From NCBI GenBank assembly GCA_030432695.1, contig JAUILN010000020.1, forward strand, positions 124,001 to 188,000: a stretch of 64,000 bases of DNA. Reading direction: 5' to 3'. This DNA is from a bacterium. Its GTDB lineage: Bacteria > Planctomycetota > UBA1135 > UBA2386. The notes beneath the pieces were generated by a model. That model did not search any database, had not been told where the DNA came from, and worked only from the letters and a program-made list of their open reading frames with translations. The position numbers and the translations under genes are program-made. Position 1 is the first letter of the stretch. Each line of letters starts with the position of its first letter. Of this stretch, positions 1 through 64,000 are shown piece by piece.

Positions 1-468
1 CATGATCGCGTCGATCGCCGAGGTGCCGACCGAGTCGTCCTGCGACGAACGGAACAGCGCCAGGTTGCCGTCTTGCGCGTAGCACGGCGTGCCCTGGAAC
101 TGGAGATCGTCCGACATGCGTCCTGCGGCATGGATCATCAAGGCACCGCGCTGCGGGGACTCGGTCGAGTCCTGGTAGGGAGTCGCGCTCACGACTCCGG
201 CCATGGCCCGGTAGGCATTGATCCGGTGCAGCATGTCGGCCTTCATCTGCGCGTTCACGGTGCCCGGCTGGCACCCCGCAACGGCGCCGGTCCAGCCGTG
301 CTGGTCGTTGGTGCGGCTCGGCGCGAAGTGGTTCAGATAGAACGCGGTGACGGCTGCGCGGTCGGTCCGATCGACCGAGAGCTGGGCGCTGGCGGTGGTG
401 GCGCAGGCCAGGGCGGCCAGCAGCGCGATGGGGAGGGGGTGAAGAGTGGCTTGCGGCTGGGCGATCAT
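1..468 (-). CDS. Secreted CAP/SCP-like domain protein (3'-truncated by window edge)
   Basis: Not in the ORF track. Minus-strand reading from ATG at 468 gives MIAQPQATLHPLPIALLAALACATTASAQLSVDRTDRAAVTAFYLNHFAPSRTNDQHGW...MLHRINAYRAMAGVVSATPY...QRGALMIHAAGRMS, i.e. a signal peptide plus a CAP-like RINAYRAxAGV motif; open to the window edge. Confidence 0.7.
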   Translation of the reverse strand, partial: MIAQPQATLHPLPIALLAALACATTASAQLSVDRTDRAAVTAFYLNHFAPSRTNDQHGWTGAVAGCQPGTVNAQMKADMLHRINAYRAMAGVVSATPYQDSTESPQRGALMIHAAGRMSDDLQFQGTPCYAQDGNLALFRSSQDDSVGTSAIDAIM

Positions 469-766
469 CGGTCGGGTCTCGTTTCCTCGGTGTGTCGAGA
501 GATCCGATCCACTCCGACGCGGAGTCTCGGATCCACGTCGGGGTCGGCGCCGTCTCGCGATGTGACTCACGCGTCCGTCCTCAAAATTCGCGCGCCGGAT
601 TCCCGCGACGCCCATTGCTCCGGATCGAGCGTGACCGCGAAGTCCGGACGACGCCTGCTCGTCACGACCCTCGGCTCACGCGACCCGCGTAGACTCGAGC
701 GGGCATCCGCGGCCGGCGGTCCGGTCCGCGGCCGCGACATGTCCTCGTCCGAAAGAGAACGACTCG

Positions 767-3691
767 ATGGATAGCAAGGATCGGGAAGACGAACTGGATC
801 GGATCCGCGCCGCGCGGCAGGACGTCGCGGGGCCCGGCGTCACCCCCGCGGCGGCCACCCCACGTGGCGAGGGGGTCGGGACTCGGATCGATCGCTACGT
901 GCTCCTCGACAAGCTGGGCGAGGGCGGCATGGGCACCGTCTGGCGGGCGCTCCAGGAGGAGCCGGTGCGACGCGAGGTGGCCCTGAAGGTCATCAAGCTG
1001 GGCATGGACACCGACGAGGTGCTCCGGCGGTTCGAGATCGAACGTCAGGCCCTGGCGCAGATGGACCATCCGCACATCGCGCGGGTCCTGGACGGCGGCT
1101 CGACGCCCGGCGGCCGCCCGTTCTTCGTGATGGAGTTGGTCGAGGGTGAGCCCATCACCGAGTTCTGCGACCGGTTGGGACTGTCGATCCCCGACCGTCT
1201 CGAGCTGTTCGCGAAGGTGTGCGGCGCGATCCAGCACGCGCACCAGAAGGGCGTCATCCACCGCGACGTGAAGCCCTCCAACGTCCTCGCCTCGCTGCAG
1301 GACGGCGTGCCGGTGCCCAAGGTCATCGACTTCGGCGTGGCCAAGGCGACGCAGGACGAGGTCGACCAACGGACCATTCTCACCGCGGCGGGCGGGATCC
1401 TCGGCACGCCGGACTACATGGCGCCGGAACAGGCCGAGCCGACGAGTGCCGGTGTCGATACCCGCGCCGATGTCTACTCGCTGGGCGTGCTGCTGTACGA
1501 GATGCTCGTCGGTCGTCCGCCGTTCGACGTCCGTGAACTGCTGCAGCGCGGGTATCAGGCAGTGCTCCGGGCGATCCGCGAAGAGACGCCGGTGCGCCCC
1601 TCCGCGAAGGCGTCGTCGCTGAGCGGGGAGGAGTCCTCGCTGGTGGCGCAGCAACGCGACGTCCGCCGCGAGCGACTCACCTCCACCCTGCGCGGCGATC
1701 TCGACTGGATCGTCATGAAGGCGCTCGAGAAGGACCGCGAACGGCGCTACGGCTCGGCCGCCGAGTTCGCCGACGACGTGGGGCGCTACCTGCGCGGCGA
1801 AGCCGTCCTGGCGACACCGCCGAGCGCCACCTACCTGCTGCGCAAGCTGGTGTCGCGCAACCGCGGACTGTTCACCGCGATCGCCGGGATGTTCGTCCTG
1901 CTGACGCTCGGCGTCGCGGGGACGACCTGGGGCTGGTACCAGAGCGAGGAGGCCCGGGAATCGGCGGCTCGTTCGGAGGACAAGGCGCTTCGCGAACTGA
2001 GCCGCGCCAACGAGGTCAAGGGCGTGATCTCGCGCATGCTGTACTCCGTCCGGGTCGACCATCAGAGCGGTGAAGACACCGCGTTGATGAAGCGCCTGAT
2101 CGACGAGACCGCGGCGGAGGTCCGCTCCGGCGATATCGAAGACGAGGCCGTCGCAGCCGAGCTGAACGCGATCCTCGGTGCCGCCTACGCCGGCATGGAT
2201 CATGTCGAGCTGGCGATCGGCCACTACGAGGAGAGCGTCGCTCACGGAGAGCGGAGTGGCATGTCCACGACCGACCAGGCGATCCGTGTCGCGCTCTCCC
2301 TCGGTGCCGCCTACTGCATCGGCGGACGCTACGACGCGGGCGAGGCGCTGATCCTGCAGACCCTGGCCCGTGCCGAGCGGGAGTTCGGTGAGGAATCGAT
2401 CCAGGCCTGGCGCGCTCGCCACTACCTCGCGGTGGCCCGCGTGGACGTGGGACGCATCGCCGAGGGCGAGGAAGATCTGGCGCGCAGTTGCGACGCCATG
2501 CTCGAACTGCTGGGGCCAGACGACCGGGAAGTGATCGAAGCGGCGAAGACCGTGGCGCAGATGCGTATCCGTCAGGGCAGATACGAGGAGGCGCTCCAGG
2601 CGTATCGGCGGGTCAGCGCGGGATACGAGGCGATCCTCGGCGCGGAACACGTCCGCACGATCAGTGCGAAGAACGGGATCGTCTCGTGTCTGCTGTCGCT
2701 GCGGCGGATCGACGAGGCCGAGGAGCTCGCGCGCGCCCTGCAGGAGATCGTCGAGCGCAAGCTGGATCCCGACACGTCGGTGAGCCTCGAGGTCCGCGGC
2801 AAGTTGATCGACGTGCTTCTGTCGGCTGGCGATCACAAGTTGCCGGAGGCCGAGGCCCTGGCGCAGGAGATGCTCGACATCACCACCGCCAGCTTCGGTG
2901 AGAACGACCCGATCCGACTGCGTCGTCTGTATGCCCTCGCCGACGTCGCGCAGCGCCGCCGCGACTTCCGCCGTGCCGACCAGCTGTTCGCCGAGCTCCT
3001 GCCGAAGGCTCGCGAGTTCCTGCCGGAGCGGAACCGGAACCTGCTTGGCCAGATGCTGAACCTCGCCGGGATGGTCAAGCAGTTCGTGAATCAGCGGGAG
3101 GACGCGGCGCAGCTCCTCGGGGAAGCCCTCGTCATCCAGGAGGAGACCCAAGGCCTCGAGCACTCGGACACGCTCGGCACGATGACGAATCTCGGCGGGC
3201 TTCACCTCGGCCTGGGAGATGCGGAGAAGGCCGAAGCGATCCTCACGCGGGCCCTCGAGATCGAGCGCCGCGCGCTCGGGGAGCGGCACCGGTTCACGCG
3301 GAACGCGATGACCGTGCTCGTCGACGCGCACCTGGCGCAGGGCGACCGCGACGCGGCGCGCGCGCAGCAGGCGGAGCTCCTCGAACTCGAGGTCCGCTTC
3401 GCCGAGGAGCCGGGTGCGGCGGCGGAGCAGGTGCACCGCGCGGTCTACAACCTGCTGTCCGGACCGATCCCCGAGCTGTTGGACCCGGACCGCGCCGTAG
3501 AGCTCTGCCAGGCCGCCGCCGAGCGCACCGAGCGAAAGGACCCGCAGATCCTGATGATGCTGGCCTCGTCGTACGAGCGGGCGGGCCAGCTCGCGAGCGC
3601 GATCACCGCGTTCGAGGAGACGGCGGCGCTGCTTCCCGAAGGGTCTCCGCCGCGCGCGCAGGTCGAGGCGAAGTTGCGCTCGATGCGTTGA
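767..3691 (+). CDS. Serine/threonine protein kinase with C-terminal TPR repeats
   Basis: Kinase motifs GEGGMGTVWRA, HRDVKPSNVL, DFGVAKA, GTPDYMAPEQA; TM segment LFTAIAGMFVLLTLGVAGTTWGW; tetratricopeptide-like C-terminal half. Confidence 0.93.
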   Translation: MDSKDREDELDRIRAARQDVAGPGVTPAAATPRGEGVGTRIDRYVLLDKLGEGGMGTVWRALQEEPVRREVALKVIKLGMDTDEVLRRFEIERQALAQMDHPHIARVLDGGSTPGGRPFFVMELVEGEPITEFCDRLGLSIPDRLELFAKVCGAIQHAHQKGVIHRDVKPSNVLASLQDGVPVPKVIDFGVAKATQDEVDQRTILTAAGGILGTPDYMAPEQAEPTSAGVDTRADVYSLGVLLYEMLVGRPPFDVRELLQRGYQAVLRAIREETPVRPSAKASSLSGEESSLVAQQRDVRRERLTSTLRGDLDWIVMKALEKDRERRYGSAAEFADDVGRYLRGEAVLATPPSATYLLRKLVSRNRGLFTAIAGMFVLLTLGVAGTTWGWYQSEEARESAARSEDKALRELSRANEVKGVISRMLYSVRVDHQSGEDTALMKRLIDETAAEVRSGDIEDEAVAAELNAILGAAYAGMDHVELAIGHYEESVAHGERSGMSTTDQAIRVALSLGAAYCIGGRYDAGEALILQTLARAEREFGEESIQAWRARHYLAVARVDVGRIAEGEEDLARSCDAMLELLGPDDREVIEAAKTVAQMRIRQGRYEEALQAYRRVSAGYEAILGAEHVRTISAKNGIVSCLLSLRRIDEAEELARALQEIVERKLDPDTSVSLEVRGKLIDVLLSAGDHKLPEAEALAQEMLDITTASFGENDPIRLRRLYALADVAQRRRDFRRADQLFAELLPKAREFLPERNRNLLGQMLNLAGMVKQFVNQREDAAQLLGEALVIQEETQGLEHSDTLGTMTNLGGLHLGLGDAEKAEAILTRALEIERRALGERHRFTRNAMTVLVDAHLAQGDRDAARAQQAELLELEVRFAEEPGAAAEQVHRAVYNLLSGPIPELLDPDRAVELCQAAAERTERKDPQILMMLASSYERAGQLASAITAFEETAALLPEGSPPRAQVEAKLRSMR

Positions 3692-3714
3692 CGAGAGGGA
3701 CGGCCTTCGGGTCG

Positions 3715-4338
3715 CTACGCGAGTGGTCGAGCGCCGTGGATACGCGGCCGGTCCGTGGCTCGGAGCGCGTCCACGACCCGATCACGCACCCACTCCGCCT
3801 CGGCCGCGCGGTCGAGGTCGGGGAACAGCCGCCGCACCCTGCCGTCGCGGGTCCTCGCGACCACGCGGTGGATGTGGGTCTCGCCACTGCGCTGGGCGGC
3901 GTGGACGAGGTGGCGCGCCTCGACCGAAGCGACGTCGTCGCGCGGCAGTCGGGCCGAGCCCGGGAGTGGCAGCGGGCGGTAACGCAGGGCGACATCGTGC
4001 CGACCGACGGACAGCTCCGCCGTGTCGAGCATCTGCGCGAGGGAGCGCCAGGTCACCACCGCCGCGACCAGGCCGAGGATCGCCGGCACCGCCACCAGGC
4101 TCTGGAGCCCGTCGTCCGGGTCGGCCTGGGCGATCAGCCAGGTCGATACGCCGAACACGATCCAGACGAGTGCGGGCACCAAGGTGACCCCGAGGTCGCG
4201 GGGCGATCCCATCCGCGTCGCGATCAGCGTGCTCCCGTCCGGCGACCGCGTGACGCGGAAGCCCGGAGGCGTTCGCGGTACGTCGACCTGCCGGTCGTGC
4301 GCGGGGGCACTCAGGGTCGCTGTCGGTTCGTCGGTCAT
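3715..4338 (-). CDS. Hypothetical membrane protein
   Basis: 207-aa ORF with two hydrophobic segments (LGVTLVPALVWIVFGVSTWLIAQ, LVAVPAILGLVAAVVTW); downstream of the GH3 gene on the same strand. Confidence 0.7.
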   Translation of the reverse strand: MTDEPTATLSAPAHDRQVDVPRTPPGFRVTRSPDGSTLIATRMGSPRDLGVTLVPALVWIVFGVSTWLIAQADPDDGLQSLVAVPAILGLVAAVVTWRSLAQMLDTAELSVGRHDVALRYRPLPLPGSARLPRDDVASVEARHLVHAAQRSGETHIHRVVARTRDGRVRRLFPDLDRAAEAEWVRDRVVDALRATDRPRIHGARPLA

Positions 4339-4393
4339 GGCGGGCTCCGGTCTCCCAGACCTCGGCGGCCCGCCGCGACCGACTGGAGTCCGA

Positions 4394-5914
4394 TCAGGTG
4401 CGGCCCTGCAGGAACGCCACCAGATCCCGCTCCAGCTCGGGGTTCAGCACCCGCGGGACCTTGTTCTGGCCGCCGAACTTGCCGCGCGCGCGCATCCAGT
4501 CGTAGAAGGTCCCCTCGGCGAGCGGTTCGACCACCGGTGCGCGCAGGCCGTAGCTCCGGTGGGTGCCGTAGTCCTCGTTGCCCGCCTGGAGCGTGGCGTC
4601 GAGGACCTCGGCGAAGCGGGCCAGGTCGTCGGGGCGCTTCGCGAACTCGATGCGGTGGATGTGGCCGCCGTCGGCGTGCTCGGCGTCGGGGAACACCGCG
4701 GCCGAGGCATACTCGACCACCACCGCACCGGTCGCCTCCGACGCCGCGACGACCGCGCGGTCGAGTTCGCCACCGCTGATGTGCTCGCCGAAGGCGTTGA
4801 GGGTGTGCGTGACGCGGCCGGCGAAGACCATCCGCAGCGGGTCCTTCGAGGTGAAGCGGATCAGGTCGCCGACCTGGTACGAGAAGATCCCCGAGTCGGT
4901 GGTCAGCAGCACCGCGTAGTCGACGCCGGTCTCGACCTCGGCGAGCGGCACGCGGCGCGGGTTCTCGCTGCCGAGCTCGTCGTGCGGCACGCATTCGAAG
5001 AACACGCCCTGGTCGCTGAGCAGCAGCATGCCGGGGTCGGTGACGGTGTCCTGCACCGCCAGCATGCCGCCCTCCGAGGCGCTGTAGGTGTCGACGCAGC
5101 GGACCCGGTCGTCGCCGACCAGCTCCAGGAAGCGGTCGCGGTACGGCGCGAACGCCACGCCGCCGTGGACGAACAGCGCCAGGTTCGGCCAGACCTCGCG
5201 GAGCGTCGAGACCTTGCGGCCGCGGCGCTGCGCCTCGGCCAACACGTGCTCACCGAACAGCACGATCCAGCTCGGCACGCCGGAGAGCATCCGCACGTCG
5301 GCGTCGACGGTCTCCTTCGCGGCGACCTCGATCTTGCGCTCCCAGTTGCCCAGCGCGCGGGTCTCGGGCGAGGGCACGTGCCAGCGGCCGATCAGCTTCG
5401 GCACGTGCAGGGCCATGATCCCGGTGTTGTCGCCGATGAAGACCTCGCCGTGCTCGCGGAGCTGGGTGCAGCCGCCGAGGAACACCAGCTTGCCGCCGAA
5501 CACCTGCCGCGGGTCCTCGGCCAGGAACGGCACCATCGAATCGAAGCCGCCCTGCTTGTTGCCGCGGATGGTCTCGGCCGACACCGGCATGAACTTCTCG
5601 CCGGCGGTGGTGCCCGAGGTGATCGCCCAGTAGCGGATCAGGCCCGGCCAGCACACGTCGCGCTCGCCGGCGCGGGCGCGGTCCCACCAGGTCGCGGCCT
5701 GGGCGTAGTCGTGGATCGGCACGCGCGCCTGGTAGTCGGCGAGGGTGCGGATGCCGGCGAAGTCGTGGGCCTTGCCGAAGGCGGTGTCGCGGGCGCGGGC
5801 GACGATGCGCATGAGCTCGGCGTGCTGTGCGGCACGCGGGTCGCGCGCCAGCGCACGCAGACGGCGGAAGCGGCGGCGCGCCAGCAGGCGGGCGACTCCT
5901 CCGATCAGGCTCAC
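4394..5914 (-). CDS. GH3 (auxin-responsive promoter) family acyl-adenylase/transferase-like protein
   Basis: VSLIGGVARLLARRRFRRL...DTAFGKAHDFAGI...YWAITSGTTAGEKFMPVS...YSASEGGMLAVQD...FSYQVGDLIRFTS...AGRVTHTLNAFGEHISGGELD; GTG start overlaps the upstream stop (GTGA). Confidence 0.88.
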   Translation of the reverse strand: MSLIGGVARLLARRRFRRLRALARDPRAAQHAELMRIVARARDTAFGKAHDFAGIRTLADYQARVPIHDYAQAATWWDRARAGERDVCWPGLIRYWAITSGTTAGEKFMPVSAETIRGNKQGGFDSMVPFLAEDPRQVFGGKLVFLGGCTQLREHGEVFIGDNTGIMALHVPKLIGRWHVPSPETRALGNWERKIEVAAKETVDADVRMLSGVPSWIVLFGEHVLAEAQRRGRKVSTLREVWPNLALFVHGGVAFAPYRDRFLELVGDDRVRCVDTYSASEGGMLAVQDTVTDPGMLLLSDQGVFFECVPHDELGSENPRRVPLAEVETGVDYAVLLTTDSGIFSYQVGDLIRFTSKDPLRMVFAGRVTHTLNAFGEHISGGELDRAVVAASEATGAVVVEYASAAVFPDAEHADGGHIHRIEFAKRPDDLARFAEVLDATLQAGNEDYGTHRSYGLRAPVVEPLAEGTFYDWMRARGKFGGQNKVPRVLNPELERDLVAFLQGRT

Positions 5915-7482
5915 GGCCGCACCTCCGCCGCGTCGGCCTGACGCAGCGACTTGCCGGCCTGGCGGGCCTCCCAGGCCGGGCCTTCGTCGATCGTCTCGGG
6001 CATCGTCAGTCCGCCGATCTTCTCCACCGCGAGGTCGGCCATCGCCATGATCGAGATCATCGGGTTCACCTCGATGCTGTGCGGGAACACGCTGGCGTCG
6101 ACCACGAACAGGTTGTCGAAGCCGTAGAGCCGGAAGTCGGGGTCGACCACGTCGCGGCCTGGATCGGTGCCCGCGCAGGCGCCGCCCTGCGGATGCGACG
6201 AGCCGAAGCCAGTCAGGCTCTTCTGGTCGACGATGCGGTTGCGGATCTCCGGGAGCTGGTCCTCGCTCTCGATCTCCACGTAGTCGGAGAACGGTGGCAT
6301 CACCTTCTTGGCGCCCGAGGCCAGGAACACCCGCGCCAGGAGTTCGAAGCCGCGGCGGAACTTCTCGAGGTCCTCTTCCCTGATCTTGAAGTCGATGTCC
6401 GCGCAGTTGAACAGCGGCTTCAGGAGGCGGTGGCCGAGGCTCAGGAACACCCGGCCATTGTTGGAGGTCGGCACCAGTACGCCGGCGGACGTCCGGTACG
6501 GGTAGCGCCCCATGTTGTCGTGGTGGCGGTCGTACCAGCCCGGCATGGTCAGCGCGAAGGAGGCCGGTGGGTTGTGGATCTGCTCGATCCCGAAGCCCTC
6601 CTCGAAGTGGTGCACGCACATCTGGTCGCCGTCGAAGCCCCAGACGGGCTCCTCGTACTCGGCGAAGCAGATCGCACCGCAGTTGAACGAGGTGCGGTAG
6701 CCGACCCGGTCGGTGGCGATCTTGTTGCGCAGCAGCAGCTCGGGCGTGTTGATCGCGCCGCCGCTGAGCACGAACCTCTCGGCGAAGATCCGGAAGGTCG
6801 AGCCGTCGCTGAGGTCGCGGCAGACCAGCGCCTTGACGTGCTGCTGGCCGTCCTTGCCCTTCTGTCGCTCGATGCGCACCGCCTCGGTGCGGGTCAGGAT
6901 CTCGCAGCCGCGGTCCCTGGCCATCGGCGACCAGGTGGTCGACGCGTCCATCTTGCGGCCGTACATGCAGCCGACGTTGCAGTAGCCGCAGCCGATGCAG
7001 TGCAGCATCGACTTGCGGAACTGGCCGGGCGTGAGGCCGAGCTTGCGCATGCCGTTCGCGATCACGCCGGTCGCCGGATTGTGGACCCGCTCGTCGAGCG
7101 TGGTGACGTTCATCACCGACTCGACCCGGCCGTAGGCCTCCTCCATCCGCTCGGCGGGCAGCTCGAAGCCGTGCTTGCCGAACGAGCGGCGCACGTGCTC
7201 GGGCATGCGGAAGCACACCGCATTGGTCAGCACCGTGGAGCCGCCGACGCATTGCCCCTGCAGCAGGAACATGTCGGCCTCGGTGTTGGTCTGCGAGCCA
7301 CCATCCTTGTAGATGGTCGAGATCATCTCGAGCTCGTCGTGACTCATGTCCTCGGGGCGCACCCAGGCACCCCGCTCGAGCATCACGACCTGCTCCCCGG
7401 CCCGCGCCAGGTGGAAGGCGACCACCGAGCCGCCGGCGCCGCTGCCGACCACGACGAAGCGGGTGTGGATGTCGGGTCTCAT
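5911..7482 (-). CDS. GMC family FAD-dependent oxidoreductase
   Basis: MRPDIHTRFVVVGSGAGGSVVAFHLARAGEQVVMLERG (FAD-binding), CIGCGYCNVGCMYGRK cysteine motif, C-terminal DPDFRLYGFDNLFVVDASVFPHSIEVNPMISIMAMA; ATGA overlap with upstream gene. Confidence 0.92.
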   Translation of the reverse strand: MRPDIHTRFVVVGSGAGGSVVAFHLARAGEQVVMLERGAWVRPEDMSHDELEMISTIYKDGGSQTNTEADMFLLQGQCVGGSTVLTNAVCFRMPEHVRRSFGKHGFELPAERMEEAYGRVESVMNVTTLDERVHNPATGVIANGMRKLGLTPGQFRKSMLHCIGCGYCNVGCMYGRKMDASTTWSPMARDRGCEILTRTEAVRIERQKGKDGQQHVKALVCRDLSDGSTFRIFAERFVLSGGAINTPELLLRNKIATDRVGYRTSFNCGAICFAEYEEPVWGFDGDQMCVHHFEEGFGIEQIHNPPASFALTMPGWYDRHHDNMGRYPYRTSAGVLVPTSNNGRVFLSLGHRLLKPLFNCADIDFKIREEDLEKFRRGFELLARVFLASGAKKVMPPFSDYVEIESEDQLPEIRNRIVDQKSLTGFGSSHPQGGACAGTDPGRDVVDPDFRLYGFDNLFVVDASVFPHSIEVNPMISIMAMADLAVEKIGGLTMPETIDEGPAWEARQAGKSLRQADAAEVRP

Positions 7483-8078
7483 GAGCTCGCGCTCTCCTGC
7501 CGCGCCGCGAGTTCGGCCCGCAGCGCCTTGCGCTGGCCCATCGGCCGGAAGCCGGTCGCCGCCTCGTTCTCGGGCAGCGAGTAGTAGGCCAGGCGGAAGG
7601 CCTGGCGGCCGAGGCTGGTGATGCCGAACAGACCGCGGGTCGTCGCCATGTGGCGGTCGACGAAGTCGACGCGCGCCTCGTGGCTCATCCAGCGGAACGG
7701 CGGACGGAGCGTGAGCAGGGGCAGGATCTCCAGCGCCACGAACACCCCGAGCACCCGCCACATCCGCCACAAGGGCATCGAGCCGATGTAGCGGTCGACG
7801 CGGCGCGCGACCTCGACCCAACCGGCCCGGGGTTCGGGGCCGCGGACCAACACCGGCGAGGCGAGCGTGACGGTGCGGACCTGGAACGGGATCAGCACCT
7901 TGAACTCCGAACGCTTCAGCGCGCGGATCTGCAGCCACAGCCAGGTGCCCCACAGCGGCGAAAGCAACAGCAGGAAGGGCGCGGCCAACACCCCGACCAC
8001 CAGCAGCAGCGCGAGCCAGGTGTTGAGCGAGACGTTGCGCGGTGGGCGGGGCGTGCGCGGTGACCGGTCGTCCGGCAT
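7479..8078 (-). CDS. Small membrane-anchored protein upstream of the GMC oxidoreductase (hypothetical)
   Basis: 199 aa from MPDDRSPRTPRPPRNVSLNTWLALLLVVGVLAAPFLLLLSPLWGTWLWLQI to AARQESASS; ATGA overlaps with both neighbours. Confidence 0.75.
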   Translation of the reverse strand: MPDDRSPRTPRPPRNVSLNTWLALLLVVGVLAAPFLLLLSPLWGTWLWLQIRALKRSEFKVLIPFQVRTVTLASPVLVRGPEPRAGWVEVARRVDRYIGSMPLWRMWRVLGVFVALEILPLLTLRPPFRWMSHEARVDFVDRHMATTRGLFGITSLGRQAFRLAYYSLPENEAATGFRPMGQRKALRAELAARQESASS

Positions 8079-8656
8079 CAGGCCGTTCCGCAGTAGACGA
8101 AGGCCGGTGGCACGTTCCAGAACACCGGCCGGCTCAGCTCGAACGACTGGAACAGCGACTTCATCTGGCGGCGCAGCGCGGTCGCGCCGGGCGACACGTA
8201 GTAGTGCACGTAGCTGAACTGCCGGAACACCCCGCCCGGCGCCAGTGCCGCATTGGTCTCGGCGACGATGCGGTCGCGGACCTCGGCGGGCATCGCGGCG
8301 AGCGGCAGCCCCGAGACGATCGCCTTCGGCGCCTTCAGCCGGTGTTCGGCCAGGTGCCTCGCGACGTCCTCGGCCGAGCCCTCGACGAAGGTCAGGTTCG
8401 GATAGTCGGCGCGCAGGGTCTCGAGGAACGCCGGGTTGCGCTCGATGCCGAGGTAGTTGACCCCCTGCTGCGTGAGCTCGGCCAGCAGCCGGGTGAAGGA
8501 ACCCGTGCCCGGCCCGTACTCCACCACCGTGTCGCCGGCCACGAACTCGACGCCGTCGATCATCATCCGGGCCAGCGCGCGCGAACTCGGCGCGACGGCC
8601 GCGACGCCCGCGGGGTTCTTGATGAACTCGCTGAGGAAGAACAGGGTTCTGGCCAT
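8078..8656 (-). CDS. SAM-dependent methyltransferase (phospholipid N-methyltransferase / rRNA adenine dimethylase-like fold)
   Basis: MARTLFFLSEFIKNPAGVAAVAPSSRALARMMI...VVEYGPGTGSFTRLLAE...GIERNPAFLETLRADYPNLTFVEGSAEDV. Confidence 0.85.
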   Translation of the reverse strand: MARTLFFLSEFIKNPAGVAAVAPSSRALARMMIDGVEFVAGDTVVEYGPGTGSFTRLLAELTQQGVNYLGIERNPAFLETLRADYPNLTFVEGSAEDVARHLAEHRLKAPKAIVSGLPLAAMPAEVRDRIVAETNAALAPGGVFRQFSYVHYYVSPGATALRRQMKSLFQSFELSRPVFWNVPPAFVYCGTA

Positions 8657-8860
8657 GGCTTCGTCGGGTCGGAGGGCCGTGGTCGGGCGGGCTCCCGGCC
8701 GGTTGATCCGCTCGCTCGGACGCGTGTTTACTGCAAGGCTCCGCCGATGGGGAGCGAGGAACCGCCGCGGTTGCGCACGGCGGAGCGCCTTGGAGGCGGA
8801 GGGGCTCCGACAACGGGTGCTGGGGCGAGGATTTCCGGAGGGTCTCGCCTTCTCGGCAGC

Positions 8861-9778
8861 TCAGGCGCAGTCGGACGCGATCCGGATGGAATGGTCCGCG
8901 TTCGCATAGAACGTCGCCTGTCCCATGTCCCCGATCATCAGAGCTCGATCTTTGCGGTAGATGCTGTTCGGAGCGTCGAAGAGCGCCTTCAAGGGCCATT
9001 CCTGGTCGATCTCGGCTCCTTCCAGCCGACTCTTCATCGGTGCTTCATGGTCCGTCCAAGGCCACCGTACTCCGCCGCATGCCTGTAGCGAGACGAGCTG
9101 GCAGAGATGGCCGGGCTCGATCATCTCGACGTCGAGCTGAAGGCTGAACGGGATCCCGCCCACCTTGGTCGCCGCGAGCACACAGACCTCCTCGATCCAC
9201 TCGTCGTCGTCGTGGCCGGGCTCGAAGAGGTAGTCGCAGGTTCGGTAGCGCGCGCCCCAGGCTCGCACGAACTCGAACGGGTGGCTCGGCTCGGGCATCT
9301 CGTCGGCGGTGATGGTCTCGGAGGCGTCGGCGGAGACCCACCGACAGCCGACCGACCCGGGTTCGTTCAGCAGCAGCGAGCCCTCGTCGGCAACGAAGAC
9401 CAGCAGGATGTCTCCGGGTAGTTCACCGACCAGGTCGCGGCTGTCCCGGAAGTCGAACTGGCAGAGAAACGTCGGTACGACGCCGTCCAGGTCGGGCCAG
9501 TCGACGCCACGCGGCAGCCAGGGCACGCCGCCGATCCGCGTGATCCGCGGATCTGGTGCGGGACCGATGCCCCACAGGAACAGGTCACACGGCCGGCGTT
9601 CGTAGCGCTCCATCGGCAGCGTGCGACGCGCCCTTTCCGCCGCTGCCAGCCTTGCCGCGCTGGTCAGGTTGAGCCCCGGCCCGGTCCGGTCCGTCGCGAA
9701 CTCTGCCAGCAACGCATCGCGGTCGATCGTCGGATGGAAGCCGGGCCCGTCGGTGCGGACGAAGGGTGCGAGCGCCAT
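8861..9778 (-). CDS. DUF1963 (YwqG-like) protein
   Basis: RIGGVPWLPRGVDWPDLDGVVPTFLCQFDFRDSRDLVGELPGDILLVFVADEG motif typical of the YwqG/DUF1963 family. Confidence 0.7.
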   Translation of the reverse strand: MALAPFVRTDGPGFHPTIDRDALLAEFATDRTGPGLNLTSAARLAAAERARRTLPMERYERRPCDLFLWGIGPAPDPRITRIGGVPWLPRGVDWPDLDGVVPTFLCQFDFRDSRDLVGELPGDILLVFVADEGSLLLNEPGSVGCRWVSADASETITADEMPEPSHPFEFVRAWGARYRTCDYLFEPGHDDDEWIEEVCVLAATKVGGIPFSLQLDVEMIEPGHLCQLVSLQACGGVRWPWTDHEAPMKSRLEGAEIDQEWPLKALFDAPNSIYRKDRALMIGDMGQATFYANADHSIRIASDCA

Positions 9779-9815
9779 GGCGCCAGCCTACTCGCACCTC
9801 CGAGCTGTCGCCGAC

Positions 9816-10970
9816 TCAGAACAGCCCGACCAACTCCACCACCGCACCCTTCGGGAAGCCGAAGCCGTCGACGACCAGCGTGCCGGTGGCCGAGGTCGGG
9901 TCGGTGGAGCCGAGGGTCGAGGTGCGGGCCGGGCCGGAGTCGCCGATGCCGAGCTCGAGCGCTTCGGAGGTCGCGAGGCCGGGTGCGTTGAACGACGGGT
10001 CCTGGACCAGCGATTGGGCGTAGAGGGTCAGGCCGGCGAGCGTCGGGTCGTTCGGGACCGGCAGGGTCGCGGTGGACGACCAGCCGATGAAGGTCTGCTG
10101 CCAGTTGTGCGGGATGGTGCCGAGGGGGTCGACGGCGAGCTGGTTGCCGCGGGCACCGATGCGGCCGAGGTCGAAGGGCAGGGGCACGCCGGCGGCGGTG
10201 CGGTCGGCATCCAGGCCGACCATCAGGAAGCCGGGATACTGGGCGAAGCTGGTGGTGGTCGACAGGTCGACGAAGCCACCCGGTACGAACATCCGCGGAT
10301 CGAAGTCGGGGCCGGTGTGCGCGATCAGGAACAGGTTGTCGCCGCCGGCGGGGCCGCGCTGGCCGAACGTGATCGCGCGGCCGCCCTGGACCACCGCGTC
10401 GAGGTCGACCGGGATGCGCGACGAGGGGCCGCTGCCACACTCGATCTCGATCAGCAGATTGCCCTGCGCGGGGTCGTAGGCGACCGGCGTGTTCAGCGGC
10501 AGGCGGATCGCGAAGGGGGCAGTGCCGGAGTCCTGCGCGTTCGCGGCGGGCAGCATCACCGCGCCCTGGAAGACCGTCTGCAGCGGCGTGCCGCGGTTCT
10601 GCGCGAAGCTGCTCGCCATCGAGGTCGGCGGGATCTGGGTCGTGCCCAGGCGCACGGTCACGTTCGGCAGCGTGGTCGGTCGGATGGCGCTCCGCGGCCG
10701 GTCGTAGCGGAACGCGATCTCGAACAGCGCCGAGGGACGGGAGGCCACGTCGGCGGCCTCGAAGATCTGCTGGCTCAGGAACACCGTGTGGCCGAACGGG
10801 AAGTCGATGCTCTCGTGCGCCTCGGTGGACTCGCGGTCGGCGGGGAGGAACCGCGAGGTCGGGGTCTGGGCGTGGACGCGCTCAGGGGCCAGGCCGCTGG
10901 CGGCCAGCAGGGCGACGGTCGGGAGGAACAGCCGGGCGGAGTGCCCGGCACGGCGGCTGGGGTCGGTCAT
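9816..10970 (-). CDS. Hypothetical secreted protein
   Basis: Likely start MTDPSRRAGHSARLFLPTVALLAASGLAPERVHAQ (signal peptide), then 350 aa ending VDGFGFPKGAVVELVGLF. Confidence 0.75.
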   Translation of the reverse strand: MTDPSRRAGHSARLFLPTVALLAASGLAPERVHAQTPTSRFLPADRESTEAHESIDFPFGHTVFLSQQIFEAADVASRPSALFEIAFRYDRPRSAIRPTTLPNVTVRLGTTQIPPTSMASSFAQNRGTPLQTVFQGAVMLPAANAQDSGTAPFAIRLPLNTPVAYDPAQGNLLIEIECGSGPSSRIPVDLDAVVQGGRAITFGQRGPAGGDNLFLIAHTGPDFDPRMFVPGGFVDLSTTTSFAQYPGFLMVGLDADRTAAGVPLPFDLGRIGARGNQLAVDPLGTIPHNWQQTFIGWSSTATLPVPNDPTLAGLTLYAQSLVQDPSFNAPGLATSEALELGIGDSGPARTSTLGSTDPTSATGTLVVDGFGFPKGAVVELVGLF

Positions 10971-11046
10971 CGGGCGCTTGGCGTCGGGTGGGGCGCGGGG
11001 GTGCCAGCGAATTCGTGAGAGTTCCGGGTCTCGCATCCGCGTTGGC

Positions 11047-12651
11047 TCAGCGGCGGATCTCGAAGGGCTCCGCGAGGTCCCACGGGTACTCCGCGACGCC
11101 GTTCGTGGGCACGAGTCGGTAGGCTGCACCGGGCGCGATGTGGTCCCACGTGCCGCCCTCGGGACGAAGCGGGATGTAGCTCTCGCCCCGCTGGGTGACG
11201 CCGCCGACCGGTGCGCGCGCGCGGACCGGCGGGTGGCCGTCGGCCTCCAGGGTGAAGCCGAGGTCGGTGGCAGCGGTGAAGCGCTTGTAGTCGTCGAACC
11301 GGTCCGACGGACCGACGTGCAGAAGGAGCGCGGGGCCGCCTGGGACGGTCAGCCCGGTGACCGGGCTGTCTTCCGCGTCCGACCAGACCACCGCGCGGAT
11401 CGTCAGCGTTTCGAGCGCCGGGACCTGGGCGACGGCTCCTACGGGGTTCGGCATCGTGAGGACCGGCGGGTTCGCCAGCCCGCAGTGCTCTCCGAACCGG
11501 TCCGACAGCGTGATCGCCGAGTAAGGGTTGGCGTGGGCGAACAGGTCCTTCGGCCGCGTCGCCTGGCGCAGTCCCCAGGTGGCCGCCATGTTGCCGTCGG
11601 CCCAGTCGGAGAAGGTCGCGACGTGGGTCATCAGGCCGAAGCACGACCGGTCGAGGATGTTGGCGCCGAGTCGCTGCTGGTTCAGCCGTCGCCAGCGGCC
11701 GCCGACGAAGACCTCGTTGAAGGTGTGGCTGGTCCAGGAGTCTGAACGCGGTCCGATGCCGGTGGTGATGGTGGCGCGGACCCGGTGGTTCTCGAGCCGG
11801 TCGAGGAACGCCAGCTCGTCGGCGTCCGAGGCGTCGACGACCGGCGTGCACAGCACGATGCGCGTCGGGATCCCGAGCGCCCGCAGGCAGCCGTTCAGGT
11901 AGATCGCGGTCGAGGTGCAGGTCCCGCGCGTGCGGCGCTCGAACATGCCCTTGGCGAACAGCTCACGCTGCTGCTGTTCGGCGACGCTCCGCCCGGTCTC
12001 GGCGACGCCGCGCTCGGCGCGCGCCTCGATGCCGGGGTGGATGCGCATCGCACCGTCCTGCAGGCTCGAGTTGAAGGTCGTGAAGCCCGAGTGCGGCTCG
12101 GCGCGGCGGAGCAGCCAGCCGACCGCGCGTTCGACCAGCGACCGGTCGTCGAGCGTGCCCGCGTCGATGCCGTCCGCGGCCAGCGCCGCGACCAGCTCGT
12201 CGCGCATCGCGTCGTCCCAATTGGCGGTCGGACCGGGTGCGGTCCACTCGGTCATGCCCGCGGTCGTCTCGCGCCAGTCGGGATCGGCGGCCAGCGCCGA
12301 CGCGACCGTGTTCAGCGGATAGTGCACCACCTCGAGCTCGACCCAGTCGTCGCCCTCGTCGAGGATCCGCGCGTCCTGGTAGTCGTCCTGGAACACGTCG
12401 GGCGTGACCGGCCGCATCACGTGCAGGATCGAGCGCACCGTGTAGGCGAACTCGCGGCGCTCCTGCCAGTCGCCGTCCGGTGTGCCATCGCCGTCGCTGT
12501 CCGAGGAGTCCGGGTCGGTGCCGTACTTGTGGACCTCCTGGAAGTCCGGGAGACCGTCGCCGTCGCGGTCGGGATCGGACTGGGCGGGCGAGGTCGTCGC
12601 GAGCAGGAGCCCGACGGCCGTCAAGTGGGCGGGGATTCGCATGGGCATCAC
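11047..12651 (-). CDS. Secreted transglutaminase-like protein with N-terminal Ca-binding (thrombospondin type 3-like) repeats
   Basis: DPDRDGDGLPDFQEVHKYGTDPDSSDSDGDGTPDGDW; transglutaminase core TRGTCTSTAIYLNGCLRALGIPTRIV...HTFNEVFVGGRWRRLN. Confidence 0.85.
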   Translation of the reverse strand: MMPMRIPAHLTAVGLLLATTSPAQSDPDRDGDGLPDFQEVHKYGTDPDSSDSDGDGTPDGDWQERREFAYTVRSILHVMRPVTPDVFQDDYQDARILDEGDDWVELEVVHYPLNTVASALAADPDWRETTAGMTEWTAPGPTANWDDAMRDELVAALAADGIDAGTLDDRSLVERAVGWLLRRAEPHSGFTTFNSSLQDGAMRIHPGIEARAERGVAETGRSVAEQQQRELFAKGMFERRTRGTCTSTAIYLNGCLRALGIPTRIVLCTPVVDASDADELAFLDRLENHRVRATITTGIGPRSDSWTSHTFNEVFVGGRWRRLNQQRLGANILDRSCFGLMTHVATFSDWADGNMAATWGLRQATRPKDLFAHANPYSAITLSDRFGEHCGLANPPVLTMPNPVGAVAQVPALETLTIRAVVWSDAEDSPVTGLTVPGGPALLLHVGPSDRFDDYKRFTAATDLGFTLEADGHPPVRARAPVGGVTQRGESYIPLRPEGGTWDHIAPGAAYRLVPTNGVAEYPWDLAEPFEIRR

Positions 12652-12754
12652 CTTCGGTGACCAAGATAACGCGACCGGCGCCTCCCGAGTTCGGAACGAT
12701 CTCCTGCGCCTGTGCGCCCTTTATCCCGCAGGCGTTCCGGCGACACTCTGCGCC

Positions 12755-13738
12755 ATGGGCGCACTCCATCCCGACGTCGAGCGCACGCTGCACCGCGCGG
12801 TCGAACCCTTCGCCACCGAGTTCTTCGACGTCGGCGATGGCCACTCGCTCTACGTCGAGCAGTGTGGCAACCCTGGCGGCCTGCCGATCCTGTTCGTGCA
12901 CGGCGGTCCCGGCGCCGGCTGCTCCGCGGCCGACCGGCGCTTCTTCGATCCCGACCGCTTCCGCGCGGTGCTGATCGACCAGCGCGGCTCGGGCCGTTCG
13001 AAGCCGCATGGGTCGATCGAGCACAACACCACCGAGGACCTGATCGCCGACTTCGAGCGGGTCCGCGAGCACCTGGGCATCGAGAAGTGGCACGTGTTCG
13101 GCGGATCGTGGGGCAGCACGCTCGGCCTCGCCTATGCGATCGCGCATCCCGAGAGCTGTCTGAGCCTCACGCTGCGCGGCATCTGGCTGTTCCGCCAGGT
13201 CGAGCTCGACTGGTGGCTGCAGGGCATGCGCGCGATCCAGCCCGAGCGCTGGCGGACCTTCAGCGAGCACGTCGGCGAGACCGAGCCGCAGGCGTTGCTC
13301 GACGCCTATTGGGAGCGGCTGACCGGTACCGACCGCGAGGCTGCCGAGCAGGCTGCGCTGGTCTGGAGCGTCTACGAGGGTGCGTCGTGCACGCTGCTCC
13401 CCGACGAGGACTTCACCGCGGCGTTCGCCGATCCGGCGATGGCCTGGCCGTTGGCGCGGCTGGAGGCGCACTACTTCCGCAACCAGCGGTTCACGCCCGA
13501 CGACCGGCTGCTCGAGGGAGTGCCGCGGATCCGCCATCTGCCGACCTTCATCGTGCACGGGCGCTACGACATCGTCTGTCCGATCTCCGGTGCGGTGGAT
13601 CTCCACCGGGCGTTCCCCGAGAGCGATCTGGCGATCGTCGACGATGCGGGCCATGCGTCGCGGGAGCCTGGGACCGCGCGGCATCTGGTGGCGGCCTGTG
13701 ACCGGATCGCGGCCACCGGGGATCCGCGGCGGAGCTGA
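12755..13738 (+). CDS. pip: Prolyl aminopeptidase (peptidase family S33)
   Basis: MGALHPDVERTLHRAVEPF...LFVHGGPGAGCSAADRRFFDPDRFRAVLIDQRGSGRSKPHGSIEHNTTEDLIADFERVREHLGIEKWHVFGGSWGSTLGLAYA. Confidence 0.95.
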   Translation: MGALHPDVERTLHRAVEPFATEFFDVGDGHSLYVEQCGNPGGLPILFVHGGPGAGCSAADRRFFDPDRFRAVLIDQRGSGRSKPHGSIEHNTTEDLIADFERVREHLGIEKWHVFGGSWGSTLGLAYAIAHPESCLSLTLRGIWLFRQVELDWWLQGMRAIQPERWRTFSEHVGETEPQALLDAYWERLTGTDREAAEQAALVWSVYEGASCTLLPDEDFTAAFADPAMAWPLARLEAHYFRNQRFTPDDRLLEGVPRIRHLPTFIVHGRYDIVCPISGAVDLHRAFPESDLAIVDDAGHASREPGTARHLVAACDRIAATGDPRRS

Positions 13739-13754
13739 AGCGGTTGCGCCGGGC

Positions 13755-15845
13755 TCAGTCGCCGAGCAGCTCGGCGACCAGTGCTTCCGCGCCGAACACC
13801 TCGCGCAGCGCCAGCAGGATCGCCTCGGAGCTGACCGAGATCGCCCGCGGTGTGTCGTCGCGGAACACGTAGCGGTTGGCGAGGGTCGCGGCATTGCCGT
13901 CGAAGACCACGCCGATCAGGCGGAGATCGCGGTCGACCAGCGGGCTGCCGGAGTTGCCGGCCGCGATGTCGTTGGTGCTGACCAGGTTCAGCGTGGTGGC
14001 GAGGTGCTGTGCGCCGTCGAGGTCGCGCCAGGTGGCGGCGAGCCTGAACGGCGGTTGGTCGGCGAACACCAGGTTTCGTTCCAGGAGGCCGTGGAAGGTC
14101 GTCCGGTGGGCGAGCAACGTCTCGGCGCCCTGGTAGCCGGCGACCACGCCGTCGCTGAGGCGCAGCGTACCCGATGCGTCGGGAGCGAGTTCGCCGCCGC
14201 GGACGGTGAGCAGGAGCTCGCCCAGGCGCGCGTCGAGATGGCGCTCGAGCTCGGCCAGTCGTCGGTCCTCGGAGCGCTTCTGCCGATACAGCCCGGCGAT
14301 GTCGCGAGCCAGAGCCAGTGCCTCGGAACGGTGGCCGGTGAGCTGGCCCTCCAATGCCTGCTCGAACACCGCCGGCTCGAGCAGCGGATCGTTCTCGAGG
14401 AGCGCGGCGATGGCCTCGCCGGAGCGGCCGCGCACCACGTCGACCCGCCAAGGGTCGTCACTCGGCAACAGGCGCGTAGCGCGCTCGACCTGGAACAGGA
14501 AGTCGCGGCGTCCGGCCATGCCGATGCCCTGGGACACGAGTCGGGCGTGCTCGCTCCGCGCACGCTCGCGCCACCAACGCGCCTGTCGTGCGTCGTCGCT
14601 GTCGGCAGCGAGTGCCAGCGAGAGTGCGACGCGCAGCACCGGGTGGTCGCCGTCGTCGTGCAGCTGATGGCGTAGCTCGAGCTTGGCGCGCTCCTCGGCG
14701 AGCCACTCGGCCTGGCGCCACAGGTTGCCGAACAGCGGCTCGAGGGCCGCGCTCTCCCGGACAGTGCGGCGGAGCATCGCCTCGTCGAGGCGCTTGCGCT
14801 GCATCCGCGCAGGGTCCAGCAGGCCGGCGAAGAACCCGCGGTAGGTCTTGTCGGCATTCGACCACGCGGCGAGCGTGTCCCACGGTTGGGGCGGACACGA
14901 CGGGTCGGCGGCGAGTGCTTCCTCGCGGACGTCGATCCGGTCGGCGATCAGCTCGATCAGCAGCGGGTAGCGGACGTCGCGGAGGAACTCGAGATGCGCG
15001 AGGTGGGATAGGCGCTGGGTGCTCGAAGGGTAGCCGGCGACGAACACCGGATCGCCCGGTGCCGGGACCGAGGCCGACAGCTGCAGGTGGTGGTCCGAGG
15101 TGTCGAGCGGCGCGTCCTCGTCCCAGGCGCGCAGGAAGGCGAAGTCGAGCGCGTGTCGCGGCCATGCGAAGTTGTCGAGGTCGCCTCCGAAGCCGGCTAC
15201 CGACTCGTCGGGGACGCAGACCAGTCGCAGGTCGTCGTACGCACGGAAGGCGTGCAGCTCGATGCGGACACCGTCGTGCAGTCGCGCGAGTTCGAAGCGC
15301 AGCTCGGGATGACGCTCGCGGAACTCCTGGCCGAGCGCGCGCTCGTTGCGACGGCGCAGGTCGGCCGCTGCGTCCACCGCTGCGAGCAGCTGTAGGGGTT
15401 CGAGATCGGGCGGGATCGGAGCGATACCTTCGTTGCAGCGTGCACTGACGTCCTCGACGAAGACCAGCTCTTCGACATGGATCCGCGGCAGTGGGAGTTC
15501 GGCCGTGCGCGAGCTGGCGAGGAAGCCTTCGCTCCGGATCTGGTCGCCGGCCTCGAGGTCGTCGAACAGGCCACGCAAGAGGTGCTGGTTGGTCAGGATC
15601 AGCCCGTCGTCCGAGACCCACGCGGCGGTTGCGGCGTTCCGGCCGATCCGCAGTCGCAAGGTGGCGCCCCGCAATCGATCGAACCAGGCCGGGTCGGGTT
15701 CGAGGCCGTAGCGCGCCTCGAAGCGTCGCAGGGGCGGGGACTCGAACGTCCACATCCGCCCCAGGCCCGGCTCCTCCTGGGAGCAGGGACGGGGCGCGAG
15801 GACGGGGAGTAGCGCGAGCAGGGCGATCGGCAGGCGGAGACGCAT
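13755..15845 (-). CDS. S46 family (dipeptidyl-peptidase 7/11-like) serine peptidase
   Basis: N-terminal NAATAAWVSDDGLILTNQHLLRG and C-terminal LVSTNDIAAGNSGSPLVDRDLRLIGVVFDGN catalytic-serine region. Confidence 0.88.
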   Translation of the reverse strand: MRLRLPIALLALLPVLAPRPCSQEEPGLGRMWTFESPPLRRFEARYGLEPDPAWFDRLRGATLRLRIGRNAATAAWVSDDGLILTNQHLLRGLFDDLEAGDQIRSEGFLASSRTAELPLPRIHVEELVFVEDVSARCNEGIAPIPPDLEPLQLLAAVDAAADLRRRNERALGQEFRERHPELRFELARLHDGVRIELHAFRAYDDLRLVCVPDESVAGFGGDLDNFAWPRHALDFAFLRAWDEDAPLDTSDHHLQLSASVPAPGDPVFVAGYPSSTQRLSHLAHLEFLRDVRYPLLIELIADRIDVREEALAADPSCPPQPWDTLAAWSNADKTYRGFFAGLLDPARMQRKRLDEAMLRRTVRESAALEPLFGNLWRQAEWLAEERAKLELRHQLHDDGDHPVLRVALSLALAADSDDARQARWWRERARSEHARLVSQGIGMAGRRDFLFQVERATRLLPSDDPWRVDVVRGRSGEAIAALLENDPLLEPAVFEQALEGQLTGHRSEALALARDIAGLYRQKRSEDRRLAELERHLDARLGELLLTVRGGELAPDASGTLRLSDGVVAGYQGAETLLAHRTTFHGLLERNLVFADQPPFRLAATWRDLDGAQHLATTLNLVSTNDIAAGNSGSPLVDRDLRLIGVVFDGNAATLANRYVFRDDTPRAISVSSEAILLALREVFGAEALVAELLGD

Positions 15846-15913
15846 CGGGTCGGGGGCGGACTCGGCGGTCTACGGACGTCGGGCGAGCGGCAAGAGATCC
15901 GTCTCGTACGGCG

Positions 15914-17686
15914 TCAGCGGATCACGATCTCCAGCGGGCCGCCGGAGGTCGTGTCGAAGGTATCGTCGAGCCATCCGTGGGATCCGTCGACCGTCCACGC
16001 CGAGGCGCTGACCTCGACGCTCCCCGCCTCCATCGGCACCCGGAAGCGGCCCTCCGCATCGGCGCGGACGCTCACCGGCATGTCGTTCCGGGGTCGATCC
16101 GGATCTGGCTCGGACGACGTGCTGCTGACCGAGACGTAGGCTCCCGGGACACCGCGGCCCTGCGAGTCGAGGACCCGCCCCTCGACGATCGGGCCTCGAC
16201 GAGACCTGATCTCCACGACGACCGGAGCATCGCCGCCCTCCTCCGTCACCTCGACGGCTCGGCCGCTCCGCAGGAACTCCGAATCGAGGGTCGAGACTTC
16301 GTGCCGACCGGTCTCGGCGTCGGCGAATCGGAAGCGCCCCGCGGAATCGGTGATGGTCACCCGGGTCATCGGGTCGAGATCGAAGTAGTAGGAGTCGTCG
16401 TCCAGCAGGGGCTGCAGCAGGACGCCGACGCCTACACGCGGCACGCCGTCGGGATCGAGGACGGTGCCTTCGATCGCCGAGCTGCGCGGCACCCTCAGCT
16501 CGACACCACGTAGCTGCTCGGCGGTCGCGGCGCTCGCGGCCAGCACCCAGCGCTGCGTGCCGGTTTCGATCCACAGTGCGGAGCCGTCGTCGGCGACCAT
16601 GCTCTCCGGGAGGTCCACGTAGCCCTGGGCATCGGTGCGGGCCTCGTGGTCCAGTGGGACCCGCGCCGAACTCGGTTCGGGGCCGGGCAAGGGCACGAGT
16701 TCCACCTCGCCGGCGAGCAGGATCCGGCGGTCGGGGAGCGGTCTGCCGCCTCGGTCGAGGAGCCGGCACCGCAGCCAGGTCTCGGGTCGGAGCGTGATCT
16801 CCTTGCTGAGTCGGCGTGGGAACTGCTGGATCAGCAGTCCGATCGTCGAATGGTCGGTCGCGCGGACGCGGACCAGCGACTCGCTGCCGAGCAGGAGCGC
16901 GTCGAGTTCGCCCTCGGCGTCGCTGGTGGCCCAGCTTGCGGCGAGCAACGGTTGGAACGGGACGTCGAGCTGCACGCCGGGCAACGGTTCGCCGTCGGGG
17001 TCCAGGAAGGTCAGGAGCAGCCGCCGCTCGGCGTCGAGACGGATGTCGCACACGGGACCCTCGGGGAGTTCGCGGATCACCGAGCCATGTCCGGTCGCCA
17101 CGGCGAGCGTGGCGCCGGCGGGGAGCGCGGTGTGCATCGAGAACTCCCCGGCGGCGTCGGTGTAGGTGGCCCGACGTAGTGGGTTGATCAGCGTACCGAG
17201 CTGTCGCCCCAGCGCCGGCACCGTCTCCTCCGCTGGATCGAACGCGACCAGTGCTGCGCCCGGCACCGGCTGGCCGTCGGCGTCGGTGACCGTGCCGCGC
17301 AGCTCGCGCACCTTCCGCAGACGTAGCGTGATCGGCGAGCCCGGGATCACCGGGGCCATGAGCTTCGAGATCGCGACGTCTTCGATGCCCGCCTCGATCG
17401 CGAACAGGTCGCGGTAGGGCAAGGGCAGCGAGAAGCGACCGCGCGTGTCGGTCTCGGTGGTGCCCACCTCGACCAGCAGCTCGCGCCGCGAGGTCGGAGG
17501 GGCGCAGGCTTCCGCGCGGCCGAGCAGGGTCACCGGCGCGCCGGCGATCGGCTTGCCGGCTTCGTCGACGACGACGCCCAGGGCGACTCCGGGCGGCAGC
17601 GGGGCGCGTTCCTGCGTCGGCGAGGTGGCGGGAAGGAGCGCTAGCAGGAAAGCCGCGGGCAGCGTCCAGCGGGATGAAGCGAGCAT
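15914..17686 (-). CDS. Secreted carboxypeptidase regulatory-like repeat protein
   Basis: Signal peptide; repeated G-V-V/xDxxGxPxxGAxVxL units (LGVVVDEAGKPIAGAPVTLLG, LRGTVTDADGQPVPGAALVAF, EGRVLDSQGRGVPGAYVSV). Confidence 0.85.
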   Translation of the reverse strand: MLASSRWTLPAAFLLALLPATSPTQERAPLPPGVALGVVVDEAGKPIAGAPVTLLGRAEACAPPTSRRELLVEVGTTETDTRGRFSLPLPYRDLFAIEAGIEDVAISKLMAPVIPGSPITLRLRKVRELRGTVTDADGQPVPGAALVAFDPAEETVPALGRQLGTLINPLRRATYTDAAGEFSMHTALPAGATLAVATGHGSVIRELPEGPVCDIRLDAERRLLLTFLDPDGEPLPGVQLDVPFQPLLAASWATSDAEGELDALLLGSESLVRVRATDHSTIGLLIQQFPRRLSKEITLRPETWLRCRLLDRGGRPLPDRRILLAGEVELVPLPGPEPSSARVPLDHEARTDAQGYVDLPESMVADDGSALWIETGTQRWVLAASAATAEQLRGVELRVPRSSAIEGTVLDPDGVPRVGVGVLLQPLLDDDSYYFDLDPMTRVTITDSAGRFRFADAETGRHEVSTLDSEFLRSGRAVEVTEEGGDAPVVVEIRSRRGPIVEGRVLDSQGRGVPGAYVSVSSTSSEPDPDRPRNDMPVSVRADAEGRFRVPMEAGSVEVSASAWTVDGSHGWLDDTFDTTSGGPLEIVIR

Positions 17687-17708
17687 CCCGCCAGTCTAAG
17701 TGCCGCGC

Positions 17709-20700
17709 TCAGTCGCCGAGCAGCATCACCATCGGGTTGCTCAGCTCGACCTGTCCGCCGGCGTACTGCAGCGCATGCGCGAAACTCAGCGAGCCGCGCA
17801 GCGCCGGAGCGCTCGGCGCCCGGAAGCTGAATCTCAGCGCGCCGTTGGCGTCGAACGAGCCGACCAGTGACGACAGCGAGCCACCGACTTCGAGGTCGCC
17901 GATGCCGGGCACGTTGAGCGGGCCGGCATTGGTGCCGAGGATGATCGCCACCGGTGCCTGCGGCGCGCCGCGCAGGTCGACCGTCGCCGTGGCGCCGAGG
18001 CCGATCTGTGCAGGCGTCACCCGGAACTCGACCGGCGGGTTGGGCACGCCGGACAGCGAGGTGACCTCGACGTCGTCGAGGTTCCAGCCGCCGAGGTTGA
18101 ACGGCAGCAGCGAGCGCAGGTTGAACTCGATCCGCACGTTGGCGCGGTTCGCGGCGCCGGGCAGCGCGACCTCCTGCATGCTCCAGCCGGTGTCGGCCAC
18201 GCCGGTGCCACCCCAGGCCTGCGTGCCGTTGGCGCGGATCGCCGCCGAGTCGAGCGGACCGAGCGTCAGCCAGCGTTGGAAGCGCAGCCGCACGTTGGTG
18301 CGGCCGGTGAAGTCGAGGGCGGGGCTCACCAGAGTCTGGTCGGAGAACCACTCGTAGGCACCGTTGCCCGGCATGCCGAGGTCAGTGCCGTAGACGTTCG
18401 GGCTCGACACCGCGGAGGCCGGGTCGCGCCAGTTGACGCCCAGCGAGCTGCCGCTGAGTCCGCGCGGCGCAGCGCGCTGCCACTCGTCGTTGGAGCCGGT
18501 CGAGGCCCAGCCGTTCGGCCCCGGGGAATCGAAGTGCTCCATCAGCACCTGTTCCTGCCGGCCGACGCCGAACTCGATCTCGTCGGTGAGCGGGAAGCGC
18601 TGTGGTAGGCCGCTGGAGTGGTCGATGTCGAACCAGTAGCTGATCGTCTCCGGCGCGGCGACTCCCGGGAGCAGTGCGACGAACTGGTTCGGGATGCCGG
18701 TCGGCTGCATGCGGCGTCGTCCCGGCGTCGTGCCGACGCGGTAGACCACCGAGACCCCGTTCACCGTGCCCTGCCGCGGGCTGATCAGCGCGAACACCGG
18801 ACGCGGGGTGAGCACGCGTTCGGTCGAGCCGAGCGCCGTGTGGGTCACGTCGGTGAGGATCAGCTGCGGGTGCGGCAGGTTGCGGGTGCGCGAGGCCGCC
18901 GAGAGGTCGGCGTAGTTCGGCGTGCCGTTGGTGAGGTTGCCGTCGTCGTCGTCGAGCAGGAACACCTCACGGACCGCATCGGGCTGGTTGGTCGCGTTGG
19001 CGACGATCGAGGCGACCACGATGCTCTCGGCGCGCGCGACGCCGGTCGCCCGTCCCAGCGACGCGATCAGCCGGGCGCGGACGTCCCAGGCCCAACCCAT
19101 GAAGCACTCGCCCTTCGGGTGTGGCGCCCCGCCGGGTGGGAATCCACCGTTCGGATAGGTGGTGTTGTTCAATGCCGTCCGCACGAACCCGCCGGTGGTG
19201 GTGAAGTCCCGGCCGACGACGGGATCGTCCATGCGGTAGGTGGCGAGGATGTCGCCCCAGCCCTCGGACAGGCCGTCGACCTGCGAGATGCCGCCGAAGC
19301 GGTCGTCGAGGCCGTGGCCCCACTCGTGGTAGATCACGGACGAGTAGCCGCTCATGTTGCAGCTGCCGCCTGCCGCGTAGAAGTTGATCGTGTTCTGGGT
19401 GTAGAAGGCGTTGCACTCCTGCGCGATGTTGACCGTCGCAGCGATGTTGGAGAGCTGCGTGAGCTGTGCGCCAGGTCCGACCAGGCCTTCGATCCACTCG
19501 CGTGCGTCGTCGACGAACCACGCGACCGTGGGCTGCGACCACTGCAACGCGTTGTCGGACGACTGGCCGAGCACGATCTGCATCGGCACGCCGGGCATGG
19601 CCTGCACCGACGCGCGCGCCGGCGTGCCCTGCTGGGGCGAGATGCCGCCGGCGACGTGCCGGACGTCGCCGCTGCCGAGGGCGACGGTGAGGGTGACGGG
19701 GGCGGTGCCGGAATAGGGGATCGAGAAGGCGCCGCTGGCGTCGGTGAACGCCGAGCCGACCGCGCCGGCGTCCACGCGGATACCTCGCAGTGGCAGCTCC
19801 ATCAGTGCGTCGAGCGGGCTCGCGCCACGGTTCAGCCACGCGGTGACGGTGCCGGACAGTGCAGTCGGTGCGACCCCGGTCGTCGGTGCGTTCGCGCGGC
19901 TGGATGCGCGGCGGGCGAGCAGCCGACCGAGGTGGCCACCGGTCGCGGAATGCGAGGTGGCGCTCGGGCCGCTCGCTCCGTGCGCGGGACCCGGTTCACC
20001 GTCGATGTGGTCGTGGCCGAACGCGCAGCGGTGCACGAGGTCGATCTCGGCGAGGACCGTGCCGTCGTCGGCGCCGACGTAGACGTCGCGGACCGTCAGT
20101 GCGGCGGTCGGCGAAGCGGCGCGCCTCGAGTCGACGCGAACCTTCCAGGCGAGGCGCGGCGTCGCGGGTGCGAGCGCGGCGACGTCGGCGTGGATCACCA
20201 GCTGGGGCGCCGAGTCCGCCGGGTTCGCGGGGCCGGGCTCGTCGAACAGCAGCGCGGGGGCGATCTGACCCAGGTGCTGCCATGCCGTGGCGCGAGCGCG
20301 TCCGGCGTCGATCGAGGGCCGGACGTCGAAGTCGGGTGGCACTGCGACTGCCTGTGAGCCGAACATCGACACCACGCCGGTGCGGTGCAGGCGGACGTCG
20401 GCGCGGCCACCGATCACCTCGAGGTCGCGGAACCGTTGCCGGTAGACGAACACGTGCACGCGCTCCAGCGGCGCCGCGACGTCCTCGACGAACGCCGAGT
20501 TGCCGAGACCCAGGAGGCCGGCGTGCTCGGTGAGGACCGCCCGGGCGAGGCGCGAAGCGGTCGCGAGGTCGTCGACGCGACCCGTCGCGACCCGCAGTCC
20601 GGGTCCGGTGATCGCCTTCGGCGTGGCGGTCGCGGGGCACCAGTCGGCGGACCAGTTCGGACCGTGGCGGTCGACGAAGCCGGTCCAGCCGTCGGCGATC

Positions 20701-20780
20701 GACTGGAGATGTGGAGTCGGGGCCTGGGCGACGAGTGGCAGGCACGTCGTCGCGGCCAGCAGGATGACGGCGCGAAGCAT
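17709..20780 (-). CDS. Secreted fungalysin-like (M36) metallopeptidase
   Basis: MLRAVILLAATTCLPLVAQ signal; propeptide-like region; YHEWGHGLDDRFGGISQVDGLSEGWGDILATY HExxH motif; C-terminal beta-rich domains. Confidence 0.82.
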   Translation of the reverse strand: MLRAVILLAATTCLPLVAQAPTPHLQSIADGWTGFVDRHGPNWSADWCPATATPKAITGPGLRVATGRVDDLATASRLARAVLTEHAGLLGLGNSAFVEDVAAPLERVHVFVYRQRFRDLEVIGGRADVRLHRTGVVSMFGSQAVAVPPDFDVRPSIDAGRARATAWQHLGQIAPALLFDEPGPANPADSAPQLVIHADVAALAPATPRLAWKVRVDSRRAASPTAALTVRDVYVGADDGTVLAEIDLVHRCAFGHDHIDGEPGPAHGASGPSATSHSATGGHLGRLLARRASSRANAPTTGVAPTALSGTVTAWLNRGASPLDALMELPLRGIRVDAGAVGSAFTDASGAFSIPYSGTAPVTLTVALGSGDVRHVAGGISPQQGTPARASVQAMPGVPMQIVLGQSSDNALQWSQPTVAWFVDDAREWIEGLVGPGAQLTQLSNIAATVNIAQECNAFYTQNTINFYAAGGSCNMSGYSSVIYHEWGHGLDDRFGGISQVDGLSEGWGDILATYRMDDPVVGRDFTTTGGFVRTALNNTTYPNGGFPPGGAPHPKGECFMGWAWDVRARLIASLGRATGVARAESIVVASIVANATNQPDAVREVFLLDDDDGNLTNGTPNYADLSAASRTRNLPHPQLILTDVTHTALGSTERVLTPRPVFALISPRQGTVNGVSVVYRVGTTPGRRRMQPTGIPNQFVALLPGVAAPETISYWFDIDHSSGLPQRFPLTDEIEFGVGRQEQVLMEHFDSPGPNGWASTGSNDEWQRAAPRGLSGSSLGVNWRDPASAVSSPNVYGTDLGMPGNGAYEWFSDQTLVSPALDFTGRTNVRLRFQRWLTLGPLDSAAIRANGTQAWGGTGVADTGWSMQEVALPGAANRANVRIEFNLRSLLPFNLGGWNLDDVEVTSLSGVPNPPVEFRVTPAQIGLGATATVDLRGAPQAPVAIILGTNAGPLNVPGIGDLEVGGSLSSLVGSFDANGALRFSFRAPSAPALRGSLSFAHALQYAGGQVELSNPMVMLLGD

Positions 20781-20961
20781 GGTGGTGGTGGAATGCAGGG
20801 ATCGTGGGGCTATGGCCGTGGTGGATGCCGCGATGAGGTGGGTTTCGCGGGCAGGGCCCAGAGAGCAGGGCCGAGCATGTTCGCAGACCGGCGGCGTCTT
20901 GACGAGGGACCCCCCATCCGCGGGCGGGCGCATCCGGGGCCCGGCGGCCGTCTCGCCGGAG

Positions 20962-21549
20962 TCAGGCCCGCAGCGCCGACAGCGTCGCTTCGATCACGCC
21001 GCGGGAGAACGACGGCGAATCCATGACTCGGCCGGTGACCGCGAGACCTTGCAGGGTGGCCAGGACCATCCGTGCATGGCTACGGGTCGAGCCGTGGGGT
21101 GTCAGTTCCCCGGCGTCGCGGGCGGCGCGCAGCGCGTCGTGCAGCAGGTCTTCGACCCTGCGGAGGTGCAGGCGGAACAGTGCCGCGAACTGGGGGTCGT
21201 CCTGGCAGGTCTGGGCCGCGCCCACCGCGAACAGGCAGCCCCAGTTGCCTTGCTCGGCGCACTCCCGCTGCCGTCGCCGCAGCATGCGGCCCACCGCGGC
21301 GATCCGGCTGGAGCCGTGCGCGAGTTCGGTCCGCAGGATCTCGAGCTGCCGGTCGGAGTAGCGCTCGACCGCGCGCGTGAAGAGTCCCCGCTTGTCCCCG
21401 AACGTGTCGTAGAGGCTCTTCCGGGCGATGCCCATCGTGCCGAGCAGCTCGGCCAGGCCGGCGGCCGCGTAGCCCTTGGAGCCGAAGCACTCGATCGCGG
21501 CGTCGAGTGCCGCGTCGGGATCGAACGACTTCGCGGGTCCGCGCGGCAT
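20962..21549 (-). CDS. TetR family transcriptional regulator
   Basis: FDPDAALDAAIECFGSKGYAAAGLAELLGTMGIARKSLYDTFGDKRGLFTRAVERY. Confidence 0.92.
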   Translation of the reverse strand: MPRGPAKSFDPDAALDAAIECFGSKGYAAAGLAELLGTMGIARKSLYDTFGDKRGLFTRAVERYSDRQLEILRTELAHGSSRIAAVGRMLRRRQRECAEQGNWGCLFAVGAAQTCQDDPQFAALFRLHLRRVEDLLHDALRAARDAGELTPHGSTRSHARMVLATLQGLAVTGRVMDSPSFSRGVIEATLSALRA

Positions 21550-21600
21550 GGGAGGAGTCTCGGGAACCGAAACCGGTCGGTCACGGTGGAAGCGCGCGCC

Positions 21601-22218
21601 TCAGCGACCTTCCGAGCGTTCCACGTCGACCACTCCGCCCGAGTCGCCCTCTTGAACGCCACCGACGTCCGGGTCGATCCGGTCGAGCAAGTACTTGACT
21701 TCGAACTCGTTCTCGAAGCCCGTGTTCGGGTCGCGCATCGTCAGCGAGCCGGTGCCCTCCAACTGATCGCCCTCCGCGTTGATGGCGAGAGTCAGCAGCC
21801 AGCTCATCCCGCTCGGAACGAGGTCGTTGGAGACCGGCGATTCGTAGCTGTAGCCGAAGACGACGGTCTCGTCGGTCACGTCGTTCTCGTATTGGATGAG
21901 CGGGAGACCCAGATCTGCCTCGATGCCGCTCTGCGACAAGTCCCGGAGCAATCCGCCTGGCGCCTGGCGCGAGCGGACGAAGCCGCGCCGGTTCGCGCCG
22001 CTTTCGATCGTCACCAGGTCGCCCTCGACGATCACGTACTCGAGGCCGTTCCCGGGTGGAGGGGTTCGCGGCAGGATCCGAGCCGCGCGGACCCGCCAAC
22101 GTCCCGCCGGGCGCACCTTGGCCGGCGGCTTCACGCCGTCGGAGCTGCTGCAGCCCGACAACATGCAGAACAGGGCCGCGAAGCCCAGGATGCACAGGAC
22201 GATGAGAGGGCGGGACAT
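21601..22218 (-). CDS. Hypothetical lipoprotein
   Basis: MSRPLIVLCILGFAALFCMLSGCSSSDG lipobox-like signal; 205 aa. Confidence 0.7.
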   Translation of the reverse strand: MSRPLIVLCILGFAALFCMLSGCSSSDGVKPPAKVRPAGRWRVRAARILPRTPPPGNGLEYVIVEGDLVTIESGANRRGFVRSRQAPGGLLRDLSQSGIEADLGLPLIQYENDVTDETVVFGYSYESPVSNDLVPSGMSWLLTLAINAEGDQLEGTGSLTMRDPNTGFENEFEVKYLLDRIDPDVGGVQEGDSGGVVDVERSEGR

Positions 22219-22270
22219 GCCGAGGAACGTGTGTACCCGAGCCGGCGGGGGCGCGCCAGACCGGGTCGGG

Positions 22271-24628
22271 TCAACGAGGTCTCGTCAGAGGCTCCTCGGG
22301 CGGTTCGACGAGATGGATGATCGGCCGGATTCCGATGTAGCCGATCGCCTCGGGAGGGGCGAAGGCCCGGTAGGCGAGCTGGCTGGTTTCGGCCAGCTCC
22401 GAGATGTTGCCGCCCCGGCAGGCCCGCTCGGAGGTCAGGTCGCCGCGGTCGATCCGGCCGCGCAGCCCGTCGCCGTCTCGCGGCTCCGCATCGTCCTTCT
22501 CGGCATCTCGCTCGAGACACCATTCCCGGACGTTGCCGATGACGTCGTGGAGCCCGAACGCGTTCGGGTCGTAGGTCCCGACCGGCGAGAACAGGAAGAA
22601 GCCATCGTCCCAGGGCTCGTGCCCACCCTCGGTCTCCTGATTGAGCCGGCGCAATCCGCGCCGTGCCGCCTCGTCGCTCAGATTGCCGATCCGGGCCAGG
22701 TCCTTGGATTCCGAGGTGCCGGGCCATGGCGTGGTGCTGCCGGCGGCGGCGGCGTGCTCCCATTGCGCCTCGGTCGGCAGGGACATGCCGTGTAGGCGGA
22801 GCAATGCATCCGCCATGTCCCAGCTCACGTCGGAGACGGGGTATTGGTTGGGAGCTTCGATATCGGTGCGGGCCCGCGCGCCGACCATGCGCTGCCATTG
22901 CGCGTAGTCGATCTCGTACTTGGACACGAAGTACGGGTCCAGCCGGAGCTCGCAGCGCGGTGAGTCGTACAGATGCGGGTCGCCGCTCGCGCTCCCCACC
23001 TGGGTGTCGCCGCCCGCCAGCAGCACGAACACGAGTCCGAGATCCGCGTCCAGCGGTCCGGCCACCGGTCGATCGATGCGTCGGTGATCCGGTTCCGCGG
23101 ACGGCAGATGGTGGAATTGCCAGAGGCCGTTGTCGGGCTGTGGGCCGAGCGGCAGGAGCGTCGGCAGCCTCGGTACGACGAGACCGGCATAGGGCTGGTC
23201 GCTGCCCTCGGCGCAGGCGTCGAGTTCGAAGCGCTCCCAGGCTGCGGCATGGAAGCGTGCGAACTCCGGGTCGACCTCCAGCTCGAGCTGCTCCGCGCCG
23301 AGATCGATGCCACCACTGCGCAGCGTGGCGTCGTAGGCGAGGTCCTGGAAGGCCCGGAGGTCGGCCTCCCGCTCGGCGAGCAGTCGCTGGAACTCCTCCT
23401 CGTTGGTCGGGGCGAGTTCGGGGTCCTGGAACAACCACCGGTTCACGGTCGATAGCGCGCTGAGCGAGACCAGCAGCTGGCGACGCAGCACCTTGCGGGT
23501 CTCCGACCGCGCCTCGCGCTCCTTGTCGGCGGAGGCCTCGGCGGCTTGCCACGCGCTGAGACTGAACAGCAGCGATCCGAACAGGGCCACCAGCACGACC
23601 ATCGCCACCGCCGCCGGGCCGCGATACCGCCGCACCAGTTTGCCGAACCGGTAGCCGAAGCCCGGTGGCCCGGCGCTCACGGGCTCGGCGGTCAGGTGGC
23701 GCCGCAGATCCTCGGCGAGTTCGGACGCGGTCTGGTAGCGGCGGCTGCGGTCGCGCTGCAACGCGCGCAGCGTGATCCACTCCAGGTCGCCGCGGATCGC
23801 CTTCCGTAATCTCGGCAGGGTCGTGGAGCGGTTGGTCGCGATTCCCTGGGTCGTCGGGTTGCTGCCGACCAGGCGCGAGGTCGGCGAGGGCGCCTCCTCC
23901 TCGACGATGCGCCGCAGCATCTCCAACTTGCCACCCTTCAGGTGCTGCGAGCTGCTCACCGGTCGGTCGCCGACCAGCATTTCGAACAGCAGCACGCCGA
24001 GCGAGAACACGTCGGAGCGGGTGTCGATGTCGAGCGGTTCCAGCGAGGCCTGCTCGGGGCTCATGTACTCCGGCGTGCCGATCAGCGCGCCGCGCTGGGT
24101 GTGCATGTCGGAGCCGTCGCGCTCGGTGGCGCCCCGGGCCAGGCCGAAGTCGATGATCTTCGGCACCGGCTGGCCGCCCTGGTCGGTGACCAGCACGTTG
24201 GACGGCTTCAGGTCGCGGTGGACGATGCCCTTCAGGTGGGCGTGCTGCACGCCCTCGCAGACCTTGCGCATCAACTCCAGCCGCTCGGCGACGCCCAGCC
24301 GATTGCGGTCGCAGTAGTCGGTGATGCTGACGCCCCGCACCAGCTCCATCACCAGGAAGGGCTCGCCGTCGTCGGTCTCGCCGGCGTCGTAGACCCTCGC
24401 GATGTGGTCGTGCTCCATCGACGCGAGAGCCTGGCGTTCCTCCAGGAAGCGCCGCCGCGCCGAGGAACCCTCGCCGATCAGCTCGTGCACGACCTTCAGC
24501 GCGACCCGGCGACGCACCGGCTCGGTCTGCTCCGCGACGTAGACGACCCCCATCCCGCCGCTGCCTAGCTCGTCGAGGATCCGGTATCGTCCGATGCGGT
24601 CAGGTCGCTGCCTGGAGCCTTCCACCAT
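22271..24628 (-). CDS. Serine/threonine protein kinase fused to a SUMF1/FGE-sulfatase domain
   Basis: GSGGMGVVYVAEQ, HRDLKPSNVLV, DFGLARG, GTPEYMSPEQA; C-terminal YPVSDVSWDMADALLRLHGMSLPTEAQWEHAAAAG...NAFGLHDVIGNVREWCLE. Confidence 0.93.
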   Translation of the reverse strand: MVEGSRQRPDRIGRYRILDELGSGGMGVVYVAEQTEPVRRRVALKVVHELIGEGSSARRRFLEERQALASMEHDHIARVYDAGETDDGEPFLVMELVRGVSITDYCDRNRLGVAERLELMRKVCEGVQHAHLKGIVHRDLKPSNVLVTDQGGQPVPKIIDFGLARGATERDGSDMHTQRGALIGTPEYMSPEQASLEPLDIDTRSDVFSLGVLLFEMLVGDRPVSSSQHLKGGKLEMLRRIVEEEAPSPTSRLVGSNPTTQGIATNRSTTLPRLRKAIRGDLEWITLRALQRDRSRRYQTASELAEDLRRHLTAEPVSAGPPGFGYRFGKLVRRYRGPAAVAMVVLVALFGSLLFSLSAWQAAEASADKEREARSETRKVLRRQLLVSLSALSTVNRWLFQDPELAPTNEEEFQRLLAEREADLRAFQDLAYDATLRSGGIDLGAEQLELEVDPEFARFHAAAWERFELDACAEGSDQPYAGLVVPRLPTLLPLGPQPDNGLWQFHHLPSAEPDHRRIDRPVAGPLDADLGLVFVLLAGGDTQVGSASGDPHLYDSPRCELRLDPYFVSKYEIDYAQWQRMVGARARTDIEAPNQYPVSDVSWDMADALLRLHGMSLPTEAQWEHAAAAGSTTPWPGTSESKDLARIGNLSDEAARRGLRRLNQETEGGHEPWDDGFFLFSPVGTYDPNAFGLHDVIGNVREWCLERDAEKDDAEPRDGDGLRGRIDRGDLTSERACRGGNISELAETSQLAYRAFAPPEAIGYIGIRPIIHLVEPPEEPLTRPR

Positions 24629-24682
24629 CAGGGGTCAATCTAGGCGGACGACCCCGGCGCCCCGTCAGGAAAACCAGAACCC

Positions 24683-25381
24683 ATGCTGTTCGGACGGCAC
24701 GAGAACCACATCCACTACTTCCGCACCTTGAAGGGCGTGGTCGGCATGCTCGCCGCACCCGAGCACACCGAATCGGTGTTCGACATCGAGGACGGTCTCC
24801 GGGAGATCGAGGCCAGCAAGCGGATGATCGAGCACCTCCGCGGCTTCTCCGAGGTCCGCGAGATGATCGACTCGCGCTGGCTGGCCCAGGAGGACAAGGA
24901 CCTCGACCGGCTGGGCGCCTTGGCCGAGGGCTCGCTCGGCCGGGTCTTCGCCGACCACATCCGGACCAACGGCTTCGATCCGGACTACTACCGCCGCCTC
25001 GAGATCGTCGACGACGTCACCTACGTGATGATGCGCGTCCGCCAGACCCACGACCTGTGGCATTGCCTGACGGGCTTCGGAGTCGACCGGATCGGCGAGC
25101 TGGCGCTGAAGGCGTTCGAGCTGGCGCAGCTGCGGCGACCGATGGCGGCGGTGATCACCTCCGGTGGTGTGCTGCGGTTCCTGCTCAAGGATCCCGACCA
25201 GCTCGGTGAGGTGCTCCGCGGGATCTCGCAGGGATACCGCCTGGGCCTCGCCGCGCACCCGCTGCTGGCGTGCAAGTGGGAGGAGGACTGGGAGAAGCCG
25301 GTGGCGCAGTGGCGCGCCGAGTTGAACATCGACCCCGACCTCGCGGATCCGGATCGGGTGGCCTACCGTCCGGAGGGGTGA
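24683..25381 (+). CDS. COQ4 family ubiquinone-biosynthesis-like protein
   Basis: FADHIRTNGFDPDYYRRLEIVDDVTYVMMRVRQTHDLWHCLTGFGVDRIGELALKAFELAQ matches the HDxWHxxTG signature of COQ4. Confidence 0.88.
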   Translation: MLFGRHENHIHYFRTLKGVVGMLAAPEHTESVFDIEDGLREIEASKRMIEHLRGFSEVREMIDSRWLAQEDKDLDRLGALAEGSLGRVFADHIRTNGFDPDYYRRLEIVDDVTYVMMRVRQTHDLWHCLTGFGVDRIGELALKAFELAQLRRPMAAVITSGGVLRFLLKDPDQLGEVLRGISQGYRLGLAAHPLLACKWEEDWEKPVAQWRAELNIDPDLADPDRVAYRPEG

Positions 25382-25794
25382 TCGCCTGCGCGTTCGATCG
25401 CTTCGGGTTCGGACAGCGTGCGCGATCGCGGTAGCCGACAGTGCTGGTCGACCTCTCGACCCATGCGCCCGGTGAGGAACAGCCAGAACATCTTGAACTC
25501 CGCCATCAGCGACCAGCGGATGTAGCTCCAGGTCGCGGGCCGATTGCGTTCGAACACGAAGTGGCCGGTCCACGCCAACGCATAGGCGACCACCGGTGCG
25601 ACCGCCAGCAGCGCCCATTGACCGGTCCAGACGACGTAGCCGAGGATCGCGATCGTCACGAGGGCGGCGGCGTAATGCAGCACGCGGCAGAGCAGCTGGC
25701 TGTGTTCGCCCACGTAGAACGGCCAGAACTCTTCGAAGCTCTGGTAGCGCTGGTGCTCGTCGGTCATCCGGAGAGGGGTGGTGAGCAGGGACAT
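25363..25794 (-). CDS. DUF962/Mpo1-like membrane protein
   Basis: YQSFEEFWPFYVGEHSQLLCRVLHYAAALVTIAILGYVVW...YALAWTGHFVFERNRPATWSYIRWSLMAEFKMFWLFLTGRM. Confidence 0.9.
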   Translation of the reverse strand: MSLLTTPLRMTDEHQRYQSFEEFWPFYVGEHSQLLCRVLHYAAALVTIAILGYVVWTGQWALLAVAPVVAYALAWTGHFVFERNRPATWSYIRWSLMAEFKMFWLFLTGRMGREVDQHCRLPRSRTLSEPEAIERAGDHPSGR

Positions 25795-25858
25795 GGGCCA
25801 GGGTAGTGCCCGCCCTTGCCGCGGTCACGCCGTGCCGGGGACGCTTCTCGGAGTCCGG

Positions 25859-26824
25859 TCAGCGCACCGCGGCCTGGATGATCGAGATCCTCGGCGACTT
25901 CGAGGAGTCCTCCGCGTCGATCCGCACCGTGCCACCCACCGGCAACGTCCACGACTCGGGCCGATGCCCGAACGGCAGGCCGGCGACGATCGGGCAACGC
26001 ACGTCGGCGAGGCGCTCGCGGATCACCTCGGACGTCGGCTCGTGCTCGCTCGCCAGCGGCGTGTCCTCGGCGTGGAAGTCGCCGAGCAGCACCCCGGCGC
26101 AGCGCTCGAACACCCCGGCGGCGCGGAGCTGCGTCAGCATCCGGTCGACGCGGTACGGCGCCTCCTCGATGTCCTCGAGGAACAGGATCCGCCCGCTGCA
26201 ATCGATCTCGTCGGGGGTGCCCATCAGGGCGACCACCAGGCTGAGGTTGCCGCCGACCAGCTCGGCCTCGACGCGGCCTTCGCGGAGCACGTGCGGGCGG
26301 GGACCCAGCGCGCTGCCCGGCAGCTCGGGGGCCTCGCTCGCGTCCATCAACAGCCGCTGCTGCAGGCGCTCCATCGCCGCCCCCATCGCGAACGCCTCGC
26401 TGGTGGCGACCATCGGACCGTGCAGGCCGAGCAGCCCGATGCGGCGGAATGCCGCGGCGAGGATGGCGGTGATGTCGCTGTAGCCGAGGATCGGCTTGGG
26501 ATCCCGCTTCAGCGGCGCGAAGTCGAGCAGGTGCAGGATCCGCGTCGCGCCATAGCCGCCGCGGGTGCACAGGATCCCGCGGATCTCCGGGTCGGCGAAC
26601 GCGCGCTGCAGGTCGGCCGCCCGGCCGGCGTCGGAGCCGGCCAGGTAGCCGTGTTCCTCCAGGGCGTGCTCGCTCAGTTCCGGGCGGAGGCCGAGGGCGC
26701 GGAGGCGGTCCATGCCGCGCTCCAGGTTCGGCAGCGCCGACTTGCGGATCGGGCCGGCCGGGGAGACCACCGCGACGCGGTCCCCGCGGCGGAGCGCCTT
26801 GGGATGCAGCACCATGCCCGCCAT
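25859..26824 (-). CDS. ldcA: LD-carboxypeptidase (peptidase family S66)
   Basis: LRRGDRVAVVSPAGPI...RGILCTRGGYGATRILHLLDF...ILGYSDITAILAAAFRRIGLLGLHGPMV. Confidence 0.9.
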   Translation of the reverse strand: MAGMVLHPKALRRGDRVAVVSPAGPIRKSALPNLERGMDRLRALGLRPELSEHALEEHGYLAGSDAGRAADLQRAFADPEIRGILCTRGGYGATRILHLLDFAPLKRDPKPILGYSDITAILAAAFRRIGLLGLHGPMVATSEAFAMGAAMERLQQRLLMDASEAPELPGSALGPRPHVLREGRVEAELVGGNLSLVVALMGTPDEIDCSGRILFLEDIEEAPYRVDRMLTQLRAAGVFERCAGVLLGDFHAEDTPLASEHEPTSEVIRERLADVRCPIVAGLPFGHRPESWTLPVGGTVRIDAEDSSKSPRISIIQAAVR

Positions 26825-26848
26825 CGTCGCACGGCGGGTGGTCGGTGC

Positions 26849-29590
26849 TCAATCGGCGTCCGCGTCGTCGCCCTTCTTGGCGGTCGCCTTCTTCTTGCTG
26901 CCCTTCTTCTTCGCGGCCTTCTTCTTGGTCGCCTTCTTCTTGGCGCTCTTCTTCTTCCGGCCGCCGCCCTTCGCCGCCTTCTCGGCCAGCAGGTCGACCG
27001 CGCGCTCGAGGGTCATGTCCTCGGGCTTCTCGTCCTTGGGCAGCGACTGGTGCACCTCGCCGTCGGAGACGTACGGGCCGTAGCGCCCGTCCAGCACCCG
27101 CACCGGCTTCTCGCTCTCGGGGTGTGCGCCGAGTTCCTTGAGCACCTTGGCCGCCGACGCGCCGCGCCGGCCGCGCTGCTTGGGTTGGGCGAACAGCTCC
27201 TTGGCCCGCTCCAGGCTCACCTTCAGCAGATGGTCCTCGGCGGTCAGGCTGCGGGTCGCGGCACCACACTTCAGGTAGGGGCCGAAGCGGCCGTTGTAGG
27301 CCTTCACCTCGTGGGTCTCGCCGGCACCCGGCTCGCCTTCGGGCAGGGTCAGTTCGCCGAGCGTACGGGGCAGCGCGAGGCATTGCAGGGCCTCGGCCAG
27401 CGTCACCGTCTCGGGATCCATGTCCTTGAGCAGCGAGGCCATCTTCGGCTTCTCGCCGTCGAGCTTCTCGGGGTCGCCGAGCTGGAAGTAGGGACCGAAT
27501 CGGCCGACCTTCACGAACACCTCGAGGCCGGTGTCCGGATCGCTACCGAGCGACTGCGGGCCGGCCTTGGCCTTGGCGACCAGGTCGTGGGCGAGTTCCT
27601 GGGTCAGTTCGTCGGGCGCGAGTTCGTCGGGGAGCGAGGCGCTGGTCGTACCGCAGGCCAGGAACGGACCATAGCGACCGACCCGCACTTCGATCTTGTC
27701 GCCCTCGAACGGTTCGAAGTCGAACTCGTCGACCGTGCAGACCTCGCGCGGGTCGATCTTCTCCTGCACGTCGGCGAGCTGGTCGCGCAGGCCGGGATGC
27801 CCATTGCCCGACCAGAACGACTTCAGGTAGGCCAGCCGCTGCTTGCGGCCGTTGCTGATCTCGTCGAGGTCGTTCTCCATCCTCGCGGTGAACGCGTAGT
27901 CCACCAGCGACTGCAGATAGCGATCGAGCAGCTTCGTCACCGCGAAGGCGGTGAAGCTCGGCACCAGCGCCTGGCCCTTCTTGAAGCAGTATTCGCGGCC
28001 CAGGATCGTGTCGATGATCGACGCGTAGGTCGACGGCCGGCCGATACCGAGGCGCTCCATCTCGCGGACCAGCGTGGCCTCGGTGAGGCGCGCGGGCGCC
28101 TTGGTGGTGTGGCCGGCGAGTTCGAGTTCGCGGGTCGTGCACTGCTGACCCTCCTCGACCTGCGGCAGCAGCTTGTCCTGCGAGTCGCCGGCACCGTCGG
28201 CTTCGTCGCTCTGCTGGGCGTAGGCCAGCCGGTAGCCCGGGAATTCGATGATCCGGCCCGAGGTCTGGAAGCGCGCGTCGTCGACCCGCAGCACCAGGGT
28301 GGTGCGCTTGCCGGTCGCGTCCTTCATCTGGCAGGCGACCGTGCGCTTCCAGATCAGCTCGTAGACCTTGCGCTCGTCGGGACCCATCTCGGCACCGAGC
28401 GATTCGGGATCGCGGAACTCGGAGCCGGCCGGACGGATCGCCTCGTGCGCCTCCTGGGCGTTCTTCACCTTGTTGGCGTAGACGCGCGGTTCGGCGGGCA
28501 CGTATTGCGGGCCATAGCGGTCGGCCACCAGCGTGCGCGCCGCCTGCACCGCCTCGTTCGACAGGGTCGTCGAGTCGGTCCGCATGTAGGTGATGTAGCC
28601 GTTCTCGTAGAGGCGCTGGGCGGCGCGCATCGTGCGGCGCGCCGGGAAGCCGAGCTTGCGGCCGGCGTCCTGCTGCAGGGTGCTGGTGGTGAACGGCGCG
28701 TAGGGCTTCTCGGTGAACGGCTTCTGCTCGAGGCTCTCGACCTCGGCGGGCTGGCCCTCCAGCCGGGCGACGAGGTCCTTGGCGGCCTGTTCGTTCAGGT
28801 GCAGGCGGTCGGAGCTCTTGTCGAGCAGCTTGCCGGTGTCGGGGTCGAAGTCCTTGCCGACCGCGAGTCGCTGCTGGGCGACCGAGACCAGCGTCGCCTG
28901 GAAGGGATCCTGGTCCTTGCCGTCCTTGGACTTCGGCGCCTCGAAGGTGCCGGTCAGGTCCCAGTAGTCGGTCGGCACGAAGCGGATCCGCTCGCGTTCC
29001 CGCTCGACCACCAGCCGCACCGCCACGCTCTGCACCCGACCCGCCGACAGCCGCGGCTTGATCTTCTTCCACAGCAGCGGCGAGACCTCGTAGCCATAGA
29101 GCCTGTCGACCAGGCGGCGAGTCTCCTGCGCCTCGACCAGGTCCATGTCGATGTCGCGCGGGTTCTCCAGGCTGTGGAGGATCGCGGTCTTGGTGATCTC
29201 GTGGAACACCAGCCGCTTGACTTCGCCCTTCGGCTTCAGCTCCTCGACGAGGTGCCAGGAGATCGACTCGCCCTCGCGGTCTTCATCGGTCGCGAGGTAG
29301 ACGGTGCCGGCGTCCTTCACCAACGCCTTGAGCTTCTTGATGTGCTCCTTCTTGTCCTTCGGGACCACGTAGAGCGGGGCGAAGTCGTTCTCGATGTCGA
29401 TGCCGACCCGCGACCACTTCTCCTTCTTGACCTTGGCGGGTACCTCGGAAGCATTGGCCGGCAGGTCGCGGATGTGGCCGACCGAGGCCTCGATCACGTA
29501 GTCCTTGCCGAGATACTTGGCGATCGTCCGGGCCTTGGCCGGGGACTCGACGATCACGACGGCCTTCTGCGCCTTGGTCTTGGATGCCAT
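26849..29590 (-). CDS. topA: DNA topoisomerase I with lysine-rich C-terminal tail
   Basis: KAVVIVESPAKARTIAKYLG, DREGESISWHLVEEL, SAGRVQSVAVRLVVERE, MRTDSTTLS; tail RKKKSAKKKATKKKAAKKKGSKKKATAKK. Start chosen at MASKTKAQKAVV. Confidence 0.96.
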   Translation of the reverse strand: MASKTKAQKAVVIVESPAKARTIAKYLGKDYVIEASVGHIRDLPANASEVPAKVKKEKWSRVGIDIENDFAPLYVVPKDKKEHIKKLKALVKDAGTVYLATDEDREGESISWHLVEELKPKGEVKRLVFHEITKTAILHSLENPRDIDMDLVEAQETRRLVDRLYGYEVSPLLWKKIKPRLSAGRVQSVAVRLVVERERERIRFVPTDYWDLTGTFEAPKSKDGKDQDPFQATLVSVAQQRLAVGKDFDPDTGKLLDKSSDRLHLNEQAAKDLVARLEGQPAEVESLEQKPFTEKPYAPFTTSTLQQDAGRKLGFPARRTMRAAQRLYENGYITYMRTDSTTLSNEAVQAARTLVADRYGPQYVPAEPRVYANKVKNAQEAHEAIRPAGSEFRDPESLGAEMGPDERKVYELIWKRTVACQMKDATGKRTTLVLRVDDARFQTSGRIIEFPGYRLAYAQQSDEADGAGDSQDKLLPQVEEGQQCTTRELELAGHTTKAPARLTEATLVREMERLGIGRPSTYASIIDTILGREYCFKKGQALVPSFTAFAVTKLLDRYLQSLVDYAFTARMENDLDEISNGRKQRLAYLKSFWSGNGHPGLRDQLADVQEKIDPREVCTVDEFDFEPFEGDKIEVRVGRYGPFLACGTTSASLPDELAPDELTQELAHDLVAKAKAGPQSLGSDPDTGLEVFVKVGRFGPYFQLGDPEKLDGEKPKMASLLKDMDPETVTLAEALQCLALPRTLGELTLPEGEPGAGETHEVKAYNGRFGPYLKCGAATRSLTAEDHLLKVSLERAKELFAQPKQRGRRGASAAKVLKELGAHPESEKPVRVLDGRYGPYVSDGEVHQSLPKDEKPEDMTLERAVDLLAEKAAKGGGRKKKSAKKKATKKKAAKKKGSKKKATAKKGDDADAD

Positions 29591-29720
29591 GGGTTGGGGC
29601 GGCACTTGTTAGGCGGGGCGGTCCGGGGGTGTCAACCGTGGAGGGGAATCGGGAGGCGCCGGTTCCGGGTGCGCCAGGGCCCGTTGCATCGGCCGGGCCC
29701 GGGCGGGAGCATGAGCGAGC

Positions 29721-31016
29721 ATGGTCGAGCAGCAGGCGTTCTTTTTCGCTGAGGCGAACGCGGTCCCGGAGGATCCTACCGCCCGCGGCCTGCTTGCCGA
29801 CCTCGCCGCCGGGACGACTCCCGACCGTTCCCCCGTCCAGATCGATACCTTCGGTCGCAGCGGGAAGGTAGGACCGATTCCGACCTTCGTCGACGAGTTC
29901 TGGACGGCCAGGCAGCGGGCTGCCAGCTCGCTGCACGAGGTCTCCTACCGGGCGTGCTTCAAGCCGGCACTGCCGCGGTTCTTCATCGATCGACTGACCG
30001 AGCCGGGCGACGTGGTGTTGGACCCGTTCGCCGGCCGCGGGACCACGGTGGTGGAGGCGGCGATCCATGGTCGGATTGGTTGGGGCGTGGACGTGAATCC
30101 GCTCTGCCGGGTCCTGGTCGAGCCGCGGCTCCGGCCGCCGACGCTGGAACAGGTGGAGGCGCGGTTGAGCGAACTCGACCTCGAGTCGGAGCCGGGCGAG
30201 TGGCCCGAGGAGCTGCTGGTCTTCTTCCACCCGGACACCCTGCGCGAACTCGTGAACCTCCGCGCCTGGCTGCTCGGCCGGGTGGCGGCAGGCGCGCTCG
30301 ATCCGATCGACGCATGGATCCGGATGGTGGCGGTGAACCGGCTCACCGGCCACTCGCCGGGCTTCTTCTCGGTCTACACGCTGCCGCCCAACCAGGCGGT
30401 CAGCGTCGATGCCCAGCGCAAGATCAACCTGAAGCGCGGCCAGACGCCACCGCGCCGCGACGTGCGCGAACGCATCCTGCGCAAGTCGAAGGCGCTGCTG
30501 AAGGACTGCGATGCGGAGCTGCGCGTGACCCTCGCCGGGGTGGCCGATCGTTGCCGCGTGGTCACCGCCGAGGCCGCAGCGACCGGTCTGCCGGAAGGGC
30601 AGGCGGCGCTGGTCATCACCTCGCCGCCGTTCCTCGACGTGGTCCAATACCAGGCCGACAACTGGCTCCGCTGCTGGTTCTGCGGCATCGATGCGGACGC
30701 GGTCGCGATCACCCACCTGCGGCGACTCGAGGACTGGGAAGTTGCGATGACCAAGGCGCTCTGCGACAGCGCCACCCGCCTGCGGCCGGGCGGATTCGTG
30801 GCCTTCGAGGTCGGCGAAGTTCGCAAGGGCACGATCCGGCTGGAGGAGAGCGTGCTCGACTGCGGGCGCGACGCGGGCCTCGAACCGGTCGCCGTGATGG
30901 TCCACGACCAGCGGTTCACGAAGACCGCAAACTGTTGGGGGATCGGCAATAACAGCCACGGGACCAACACCAACCGGATCGTGCTGCTGCAGCGGCCGGG
31001 CCGGGATTCTGCGTGA
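29721..31016 (+). CDS. Putative site-specific DNA methyltransferase (orphan)
   Basis: DVVLDPFAGRGTTVVEAAIHGRIGWGVDVNPLC (SAM binding) and VITSPPFLDVVQYQADNWLRCWF (TSPPF catalytic motif). Confidence 0.82.
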   Translation: MVEQQAFFFAEANAVPEDPTARGLLADLAAGTTPDRSPVQIDTFGRSGKVGPIPTFVDEFWTARQRAASSLHEVSYRACFKPALPRFFIDRLTEPGDVVLDPFAGRGTTVVEAAIHGRIGWGVDVNPLCRVLVEPRLRPPTLEQVEARLSELDLESEPGEWPEELLVFFHPDTLRELVNLRAWLLGRVAAGALDPIDAWIRMVAVNRLTGHSPGFFSVYTLPPNQAVSVDAQRKINLKRGQTPPRRDVRERILRKSKALLKDCDAELRVTLAGVADRCRVVTAEAAATGLPEGQAALVITSPPFLDVVQYQADNWLRCWFCGIDADAVAITHLRRLEDWEVAMTKALCDSATRLRPGGFVAFEVGEVRKGTIRLEESVLDCGRDAGLEPVAVMVHDQRFTKTANCWGIGNNSHGTNTNRIVLLQRPGRDSA

Positions 31017-31316
31017 CGGTGCCGGGTGCCCTGGTCCCTTTCCTGCCCGGAACCGTTCGAATCCCGGAAAGTCCCAGGTGCGGTCCGCCGTGTTTGAAGG
31101 CACGATCAAGGCGGAATCATCCAGGCGGAACCGGATCCGGCGAAGTTTCCCCGACCAACCGTGGTCGATCGGACACCTCCCACCGGCTCGGCTGTCCCCG
31201 TGATCCGGGGATGGACGAACCGGGCTCGCCTGCGTGACCTCCGCTGGCGATCTCGCTAGAGGGCGCGGTCGCACGCCTCTCGCCTTTCCACCACCCTGCC
31301 GCCGACCAGAGATTCG

Positions 31317-31406
31317 ATGAAGATCGATGATGAGTTCATCCGGGAGTTCGTGCCGTGGCTCCTGCGCGTGCTGACGTTCGCGGCGTTGTTCGCGACGACG
31401 GTTTGA
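31317..31406 (+). CDS. Candidate small hydrophobic ORF (29 aa) upstream of the two-component system
   Basis: ATG..TGA: MKIDDEFIREFVPWLLRVLTFAALFATTV; amphipathic/TM-like; no database support available here. Confidence 0.3.
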   Translation: MKIDDEFIREFVPWLLRVLTFAALFATTV

Positions 31407-31570
31407 CCTCCCGTACGACACCCCGATCCCGGCGTCTCGCGCCTCGTGCGCTCTGCCGTGTGGATCGGTTGGCCGTCTCGCCCGCACGACTTCCTGACAA
31501 GTCGCAGCACCGCGCCTCCTAACCTCGGTCGATCGAACCCCGGCGACCCTCAGACTTCCGTTGGACCCTC

Positions 31571-33328
31571 GTGGTCCTCAGCGGCCTCGGCCTGATCGGC
31601 CTGGGTGCCGCGGCACTGATCCGCTCGCTGGATGCGGCGCAGGTGCTGGCCGCGTCGTCGGCGCGCGATGCGGCGGTGAGCGCGGCCCGGTTGATCCGGC
31701 GAGAGCTGGCCGACCCGGAGGCGCTCCTCGAACTCGGTGGCGTCCCGTTCCACGCGGTCGGCGGCGAGCTCGAAGTGCCCGCGGCTCTCCGGCCGCTGCA
31801 GCCGCGCGAGGATCCGGGGCGCCGCGCGGTCGACGCTTCCCTGCGCGCGCTCGCGATGCCGGGCGTCGACGATGCCGGCCTGGCGCGACTCGAGGAAGCC
31901 GCGCGGACCGCCGACGTCGACGCGGCGTGCTGGCTGTGGTCGTGGCTCGGTTGGAACGCGTTCCGCGAGGGTCGACCCGACGATGCGGTGCGCTGGCTCG
32001 ACTGCCTGCTCGATCGCATCCCGCAGGTCGTCGAATCCCCCCGGACCACGCGACCGCGCGCCGCGTTGCAGAGTGGCTTGCTGCTCGCGGCGGCCCTCGG
32101 CGAGGTCGCTGGTCGGGTGCAGGTGGAACTGTTGCCGCTGGTCGCCACCGCACCCGCGGCAGAGTTGGCACAGATCGCGGCACGACTGCGCGAGCGCGAG
32201 GCGTTCGAGTTGGTCGACGAGTTGGAGGCGCGTGCCGCGGAGGTGGCGAGCGGGCGGGCGGTGCTCGGCGTGCTCGGCGAGGCCTTGCCACGGCTGCGCG
32301 GCGACAGCGGTTTGCTCGGGATTGGCGGGGCCGTCGTCGCCTGGGAGTCGGCGGTCTGGGAGTCGAGCGACGGGGAACGGATCGACGGCGTCTGGCTCGG
32401 TGATGCCGTCGGGGCACTGCGCCGCGCCGACGTCCGGCTCGTCGCCGAGGCGGTCGACGGCGCGGAGGCGGCGGTGGTCGATGCGGTCTACGTGGTGCCC
32501 GGCTCGATCGACGCGGCGGCGGGCAGTGCCGGCGCCTGGGGCCTCGGCCTGGTGCTGCTGGCCTGCGGCGGCGTGTTCGGCTGGTCGCTGTTCACCGCGC
32601 GGCGCGCGCTGCGCGGCGAGGCCGATGCGCTGCGGGCGCGGGCCGAGTTCCTGCAGTCGGTGACCCACGAGCTGAAGACTCCGCTGGCGTCGATCCGGCT
32701 GTTGGCCGAGCGGCTGCACGAAGGGCGGGTCACGCGCGAGGCCAAGCAGCGCGAGCACCATGCACTGCTGGCCGGCGAGGCGGCGCGGCTCACGGTGCTG
32801 GTGGAGAACGTCCTCGACCTGGGTCGGATGGAGCGGCAGGAGCGCGGCTACGACCGGCGGGAGGTCGAGATCGACGAGGTGGTGGGCGAGGCCTGCCGGC
32901 TGTTCGCGCCGGTGGCGCAGGCGGCGGGGATGGAGTTGCGCGAGGAATACCGGGCGGCGGGGGTCGTCGGTCGGATCGACCGGGGTGCCTTGGTGCAGGC
33001 CTTGGTGAACGTGATGGAGAATGCGCGCAAGTACGCGGCGGCCGGTGGGGTGGTCGAGGTGTCGACCGCTCCGGCCGAAGGCGGCGGCTACCTGCTCAGG
33101 ATCCGTGACCGGGGCCCGGGCATTCCCAGCGACGAGCGCGAGCGGATCTTCGAGCGCTTCGTCCGCGGCGTGGCGCAGCGCGATGGCTCGGTGTCGGGCG
33201 TGGGTCTCGGCCTGCACCTCGCGCGGCGCATCGCCGAGGCGCACGACGGCACGCTGCACTGCGAGGTGCCCGACGATGGGTTGGGCGCGGCGTTCGTGTT
33301 CCGCCTGCCCGTGGAGGCGCAGGCATGA
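31571..33328 (+). CDS. Two-component sensor histidine kinase
   Basis: N-terminal hydrophobic segment, ~280-aa sensor region, TM GLGLVLLACGGVFGWSLF, HisKA FLQSVTHELKTPLASIRLLAERL, HATPase RDRGPGIPSDERERIFERFVRG. Confidence 0.93.
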   Translation: MVLSGLGLIGLGAAALIRSLDAAQVLAASSARDAAVSAARLIRRELADPEALLELGGVPFHAVGGELEVPAALRPLQPREDPGRRAVDASLRALAMPGVDDAGLARLEEAARTADVDAACWLWSWLGWNAFREGRPDDAVRWLDCLLDRIPQVVESPRTTRPRAALQSGLLLAAALGEVAGRVQVELLPLVATAPAAELAQIAARLREREAFELVDELEARAAEVASGRAVLGVLGEALPRLRGDSGLLGIGGAVVAWESAVWESSDGERIDGVWLGDAVGALRRADVRLVAEAVDGAEAAVVDAVYVVPGSIDAAAGSAGAWGLGLVLLACGGVFGWSLFTARRALRGEADALRARAEFLQSVTHELKTPLASIRLLAERLHEGRVTREAKQREHHALLAGEAARLTVLVENVLDLGRMERQERGYDRREVEIDEVVGEACRLFAPVAQAAGMELREEYRAAGVVGRIDRGALVQALVNVMENARKYAAAGGVVEVSTAPAEGGGYLLRIRDRGPGIPSDERERIFERFVRGVAQRDGSVSGVGLGLHLARRIAEAHDGTLHCEVPDDGLGAAFVFRLPVEAQA

Positions 33329-34038
33329 AGGGACGTCGCCTGCTGCTGGTCGAAGACGACCTCGCGCTGCGCACCGGCCTCGCCGACACCTTCGAGGAGG
33401 AAGGCTACGACGTGACCGCCGCGGCCGATGGCGACCGTGCGCACGCGCTGGTCTTCGAGCGCCACTTCGACGTGGTAGTCCTCGACCTGATGCTGCCCGG
33501 GCGCGGCGGTCTGGAGATCCTCCGCGCGATGCGCGAGGCGCGGCTGGCGACCCCGGTGCTGCTGTTGACCGCGCGCGGCGATGAGAGCGACAAGGTGCTC
33601 GGCCTCGACCTCGGCGCCGACGACTACGTGACCAAACCGTTCGGTCTGCGCGAGCTGGTGGCGCGGGTGCGGGCGCTCCTGCGGCGGCCGAGTGCCGGAG
33701 GCGGTGCCGATGCCGAGAGCACCTTCCGCATCGGCCGGGCGACGGTCGACCTCGGCGCGTTCACGCTCACGCGTGACGGCGCGAGCCACGAACTCACGCC
33801 GAAGGAAGCGGGCATGCTGCGGATCCTGTTCGAGGCGCGTGGCGTGGCGGTGCGTCGCGAGCGCTTCCTCGACGAGGTCTGGGGCAGCGACGCGTTCGTA
33901 GGTCCGCGGGTGGTGGACACCCACGTGGTGAACCTGCGGCACAAGCTCGAGGACGATCCGAAGGCGCCGCGGCATCTGGTGACCGTGCATCGGGTCGGCT
34001 ACCGCCTTCTGTTGGAACCCGACCACACAACTCCCTGA
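33325..34038 (+). CDS. OmpR/PhoB-family response regulator
   Basis: RLLLVEDDLALRTGLADTFEEEGYDV...VVLDLMLPGRGGLEIL...GADDYVTKPFGLRELVARVRALLRR; C-terminal winged helix; ATGA overlap with the kinase. Confidence 0.95.
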   Translation: MKGRRLLLVEDDLALRTGLADTFEEEGYDVTAAADGDRAHALVFERHFDVVVLDLMLPGRGGLEILRAMREARLATPVLLLTARGDESDKVLGLDLGADDYVTKPFGLRELVARVRALLRRPSAGGGADAESTFRIGRATVDLGAFTLTRDGASHELTPKEAGMLRILFEARGVAVRRERFLDEVWGSDAFVGPRVVDTHVVNLRHKLEDDPKAPRHLVTVHRVGYRLLLEPDHTTP

Positions 34039-34139
34039 CCACACATCTTCCTGACAGCGATCGCGTCGCCCCGACACCACTCGAAGCGCGCTTCGTCGTC
34101 TCCTGACAGCGTCCCGAGGAACGACGAATTGGAGAGAAC

Positions 34140-37073
34140 ATGATGAACACCAGCAAGATCACCGGCGGGCTGTTGGCCCTGGCGCTCGGCCTGCCCGCGC
34201 AGGAGTCGCCCGAGACGGTGCTGCAGCGCGCGAAGACCCTGCATGAGTTGGAGCACGACGCGGCGGGAGCTGCCGAGCTGTATCGACGGGTCGCGGCCGA
34301 TGCGTCGGTGGATGCCGCGGTGCGCAGCCAGGCGTGGCTCGATCTCGCGGAGGTGGAGCGGTCGCTCGGCAAGGTGGACGCGGCGAAGGCGGCGTTGACC
34401 AAGGCGGCCGAGGGCGAGGGTGAGGCTGCGGCGGAGGCGACGCGGCGGCTGCAGGATCCGGCGGCGACGCGGTCGGACGTGGAGCTGCAGATCCTGAAGG
34501 CGATCCAGAACCTGCGGGCCGGGATGCTCGACGGGGCGGCCGAAGAGCTCGTGTTCTACGGCGAGCGGGCGTTGCCGCTGCTGTTCCGGAGCATCGAGAA
34601 CGAGACCGGCGACCTGAACTTCATCGGCCGGGGCGCGACCGTGGTGTGGCGCGTGGGCGGCGAGTCCGCGCGCGCGTGGCTCGCGAGCGAAGTGCCGCGT
34701 CTGGACGCGTTGCGCAGGCGTGCGGTGGTGCATGGGATTCCCGCGTCGTCTTTAAGCTACGCGAAGCCCGCAGCAGGGATGGAGGCCAGCTTCGCGACCT
34801 TCTTCACGGACCCTGATCCCGGCGTGCGGTTGGAGGTGTGTGAGCGCTTCCATTGCTTCCCGATCTCGCCGGAGTTCGAGTCGTTCGTCGATCTCCTCCT
34901 CGACGCGGACGTCCGCGTCGCTTCCGCCGCCGCACAGCGGCTCGTGGCGTCGAACAGTTCCTTCTGGGGCGAAGGTCCGTCCAGCTCGAAGGTTCGCGCG
35001 GTCTCACGCCTGCTGGAGGCTCGCACGGCGGCGACCGTGCCTGCTGAGTTGCTCGGGAGGGTCGCTCAGACCGTCAGCAATCTGCAAGGGATGTGGGCGA
35101 CATCGGAGACCCGCGCGCTGTTGATCCGGATGGTCGAGGGGTTTCCGGAGGTCAAGATGCCGCCGGTGCCCGACCAGCCGGAGCTGCGCCAGCTAGCTGG
35201 CTTCGAACCGTTCGCGCCCGACGAACTGGCGCCGGAGATCCTGAGTCTGGTCCGATCCCTCGGCGAGCGGCCGTTGGAAGATCAGCGGACCTTCGACGAT
35301 GCGAACCAGATCGTGGGGCTGCTCGCCGACCTCTACGAGCACTGGACCCACGACTCGATGCCGGTGGCGTTGGAGCTGGCGCGGCGGGGTCTCGGGGGGA
35401 TGAGCGGCTGGTTGAACAGGCACGCCGAAGCGAGCGACTGGTTGGCCATCGCCAAGGAGCCTTACGCGTTCTCGCCGGAACTCGTGAGCCTCGCGGTCGT
35501 GCGCGTCGGGGCGGAGACTTTGGGGGCGGCAGACCTGCGCGCGTTGCAAGACTGGTTCGACGTGTTGGCGCGCGGTGAGTCCCCCCGGACGGGAGAGGTC
35601 CTTCTCCGAAGGGTCCCGAATCCTCTCAGCGCGAACTCGCGCACGGCGCCCCCCGAATTCCTCGAGCCACGGAGCGCGCTCGATCTCGCCTTCTCGCTCG
35701 CGGCGACTTCAGGTGAGCGGAGTGCGAGATGGGCGGAGCGCTATGTCCGCAGCGGAGCGCGCGGCTTCCTCGGCTTCTCTCGGAACGACATCGATCAGCA
35801 GGTGGCGTGGGAGTTCTTCGCGGGGCTGACGCGGCACGAGGATGCGGATCGGTTGGCGGCGGTGCGGCGCATCGCGCTCGATCCAGAGCTCGTCGACGAC
35901 GCGCTCCGCAACCACGCCGTCGGTTGGCTCATCCACCAAGGCGCCGGGGAGCCGATCGAGCTGATCCTCGCGGCTCGTGGGCTGGGTCTGGCGGGTCTCG
36001 CCGCGGGCGCCGACCACGGTGTCGTCGGTCGGCGCATGCCGGAGATGCGCGCCAACGTGAGCGGGCATCCGATCGGCGTGGAGTGGCTGTTCGTCGACGG
36101 CCTGGCGGGTTACGGCGAGGAGCGACTGGATGAAGTCGTCCGGGCCTTCCTGCGGGCCGCAGACGCAGTCGCTTGGGCGACGGACCTGGACAAGGGTCGT
36201 GCGGTGTGGAGTCCGACCAGTCGCGTCCGGATCATGGAGCTGGCCGAGTTCTGCCCGCTCGAGGACGGGATGGAGCGCTTCGTCGAAAACCTCTACGAAG
36301 CGATCTCGCCTCGCGAGGACGGGGCGGAACGCATCGACGTTCCATCGGGTCGATTGCTGGCGTCGTTCATTGGCACCTTGGCGGCAGAGCGACCGTTCGT
36401 TCTCGATGGAGAACTGCGAAACCTCTGCGCGTCGATCGAGGAGCGCGGCCCGATGCCTGCGGAACTGCGGGCGAAGGTGGTCGAACTGCTGCACTCCGAG
36501 GACTCCAGGGTCCGCCGGATGGCCATCGAGATCGTCGGTCGTGAGAGGGAGACCCTGCGCGAGTTGTTCGACGACGTGAGCTATCCGAGCCGGAGTGCCG
36601 TGCTCGACAAGCTGTTCTGGCTGGAGCCGGTCGAGCGGCGGGTCGAGCTCTTGTTGGAGGGGCTGCCTGATCCTGAGCTGCGAGAGGAGGCTCTTTCGAA
36701 TGCGACCTCGGTCCTCGACGAACGTCTGGTCGAGCCGCTGCTCGCGTGCCTGCGGGACGGTAGCAACAACATCCGTGAGCGAGCGCAGAGCGCTCTCGAC
36801 ATCCAGCGCGCCTGGTTCGAGGAGGAAGCTCGATGGGCCCGTCTCCGCTCGACCGCGAGGCTCGACGCCACCTCCGCCGCCGCCGCCCTCCTCACCCAGG
36901 CCGCCGCCGACCAACCCAAGCCGATCCGCCTCGCCGCGATCCGCTCGCTCGGCACCCTCGCGCTCCCCGAGACCCTCCCGCTCCTGATCGAGATGCTCCG
37001 CGACCAGGACGCCGGGATCACCGCCGCCGCGTCCGCCGCGATCGAGCGCATCAACCGCGAGCAGGACGATTGA
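34140..37073 (+). CDS. Secreted HEAT-repeat-like protein
   Basis: Signal-like N-terminus; TPR-like N-terminal region; C-terminal HEAT-like repeats (QAAADQPKPIRLAAIRSLGTLALPETLPLLIEMLRDQDAGITAAASAAIERI). Confidence 0.8.
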   Translation: MMNTSKITGGLLALALGLPAQESPETVLQRAKTLHELEHDAAGAAELYRRVAADASVDAAVRSQAWLDLAEVERSLGKVDAAKAALTKAAEGEGEAAAEATRRLQDPAATRSDVELQILKAIQNLRAGMLDGAAEELVFYGERALPLLFRSIENETGDLNFIGRGATVVWRVGGESARAWLASEVPRLDALRRRAVVHGIPASSLSYAKPAAGMEASFATFFTDPDPGVRLEVCERFHCFPISPEFESFVDLLLDADVRVASAAAQRLVASNSSFWGEGPSSSKVRAVSRLLEARTAATVPAELLGRVAQTVSNLQGMWATSETRALLIRMVEGFPEVKMPPVPDQPELRQLAGFEPFAPDELAPEILSLVRSLGERPLEDQRTFDDANQIVGLLADLYEHWTHDSMPVALELARRGLGGMSGWLNRHAEASDWLAIAKEPYAFSPELVSLAVVRVGAETLGAADLRALQDWFDVLARGESPRTGEVLLRRVPNPLSANSRTAPPEFLEPRSALDLAFSLAATSGERSARWAERYVRSGARGFLGFSRNDIDQQVAWEFFAGLTRHEDADRLAAVRRIALDPELVDDALRNHAVGWLIHQGAGEPIELILAARGLGLAGLAAGADHGVVGRRMPEMRANVSGHPIGVEWLFVDGLAGYGEERLDEVVRAFLRAADAVAWATDLDKGRAVWSPTSRVRIMELAEFCPLEDGMERFVENLYEAISPREDGAERIDVPSGRLLASFIGTLAAERPFVLDGELRNLCASIEERGPMPAELRAKVVELLHSEDSRVRRMAIEIVGRERETLRELFDDVSYPSRSAVLDKLFWLEPVERRVELLLEGLPDPELREEALSNATSVLDERLVEPLLACLRDGSNNIRERAQSALDIQRAWFEEEARWARLRSTARLDATSAAAALLTQAAADQPKPIRLAAIRSLGTLALPETLPLLIEMLRDQDAGITAAASAAIERINREQDD

Positions 37074-37084
37074 GCGCGGCGGGG

Positions 37085-37123
37085 GACGTTTACAACGCGT
37101 GCCTGGCACAGGTTGTAAAAGTC
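37085..37123. repeat. Nested palindrome GACgTTTACAACgcGTGCCTGGCACagGTTGTAAAaGTC
   Basis: Outer arms TTTACAAC/GTTGTAAA perfect over 8 bp, extended by GAC/GTC with one mismatch; inner palindrome GTGCC-T-GGCAC at 37099-37109. Confidence 0.7.
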
Positions 37124-37428
37124 GGCGGAGGGGCCCTTCCGAAGATGCGTGCTTGACGGGACCCCACCCGGGTCGCTATCACGCATTTCGAAATCGTGGG
37201 CACAATACGGTCACACCGTATCCCTGCAGCCGTCCTGTTCACTGCCATTCCGGCAGTCGGTTGCGGAAGTCCCGATGCGACAGGAGGTCCCGGCGGAAGC
37301 GCCGTGTCGACCCCGTATCGCCACAGCCAGAACGCGAACGCGTCCGACCGCAAGTTTTGCGGTGATGGCTTCGGCTTCCCCCCGACCCGAGCGGCGGAAT
37401 CCGATTCCGTTCGCGGAGGCCTCTACGC

Positions 37429-39567
37429 ATGAATCAGAAGGCCAAGATCGCCCTCGGCGGCGGTGGTTATTGCCTCTACGCCCCGCGTTTCCCTGCCTAT
37501 CAGCTCACGCCCGGATTCGCGGACCCCTGCCTGGTCTTCAATGCGATCGTGCCGCGGATGTTCGTGCTCAGCGTTCTGGAGGGCGGCCTGCCCCTGACGC
37601 TGACCGCGACCAAACACGAGCAGAAGAACGGCATCCTGCACGTCGAGTACACCACGCCGGCCAAGGGTCTGAAGATCCTCGAGCAGCGGATGGTGACCAC
37701 CGACGACCGCTTCGTCTCCACGATCACGATCGACAACACCTCGAAGAACGAGCGTGACTTCGACATCGTGATGTGGACCACCACCGACGTGGAGGGCGAG
37801 GCGCCGTCGTTCGAGGGCGACTCGTTCCGGCTGAAGCGGCAGATCCAGTTCCACGACTTCCCGCCGGTCCCCACCGAGATCGTCTTTTCGAGTCCCGACT
37901 CGAAGGGCGCGAAGTGCCTGCAGGGCTTCTTCGCCGAGGGCGACAGCGGCCGGCCCGACTACGAGGAGACCCCGTGGTACGACCGCGCCGAGCTGGTGAC
38001 CCCGCGCGCCAAGAAGCCGATGGTCAAGCCCAGCCCGATCCTCGAGACCGCGCGCTGCTACGTCGGCCTGTTCCGGCCCGTGAAGCTGAAGGGCAATTCG
38101 AACGCCTCGCACCGCTTCGAGGCCAACGTGGTCTTCAAGGGCAAGGGCATCAACTACCGCCCGCGCCGTCCGGACGCAAAGGACGAGAACGGCTACCTGG
38201 CGTTCTTCGACAAGGCGCCGAAGTTCACCTGCGAGGACAAGGACATCGAGCGGCTGGTGAATCACCGGCTGCAAGCGCTGTTCCTGCTGCGGGTGCCCAA
38301 TGGGGTCGGCCATATCTCGCACCCCACGTTCTGTGAGGGCAATGGCCTGTTCCACGAGCCGGTGGCGTTCTCGGCGCCGGCGATCCTGCGCGAGGCGCGC
38401 TGGCTGGCCGATCCGACCCACGCGCGCGGCACGGTGAAGGCGTTCTTCGAGAACGTCCGCCAGAACGGCATGGTGCCCGGCCGCCTCTACATGACGTCGC
38501 TGTCGGGCTCCGACTTCTACCACGCCGACTGGGGTGGTGGTTTCGAGGCGCTCGACGACGTGCACTCCGATCGGGCCACCAAGCGCGCCGTGCTGAAGGC
38601 GATGGAGCGCTACTCGAAGTGGCTCGACAACAACCGTGACCCCGAGGGCAGCGGCCTGACCGACATCGTCAACCACTTCGAGGCCGGCCAGGAGTTCTCG
38701 CGTCGCTACCAGATCGTCGACGACAAGGCCGATCGTGCTGAGGAGTTCTCCGAGCAGTTCCGCATCAAGGGCGTCGACGTCAGCGTGTTCCGCTACCGCC
38801 TCGTGAAGTTCATGGCGCGCATCGCCGACGAGCTGCAGGAGAAGGCGATGGCCAACCGCTTCATCGCGGCGACGGAGAACATCCAGGAGGTCATCCGCAA
38901 GCGGATGTGGGACGACAAGTCCGGGATGTTCGTCGACATCGACCCGAAGACCCGCCGCAAGACCGGCGTGAAGGCCGCGGCCGGCTTCTATCCGCTGGCG
39001 ACCGACATCCCGAACCAGAAGCAGATCGACGCCATGCTGGCGACGCTCGGCGACAAGAAGGAGTTCTGGACCAAGTACCCGGTGCCCAGCGTCGCGATCA
39101 GCGATCCCAGCTACGACCCCGACGCCCAATGGAAGGGCACCCGGCGCAACTGCCCGTGGAACGGTCGGGTGTGGCCGATGATCAACAGCCACATCCTCGA
39201 GGGTCTCGCCTACGTCGCCGAGCGCGGCAACAAGCAGGCCTCCAAGCTCTGCAAGGAGCTGATGAAGAAGACCGTCGCGATGTGCTCGGGCGCACTCGAG
39301 GGTCTCGACGAGTGCCACGTCTTCGAGCATTACCACCCCGAGAACGGCCGCCCGTCGCGTTACCGCGGCGTCGACTGGTACATGCACTCCTTCGTCATGG
39401 ACAACATCTTCCGGGTGGCCTGCGGCTTCGTGGTCCGCTTCGGTGACATCCAGGACGATCCGGTCATCGACGACATGCCCGACTTCAAGCTGCAGGGCTG
39501 CCCCGTGGGTAACAAGCGCTACACCGTGGAGCGGAAGAACGGCAAGCTGAAGGTGAACGCGGATTGA
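37429..39567 (+). CDS. Glycoside hydrolase, (alpha/alpha)6-barrel, amylo-alpha-1,6-glucosidase/MGH1-like
   Basis: N-terminal beta domain; FCEGNGLFHEPVAFSAPAILREARWL...WPMINSHILEGLAYVAERGNKQASKLCKELMKKT...FEHYHPENGRPSRYRGVDWYMHSFVMDNIFRVACGF. Confidence 0.75.
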   Translation: MNQKAKIALGGGGYCLYAPRFPAYQLTPGFADPCLVFNAIVPRMFVLSVLEGGLPLTLTATKHEQKNGILHVEYTTPAKGLKILEQRMVTTDDRFVSTITIDNTSKNERDFDIVMWTTTDVEGEAPSFEGDSFRLKRQIQFHDFPPVPTEIVFSSPDSKGAKCLQGFFAEGDSGRPDYEETPWYDRAELVTPRAKKPMVKPSPILETARCYVGLFRPVKLKGNSNASHRFEANVVFKGKGINYRPRRPDAKDENGYLAFFDKAPKFTCEDKDIERLVNHRLQALFLLRVPNGVGHISHPTFCEGNGLFHEPVAFSAPAILREARWLADPTHARGTVKAFFENVRQNGMVPGRLYMTSLSGSDFYHADWGGGFEALDDVHSDRATKRAVLKAMERYSKWLDNNRDPEGSGLTDIVNHFEAGQEFSRRYQIVDDKADRAEEFSEQFRIKGVDVSVFRYRLVKFMARIADELQEKAMANRFIAATENIQEVIRKRMWDDKSGMFVDIDPKTRRKTGVKAAAGFYPLATDIPNQKQIDAMLATLGDKKEFWTKYPVPSVAISDPSYDPDAQWKGTRRNCPWNGRVWPMINSHILEGLAYVAERGNKQASKLCKELMKKTVAMCSGALEGLDECHVFEHYHPENGRPSRYRGVDWYMHSFVMDNIFRVACGFVVRFGDIQDDPVIDDMPDFKLQGCPVGNKRYTVERKNGKLKVNAD

Positions 39568-40538
39568 TGGCCCATACCGCGATCGGCATCGAGGAGGTTC
39601 GCGCCGCCGCGGTGCGGATCGCGAGCCACGTCCACCGCACGCCGGTCGTCACGTCGCGGCAGATCGACGAGCTGACCGGCGCCACGGTATTCGTGAAGGC
39701 CGAGAATCTGCAGAAGGTCGGCGCCTTCAAGGCGCGCGGCGCCACCAACGCGGTGCTGCTGCTGCCCGACGAGCTGGCCTCGAAGGGCGTGGTGACCCAC
39801 TCCTCGGGCAATCACGGCGCCGCCCTCGCCTACGCCGCGAGCCGCCGCGGGGTGCCGTGCGCCGTGGTGATGCCGACCACCGCGCCCGCCATCAAGGCCG
39901 AGGCGGTGCGGAGTTACGGGGCCGACGTGGTGTTCTGCGAGCAGGGTGAGCGCGAGGCGACCTGCGCGCGCATCGCCGCCGAACGCGGCGCGCATCTGGT
40001 GCATCCCTTCGAGAACCCGGACGTGATCGCCGGCCAGGGGACCGCCGCGCTCGAGCTGCTCGAGGACGTCTCCGACCTCGACGTGGTGATCACGCCGGTC
40101 GGTGGCGGGGGCCTCTGTGCGGGCACCGCGATCACGGTTCGCGCCATCCGCCCCCAGGCCGAGATGATCGGTGCCGAACCGCTCGCGGTCGACGATGCGG
40201 CGCGCTCCATGAGCACCGGCATCCGCCAGCCGCGCGTCGAGAGGCCGGTGACCAGCTGCGACGGCCTGATGACCAACCTCGGCGAACTCAACTTCGCGAT
40301 CCTGCAGGACAGGAAGGTCGAGGTGCTCACTGCCGACGAGTCGGAGATCCTCGCCGCGGCACGCTTCCACCTGGAGCGCACCAAGCAGCTCGTCGAGCCG
40401 TCGGGCGCGGTGCCGCTGGCGGTGATGACCAGCCACCCCGAGCGCTTTCGCGGCAAGAGGGTCGGCCTGATCGTCACCGGCGGCAACACCGACCTGAGCT
40501 GGCTGTGTCGCGCTCGCGAGGCTTGCCCGCGCGCCTGA
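39567..40538 (+). CDS. PLP-dependent threonine/serine dehydratase-like enzyme
   Basis: VHRTPVVTSRQIDELTGATVFVKAENLQKVGAFKARGATNAVLLL...THSSGNHGAALAYAA...VITPVGGGGLCAGTAI; TGATG overlap with upstream gene. Confidence 0.93.
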   Translation: MAHTAIGIEEVRAAAVRIASHVHRTPVVTSRQIDELTGATVFVKAENLQKVGAFKARGATNAVLLLPDELASKGVVTHSSGNHGAALAYAASRRGVPCAVVMPTTAPAIKAEAVRSYGADVVFCEQGEREATCARIAAERGAHLVHPFENPDVIAGQGTAALELLEDVSDLDVVITPVGGGGLCAGTAITVRAIRPQAEMIGAEPLAVDDAARSMSTGIRQPRVERPVTSCDGLMTNLGELNFAILQDRKVEVLTADESEILAAARFHLERTKQLVEPSGAVPLAVMTSHPERFRGKRVGLIVTGGNTDLSWLCRAREACPRA

Positions 40539-40547
40539 ACGGTCCAC

Positions 40548-43500
40548 TCACCGCGCACCGAACAGGAACTCGATGTCCTCGCGGGTGAGCGTCGCGAGCG
40601 GACCCTTCTTCTGCTCGAACAGCGCCGCGGTCAGCTCGCGCTTCCGAGCCTGCAGCTCGAGCACCCGCTCCTCGATCGTGTCCTTGGCGATCACCCGGTA
40701 GGCCATGACCTTGCGGGTCTGGCCGATACGGTGTGCGCGGTCGATCGCCTGGGCTTCGACCGCCGGGTTCCACCAGGGGTCGAGCACGAACACGTAGTCG
40801 GCAGCGGTGAGATTGAGGCCCGAGCCGCCGGCCTTCAGGCTGATGAGGAACAGCTTGGGGTCGGCCTCCTCCTGGAACCGCTGCACCAGCGCTGCGCGCT
40901 TGCGGGTCCGGCCGTCGAGGTAGAGGTGCTCCAGGCCGCGTTGCCCGAGTTCGCCACGCAGGAGACCGAGCAGGCTGGTGAACTGCGAGAACACCAGTGC
41001 CTTGTGGCCGCCCTCGACGACCTCTTCGAGCATCGGCAGCAGCGTCTCGAACTTGGCGCTGGCGGTGGAGTGCTGTTCCTCGTCGACCAGGCCGACGTGG
41101 CAGGCGAGCTGGCGGAGCCGCAGCAGAGCTTCGAGCACGTGGAAGCGCGCGTCTTCGAGGCCCTCGTCGTCGAGCTTGCGACCGAGGCTGGCTTCGAAGT
41201 AGCGCCGCGCCTGCTCGTACTCCTTCGCCTGCCGGCCCGTGAGCCTGCAGTGCAGCACCTGCTCGCTCTTCTCCGGCAGGTCGTCGAGGACCGCCTCCTT
41301 GGTGCGGCGCAGCAGGAACGGCTTCAGCGTGCGGCGCAGTCGCTCGCCGATCGGGTCTTCTCCTGCGGCGTCTGCCTGGAGCAGTTGCTGGAAGCGTGCC
41401 TGGGAGCCGAGCATCCCCGGCTCGAGAAACTGGAACAGCGACCACAGCTCGCCGAGGTGGTTCTCGATCGGCGTGCCGGTCAAGGCCAGCCGTCGCCGGG
41501 CATTGAGCAGCCGTGCGGCCTTGGCGGTCTGGCTCTGCGGGTTCTTGATCGCCTGGGCCTCGTCGAGGATCGCCGCGTCGAAGCGCTTCTCGAGCCATTG
41601 GGGGGCATCGCGACGCATCACTCCGTAGGTCGTGACGACCAGGTCGGCGGCGTCGAGTGCCTGCTCACCGAGCGCTTCCCAGCGATCGGGCCCGCTCCAG
41701 TCGAGCACCCGGAGCTTCGGCGTGAAGCGCGCGGCCTCCTCGCACCAGTTGCCGACCACCGAGCGCGGCGCCACCACCAGTGCTGGGCCCTCGCAGTCCT
41801 CGGCGCGGCGCCGGCTCTGCAGCCAGGCGAGCAGCTGCACCGTCTTGCCGAGTCCCATGTCGTCGGCGAGGCAGCCGTGGAAGTCGAACTGGTCGAGGAA
41901 CTTCAGCCAGCCGAGCCCCGCGCGTTGGTAGCTGCGCAGTTCGCCCTGGAAGCCACTCGGCGCCTTCGCCGGTCGGACCGCTTCGAACTCCTGCAGCCGC
42001 TCACGACGTCGGGTCACCGCGGCGTCGCGGTCGATCGCCACACCCTCACGCTCGGCGAGCAGCGCATCGAGCCATAGCGCCTGGGCGGCAGGAAAGCGCA
42101 GCGCACCGCCGTCGGCCTTGCCGTGTTCCAGGGCCCGCAGCCAGCCCGCGAGCCAGTTCTCCGGCAGCATTCCGAGGCTGCCGTCGTCGAGCCGGACCAT
42201 GCCGCGGTTCGAATCGAGGCGCGCCAGGATCTCGGGCAACGCGACCCGGCGATCGCCGAACTCGACCTCGCCGTCGACCCGGAACCACTCGACGTTCGAA
42301 CTCAAGCGCAGCGAGGCCGAGCGGCCGGCGCGCAGCGGCTTGCCGGAGGCGCGGACCGACCAGCCGTCGGCGGTGAGGGCGCGGACCACGTCGAGGAACG
42401 CCTCGCGGTGGATGCGGGGCACGCCGCCGACCATGCGAACCTCGTACCACCCGCCCGCCTGACGGAACCGCTCCAGGCCGGCCCGCTCGAACTCCAGGTT
42501 GCGTGCCGCGGCGCGGCCTCGCGATACCAGGAAGGGCGACATGTCGGCCGGGTCGGCCCGCAGGCCGTCGTAGTCGAACCAGACCGTGCACGGAATCGTC
42601 TGCGACCTGGGGTCCGGTGCGGCGATATCGATCGAAGGCACCGGCGTCGGCAGTTCACCCGTCTCCAGGCCTTCGATGTCGATCGTGCCGAGTGCTCGGC
42701 CGAACGCGGTCCGGAACTCCACGGCCTCGTCGCGGCGGATGCGGAACGGCCCACCGCGCGCGTGCTCCTGCAACGGAGCAGCCTTCACGCCGTCGGGCAG
42801 TGGTGCGAGGACCTCGCCGTGCAGCGCGAGTCCCTGGTCGAAGACGACCACGTCCTGGTCGATCTCCACCTGCCGCTCGGTGCCCGTCTCGTCGACCGCG
42901 GCGAGGCGGAAGCGGATCTCGAGGAGTTCGTCGCTGCCGTGGACGGGCGCGCACGCCGCCGAGAACCCCCACGGCTGAGCCTGCCACTGGAGTGGTTCGT
43001 CATGTCGGTCGCCGACCACCAACCGGCCGTCCTTCGCGATCTGGACCATCTGCTCTCGCGACGGCGAGATCTCGAGACGCACGTCACGCGATCGCCCGAA
43101 CGGTGCCGGTGGCGGACCCGCGGCGTCGAAGCCGTGGTCGGTCAGCATCTGCCGGTCGGCCGCGGCCAGGGGCTTGCGGACCGCCTCGTCGGGTCGGATC
43201 GACCGGAAGGCGCCGAACTCGCCGTCGCTGCTGCGGCGCTCGCGGAAGATCGGAGTGAGCCTCGCGTCCCCGAACTTCAGGAACCGCGGGTCGAGCGACC
43301 AGCGCACCTCGGTCGGTGCGAGGCCGGCGGCGTGCCACAGGCTCGGCGGACCGTCGAGCGGGATCCGTGCCTGGATGCGGTTGGCGCGCTCGCGCCAGTC
43401 CGCGGGCGCCGGCGCTGGCGGGCTGGACTCGTCGGGCAGGCGTGCGGGTCGCACGGCCTCTGCTCCGGCGCTCTCCGCGGTCGAGACCTGCAGTTCGATC

Positions 43501-43964
43501 GACTCGAAGTCGTCATGGTCGAAGCGGGTGTGCGCCGTGATCGACTCGGGCGGCAGCTTGGCGACCGCCTGCCGGCGCGTCCGGACGCCCTTCCAACCGA
43601 CCAGGGCGCCGTCTCGGTCGAGGCGGAGCAGCTTCCGGTCCGGTCCGAAGGTGCGGCGCGCCTCGCGCAGCAGGTCGACCTCGATCAGGAGCGCCCAGAG
43701 GTGTTCGCACGGTGCGCTCCCGGCATTCGCAGGGCAGTCGCAGTCGAACCCCACGATCTCGTTCGCGACCTCGCGCGCTCGTCGTCGCGTGTCGACCGAT
43801 ACCCAGACGAGATACACGTCGAGGTCGTCGTGGACCTCGGCGCGCCAGAACGGCGGAACGAACCGGAGCTTCTTCACCTCTCCGTCGAGGAACAGGCAGA
43901 TGCCTCCGTCCTTCACCGCTTCAGTGAAGTCCTGGCCGGCGTTGGCTCGTAGGTCGTGGTTCAA
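40548..43964 (-). CDS. SWIM zinc-finger SNF2-family helicase
   Basis: CDCPANAGSAPCEHLWAL (SWIM-type), CLADDMGLGKTVQLLAWLQS, ILDEAQAIKNPQSQTAKAARLLNARRRLALTGTPIENHLGELWSLFQFL, GLNLTAADYVFVLDPWWNPAVEAQAIDRAHRIGQ. Start placed at TTG 43964 (TTGA overlap); uncertain. Confidence 0.88.
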   Translation of the reverse strand: MNHDLRANAGQDFTEAVKDGGICLFLDGEVKKLRFVPPFWRAEVHDDLDVYLVWVSVDTRRRAREVANEIVGFDCDCPANAGSAPCEHLWALLIEVDLLREARRTFGPDRKLLRLDRDGALVGWKGVRTRRQAVAKLPPESITAHTRFDHDDFESIELQVSTAESAGAEAVRPARLPDESSPPAPAPADWRERANRIQARIPLDGPPSLWHAAGLAPTEVRWSLDPRFLKFGDARLTPIFRERRSSDGEFGAFRSIRPDEAVRKPLAAADRQMLTDHGFDAAGPPPAPFGRSRDVRLEISPSREQMVQIAKDGRLVVGDRHDEPLQWQAQPWGFSAACAPVHGSDELLEIRFRLAAVDETGTERQVEIDQDVVVFDQGLALHGEVLAPLPDGVKAAPLQEHARGGPFRIRRDEAVEFRTAFGRALGTIDIEGLETGELPTPVPSIDIAAPDPRSQTIPCTVWFDYDGLRADPADMSPFLVSRGRAAARNLEFERAGLERFRQAGGWYEVRMVGGVPRIHREAFLDVVRALTADGWSVRASGKPLRAGRSASLRLSSNVEWFRVDGEVEFGDRRVALPEILARLDSNRGMVRLDDGSLGMLPENWLAGWLRALEHGKADGGALRFPAAQALWLDALLAEREGVAIDRDAAVTRRRERLQEFEAVRPAKAPSGFQGELRSYQRAGLGWLKFLDQFDFHGCLADDMGLGKTVQLLAWLQSRRRAEDCEGPALVVAPRSVVGNWCEEAARFTPKLRVLDWSGPDRWEALGEQALDAADLVVTTYGVMRRDAPQWLEKRFDAAILDEAQAIKNPQSQTAKAARLLNARRRLALTGTPIENHLGELWSLFQFLEPGMLGSQARFQQLLQADAAGEDPIGERLRRTLKPFLLRRTKEAVLDDLPEKSEQVLHCRLTGRQAKEYEQARRYFEASLGRKLDDEGLEDARFHVLEALLRLRQLACHVGLVDEEQHSTASAKFETLLPMLEEVVEGGHKALVFSQFTSLLGLLRGELGQRGLEHLYLDGRTRKRAALVQRFQEEADPKLFLISLKAGGSGLNLTAADYVFVLDPWWNPAVEAQAIDRAHRIGQTRKVMAYRVIAKDTIEERVLELQARKRELTAALFEQKKGPLATLTREDIEFLFGAR

Positions 43965-45637
43965 CGTCTCGTATGGCTGTGAGGCTTGTGGACGGTCGAG
44001 TCGCGGGTCCAGAGCCGGACGGCGCCCAGGGCCAGAAACAAGGTGATCCAAAGCCATCCGGCGACCATCCAGAACACCGGGAGTTCCGGCATCCAGTGCG
44101 GCAGCCAGTTCCACCAGAGATGGCGGAAGCCGGTGTCTTCGGCGGCGAGTGTCGGCGGAGCGATGCCCTCGATTCCGAACACCGCGTGCACCGGGCCCAG
44201 CGGATCCTCGCGGAGTGCGCCCCGCGCGGACTGCACGAGGTAGGTCCAGTGGCTGTGGATCGGCGACAGACTCGCGTCCCAATCGACGTTCTGGTCGACG
44301 TTCGGTGGGTCGTCGTAGATCTGGCGCGCGGCGGACTCGGCCAGCTTGTGCTGCGAGACGTAGCAGGTGAGCACTCCGCCCAGAGAGATCGCCAGTGCGA
44401 GGATCCACAGCCATCGCGGCGGCCGGGCCATGGTGCCTCGGTGTTCGGAGGTCGCCAGGACGCAGACCGTGAGCAGCGCCAGCGGTCCGCTCAGATACCG
44501 GATGCCCCAGCACTGACCGGCGGCCCAGTAGACCACTCCCGAGAACAGGCCGAGCGGCAGCAGGAACGACGCGAGCGCCGACACGGTCGCGGGTCCCCAG
44601 CTCGCGCGGTGGCGCAATCGCCAGAACACCCAGAGGATCAGCGGCGAGAACCAGAGGATGCCCTTGCCCCACGCCACCAGGATCGACGGCAAGCCCCAGA
44701 GGACCGGGAAGGCGCCGAAGCCGGCGTTCTGGCTGTAGCCCGTCTCGAGGATCGAGCCGAAGCGCAGGAAGTTGGCGGTGAACAGCAGGATGGCGAACGG
44801 CATCCCGCCGAGTGCCAGCCACAGCAGTTCGGCGGGGGCTCGGCGCCGGAGCGCCGTGGCCCCACACCACAGCCAGAACGGCAGCAGCGTGATCACCTGC
44901 GGGTAGCGCATCAGGATCGCGGCACCGCTCGCCGCGCCGCAGAACAGCAGGGTGCCGCGGGGGGTGCCGCCGCGCGCATAGTGCACCGTCGCGGCCACCG
45001 CGAGCACCTGCAGGAACGTGCCCGGCACGTTCGACATCGTCTCGTTCGTTCCCGGCCAGAGCTGCGTGCAGAAGGTCGCGAACGCGGCGATCAGCAGGCT
45101 GCCGGTCGGGGAGGCGCCGAGGCGCCGTGCGATCCAGGCGAGCGCCACGAACAGGCCGGCCGAGCAGACCGGCGACACGAAGCTCAGCAGGAACCGCGAC
45201 CAGAACAGCTCGCCATAGGCCTCGCCGCGTTGCGCGCGGAAGCGCTTCGCGGGATCGGGGAACCACGACTCGACCGTCTTGCCGACGCCGACGAACGGCG
45301 CGAACAGCGCTTGGTGGCCGATCGGGAAGTAGATGTAGGCCTTGCCGTTGGTGCCGACCATGCCCCAGCGCGAGGGGGCAACCGGCTGGCCGTCCGGACC
45401 GAGCGCCGGCTCGATGTTCGAGGCGATGAAGTGGTCGGCGAGGTAGGTCTGCTCGCCCTCGTCGAGCAGGTCGCGCTTGTCGGCGCGGACCAGGCCCGGG
45501 TCGCCGCGCTCCCACCAGGCGCGGGCGGCATGCAGGGTGATCTCGGTGTCGCCGCTCTCCAGGTAGCCGTGCGCGGTGAAGCCGAAGACCCCGCACGCGG
45601 CGAGGAACAGCAGGACGATCGCGCTGCGGGAGGGCAT
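43961..45637 (-). CDS. Polytopic membrane protein, GT-C glycosyltransferase-like
   Basis: 558 aa, many TM segments (IVLLFLAACGVFGFTAHGYL, LLIAAFATFCTQLWPG, ITLLPFWLWCGATAL); acidic motif after TM1 (LESGDTEI). Confidence 0.75.
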   Translation of the reverse strand: MPSRSAIVLLFLAACGVFGFTAHGYLESGDTEITLHAARAWWERGDPGLVRADKRDLLDEGEQTYLADHFIASNIEPALGPDGQPVAPSRWGMVGTNGKAYIYFPIGHQALFAPFVGVGKTVESWFPDPAKRFRAQRGEAYGELFWSRFLLSFVSPVCSAGLFVALAWIARRLGASPTGSLLIAAFATFCTQLWPGTNETMSNVPGTFLQVLAVAATVHYARGGTPRGTLLFCGAASGAAILMRYPQVITLLPFWLWCGATALRRRAPAELLWLALGGMPFAILLFTANFLRFGSILETGYSQNAGFGAFPVLWGLPSILVAWGKGILWFSPLILWVFWRLRHRASWGPATVSALASFLLPLGLFSGVVYWAAGQCWGIRYLSGPLALLTVCVLATSEHRGTMARPPRWLWILALAISLGGVLTCYVSQHKLAESAARQIYDDPPNVDQNVDWDASLSPIHSHWTYLVQSARGALREDPLGPVHAVFGIEGIAPPTLAAEDTGFRHLWWNWLPHWMPELPVFWMVAGWLWITLFLALGAVRLWTRDSTVHKPHSHTRR

Positions 45638-45663
45638 GGGGTGGGGGAGTCTACCGCGTGCGT

Positions 45664-47010
45664 TCAGCAGAGCGCGACCACGTGCAGGTCCATCAGGTTG
45701 GTGGCGGTGGGGCCGGTGCGGAAGGCCGTGCCGCAGGCCTCGAGGAAGGTGAGGGTGTCGCTGTTCGCGAGGGAGCGCTCGAGGTCGGCGCCGGCGTCGA
45801 GGCCGCGTCGCAGGGCGGCGCGGTTCAACCAGCCGCCCGCCGCGTCGGTGGGACCGTCACCGCCGTCGGTGGCGAGCGACAGCACGGTGATGCGGTCGAG
45901 AGTGGCGTCATCGAGGGCGAGGCGGTTCTCGAGGAACAGCGCGCGTGCCATCCGGACCACGAACTCGCTGTTGCGGCCGCCCTTTCCAGATCCAAGGACT
46001 CGACTGGGCATCTCGCCGGTCGAGATCTGTGCGTCGAAGTCGCCTCGTTCGAGGTTCACGCGTAGCAACTCGAGGTGCTTCTCGAGGCCGGACTCGAGGG
46101 GCTCGTCGAAGGCCTGTCCCAACGCGATGGGGCGCAGTCCAAGTCTGGCCAAGATGGCGTACGAACGGGATTCGACCTGCATCCAACTGGCGACGAGCTC
46201 CACTTCGTCGTCAGGGTGGCACGCATCGGCGAGTCGCTGCTGGCCTCGCTCTCGCGCCGGGTCGTCGAGTTGCTCGACGACTGCCGCTGCGAGCGCGGGG
46301 TCCAGCCACTTGCGGGCGGTGCTTCCGATGGCCTCCGGGTCGAGCTTCTCGTGGATCGTGGGGCCACTTGCCACGACTCCGAACACACCAGGGTAGGGCT
46401 CGTCACGGTAGGGATGGGGCACGTCGACGGTGATCAGCGTCACCACCGGTCGCTCGCCGCAGGCAATGCGCAGCCCACCATTCTTGAACGCCGACATCTC
46501 GCGGCGGATCAGGTTGGTCTCCGCGATCGAAGCCCCGCCATCCACGAGTTGCCGGAACGCCGCGATCTTCTGCTCGAAGGTGAACGGCGGTCTCGGCTCC
46601 GCGGCCAGCGCCGAACCGCCGCCCGACAGGCACAGCACGAAGGCCGCGCCACCAGGGGTCTCCTCCGCGAACCGGCGCAGCGCGGCGGCCGCAGCCCGCG
46701 ACGTCTCGTCACAGATCGGATGGGCGGCGTGGATCACCGGGAACGATCGGTCACCGGTGCCGTAACCGTGCTTCGTCACCGCCAGGGTGCCGTGGATCGG
46801 GATCCCACGGTCGGTGAACCAGTCCCTCGTCACCTCGACCTGTTCGACCGCCGCCTTCCCGAGTCCGGCAAGTCGGACGCCGTGTTGCCAGCGCGCGGGC
46901 GGCACCCGGGCCAGCGCCGGTGGCAGGGTCTTCTCAGGGGTCAGCTCCGCGAGGATCTCACGGACCAACGCGTCGGGATCGAGGTTCAAGGGGCCGGCCA
47001 CGCGCCCCAT
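45664..47010 (-). CDS. Glycerate 2-kinase (MOFRL family)
   Basis: VRLAGLGKAAVEQVEVTRDWF...TLAVTKHGYGTGD...HPICDETSRAAAAALRRFAEETPGGAAFVLCLSGGGSALAAEP...SVVASGPT-type motif (FGVVASGPTIHEKLDPE), LSLATDGGDGPTDAAGGW. Confidence 0.9.
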   Translation of the reverse strand: MGRVAGPLNLDPDALVREILAELTPEKTLPPALARVPPARWQHGVRLAGLGKAAVEQVEVTRDWFTDRGIPIHGTLAVTKHGYGTGDRSFPVIHAAHPICDETSRAAAAALRRFAEETPGGAAFVLCLSGGGSALAAEPRPPFTFEQKIAAFRQLVDGGASIAETNLIRREMSAFKNGGLRIACGERPVVTLITVDVPHPYRDEPYPGVFGVVASGPTIHEKLDPEAIGSTARKWLDPALAAAVVEQLDDPARERGQQRLADACHPDDEVELVASWMQVESRSYAILARLGLRPIALGQAFDEPLESGLEKHLELLRVNLERGDFDAQISTGEMPSRVLGSGKGGRNSEFVVRMARALFLENRLALDDATLDRITVLSLATDGGDGPTDAAGGWLNRAALRRGLDAGADLERSLANSDTLTFLEACGTAFRTGPTATNLMDLHVVALC

Positions 47011-47099
47011 GATTCCGGCAGCGTCGCCTCCGGGCGAGTCTCGAAGCCCAAGCCTGTCCGCCTCGGTGCCGGGCTCCGGGGCGGACAGGGAACCGAACC

Positions 47100-48551
47100 A
47101 TGCGTCATCAACTCGTCTCTGCCAGTCTGTTCCTGGGTGTCCTGCTGTCCGGGTGCGGCGCACCGCCGAGTGCTCGGCTGCCGATGGTGGCGGAGATCTA
47201 CCGCGAGGCGGCGCTCGACGAGGTCCGCAACCCGGTGGTGGTGCTCCACGGCATCCTCGGCGCGCGGCTGGAGCAGCCGTCCTCGAACCGCGTGGTCTGG
47301 GGTGCCTTCACCAAGGACGCGATCGATCCGTCGACCCCCGAGGGGGCGCGGGCCCTGGCTCTGCCGCTGGAGCCGGGCGCCATGGACGACGTCGTCGCCC
47401 GTGGTCCGGTCGGCTCGCTCGACGTCGACCTGTTCTTCGGCATCGTCTCGGTCGATGTCTACGCGTCGATCCTGCGCGCGCTCGGCAATGGCGGTTACCG
47501 CGATTCGGTCGTCGACGCGCCCGAGTACGCCGAGGATCACTTCACCTGCCACTCGTTCTTCTACGACTGGCGCCTCGACAACGTCACCAATGCGCAGCGG
47601 CTGGGCGCCTACCTGGAGGAGACCCGCACGCTGGTCGAGTCCGAGGGGCGGGCACGGTTGGCTCGGCTGCGCGCCGAGGGCGACGACGCCGAGGCCGCGC
47701 GCGTCGAGGCCTGGCTCGACCGCGGGATCCGCTTCGACCTCGTCGCGCACTCGATGGGCGGCCTCGTGTCGCGCTACTTCCTCCGCTACGGCACCGCCGA
47801 CCTGCCCGACGAGGGCCCGTTGCCGGACGTGACCTGGGCGGGCAGCGATTTGGTCGACCGGCTGTTCGTCGTCGGCACGCCGCACCTCGGCTCGATGGAC
47901 GCGTTGCAGAACCTGGTGAACGGCTTCGATCCGGGTCCCTTCCTGCCGCGTTACGAGCCGTGTCTGCTCGGCACGTTGCCGTCGCTCTACCAACTGCTGC
48001 CGCGCCCGCGTCACGACCTGGTCCGGGACGAGAACGGCCAGCCGCTGGAGCTCGACTTCCTCGACCCCGAGGTATGGATGGCGAACGGTTGGGGCCTCGC
48101 CGATCCGGATGCGGCCCCCTACCTCGACTGGCTCGGTGTCGATCGACAGACCGCGCTGAGCCACCTGCGCTGGAGCCTCTCCCGAGCGGCCCGCTTCCAC
48201 GCGGCACTCGACCAGCCGGCCGCCCCGCCGCGCACCCAGATCATCGGCTTCGTCGCCGACGCCGAGCCCACCCTGACCCGGGTGCAGATGCGCAGGCGCG
48301 GCGACGGCAGCCTGCGACCGGTGTTCAAGGCTCCCGGGCTGCACGAGCCCGGCGACGGCACCGTCTCGCGCTACAGCGCCACCGCCGACGAGCGCTTCGG
48401 CGAGTCGGTGCGCGCGCGGCTCCGCTCGCCGATCCCCTGGTCGCACGTGACGTTCCTCAGCGACGACCACCTCGGGCTCACCAGGAACCCGCACTTCATC
48501 GACAATCTGCTGTTCGACCTGCTCGAGCGCCCGCTGCCGGGTGACCGGTAG
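47100..48551 (+). CDS. Alpha/beta hydrolase, LCAT/lipase-like lipoprotein
   Basis: MRHQLVSASLFLGVLLSGCGAPPS lipobox; VVVLHGILGARLEQPSS; FFYDWRLDNVTNAQRLGAYLEE; FDLVAHSMGGLVSRYFLRY. Confidence 0.85.
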   Translation: MRHQLVSASLFLGVLLSGCGAPPSARLPMVAEIYREAALDEVRNPVVVLHGILGARLEQPSSNRVVWGAFTKDAIDPSTPEGARALALPLEPGAMDDVVARGPVGSLDVDLFFGIVSVDVYASILRALGNGGYRDSVVDAPEYAEDHFTCHSFFYDWRLDNVTNAQRLGAYLEETRTLVESEGRARLARLRAEGDDAEAARVEAWLDRGIRFDLVAHSMGGLVSRYFLRYGTADLPDEGPLPDVTWAGSDLVDRLFVVGTPHLGSMDALQNLVNGFDPGPFLPRYEPCLLGTLPSLYQLLPRPRHDLVRDENGQPLELDFLDPEVWMANGWGLADPDAAPYLDWLGVDRQTALSHLRWSLSRAARFHAALDQPAAPPRTQIIGFVADAEPTLTRVQMRRRGDGSLRPVFKAPGLHEPGDGTVSRYSATADERFGESVRARLRSPIPWSHVTFLSDDHLGLTRNPHFIDNLLFDLLERPLPGDR

Positions 48552-48579
48552 GCCGGGTGATCGATCGCGCGCGCAGCGC

Positions 48580-50622
48580 TCACCACTTCGGATACTCGAT
48601 GTCGCGCGGCGGCATCGGCGTGCTGCGCGTCGCGCCCGGCTGCAGGTAGTGATCCAGCCAGCGGATGCCGCGCAGCATGTAGTCGTAGCGGTAGACGTTG
48701 CGCGCATTGCCGTGGCCCTCACCCGGGTAACGGATGTAGCGCGTCGGGGTCTCGGTGCTGAACTTCACCGCGCGGTAGAGCATGAACGGCTGGCTCGGGT
48801 GCACCCGCGGGTCGGCGTCGCCACCGCAGAGCAGCAGCGGGGTCTCGCATTGATGGGCCCAGGTCAGAGGGCTGCGGTCGGCCAGGAAGCCGGTCTGCTC
48901 GTGCGGCCACTTCTCCTGGTAGTGCACGTGGTAGAACTCGTAAGGGATGTCGCTCGTCAGCCACTTGGTGCGGATGTCGACGAACGGCACGAAGCTCACC
49001 GCGGCCTTGAAGTGCCTGGTATGCCGCGTCGCCGCCCAGGCCGCGGTGTAGCCACCGTAGCTGCCGCCGATCACGCCGACCCGGTCGGGATCGATCAGAC
49101 CGCGGCCGGCGAAGTGTGCGATCGCGTCGAGGTGGTCGTCGAACTCGCTGCCCATCGGGTCGCCGTGGTCGGCCTTCGCGAAGTCCACGCCGTAGCCGGT
49201 CGAAGCGCGGTAGTTCGGGTACCACACCGTGTAGCCCATGCCGGCCAGAACCTGCCCGGGCTCCGAGTAGCGGGTGATCCACGCATTGGAGTAGTGCGAC
49301 TCCGGGCCGCCGTGGGCGACGATCACCAGCGCGGTCCTGGTTGCGGGTGCGGCATCCACCGGGTGGATCAGCATGCCCTCGATCTCGAGGCCGTCGCGGG
49401 CGTCGAACCGGACCACCTGCTGCCTGCCGAGCTTCACGTCCGACAGCCACGTGTTGTGGTGGGTGAGCTGCTGCCACGAGGCGGTCCGGTCGGCCTTCAC
49501 GAACACCTCGGCCGGGTGGGATGGCGTCGATGCGGCCATCACCCAGCCGTCGTCGCCCAGGCGGTGCAGGTGATCGCCCTGCGGGACGCGCTCGCTCAGC
49601 ACCATCTGCGGCGAGACCGTGCTGCCGTCGGCCGCGCGCGTGACGTCGTTCAGGTCGAACGTCCTCAGCTCGTGGAACACGCCGACGCTGCACAGCGCAT
49701 CGAGCACGTGGTCGCTGCGCCACACCGGCTCGTGGACCATGCCCGCGAAGCCCTCGGTGATCGGGGTGACCTCACGGCTCTGGCGGTCGACGACGAACAG
49801 CGAACCGGCGTGCGGGTCGCGGCGGTCCCAGGCACCGACGAAGGCCAGCTGCGTGCCGTCGGGCGACCACGCCGCGGTGCTCAGCTTGCCGGGATTGTCG
49901 ACCAGGAGGCTCACCTCGCCGGACTCCGGGACGACTTCCCAGATCCGCGTGAACATGTAGTGGTCGTCGGTGAGGTTGCGCGGCGACAGACCTGCGGCGA
50001 TGCGCTCGCCGTCGGGTGACCACACGAACGACTGCACCGTCGAGCCCTGGGTGAGGCGCTTCACCGCCCCGCTCGCGGCATTCCAATGCCAGAGCGAGAT
50101 GTCGCGCCAATCCTCGTCGACCACCTCGACCTCGAAGCCGCGCTCGCGGGCCGCGGCCTGGGCCTCGGGGAACGGGTCCATCCGGGTGAACGCCAAGGCA
50201 CCGCCATCGGGCCGCCATTGGTAGCTGCGCAGCCCGCCGTCGATCGAGGTGATCTGGTCGACCGCGCCACCATTGAGCGAGATCGCGAACACCTGGGTCG
50301 ACGGATCGGCCGAGCTGCGGCCGAGGAAGGTGATGCGTTCGCCGTCGGGGTGCCACGCCAGACCGCCCGCGGTCGGCAGCTCCCGCGGCGCGGTGCTGCC
50401 GTCGACCGGCACCAGCCATGCCGTCGCATTGGAGCCGCCGGCGCCCTCTTCGGAGCTGCGCTGACGACGGACCACGTAGGCGATGTGCGAGCCGTCGGGA
50501 CTCGGCAGGGCCTCGACGACGTGGTCGAGCTGCATCACCTGCTGGGGCGTGAGACCCTGCGCGAGGACGCCGGCCGGAGCCAGTGCGGTGAGCGCGAGGA
50601 CGAGCGGGAAGGTCTTGTGCAT
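48580..50622 (-). CDS. S9 family prolyl oligopeptidase / acylaminoacyl peptidase-like
   Basis: WD-like N-terminal domain; VIVAHGGPESHYSNAWITRY...DRVGVIGGSYGGYTAAWAATRH...CETPLLLCGGDADPRVHPSQPFMLYRAV. Confidence 0.93.
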   Translation of the reverse strand: MHKTFPLVLALTALAPAGVLAQGLTPQQVMQLDHVVEALPSPDGSHIAYVVRRQRSSEEGAGGSNATAWLVPVDGSTAPRELPTAGGLAWHPDGERITFLGRSSADPSTQVFAISLNGGAVDQITSIDGGLRSYQWRPDGGALAFTRMDPFPEAQAAARERGFEVEVVDEDWRDISLWHWNAASGAVKRLTQGSTVQSFVWSPDGERIAAGLSPRNLTDDHYMFTRIWEVVPESGEVSLLVDNPGKLSTAAWSPDGTQLAFVGAWDRRDPHAGSLFVVDRQSREVTPITEGFAGMVHEPVWRSDHVLDALCSVGVFHELRTFDLNDVTRAADGSTVSPQMVLSERVPQGDHLHRLGDDGWVMAASTPSHPAEVFVKADRTASWQQLTHHNTWLSDVKLGRQQVVRFDARDGLEIEGMLIHPVDAAPATRTALVIVAHGGPESHYSNAWITRYSEPGQVLAGMGYTVWYPNYRASTGYGVDFAKADHGDPMGSEFDDHLDAIAHFAGRGLIDPDRVGVIGGSYGGYTAAWAATRHTRHFKAAVSFVPFVDIRTKWLTSDIPYEFYHVHYQEKWPHEQTGFLADRSPLTWAHQCETPLLLCGGDADPRVHPSQPFMLYRAVKFSTETPTRYIRYPGEGHGNARNVYRYDYMLRGIRWLDHYLQPGATRSTPMPPRDIEYPKW

Positions 50623-50662
50623 CGGTGCCGCAACGGTAGCGGCGCGATGCCTGCGATTCCCA

Positions 50663-51259
50663 TCAGGGAGCCCGCCAACAACCGGCGAGGTGGTCGTTCA
50701 CCACGCCCACCGATTGCAGCATCGCGTAGATCGTCGTCGAGCCGACGAAGCGGAAACCGCGTCGCTTCAGCTCCTTCGAGATCCGGTCCGAGAGCGGGGT
50801 CTTCGGCGGCACCTCGCCGAGGCTGCGGAAGCGGTTCACGACCGGTGCGCCGTCGACGAACGACCAGAGCCATGCGGCGAACGGACCTTCCCTCCCGACC
50901 ATGTCGAGGAAGGCCTGCGCGTTGGAGATCGACGACTCGATCTTGGCGCGGTTGCGGACGATGCCGGGGTCACCGAGCAGGCGCTCGACGTCGCGGGCCG
51001 TGAACCGCGCGACCTTCGCGGGGTCGAAGCCGCGGTAGACCTCGCGGTAGCGGGCCCGCTTCTTCAGGATCGTGATCCACGACAGCCCGGCCTGCGCGCC
51101 CTCCAGGATGATCTTCTCGAACAACCGGTGGTCGTCGTGCACCGGCACGCCCCATTCCTCGTCGTGGTAGGCGACGTAGAGCGGGTCGGCGCTCAGCCAG
51201 CCGCAGCGGTGCTTGCCGTCGTCGAAGGCCTTCAGCGACGGTGGACGGGAGATGCCCAT
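50663..51259 (-). CDS. tag: DNA-3-methyladenine glycosylase I
   Basis: HRCGWLSADPLYVAYHDEEWGVPVHDDHRLFEKIILEGAQAGLSWITILKKRARYREVYRGFDPAKVARF. Confidence 0.95.
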   Translation of the reverse strand: MGISRPPSLKAFDDGKHRCGWLSADPLYVAYHDEEWGVPVHDDHRLFEKIILEGAQAGLSWITILKKRARYREVYRGFDPAKVARFTARDVERLLGDPGIVRNRAKIESSISNAQAFLDMVGREGPFAAWLWSFVDGAPVVNRFRSLGEVPPKTPLSDRISKELKRRGFRFVGSTTIYAMLQSVGVVNDHLAGCWRAP

Positions 51260-51272
51260 GGTTGCACCTGCC

Positions 51273-52682
51273 TCAGCCGGCGGTGCCGACCGCGGCTTCG
51301 ACGTCCTTGCGCTCCTTCGGGATGTCCGCTGTCAGCACTTCGGGACCGTCGGCGGTGCACAGCACGTCGTCCTCGATGCGGATGCCGCCGAAGCCGCGCC
51401 CGCCGTTGGCCTTCAGGAAGCGCTCGGCGGCGGCCTGGTCGATGAACGGCGCGAACTGCTCACCGAGCTTCGGGTCGTGGAGGATCGCCGGCACGAAGTA
51501 GATGCCGGGCTCGATCGTGAACACGTGGCCCGCTTCGAGGTCGCGGTCCATCCGTAGGAAGGCGGTGCCGAACTGCGTGCTGCGCTCGCGGCCGTTCGGG
51601 TAGTGCACGCGGTCGCCGAAGCCCTCCATGTCGTGCACGTCGATGCCGATCATGTGGCCGACGCCGTGCGGGAAGAACGCGGCGTGCGCGCCAGCCTCGA
51701 GGATGGCGTCGACCGAGCCCTTCATCACACCCATCTGCACCAGACCGTCGGCGATGATCCGCGCCGAGACCATGTGCACGTCGCGGTAGCGGGCGCCGGG
51801 CCGCGCGGCCTCGATCGAGGCCTTCTCGGCGGCCAGCACGATCTCGTAGACCTCGGCCTGTTCGCAGGAGAAGTTGCCGTCCACAGGCCAGGTGCGGGTC
51901 ACGTCGGCGCAGTAGCCGGTCGGCCGCTCGGCGCCGGCGTCGAGCAGCACCAGGTCGCCCGTGCGCAGCTCGTTGCCGTGGTCGTGGTTGTGCAGCACTT
52001 CGCCGCGCACCGACAGGATGTTCGGATAGGCGCTCACGCAGCCGGCCCGCGCGAAGCAGCCGTCGACGATGCCGTTGAGGTAACCCTCGGTGCCGCCCGG
52101 CTTGGTGTGGGCCATCGCCGCGAGGTGGGCCTCGCGGGTCACCGCGGCGGCGCGGCGCATCTCGGCGAGCTCCTCGGGTTCCTTGCGCACCCGGAGATCG
52201 AAGATCAGATCGACCAGCGCCGGATCGCCGGGCCCCGCGGCCGACTCGAAGTCGAGGTCCTCGCCGGTCAGCTTGCGGGCGCGGGTGGTGGTGGCTTCGT
52301 GGGCGACCGCCAGACTCCGCACCGGCCGGCCCGCCGCCAGGCGCGCGACCGCGTCCTCGAGATCACCGATCGGCAGGATCTCGTCGACGCCCTGGGTCTC
52401 CTGCAGGGCCTCGAAGCCGGGCATCGGGCCGTGCCAGAGCGCGTCGTCGGGCGTGCGCGGCTCGAGGAACAGGCGCACCGTGCCGTCGGCGGGGTCGAAG
52501 AACGCGGCGGCGTTGGGTTCGACGCGGTCGAAGAAGTACAGGAACGACGAGTCGGCGCGGAAGGAGTAGGGATTCGCGGGGTAGTTCCGCGCCCGCCATC
52601 CGCCCGCGAACAGGGCCACCGGGCCGTCCAGACGGCCGAGGAACGCCTCGCGGCGGCGACGATGGAACGCGAGTTCGGGCAT
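51273..52682 (-). CDS. pepP: Xaa-Pro aminopeptidase (M24B)
   Basis: MPELAFHRRRREAFLGRLDGPVALFAGG...YSFRADSSFLYF...LLDAGAERPTGYCADVTRTWPVDG...PHGVGHMIGIDVHDM...VFTIEPGIYF. Confidence 0.94.
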   Translation of the reverse strand: MPELAFHRRRREAFLGRLDGPVALFAGGWRARNYPANPYSFRADSSFLYFFDRVEPNAAAFFDPADGTVRLFLEPRTPDDALWHGPMPGFEALQETQGVDEILPIGDLEDAVARLAAGRPVRSLAVAHEATTTRARKLTGEDLDFESAAGPGDPALVDLIFDLRVRKEPEELAEMRRAAAVTREAHLAAMAHTKPGGTEGYLNGIVDGCFARAGCVSAYPNILSVRGEVLHNHDHGNELRTGDLVLLDAGAERPTGYCADVTRTWPVDGNFSCEQAEVYEIVLAAEKASIEAARPGARYRDVHMVSARIIADGLVQMGVMKGSVDAILEAGAHAAFFPHGVGHMIGIDVHDMEGFGDRVHYPNGRERSTQFGTAFLRMDRDLEAGHVFTIEPGIYFVPAILHDPKLGEQFAPFIDQAAAERFLKANGGRGFGGIRIEDDVLCTADGPEVLTADIPKERKDVEAAVGTAG

Positions 52683-52878
52683 GGCACCGAGCGTAGCCGC
52701 GGCCTCCGTTCCGGCTGACGATTCGTCCGTTACTACCCGCTCGGCGGGACGACTCGCCGGTCGGTGGGCTCGCTCCGGGGCGCAGCAGATAGCATCCGGA
52801 ATCCTGGGGAGGCCCGGAGTTCTCAGGCAAACGACGCGTTTGCCCGCGCTCCCAGCCCGATTCCCCCGACACGTCGCG

Positions 52879-55845
52879 ATGGCACGCCGCAATCTGTTCC
52901 TGGTCGTCTCCCTCCTCGTCATGGTCGGCGTGTTGATCGCCGCGGTGCTCTGGGGGGGGAGTGGAGACATGCCCGATGTGCCGGGCGGTCGGTCGGGAGC
53001 CCAGAGCGACGTCGCGTCTCGGTCCGATCCGTCCGGTGGTCCGGCGCGGGTCGGGTCCTCGGGGACGGGAGAGCAGCTTTCGGACCCCGAGCGTCGCGAG
53101 ATCGATGGCTTGGAGATGCAGGTGGCCGGAGCTGGCGGCGAGGTGGCGCAGGCCGAGATCCGCGGACGACTCGTCGACGCGGAGGGGGCACCTGTCGCCG
53201 ACGCCGCGCTGTCGTTCGAGGGTGGTCTCGACGACGACCGGTTGCTGCCCGGGATGCGGGAGTTCGCAGCCGAGGACCTGACCACGCGCAGCGCTGCCGA
53301 CGGCTCGTTCGCCTTCCAGGTGCCGGCCGACCGGCGCGCGGCGCGGATCACGCTCGCTCGCGCGGCGCACCGACTGTTCGCCGAGTCGCAGGCGCGCTCA
53401 CTGCGCATGGAGCGGGTCGAGGGCGATGTCGACCTGGGCGATCTCGTGACCGGCACGGCGGCGACGGTGATCGGTCGCGTCGTCGACAGCACCGGCAAGC
53501 CGGTCGTCGATGCCAGCGTGCGCGTGCGGCGCTTCGCCGCGTGGCTGGGAGGCGGCGAGGACCACGAGGTGGATGCCGAGGGGCGCTTCGAAGTAAGGGG
53601 TCTCGAGCCCGGCACGCACTGGGTCTCGGTGGCCGCGCGTGGCTTCGTGCCGCCCAACCCCGAGGAAGTCGAGGTCGAGGCGGGTGCCGTCAGCACCGAG
53701 GTGCTGCTCACCGTCACCACCGGCGCCAGCATCGCGGGAACGGTGTACGACGACCAGGGCCGGCCGATCGAGGGTGCCCGCGTCGCGCCGTTCCGCCGTC
53801 GAGAGACCGGGGTTGCGGTGCAGACCGGCTTCGACTCGCTGGAGGCGGTCGCGACCGACCGCAGCGGCTACTTCGTGCTGTCCGGGCTGGAAGGCGACCG
53901 GGTGTCGCTGCGCGCAGCGCGCGAGGGCCACGCGCCGGCCGTGGTCTCCAACGTGCCGGTCGGCACCGGCCACGCCGAGGTGCGGCTCGATCGGCTGGGC
54001 TCGATCGAAGGCTCGCTGGCCGATCCGGCCGGCAATCCGCTGGTCGGCAGCCGCATCCTGGTCCGCTCCGTCGGCGAGATGGTGTTGCCGGGCCCCGATG
54101 CCGCGGCACTGATGCCGGGCACTGTCAGTGCGATCACCGACGAGCAGGGTCACTTCGAGGTCGACGGCGTGCGACCCGGCGATGTGCAGCTCACCGCGGA
54201 GGGCAAGGGGCACCTGCCGATCGAGGGGCGCCCCCTGCAGCTCGCCGCGGGCGGACGGATCGCCAACCTCCGCCTCGTCGCGGAGACTGGAGCCGGCATC
54301 GCCGCGGTGGTCGTGGATCCTTCCGGGGCGCGTCTCGCCGGCGCCGAGGTGACCGTCAGGCCGCAGTCGCGCGAACCGATGCAGGTCGGAAGCAGCAGCA
54401 CTCGAAGCGTGCGTGTTCGCATGGATGCGACCGCGGGCCCCGGCCAGGGACCCGGTGGCCCGCGGCGCGTGATGCGCCTCGACGGCGACGAAGTGCTCGG
54501 CAAAGCGACCACCGGTGCGGACGGCATGGCGCGGATCGGCGGCTTGCCGGCGGGTACGGTCGAGGTGATCGCGACCCATCCCGACTGGGCGGCGCCGCGC
54601 CCGGTAGCGACGATTCTCAATCGCTCTGGGTTCGTGGAGACGATCCTGAGCATGCGGCCGGCGGGCAGTGCGTTGGTCAAGGTCGTCGACAGCAGCGGAG
54701 CGCCGCTGGCGGGGATTCCGATCAGCCTTCGCCCGCTCGCCGGCGAGCCCACCCAGCGGCGGGCCCGCTCCGACGAGCGAGGCTTCGCGCGATTCGAGCC
54801 GCTGCTCGTCGGCGCGTGGGACGCGGTGTTGGAGCTTCCTCCACGGGCGCGGACGCTGGCTCCGGGGATGGCTTTCGCGGTGGCTGGTGACGAAGGCCAG
54901 CCGCTGCAGGAGACGACACGGAAATTCGACGTGATCGCCGGCGAGACCGTCGAGGTGGAGCTGGTTCAGCCCGTGCTCACGCGGATCCACGGCACCGTGA
55001 CCGATGCGTCGGGACCGGTGGAGGGTGCCCGGGTCGAGCTGCGGCAGGCCGACGCTCCGCCCTTCGCTCCATCATGGGAGGCGACCACCGACGGCGCGGG
55101 CGGTTATGCGCTGGACGGCGTACCGAGCGGCACCTACGCGTTGGAGTGGTCCCGGACTGGCGACGCGCTGCCTCATGCGGACACGCTCGACGTCGCGATC
55201 GGAGTGCCCGAGATCCTCCGTGATCTGGTGCTCGGTGGTGGTGGACTTCGCGTGTCGGTAACCAGCGCCGGTGACGGTTCCCCGGTCGTAGGTGCTCGCG
55301 TCACCATCGAACGGCCGGGTACTCCCGGTCGGCCGCGGATGCGTGCGGTGATGATGGTCGCCGATCAGAACTCGGACGGCGCCGCCGCCACCACGCTTAC
55401 CGTGGGGGGCGAGGGTGGCGAGGCGACCACCGACGCGAGCGGGCTCGCGGAACTCTCGGGTATCCCTGCGGGCACATTCGAGCTGGTGGTCCGGCATCCG
55501 GACCATGCGACGGGCCGTCAACCCGATGTTCTCGTGGTCGACGGTCTGGTCAGTGACCAGACCGTGCAGATCCAACCCGCAGGCTCGGTAGCCGGCGCAC
55601 TGTCCGGTTTCGCGGCCGGGTCCCCGGTGCAGGTCGCGATGGTCGAGCTACGGCGGGTCGATGGTGAGGGCGAGCCACGGTCGGAGGTCGTCCAGGGGGC
55701 GAATTACCGCGTGGGTGGGCTGGCGCCCGGCGATTACCTCGCGCGGGCACGGTCACTCCTCGGCGAGAGCGAATTCGGGCCCGAGCAAGCTGTGACCATC
55801 GTCGCCGGAGAGACCGCGACCGCGGATCTCGCCCTGACTCGGTGA
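52879..55845 (+). CDS. Membrane-anchored carboxypeptidase regulatory-like repeat protein
   Basis: MARRNLFLVVSLLVMVGVLIAAVLWGG TM; many repeats (AEIRGRLVDAEGAPVADAALSF, IAGTVYDDQGRPIEGARVAPF, RIHGTVTDASGPVEGARVEL). Confidence 0.87.
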   Translation: MARRNLFLVVSLLVMVGVLIAAVLWGGSGDMPDVPGGRSGAQSDVASRSDPSGGPARVGSSGTGEQLSDPERREIDGLEMQVAGAGGEVAQAEIRGRLVDAEGAPVADAALSFEGGLDDDRLLPGMREFAAEDLTTRSAADGSFAFQVPADRRAARITLARAAHRLFAESQARSLRMERVEGDVDLGDLVTGTAATVIGRVVDSTGKPVVDASVRVRRFAAWLGGGEDHEVDAEGRFEVRGLEPGTHWVSVAARGFVPPNPEEVEVEAGAVSTEVLLTVTTGASIAGTVYDDQGRPIEGARVAPFRRRETGVAVQTGFDSLEAVATDRSGYFVLSGLEGDRVSLRAAREGHAPAVVSNVPVGTGHAEVRLDRLGSIEGSLADPAGNPLVGSRILVRSVGEMVLPGPDAAALMPGTVSAITDEQGHFEVDGVRPGDVQLTAEGKGHLPIEGRPLQLAAGGRIANLRLVAETGAGIAAVVVDPSGARLAGAEVTVRPQSREPMQVGSSSTRSVRVRMDATAGPGQGPGGPRRVMRLDGDEVLGKATTGADGMARIGGLPAGTVEVIATHPDWAAPRPVATILNRSGFVETILSMRPAGSALVKVVDSSGAPLAGIPISLRPLAGEPTQRRARSDERGFARFEPLLVGAWDAVLELPPRARTLAPGMAFAVAGDEGQPLQETTRKFDVIAGETVEVELVQPVLTRIHGTVTDASGPVEGARVELRQADAPPFAPSWEATTDGAGGYALDGVPSGTYALEWSRTGDALPHADTLDVAIGVPEILRDLVLGGGGLRVSVTSAGDGSPVVGARVTIERPGTPGRPRMRAVMMVADQNSDGAAATTLTVGGEGGEATTDASGLAELSGIPAGTFELVVRHPDHATGRQPDVLVVDGLVSDQTVQIQPAGSVAGALSGFAAGSPVQVAMVELRRVDGEGEPRSEVVQGANYRVGGLAPGDYLARARSLLGESEFGPEQAVTIVAGETATADLALTR

Positions 55846-56141
55846 CCCGGACCGAAGTCCTCCCCTGGCTCGATCAGCCCGCATTTTGTTCCGGCGCCTA
55901 CGGCGGACGGCGGAAGTTGTGCTGGCAAGTCGTGAGCTTCTGGGCCACGCCGACTTGCGACAGCTCGTTGGTTCGCTGGCGCGTGTCGATCAGGGCCTGC
56001 CCGAACATTCTCTCCAAATCCAGAAGAATCGGGACGCGATGTTCGTCGTAGCAGCCACTGAAGGAGGGAGAGTGGTGGGCGCAAGCTCGCTACGGGAGAT
56101 GGGAGTTCAGTGACGAGAGACGAGAGAGAGAGAGGGATGTG

Positions 56142-56177
56142 ACGGCTCGCGGCTTCGGCCGCGAGCCGTTGCTTTTT
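56142..56177 (+). terminator. Rho-independent terminator
   Basis: ACGGCTCGCGGC-TTCG-GCCGCGAGCCGT: perfect 12-bp stem with UUCG tetraloop, followed by TGCTTTTTG. Confidence 0.85.
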
Positions 56178-56258
56178 GTACGGGGCGAGTTGCGCCGGAT
56201 GTGGCCAGGAAGCGAGCCTTGGCCTGGCCTTCCCATGTGTCGATTCCGCAGCCCGCCG

Positions 56259-56555
56259 ATGAACCCCGACCGACTCCTGCGCACTCTCGATCGATCGGCA
56301 CCACCGTCGGGGCTGTCCGCGGTGCACGACGCACTATGGCATGACGCACGAGGTGACTGGGACGCAGCCCACGAGATCGTCCAGTCGATGTCGTCCCGAT
56401 CTGCCGCGCATGTGCACGCCTACCTGCATCGAAAGGAGGGCGATCTGCCGAACGCGGACTACTGGTATCGCCGCGCCGGGGTCGAGCGGCCCGACGTGAC
56501 GCTGGAGCAGGAATGGCGCGAGCTGGTGGTCGAACTCGTGGACCCTGGCTCTTAG
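56259..56555 (+). CDS. Conserved small protein of unknown function (98 aa)
   Basis: MNPDRLLRTLDRSAPPSGLSAVHDALWHDARGDWDAAHEIVQSMSSRSAAHVHAYLHRKEGDLPNADYWYRRAG resembles a conserved bacterial family; stop codon TAG lies in the left end of repeat copy 1. Confidence 0.8.
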   Translation: MNPDRLLRTLDRSAPPSGLSAVHDALWHDARGDWDAAHEIVQSMSSRSAAHVHAYLHRKEGDLPNADYWYRRAGVERPDVTLEQEWRELVVELVDPGS

Positions 56556-56718
56556 TGGTCCGTCGCAGAAGTTCGCGTCGGAAGTCCGCCGCCCCAGGAC
56601 GCCGAATCGCCGCGTTGTGCGGCCTCGACGAATCCACCGATTCGCCTGCGGCCGCACGCCTTGCGCTCGGCGCCCCGGAACGGCGACTTTTCCGGCGAAC
56701 TTCTGCGACGGACCACTA
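56553..56718. mobile_element. 166-bp palindromic MITE-like element, copy 1 (perfect 24-bp terminal inverted repeats)
   Basis: Left end TAGTGGTCCGTCGCAGAAGTTCGC (56553-56576); right end GCGAACTTCTGCGACGGACCACTA (56695-56718), exact reverse complements; TA at both ends; no transposase. Confidence 0.88.
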
Positions 56719-57606
56719 GCGATCGTTGACGGACGCTCGCAGCAGTCGGTGCGCCAACACGCGCCAACAGCCCGCCGCCTGCGCGAGCTGTTCCGGGCTA
56801 GCCTTCTCCGGTTCCCGCGGTCCGATCGACTCGCCGCTGATGTGACGAAGCAGCAGCAACGCGGCCTGGCCCACGTTCTTGGGGCGATGGGCGCTGATCG
56901 TCATGTCCTGCGCATCGCCGCGGCGCAGCAGCAACTCCTGGTTTCCCAGGGCACGCTCGTCGTCGAGGTAGCGGACCAGTGCCGGCAAGGCGCCGAGGGG
57001 AAGTCTCTGGAGTTCGCTCCAGGCATCTTGCGCGGCGCGGCCATGGCGCTGCATGAGTTGATCGATCAGCTCGGCGAGCCTGGCGTCGTGTGGCAGGTTC
57101 TCAGGCAGCGGGGTCGTGCGGCTGTTCTGGTGTTCTTCGACCAGGTGCTTCAACGCCGCGGTCTGCTCCGTCGGGAAGATCGACGTGCCGCGGAATCGGT
57201 CGGTCAGGAAGTTCCGATCGCCGATCCGCTGCAGCAGGAACAGGCGCTCTCGGCCAAGGTGGCTCCGCATGTCGTTCGCCGTCGGGTGGAACCCATGGGG
57301 GTGGGTCTCGGGTGCGGCGAAGAAAGTCATCCGCTCGGGTAGCGGCTCGTCCGGGTCGACCACCGAGAGCGACTCGTGCACGTCGAGCTTCAGTCGGAGG
57401 TAGCTGCCGCCTCGCTCCGCGGCGCGCACGAGATCGAGAGGGTCGTTGGCGCGGACCGTGGCGCGTAGTACGCACGACGTGCCAAGCAACGTGCGGTCGA
57501 TGTCGGTCCAGACCTCTGCCGGAATGGTCGGAGTCGCGACCTGTGCCGCACCCGGTGCGACCAGTGCACCGAGGATGACGAGTTCGCGAAGCGGGAGGCC
57601 GGGCAT
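56716..57606 (-). CDS. Hypothetical secreted protein located between the two element copies
   Basis: MPGLPLRELVILGALVAPGAAQVATPTIPAEVWTD signal peptide; 296 aa ending LLRASVNDR; stop TAG lies in the right end of repeat copy 1. Confidence 0.75.
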   Translation of the reverse strand: MPGLPLRELVILGALVAPGAAQVATPTIPAEVWTDIDRTLLGTSCVLRATVRANDPLDLVRAAERGGSYLRLKLDVHESLSVVDPDEPLPERMTFFAAPETHPHGFHPTANDMRSHLGRERLFLLQRIGDRNFLTDRFRGTSIFPTEQTAALKHLVEEHQNSRTTPLPENLPHDARLAELIDQLMQRHGRAAQDAWSELQRLPLGALPALVRYLDDERALGNQELLLRRGDAQDMTISAHRPKNVGQAALLLLRHISGESIGPREPEKASPEQLAQAAGCWRVLAHRLLRASVNDR

Positions 57607-57657
57607 CGGGGGAGGGGCCGGTGAAGGCCAGGAGAATGGCGAGGAGACGAGGGGGAC

Positions 57658-57823
57658 TAGTGGTTCGTCGCAGAAGTTCGCGTCGGAAGTCCGCCGCCCC
57701 AGTACGCCGAATCGCTGCGTTGTGCGGCCTCGACGAATCCACCGATTCGCCTACGGCCGCACGCCTTGCGCTCGGCGCCCTGGAACGACGACTTTTCCGG
57801 CGAACTCCTGCGACACATCACTA
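57658..57823. mobile_element. 166-bp palindromic MITE-like element, copy 2 (diverged terminal inverted repeats)
   Basis: Left TAGTGGTTCGTCGCAGAAGTTCGC (57658-57681); right GCGAACTCCTGCGACACATCACTA (57800-57823), 4 mismatches of 24 between arms; same length and orientation as copy 1, ~10 substitutions by hand count; CTAG at both outer edges. Confidence 0.87.
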
Positions 57824-58135
57824 GAGCTGTTCGAGCCTAACTCGGTTCGGGGAGACCGGGGGAACGCGGGCGTCGAGCGCGTGCGGCAACTCGCCGTCCG
57901 AGGATCCACCGCAGTCCGGCCGGATCGGGCGACGGTCCGCTGGCATCGGTTCGCCGATGGCGGCACCGATCGAGTCGTGGAGCGATTCCCGATCCTCGTA
58001 GCAGGACGGGCGGGACTCCGCATTCCGAGGTTCGGACGGATGGCCGACCCGCCAGGTTCGGTTGTGCCTCGCGAATCGTGTGCCCATGATTCCCCAAGCC
58101 ACGCGTGTCCGCGACGTGCCCGTCCCGAGTCGACC

Positions 58136-58708
58136 ATGAACCTGCTTCGCATCCTGTCGTGCCTCGTCCTTTCCTTGCTCTGTGCGTGCGGTAGCAGCGA
58201 CGTCGTCGGCATGCACATCGAACTCGCGGCAGACGGCTCGGCGCTTCTCACGACCCGGAGTCTGCTCGCCCAGAAAGACCCCGGTCCGGTCGAGGAGGTC
58301 ACCAGCGGCGTCGAGTGGTCGGATCGCGTTCGGCTGGTCTGTTCGCAGGGCCGGGTCGCTTCGCTCGACGAACTGGTCCTCGACGGCATCCGCTTCCAGT
58401 CCCGCGAGGGTGGTCTACGGGTCACCGTGCCGTGTGGACCCGATGTGCGGTGGATCGATCGATTCGCTCCGCCGCCGGAAGAGCGGGCCCGCGCAGTCGA
58501 GACCTTCGACCCCCGGGACGAGACCCCCGATGTCGGTTCCCGCCTGATGTTCGAGGTGGTCGTCCCCGGCGAGGTGGTCTCTACCGGTGTGCTGCCTTCG
58601 GTCGGCGCGCGAGCGGCTCACGAGCGTGCCATGGCTTCGCTCGAACTCGCTGTCGCCAGCATCCGCGAACGCGAGCGCGCGGTGGTCTGGGACGTGACCT
58701 GGCGGTGA
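58136..58708 (+). CDS. Hypothetical lipoprotein
   Basis: MNLLRILSCLVLSLLCACGSSDVVGMHIELAADGSALLTTRSL; lipobox LLCAC; 190 aa. Confidence 0.75.
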   Translation: MNLLRILSCLVLSLLCACGSSDVVGMHIELAADGSALLTTRSLLAQKDPGPVEEVTSGVEWSDRVRLVCSQGRVASLDELVLDGIRFQSREGGLRVTVPCGPDVRWIDRFAPPPEERARAVETFDPRDETPDVGSRLMFEVVVPGEVVSTGVLPSVGARAAHERAMASLELAVASIRERERAVVWDVTWR

Positions 58709-59121
58709 CCGGGTCGAAACTCGTGTTCGCGGCGGGCCACGGTGGTCGGGTAGAGATCGCCGCCGGCGCGGTCGATGGCTCGGCAGCCGGCCTCCGATTG
58801 CGCGTCGTGCAGGGGCACGTCCGGGTCGAGGCGTCGGACCGGTTCGACACCGACACGCTCGACGGACTCTGGACACGACTCGGCGAATCCGGAGCTGGCG
58901 TGGCCGAGACGTTGCGGCTCACGGGGCACGCGGGTCGGATCGACCTGACCCTGCGTTTCGTCGACGACGCCGTCGGCCTGCGCGCGGTGCTGCGTCCTGC
59001 GAGCGGCGTGCGCGTGGAAGTGGAACTCGAGGTCGAGCCGCAGCCCGAAGCGTGGCGGACCGTGCTGAGCGCCTGGCTCCGCGATCGCGCGGCGACAGAT
59101 CTCGATCTGCCGGGCCTCTGA
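58705..59121 (+). CDS. Hypothetical protein coupled to the upstream lipoprotein
   Basis: GTG start overlapping upstream stop (GTGA); VTGSKLVFAAGHGGRVEIAAGAVDGSAAGLRLRVVQGHVRVEAS...RDRAATDLDLPGL; 138 aa. Contained in the longer ORF 58315-59121. Confidence 0.6.
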   Translation: MTGSKLVFAAGHGGRVEIAAGAVDGSAAGLRLRVVQGHVRVEASDRFDTDTLDGLWTRLGESGAGVAETLRLTGHAGRIDLTLRFVDDAVGLRAVLRPASGVRVEVELEVEPQPEAWRTVLSAWLRDRAATDLDLPGL

Positions 59122-59136
59122 TCGGTGACCGGCGCG

Positions 59137-61479
59137 TCAGCGCGCCCGGATCTCGATCTCCAGAGCGGGGCCCTCGACCGAGTCGACGTGGAACACCGCA
59201 CTGCCATGGAACCCCTCTCCCTCCACGAGAGCCATGTGCTCGCCGAGCGGCACGCCGAGGGTCGCCATACCGTTACGCAATGCGATGTCATCGACGTCGT
59301 GCGCACCACGCAGCAGCAGCCGTGAACCGTCCAGGTTCGTAACGGCTCCCGTCCCCACGACCCGGAATCTGCATGGGCGGGTCCGGGTGATCGGGATCGT
59401 CACGATGTTGTCGACCCCCGGAGCCAGCTCCACGACCAGTCGAGTACCCAGATGGCGCTCCGTCGGCGCGACGTCGATCTGCCAGCGACCCGGCGCAAAG
59501 CTCCGGAGCGGCGTGGTCCGCTCGTGGCGCCACAGAAGACCGGTCCGGATCCCCGGAGCATCGAGTGGCCGGGCGATGACCCGCAGCTCGGTCAGGGGGG
59601 CACCGGAATCGGTCTCTGGGGCAAGCTGAACGGTGGTCGGGGCGGGCAGGGCCACGGTGCCGAGGTCGAGCGTTTCGCCGGGATCCACCCGCAGGCCTTC
59701 GCGCTGGAAGCTGTCGAGCGGTGAGGATTGTGCGAGTGCGCGCAGGTTCCACGTCCCCGACTGCAGCGGCCCAGCTACCCAGGAGCCGTCCTGCGGCACC
59801 CCGGTCACGAAGCCCGGTCCATCGCCTCGGCGCAGCTCGAGCCGCAACGCGGCGTCCTCGTGACCCCGGGGTCGCTCGAAGCGGCCGCGGATCCACGACG
59901 CCGTGACGGCTCGTGGGTCGTCGACGACGAACTCCACCGCGCCGCTGTGGGGCCGGACGCCGGATCGCCGCCCGAGTACCGAGGGGATGCGGCCGAGCCG
60001 GGCATGCACTACGAGTTCGTAGGCGCGGTCCTCACAGTCGACGAACCGGAACGATCCGTCGGCTGCGGTGACGGCCATCGCGTCCTCCCTTACGACGACC
60101 ACTCCGGTCACCGCCGCGCCGCTGCGGTCGACCACGCGCCCCTCGAGCACGAGCCCGGGTTCCAGCACGAGGTCGACCCGCCGCTGCTCTCCAGTCTGCA
60201 ACTCGAGTTCGACCCGCGCGCGGCCCCAGCGAGGATGGCTCGCGTGCAGGACCCGCGGTCCCGCTTCGAGATCGTCCCAGGCGAACCGGCCGTCAGGATC
60301 GGTGGACGTGCCGCGCCGATCGCTTGCCGACCGCGTCACCCGCACTCCAGAGAGGGTTTGGCCGTCGGGTGTGCGCACCGTTCCCGACACACTCGCGCCG
60401 CGCGGCAAGTCGATCCGCAGTTCCTCGCCAGCGTCGCCGTCCGACATCGCGAGGCTGCCGTGGCGGTCGAGGTGCCCCGGCGCGCGGGCTCGCCAAGACA
60501 GCAGGCCGCTGCGCAGGCCCGAGATTGCGAATCGGCCGTCCGGGTCGCACGAGGCGCGCGCGTGGGCGAGGTCGAGGAAGGCGTCGACCGGATGGGTCGG
60601 TGAGGGGGGCGGGCTGTCACGGGCGATGACCTCGGCGCCGGGCACCGGTCGTCCGTCGGCGCCCAGCACGCGGCCGCGTAGTGTCGTCACCCGTCTCGCG
60701 ACGACCAGTTCCACGAAGTGGCGTTCGCCCTCGTAGGTGACCAGCGCGACCTCCCGTGATCGCGAGTGCGACTCGCTGCTCTCGGCCCAGACCAGCACGT
60801 CGGGGCCTGGCGCGCGGAACGAGAACGATCCGTCCTTCCTGGTGCGTGCGACCACCGAGGCACCTCGCACCGAGTGCCCACCGCTTTGGATCCGCACCCC
60901 GGCAACCGGGCGGTCGTCCTCGTCGCGGACGCTGCCTTGGATCGCGCCGTGGCCTTCGACCAGAACCTCGACATGGCAGGGCTCCCCGGCGACGACCGAC
61001 AGGGGAACGGCGTCGTCGCGCGTCGCGGTCGCCAACCACGGTCCGGGGGTCACAGCCTCGAAGCGCGCCTCGCCACTCGAGTCGGTGAGGCACTGGAGCG
61101 AGGGCGGCGTGTGGTGGAAGTCGAATCCGGGTGAGACGAGCGCGATCCTGATCCCCTCGGCGGGCGCTCGGTTCGCGCGCCAGCGGGCGGTGACCACGAC
61201 CGTGGGGTCGTCGGTGGCTCTCGGTCGGGGGGACCCGGCGGTCTCCGCTTCGAGCAGGCGTCGGACCGGCTCCGCTTCGGTTGGCCGACCGGAGGTCGAC
61301 TCGGCCCGTGGATCGGTCCTCGCGGACGGCCCTGGGACGCCGGGTCGCGCACGGTCGTCGGGTCCCCGGGCAATGCCGGGCCATACCGCGGCGACGGCGA
61401 TTGCCAGAACCGACACCGAGATCAGGACCAGCAGAGTCACGCCGGTCCGGGAGGGCCGGGACTTCGGCGATCCCGTCAC
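59137..61479 (-). CDS. Membrane-anchored carboxypeptidase regulatory-like repeat protein
   Basis: GTG start VTGSPKSRPSRTGVTLLVLISVSVLAIAVAAVWPG; repeats IQGSVRDEDDRPVAGVRIQSGG, LRGRVLGADGRPVPGAEVIA, LEGRVVDRSGAAVTGVVVV. Confidence 0.82.
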   Translation of the reverse strand: MTGSPKSRPSRTGVTLLVLISVSVLAIAVAAVWPGIARGPDDRARPGVPGPSARTDPRAESTSGRPTEAEPVRRLLEAETAGSPRPRATDDPTVVVTARWRANRAPAEGIRIALVSPGFDFHHTPPSLQCLTDSSGEARFEAVTPGPWLATATRDDAVPLSVVAGEPCHVEVLVEGHGAIQGSVRDEDDRPVAGVRIQSGGHSVRGASVVARTRKDGSFSFRAPGPDVLVWAESSESHSRSREVALVTYEGERHFVELVVARRVTTLRGRVLGADGRPVPGAEVIARDSPPPSPTHPVDAFLDLAHARASCDPDGRFAISGLRSGLLSWRARAPGHLDRHGSLAMSDGDAGEELRIDLPRGASVSGTVRTPDGQTLSGVRVTRSASDRRGTSTDPDGRFAWDDLEAGPRVLHASHPRWGRARVELELQTGEQRRVDLVLEPGLVLEGRVVDRSGAAVTGVVVVREDAMAVTAADGSFRFVDCEDRAYELVVHARLGRIPSVLGRRSGVRPHSGAVEFVVDDPRAVTASWIRGRFERPRGHEDAALRLELRRGDGPGFVTGVPQDGSWVAGPLQSGTWNLRALAQSSPLDSFQREGLRVDPGETLDLGTVALPAPTTVQLAPETDSGAPLTELRVIARPLDAPGIRTGLLWRHERTTPLRSFAPGRWQIDVAPTERHLGTRLVVELAPGVDNIVTIPITRTRPCRFRVVGTGAVTNLDGSRLLLRGAHDVDDIALRNGMATLGVPLGEHMALVEGEGFHGSAVFHVDSVEGPALEIEIRAR

Positions 61480-61850
61480 GCCCGGTCCTCTGGCCGCTGA
61501 AGCAGTTCGAGAACGTGCCCGTCGGGATCGCGCAGGAATTGCTGCCGCGCCCCGTCGGGGCGGCTTCGGATCGGCGGAAGTTCGTGCCCCGCCTGGTGCA
61601 GCCGGGCCCGCCAACCCTCGAGGTCGCGCGCCGCGACCGCCCAATGCCGTTCGATCGGCGGGCTCGGATCACCCGGACCGCGACCGATCAGGTGCAGCTC
61701 CTGGGTCGCGCCGACGCGCAGCCAGGCGCCCGGGAATCCCAGGTCCGGCCGCTCGATCGGCTGCATGCCGAGCAGGTCGCGGTAGAAGGCGAGGCTTCGG
61801 CCCACGTCGCGTACGTGCAGGCCGACGTGGTCGATGCCCAGGATCTCCAT
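61476..61850 (-). CDS. VOC/glyoxalase-family protein
   Basis: MEILGIDHVGLHVRDVGRSLAFYRDLLGMQPIERPDLGFPGAWLRVG...FLRDPDGHVLELLQ. Confidence 0.92.
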   Translation of the reverse strand: MEILGIDHVGLHVRDVGRSLAFYRDLLGMQPIERPDLGFPGAWLRVGATQELHLIGRGPGDPSPPIERHWAVAARDLEGWRARLHQAGHELPPIRSRPDGARQQFLRDPDGHVLELLQRPEDRA

Positions 61851-61924
61851 GACGTCCGTCGACTCTATCTTCGGACATCACCCGGTCCCGGCTCGACCTC
61901 TGGATCCCTGGTTCCGCGGCTCGA

Positions 61925-64000
61925 TCAGCGCTCGATCCGCACGTCGCTGAGTTCGATCACCTCCGGCCCCCAGTCGCGGCCGAACACGCGGCGGAATTCG
62001 AACTCCACCGGCACCAGATAGCCGTCGACCACCCGCCAGGTAGCGAGCAGCTCCTCGTCCCCGGTGACGATGCGGGTCGGGACCGGATGTCCGCCGACGA
62101 GGTCGTAGTGAAAGGACCGCTCGGTGCCACCACCGAGGTCGAAGCCGGCGATCAGGCCCTTCTTGACCTCGACCGCGCGGTAGGGACCGCCGTCGATCGG
62201 GAACGCGCCGCGTCGCTCGGCGCCGATCGTCGCACCGGCGAAGGCGTCGTCGAAGTCGCCGCGGCCGGCGACGTCGCGACCGGCCCACAGGCCGAGCCGG
62301 TCGCGCACCGCGTCGCGCAACGACCCGTGCGACGTCGCCGGCAGCTCGTCGTCGATCTCGATGTCGACCGTCGCCCACCGCTCGCCGCGGACCCGGTAGC
62401 CGCGGAATCCGCCGATCGTGACGCTGCCGGTGACGTGCTTCTGCCCGACCCAGACGCCGTCGGTCGCCGGGGTCTCGATGTCGAAGCGAGCCTTCAGCGT
62501 GACCGGCTCGGCCGGGTAGGCCCAGGTCGCGTCCCAGACCGCGCGCAGCGCAGCGAGGCCCGGCCCGCGCGGGGGCGCGGGTTCACCGGCCGACGGATCG
62601 GCAGAATCGAGTTCGAGCTTCGGGAGTTCCAGCTCGATCTCGTGGATCACCGCGCCGGTGGCGTCCTTCCAGACCTCGCGGTAGCCGGACGTCACCGGCA
62701 CACCGTCCACGTCGTCGTAGGTCCACGAGAACACCTGTGCACCATCGTTGGGTCGATGCGAGGTGACGAGGTAGCCGCGCGGGTGGTCCTCGAGGGTCCA
62801 CTCCTCGAAGTTCCCCGACAGGCTCCAGCCGCTGGCGCACAGGCGGCCGTCGGTGATCCGGAACATCTGCATTCCACCGTCGTCGCCGAGGTCGACCAGG
62901 ATGCCGCGCTCCGCGTCGCCCTGGATGCGCTTCTGTGCGTCGGTGGAGAGCTGTCGCCAACCGGGTCCCGCCACCGCTACGAGGTCGTCGGCCATCCGCG
63001 CGAAGCGGTTCTGCGCGGTCAGCTCGGCGACCGAGGGACGCTGCAGGTTGCGGAACGCGTCCCGCAGCGTCGAGCCGATGGCCACGCCCTCGGGCTGTGG
63101 TCCGTCCCAGTCGATCTCCACCTTGCCGGACTTCGACAGCGTGAACATCCCCTTGCCCTGCCGCCGGACGCCGTCGCGGGTCGCGCGGATCGCGAACGCG
63201 CCGCGCACCGCGGTGGGCGCCTCCCAGCGCACCCAGTTCACGTAGGCATCCAGCAACGCCTGCCGGGCCTTCGCCTCGTCCTGCGGGAACTGCTGGCACC
63301 AGTCGACCAGCTCGACCTCCTCGACCTTGGCGCCCGACGCCTGGCCCCACTTCATCCACTCGATGCTGCCCACGAACGACTCCACCGGCACCGTGCGCTC
63401 CTCGCCCGCACCCAGGCTGGCGGTGATCAGCCCCACCGCGTCGCGGGGCCGTGAGAAGCGCGCGCGCAGCAGCACGTCGACTGGCCGGGGCAGCGTGTTG
63501 TGCAGGGCGATCCGGCTCACCGGGACCGTGCCGGCCGCGCCGGCGAGGGTGTCCTGGGTGATCCCGCCGACCTGCACCGGCGGCTGATCGTCGTCGGGCT
63601 CCGGGGTCAGCGATCCGGTGAAGAACGACGCGCGCGTGACGCTCACCTCGAGCCGCTTGGGCAGCTCCCAGATCGAGCCGTAGAGGTGGTAGCGGGTGGT
63701 GCGCCCAGCCGGCACCGGGCGACCAGCTCGGAAGGCCCAGGGCATCCGCGCCCGTGCGATGGTCAGTGCCGTCTCGTCTTTGCGCCGGCCATTGGGCCGC
63801 GCGGTCACTTCGAACACCAAGGGTTCCGCGGTGATCCGGCCGCGGTTGCGCACGTCGACCTCGAGGACGAAGGTGTCGCGGTCGGAGGTCAGTCGGGCGA
63901 CCTTGCACGACAGGTCGGCGACGTCGCCGGGGACGAACTCCGGTGCTGCCTGGGCGACTGCGGACGCCGTCGAGAGCAGGAGGGCGGAGAACAAACGGGC
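61925..64000 (-). CDS. Hypothetical secreted protein (5'-truncated by window edge)
   Basis: Frame stays open to 64000: ...ARLFSALLLSTASAVAQAAPEFVPGDVADLSCKVARLTSDRDTFVLEVDVRN (signal peptide); the ORF-track start at 63994 is a TTG and probably not the real start. Confidence 0.75.
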   Translation of the reverse strand, partial: ARLFSALLLSTASAVAQAAPEFVPGDVADLSCKVARLTSDRDTFVLEVDVRNRGRITAEPLVFEVTARPNGRRKDETALTIARARMPWAFRAGRPVPAGRTTRYHLYGSIWELPKRLEVSVTRASFFTGSLTPEPDDDQPPVQVGGITQDTLAGAAGTVPVSRIALHNTLPRPVDVLLRARFSRPRDAVGLITASLGAGEERTVPVESFVGSIEWMKWGQASGAKVEEVELVDWCQQFPQDEAKARQALLDAYVNWVRWEAPTAVRGAFAIRATRDGVRRQGKGMFTLSKSGKVEIDWDGPQPEGVAIGSTLRDAFRNLQRPSVAELTAQNRFARMADDLVAVAGPGWRQLSTDAQKRIQGDAERGILVDLGDDGGMQMFRITDGRLCASGWSLSGNFEEWTLEDHPRGYLVTSHRPNDGAQVFSWTYDDVDGVPVTSGYREVWKDATGAVIHEIELELPKLELDSADPSAGEPAPPRGPGLAALRAVWDATWAYPAEPVTLKARFDIETPATDGVWVGQKHVTGSVTIGGFRGYRVRGERWATVDIEIDDELPATSHGSLRDAVRDRLGLWAGRDVAGRGDFDDAFAGATIGAERRGAFPIDGGPYRAVEVKKGLIAGFDLGGGTERSFHYDLVGGHPVPTRIVTGDEELLATWRVVDGYLVPVEFEFRRVFGRDWGPEVIELSDVRIER

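Follow-up and report, generated by a model that had tools for sequence, protein, structure and literature searches.

The window analysed here, a 64,000-bp stretch of a Planctomycetota genome (contig C33:124001-188000; host genome of 10.03 Mb in 37 contigs), contains two closely similar palindromic copies of an element with TA ends, and raises the question of what this element is, what moves it and what its interior represents. The overall best explanation, and a probable one, is a MITE that is moved by IS630 and carries a conserved fold-back core. The features on which this reading is based are listed below with their window coordinates; the minus strand is that of the core (the putative RNA-sense strand), and R2 is the second of two covariance models, built from Planctomycetota only and giving rough E-values.

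56553-56718, minus: MITE copy 1, 166 bp, R2 score of 74.1 bits
56553-56576, plus: left terminal inverted repeat of copy 1, identical at 22/24 positions to the left end of an IS630 of the same genome
56601-56672, minus: two-loop core region of copy 1, matched by R2, with the CAAGG/CAACG loop, the CGCAG/CGAGG loop and the apical hairpin
56623-56650, minus: conserved core of copy 1, CGCAGGCGAATCGGTGGATTCGTCGAGG
56695-56718, minus: right terminal inverted repeat of copy 1
56716-56719, no strand: CTAG at the right edge of copy 1, in which CTA is the stop codon (minus reading) of the open reading frame (ORF) 56716-57606
57658-57823, minus: MITE copy 2, 166 bp, CTAG at either edge, with private substitutions
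57706-57777, minus: region of copy 2 matched by R2, with a score of 72.1 bits
57728-57755, minus: conserved core of copy 2, CGTAGGCGAATCGGTGGATTCGTCGAGG, with one change relative to copy 1

Copies and insertion sites in the window and the host genome

A first-pass annotation made from the sequence of the window had described two copies of exactly 166 bp in the same orientation, differing at about 10 positions, with perfect 24-bp inverted ends on copy 1 and CTAG at both edges of copy 2. All of this was confirmed, the two copies being 94% identical. Copy 1 is bordered by TTAG on its left (56552-56555) and by CTAG on its right (56716-56719). Three sites resembling the 18-mer end occurred in the window against 0.03 expected, and the strand of copy 1 folded at -110.7 kcal/mol (z = -10 relative to shuffles). 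Both ORFs flanking copy 1 end in a TAG taken from its termini, in convergent orientation (56139-56555, plus; 56716-57606, minus).

The view that the element exists in two copies proved wrong. The search for further copies in the host genome, which had been proposed as a check, was carried out at the DNA level and placed the element of the window (hereafter family 1) at 10 dispersed places, on both strands, with 94-100% identity and unrelated flanks, one of the 10 copies being truncated. Dispersed copies, inverted ends and unrelated flanks uphold its classification as a MITE. The norm for family 1 is two mismatched bases between the ends (CC versus the complement of GT), and copy 1, with its perfect ends, is an atypical member. 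Private changes are indeed present in copy 2, which the first-pass annotation had taken as the diverged copy, older or decaying.

Family 1 copies were mostly flanked by CTAG or TTAG, with CTCG on either side of one copy (L006), and nearly all were inserted at the TA within CTAG; the TA ends of the element are themselves palindromic. CTAG is scarce in the window, with 9 occurrences where base composition would predict about 176, which makes the edges of sibling elements some of the few available targets; several family 1 copies abut another core-bearing element, with one CTAG in common. According to a simple gene caller, 49 of the 50 elements of the host genome are intergenic. About 8 of the 50 coincide exactly with a stop codon, which may reflect the TAG stop often contained in the rare CTAG target.

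A same-genome IS630 with matching ends

That no transposase accompanies the element was correct for the window but not for the genome. A scan for terminal inverted repeats (TIRs) located a complete IS630 at C28:129001-130219, with 1219 bp between its outer inverted ends and CTAG on either side. Its ends (TAGTGGTCTGTCGCACAAGTTCGC / TAGTGGTCTGTCGCAAGAGTTCGC) are identical to those of the MITE at 22/24 and 21/24 positions, respectively. The transposase is encoded by an open frame of 374 aa matching NF033545 (286 bits) as well as DDE_3, and the catalytic residues D179, D262 and E298 are present. This gene, lying between matching ends that are set in CTAG, supports both the relation to IS630 and the TA/CTAG insertion that had been suggested from the edges of the two copies. 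Contigs C5 and C15 terminate inside a further IS left end (matched at 23/24 positions), and the C28 transposase was the sole one of its kind found in the host assembly.

As judged from its ends, family 1 is a non-autonomous IS630-type MITE. Because the ends match, mobilisation in trans can be argued as it has been for RUP and IS630-Spn1 (PMC2229807), and the C28 transposase probably moves the family 1 copies in this way: it would cut them at their ends and paste them at the TA within CTAG, duplicating the TA. RUP, from Streptococcus pneumoniae, likewise has ends matching an IS630 of its own genome (IS630-Spn1) and inserts at TA (PMC2229807), but is 107 bp long; among the bacterial MITEs of a 2007 review, RUP alone had a matched partner, also an IS630 (PMC2229807). 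REP / RAYT repeats are likewise repeated palindromes and are also reported from Planctomycetes (PMC3733652), but they measure 20-40 bp and are tagged with GTAG or CGTC at a single end, compared with 166 bp and TA/CTAG at both ends here.

The core and its spread on different ends

The core comprises about 28 nt, consisting of CGCAG, a hairpin and CGAGG. That it is shared with other elements, as well as the existence of a second family and the strand asymmetry reported in the next section, lay beyond the view of the first-pass annotation. Family 2 of the host genome possesses the same core between other ends (TAGGAGGC.GGGTCACGGGA) and has more than 40 copies, with lengths of 166, 181-183 and 194-201 bp (e.g. 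L018, L047, L013 and L044), the longer forms having gained about 15-17 nt in one arm or the other; a partner transposase was not found for it. The motif CGAATCGGTGGATTCG had 51 exact occurrences in the host genome, and all of those inspected were within core-bearing elements. Family 1 copies were also seen next to or abutting older elements that contain the core but have a different apical stem (L004, at about 372 on the minus strand; L008, at about 1745 on the minus strand), which points to a third and a fourth family in this genome.

Outside the host genome, a scan with CGCAGNCGAATNNNNNNATTCGNCGAGG over one genome per species gave 111 or more stretches, and the matches listed were almost all named Planctomycetota. 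A covariance model of the core detected it in 44 of the 399 genomes that were sampled from this phylum. The core-bearing elements were mostly 164-167 bp long, with the core in a central position and at least 8 kinds of ends. The complete genome of Planctomycetes bacterium Pan216 (G480) contained 155 and 142 matches to one end type on its two strands, and apparently bears a large MITE load. Core-less derivatives with the same ends were also found, including a 68-bp form present in two identical copies at separate loci (L322 and L323, genome G113) and several of 48-49 bp in Pan216 (L353, L355 and L359). They suggest that the ends alone suffice for movement, recurrent identical deletion being another possible origin. 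Among viral contigs, one match was due to chance and two were real elements, while phages gave no match to the element. The core motif was also present in a 1034-bp contig binned as an archaeon (L197; JANQNF010000065.1), possibly by mis-binning.

An exact TIR scan of public genomes gave no match, and in most of the other element-rich genomes tested, some of them draft assemblies, no IS630 or DDE_3 gene was detected, or none with matching ends. For the TAGCAGCCCGTTGAAGAAGT ends, no partner was present among the TIR sites of genomes G139 and G304 or among the matches listed for G113. The Pan216 ends had no partner among the matches listed or the loci examined, and no IS-sized end pair was seen among 30 Pan216 loci. 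By sequence comparison, then, most other end types had no partner in the genomes tested. In genome G050, seven copies of an IS630 had about 64% identity with the C28 IS630 and TAGTGGGGTGAGTCAAAGCTTC as their ends (L138, L147, L150-L154).

Beyond Planctomycetota, the 166-bp query weakly matched a Ralstonia megaplasmid (E 0.5) at a locus that folds into a similar hairpin. Used as a BLAST query in turn, this locus matched Cupriavidus metallidurans at 14 places (E 2e-12), as well as Eleftheria and Paraburkholderia, and the Cupriavidus repeat then matched Neisseria gonorrhoeae (E 1e-3 and 5e-5) at a Correia element whose ends read TATAGTG(A/G)ATTAA, found at 40 or more places in that record. With R2, whose E-values are rough, Ralstonia scored 35.3 bits (E 1.4e-7), Eleftheria 32.7 bits (E 7.8e-7) and the gonococcal Correia element a weak 19.4 bits (E 0.006), the next match, noise, being at 13.3. 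A match in Methylorubrum did not hold up.

Correia elements (CREE / NEMIS) resemble the element of the window in being short fold-back MITEs with TA-type ends containing TAGTGG, and in their core layout, CAAGGCG-N5-CCGCAG-hairpin-C(A/G)AGG-N5-CAACGC. The Correia link thus relies on this matching layout together with the BLAST chain and the weak direct R2 match. The two differ in that Correia ends are A+T-rich (TATAGTGGATTAA...) whereas those of the window element are TAGTGGTCCGTCGCAGAAGTTCGC, with TAGTGG alone common to both, and in that the short Correia form is 106 bp against about 165 bp here. The repeats of Burkholderiales (Ralstonia, Cupriavidus metallidurans, Eleftheria and Paraburkholderia) share the two-loop core and the dispersed copies, but are about 113-117 bp long, with AGAGGCGCTATCAAAATGA... 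ends and an additional bulge in the left arm; no annotation of them was present in the records shown and no published name was found. Individual loci showing such dispersed fold-back repeats of 113-117 bp with the same core include L365 and L370, on the megaplasmid of Cupriavidus metallidurans CH34, and L363, L366 and L368.

In its interior the element works like a Correia-type hairpin module; its ends are not those of a Correia element. The comparisons suggest that the core occurs in Planctomycetota, in Burkholderiales and, on weaker evidence, in the Correia elements of Neisseria, in combination with many different ends. The proposal of an undescribed family stood in so far as no named match was found in Rfam or in the literature, but not for the architecture of the core, which is that of Correia and Burkholderiales repeats. 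In Rfam, the window gave no match at the gathering threshold, and related loci appeared in permissive scans only below family thresholds. In 2009, the mobilising mechanism of Correia elements was stated as not determined (PMC2649163). An IS630 transposase is a candidate mover of Correia elements: in the host genome a Correia-type core is enclosed by ends like those of an intact IS630, so that this can be tested directly.

Covariation and strand asymmetry

When 20 elements whose apical stems differ were compared, 97% of the cells were paired and 31 cells had changed on both sides, compared with 8.7 in shuffles (0/500), while the two-loop subtype had double changes at 11 of 15 pairs (0/500 shuffles); part of these rows had been picked by a structure model, and public rows by a fixed pattern, which biases the figures toward pairing. 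The variant stems CGTGTT/GACACG, CTGTAGC/GCTACAG and CATATC/GATATG were recovered through their conserved flanks. The unpaired letters of the CGCAG/CGAGG internal loop were nearly invariant, and one subtype has a second internal loop, CAAGG/CAACG. Judged by this pattern of substitutions, the interior is a conserved fold-back module and not junk.

The left and right arms were also aligned on the core strand, with GU and AC mismatches scored alike. Isolated mismatches amounted to 160 GU and 21 AC over 42 clusters with less than 70% identity, clusters that are not fully independent as the families are related by descent. The GU excess was significant in a sign-flip test at 60, 70 and 80% clustering, and with a stricter gap penalty it was seen in the outer 24 nt as well as in the inner arms. 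The outer 24 nt had been considered as an internal control under a milder penalty, which gave little bias there, and were dropped for this purpose once the stricter count showed bias. Strand mutation bias was also considered as a cause, and was set aside since the rare changes of family 2 comprised 13 C>T and 19 G>A on the same strand. In the three Pan216 copies that were counted first, the asymmetry was weak; five proteobacterial copies had 1 GU and 5 AC isolated mismatches, with no GU excess, and the excess was absent in one Correia copy examined, a further difference from the planctomycete elements.

These patterns fit selection for the folding of one strand, as RNA or single-stranded DNA, RNA being the likelier. 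As the stems co-vary and the wobble lies on one strand, the selected product would most likely be a folded transcript of the core strand. By analogy with Correia transcripts, which reviews report to be cut by RNase III (PMC10969869, PMC2229807), such a transcript might be a double-stranded RNA that RNase III or another protein of this sort takes as its substrate, for and against which we see even chances. Two results count against a strand-specific RNA: in the host genome, the orientation of the elements relative to neighbouring genes was random, and no sigma-70-like promoter was found near the window copies. A broader and more tentative reading, which we would rate below even, takes the core as a one-strand structured-RNA module that has spread across phyla on the ends of several transposons, with Correia elements as its Neisseria branch and IS630 as their missing mobiliser. 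Conserved loops, co-varying stems and one-strand wobble within a MITE would mean that a supposedly inert mini-transposon bears a selected nucleic-acid structure, in at least two phyla.

An ordinary IS630 MITE, in which the core is common by descent and horizontal spread, the interior is free of selection and the arms are kept paired by template switching, is rather unlikely to account for the whole. It agrees with the random orientation to genes and with the apparent mobility of the core-less derivatives, both those of 68 bp (two identical, at different loci) and those of 48-49 bp. Arm-to-arm correction would, however, erase mismatched loops, whereas the loops are fixed and the paired letters compensate each other; nor does this explanation predict strand-specific wobble.

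We regard as improbable the idea that the folded core strand, as single-stranded DNA or RNA, is itself the substrate of transposition, with a protein reading the apex and measuring a fixed length to the TA ends; the outer stems could then vary freely, and true terminal repeats would be absent. The near-constant length, the centred core, the freely varying ends, the extension of the wobble asymmetry into the outer 24 nt and the failure to find an IS630 in most genomes tested would all suit such a mechanism. It is opposed by the ends of family 1, in which 21-22 of 24 positions agree with an actual IS630, and by the recurrence of core-less derivatives of 68 bp and 48-49 bp.

Two further readings are already contradicted by the data, and we consider them next to impossible. 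A conserved short reading frame (R-R-R-I-x-x-F-x-E in one frame) as the explanation of the core draws on one Pan216 family that is open across the element in that frame, but 50 stops occurred in the core frame of 42 family representatives, only 15 of which were fully open, and variation among Pan216 copies had no three-base periodicity; the stops and the lack of codon periodicity thus indicate an element without coding capacity. A vertically inherited, non-mobile RNA gene, which had been named in advance as the refuting alternative, would agree with the conserved structure and loop sequence, but is contradicted by near-identical dispersed copies with unrelated flanks and by nested or abutting insertions at CTAG.
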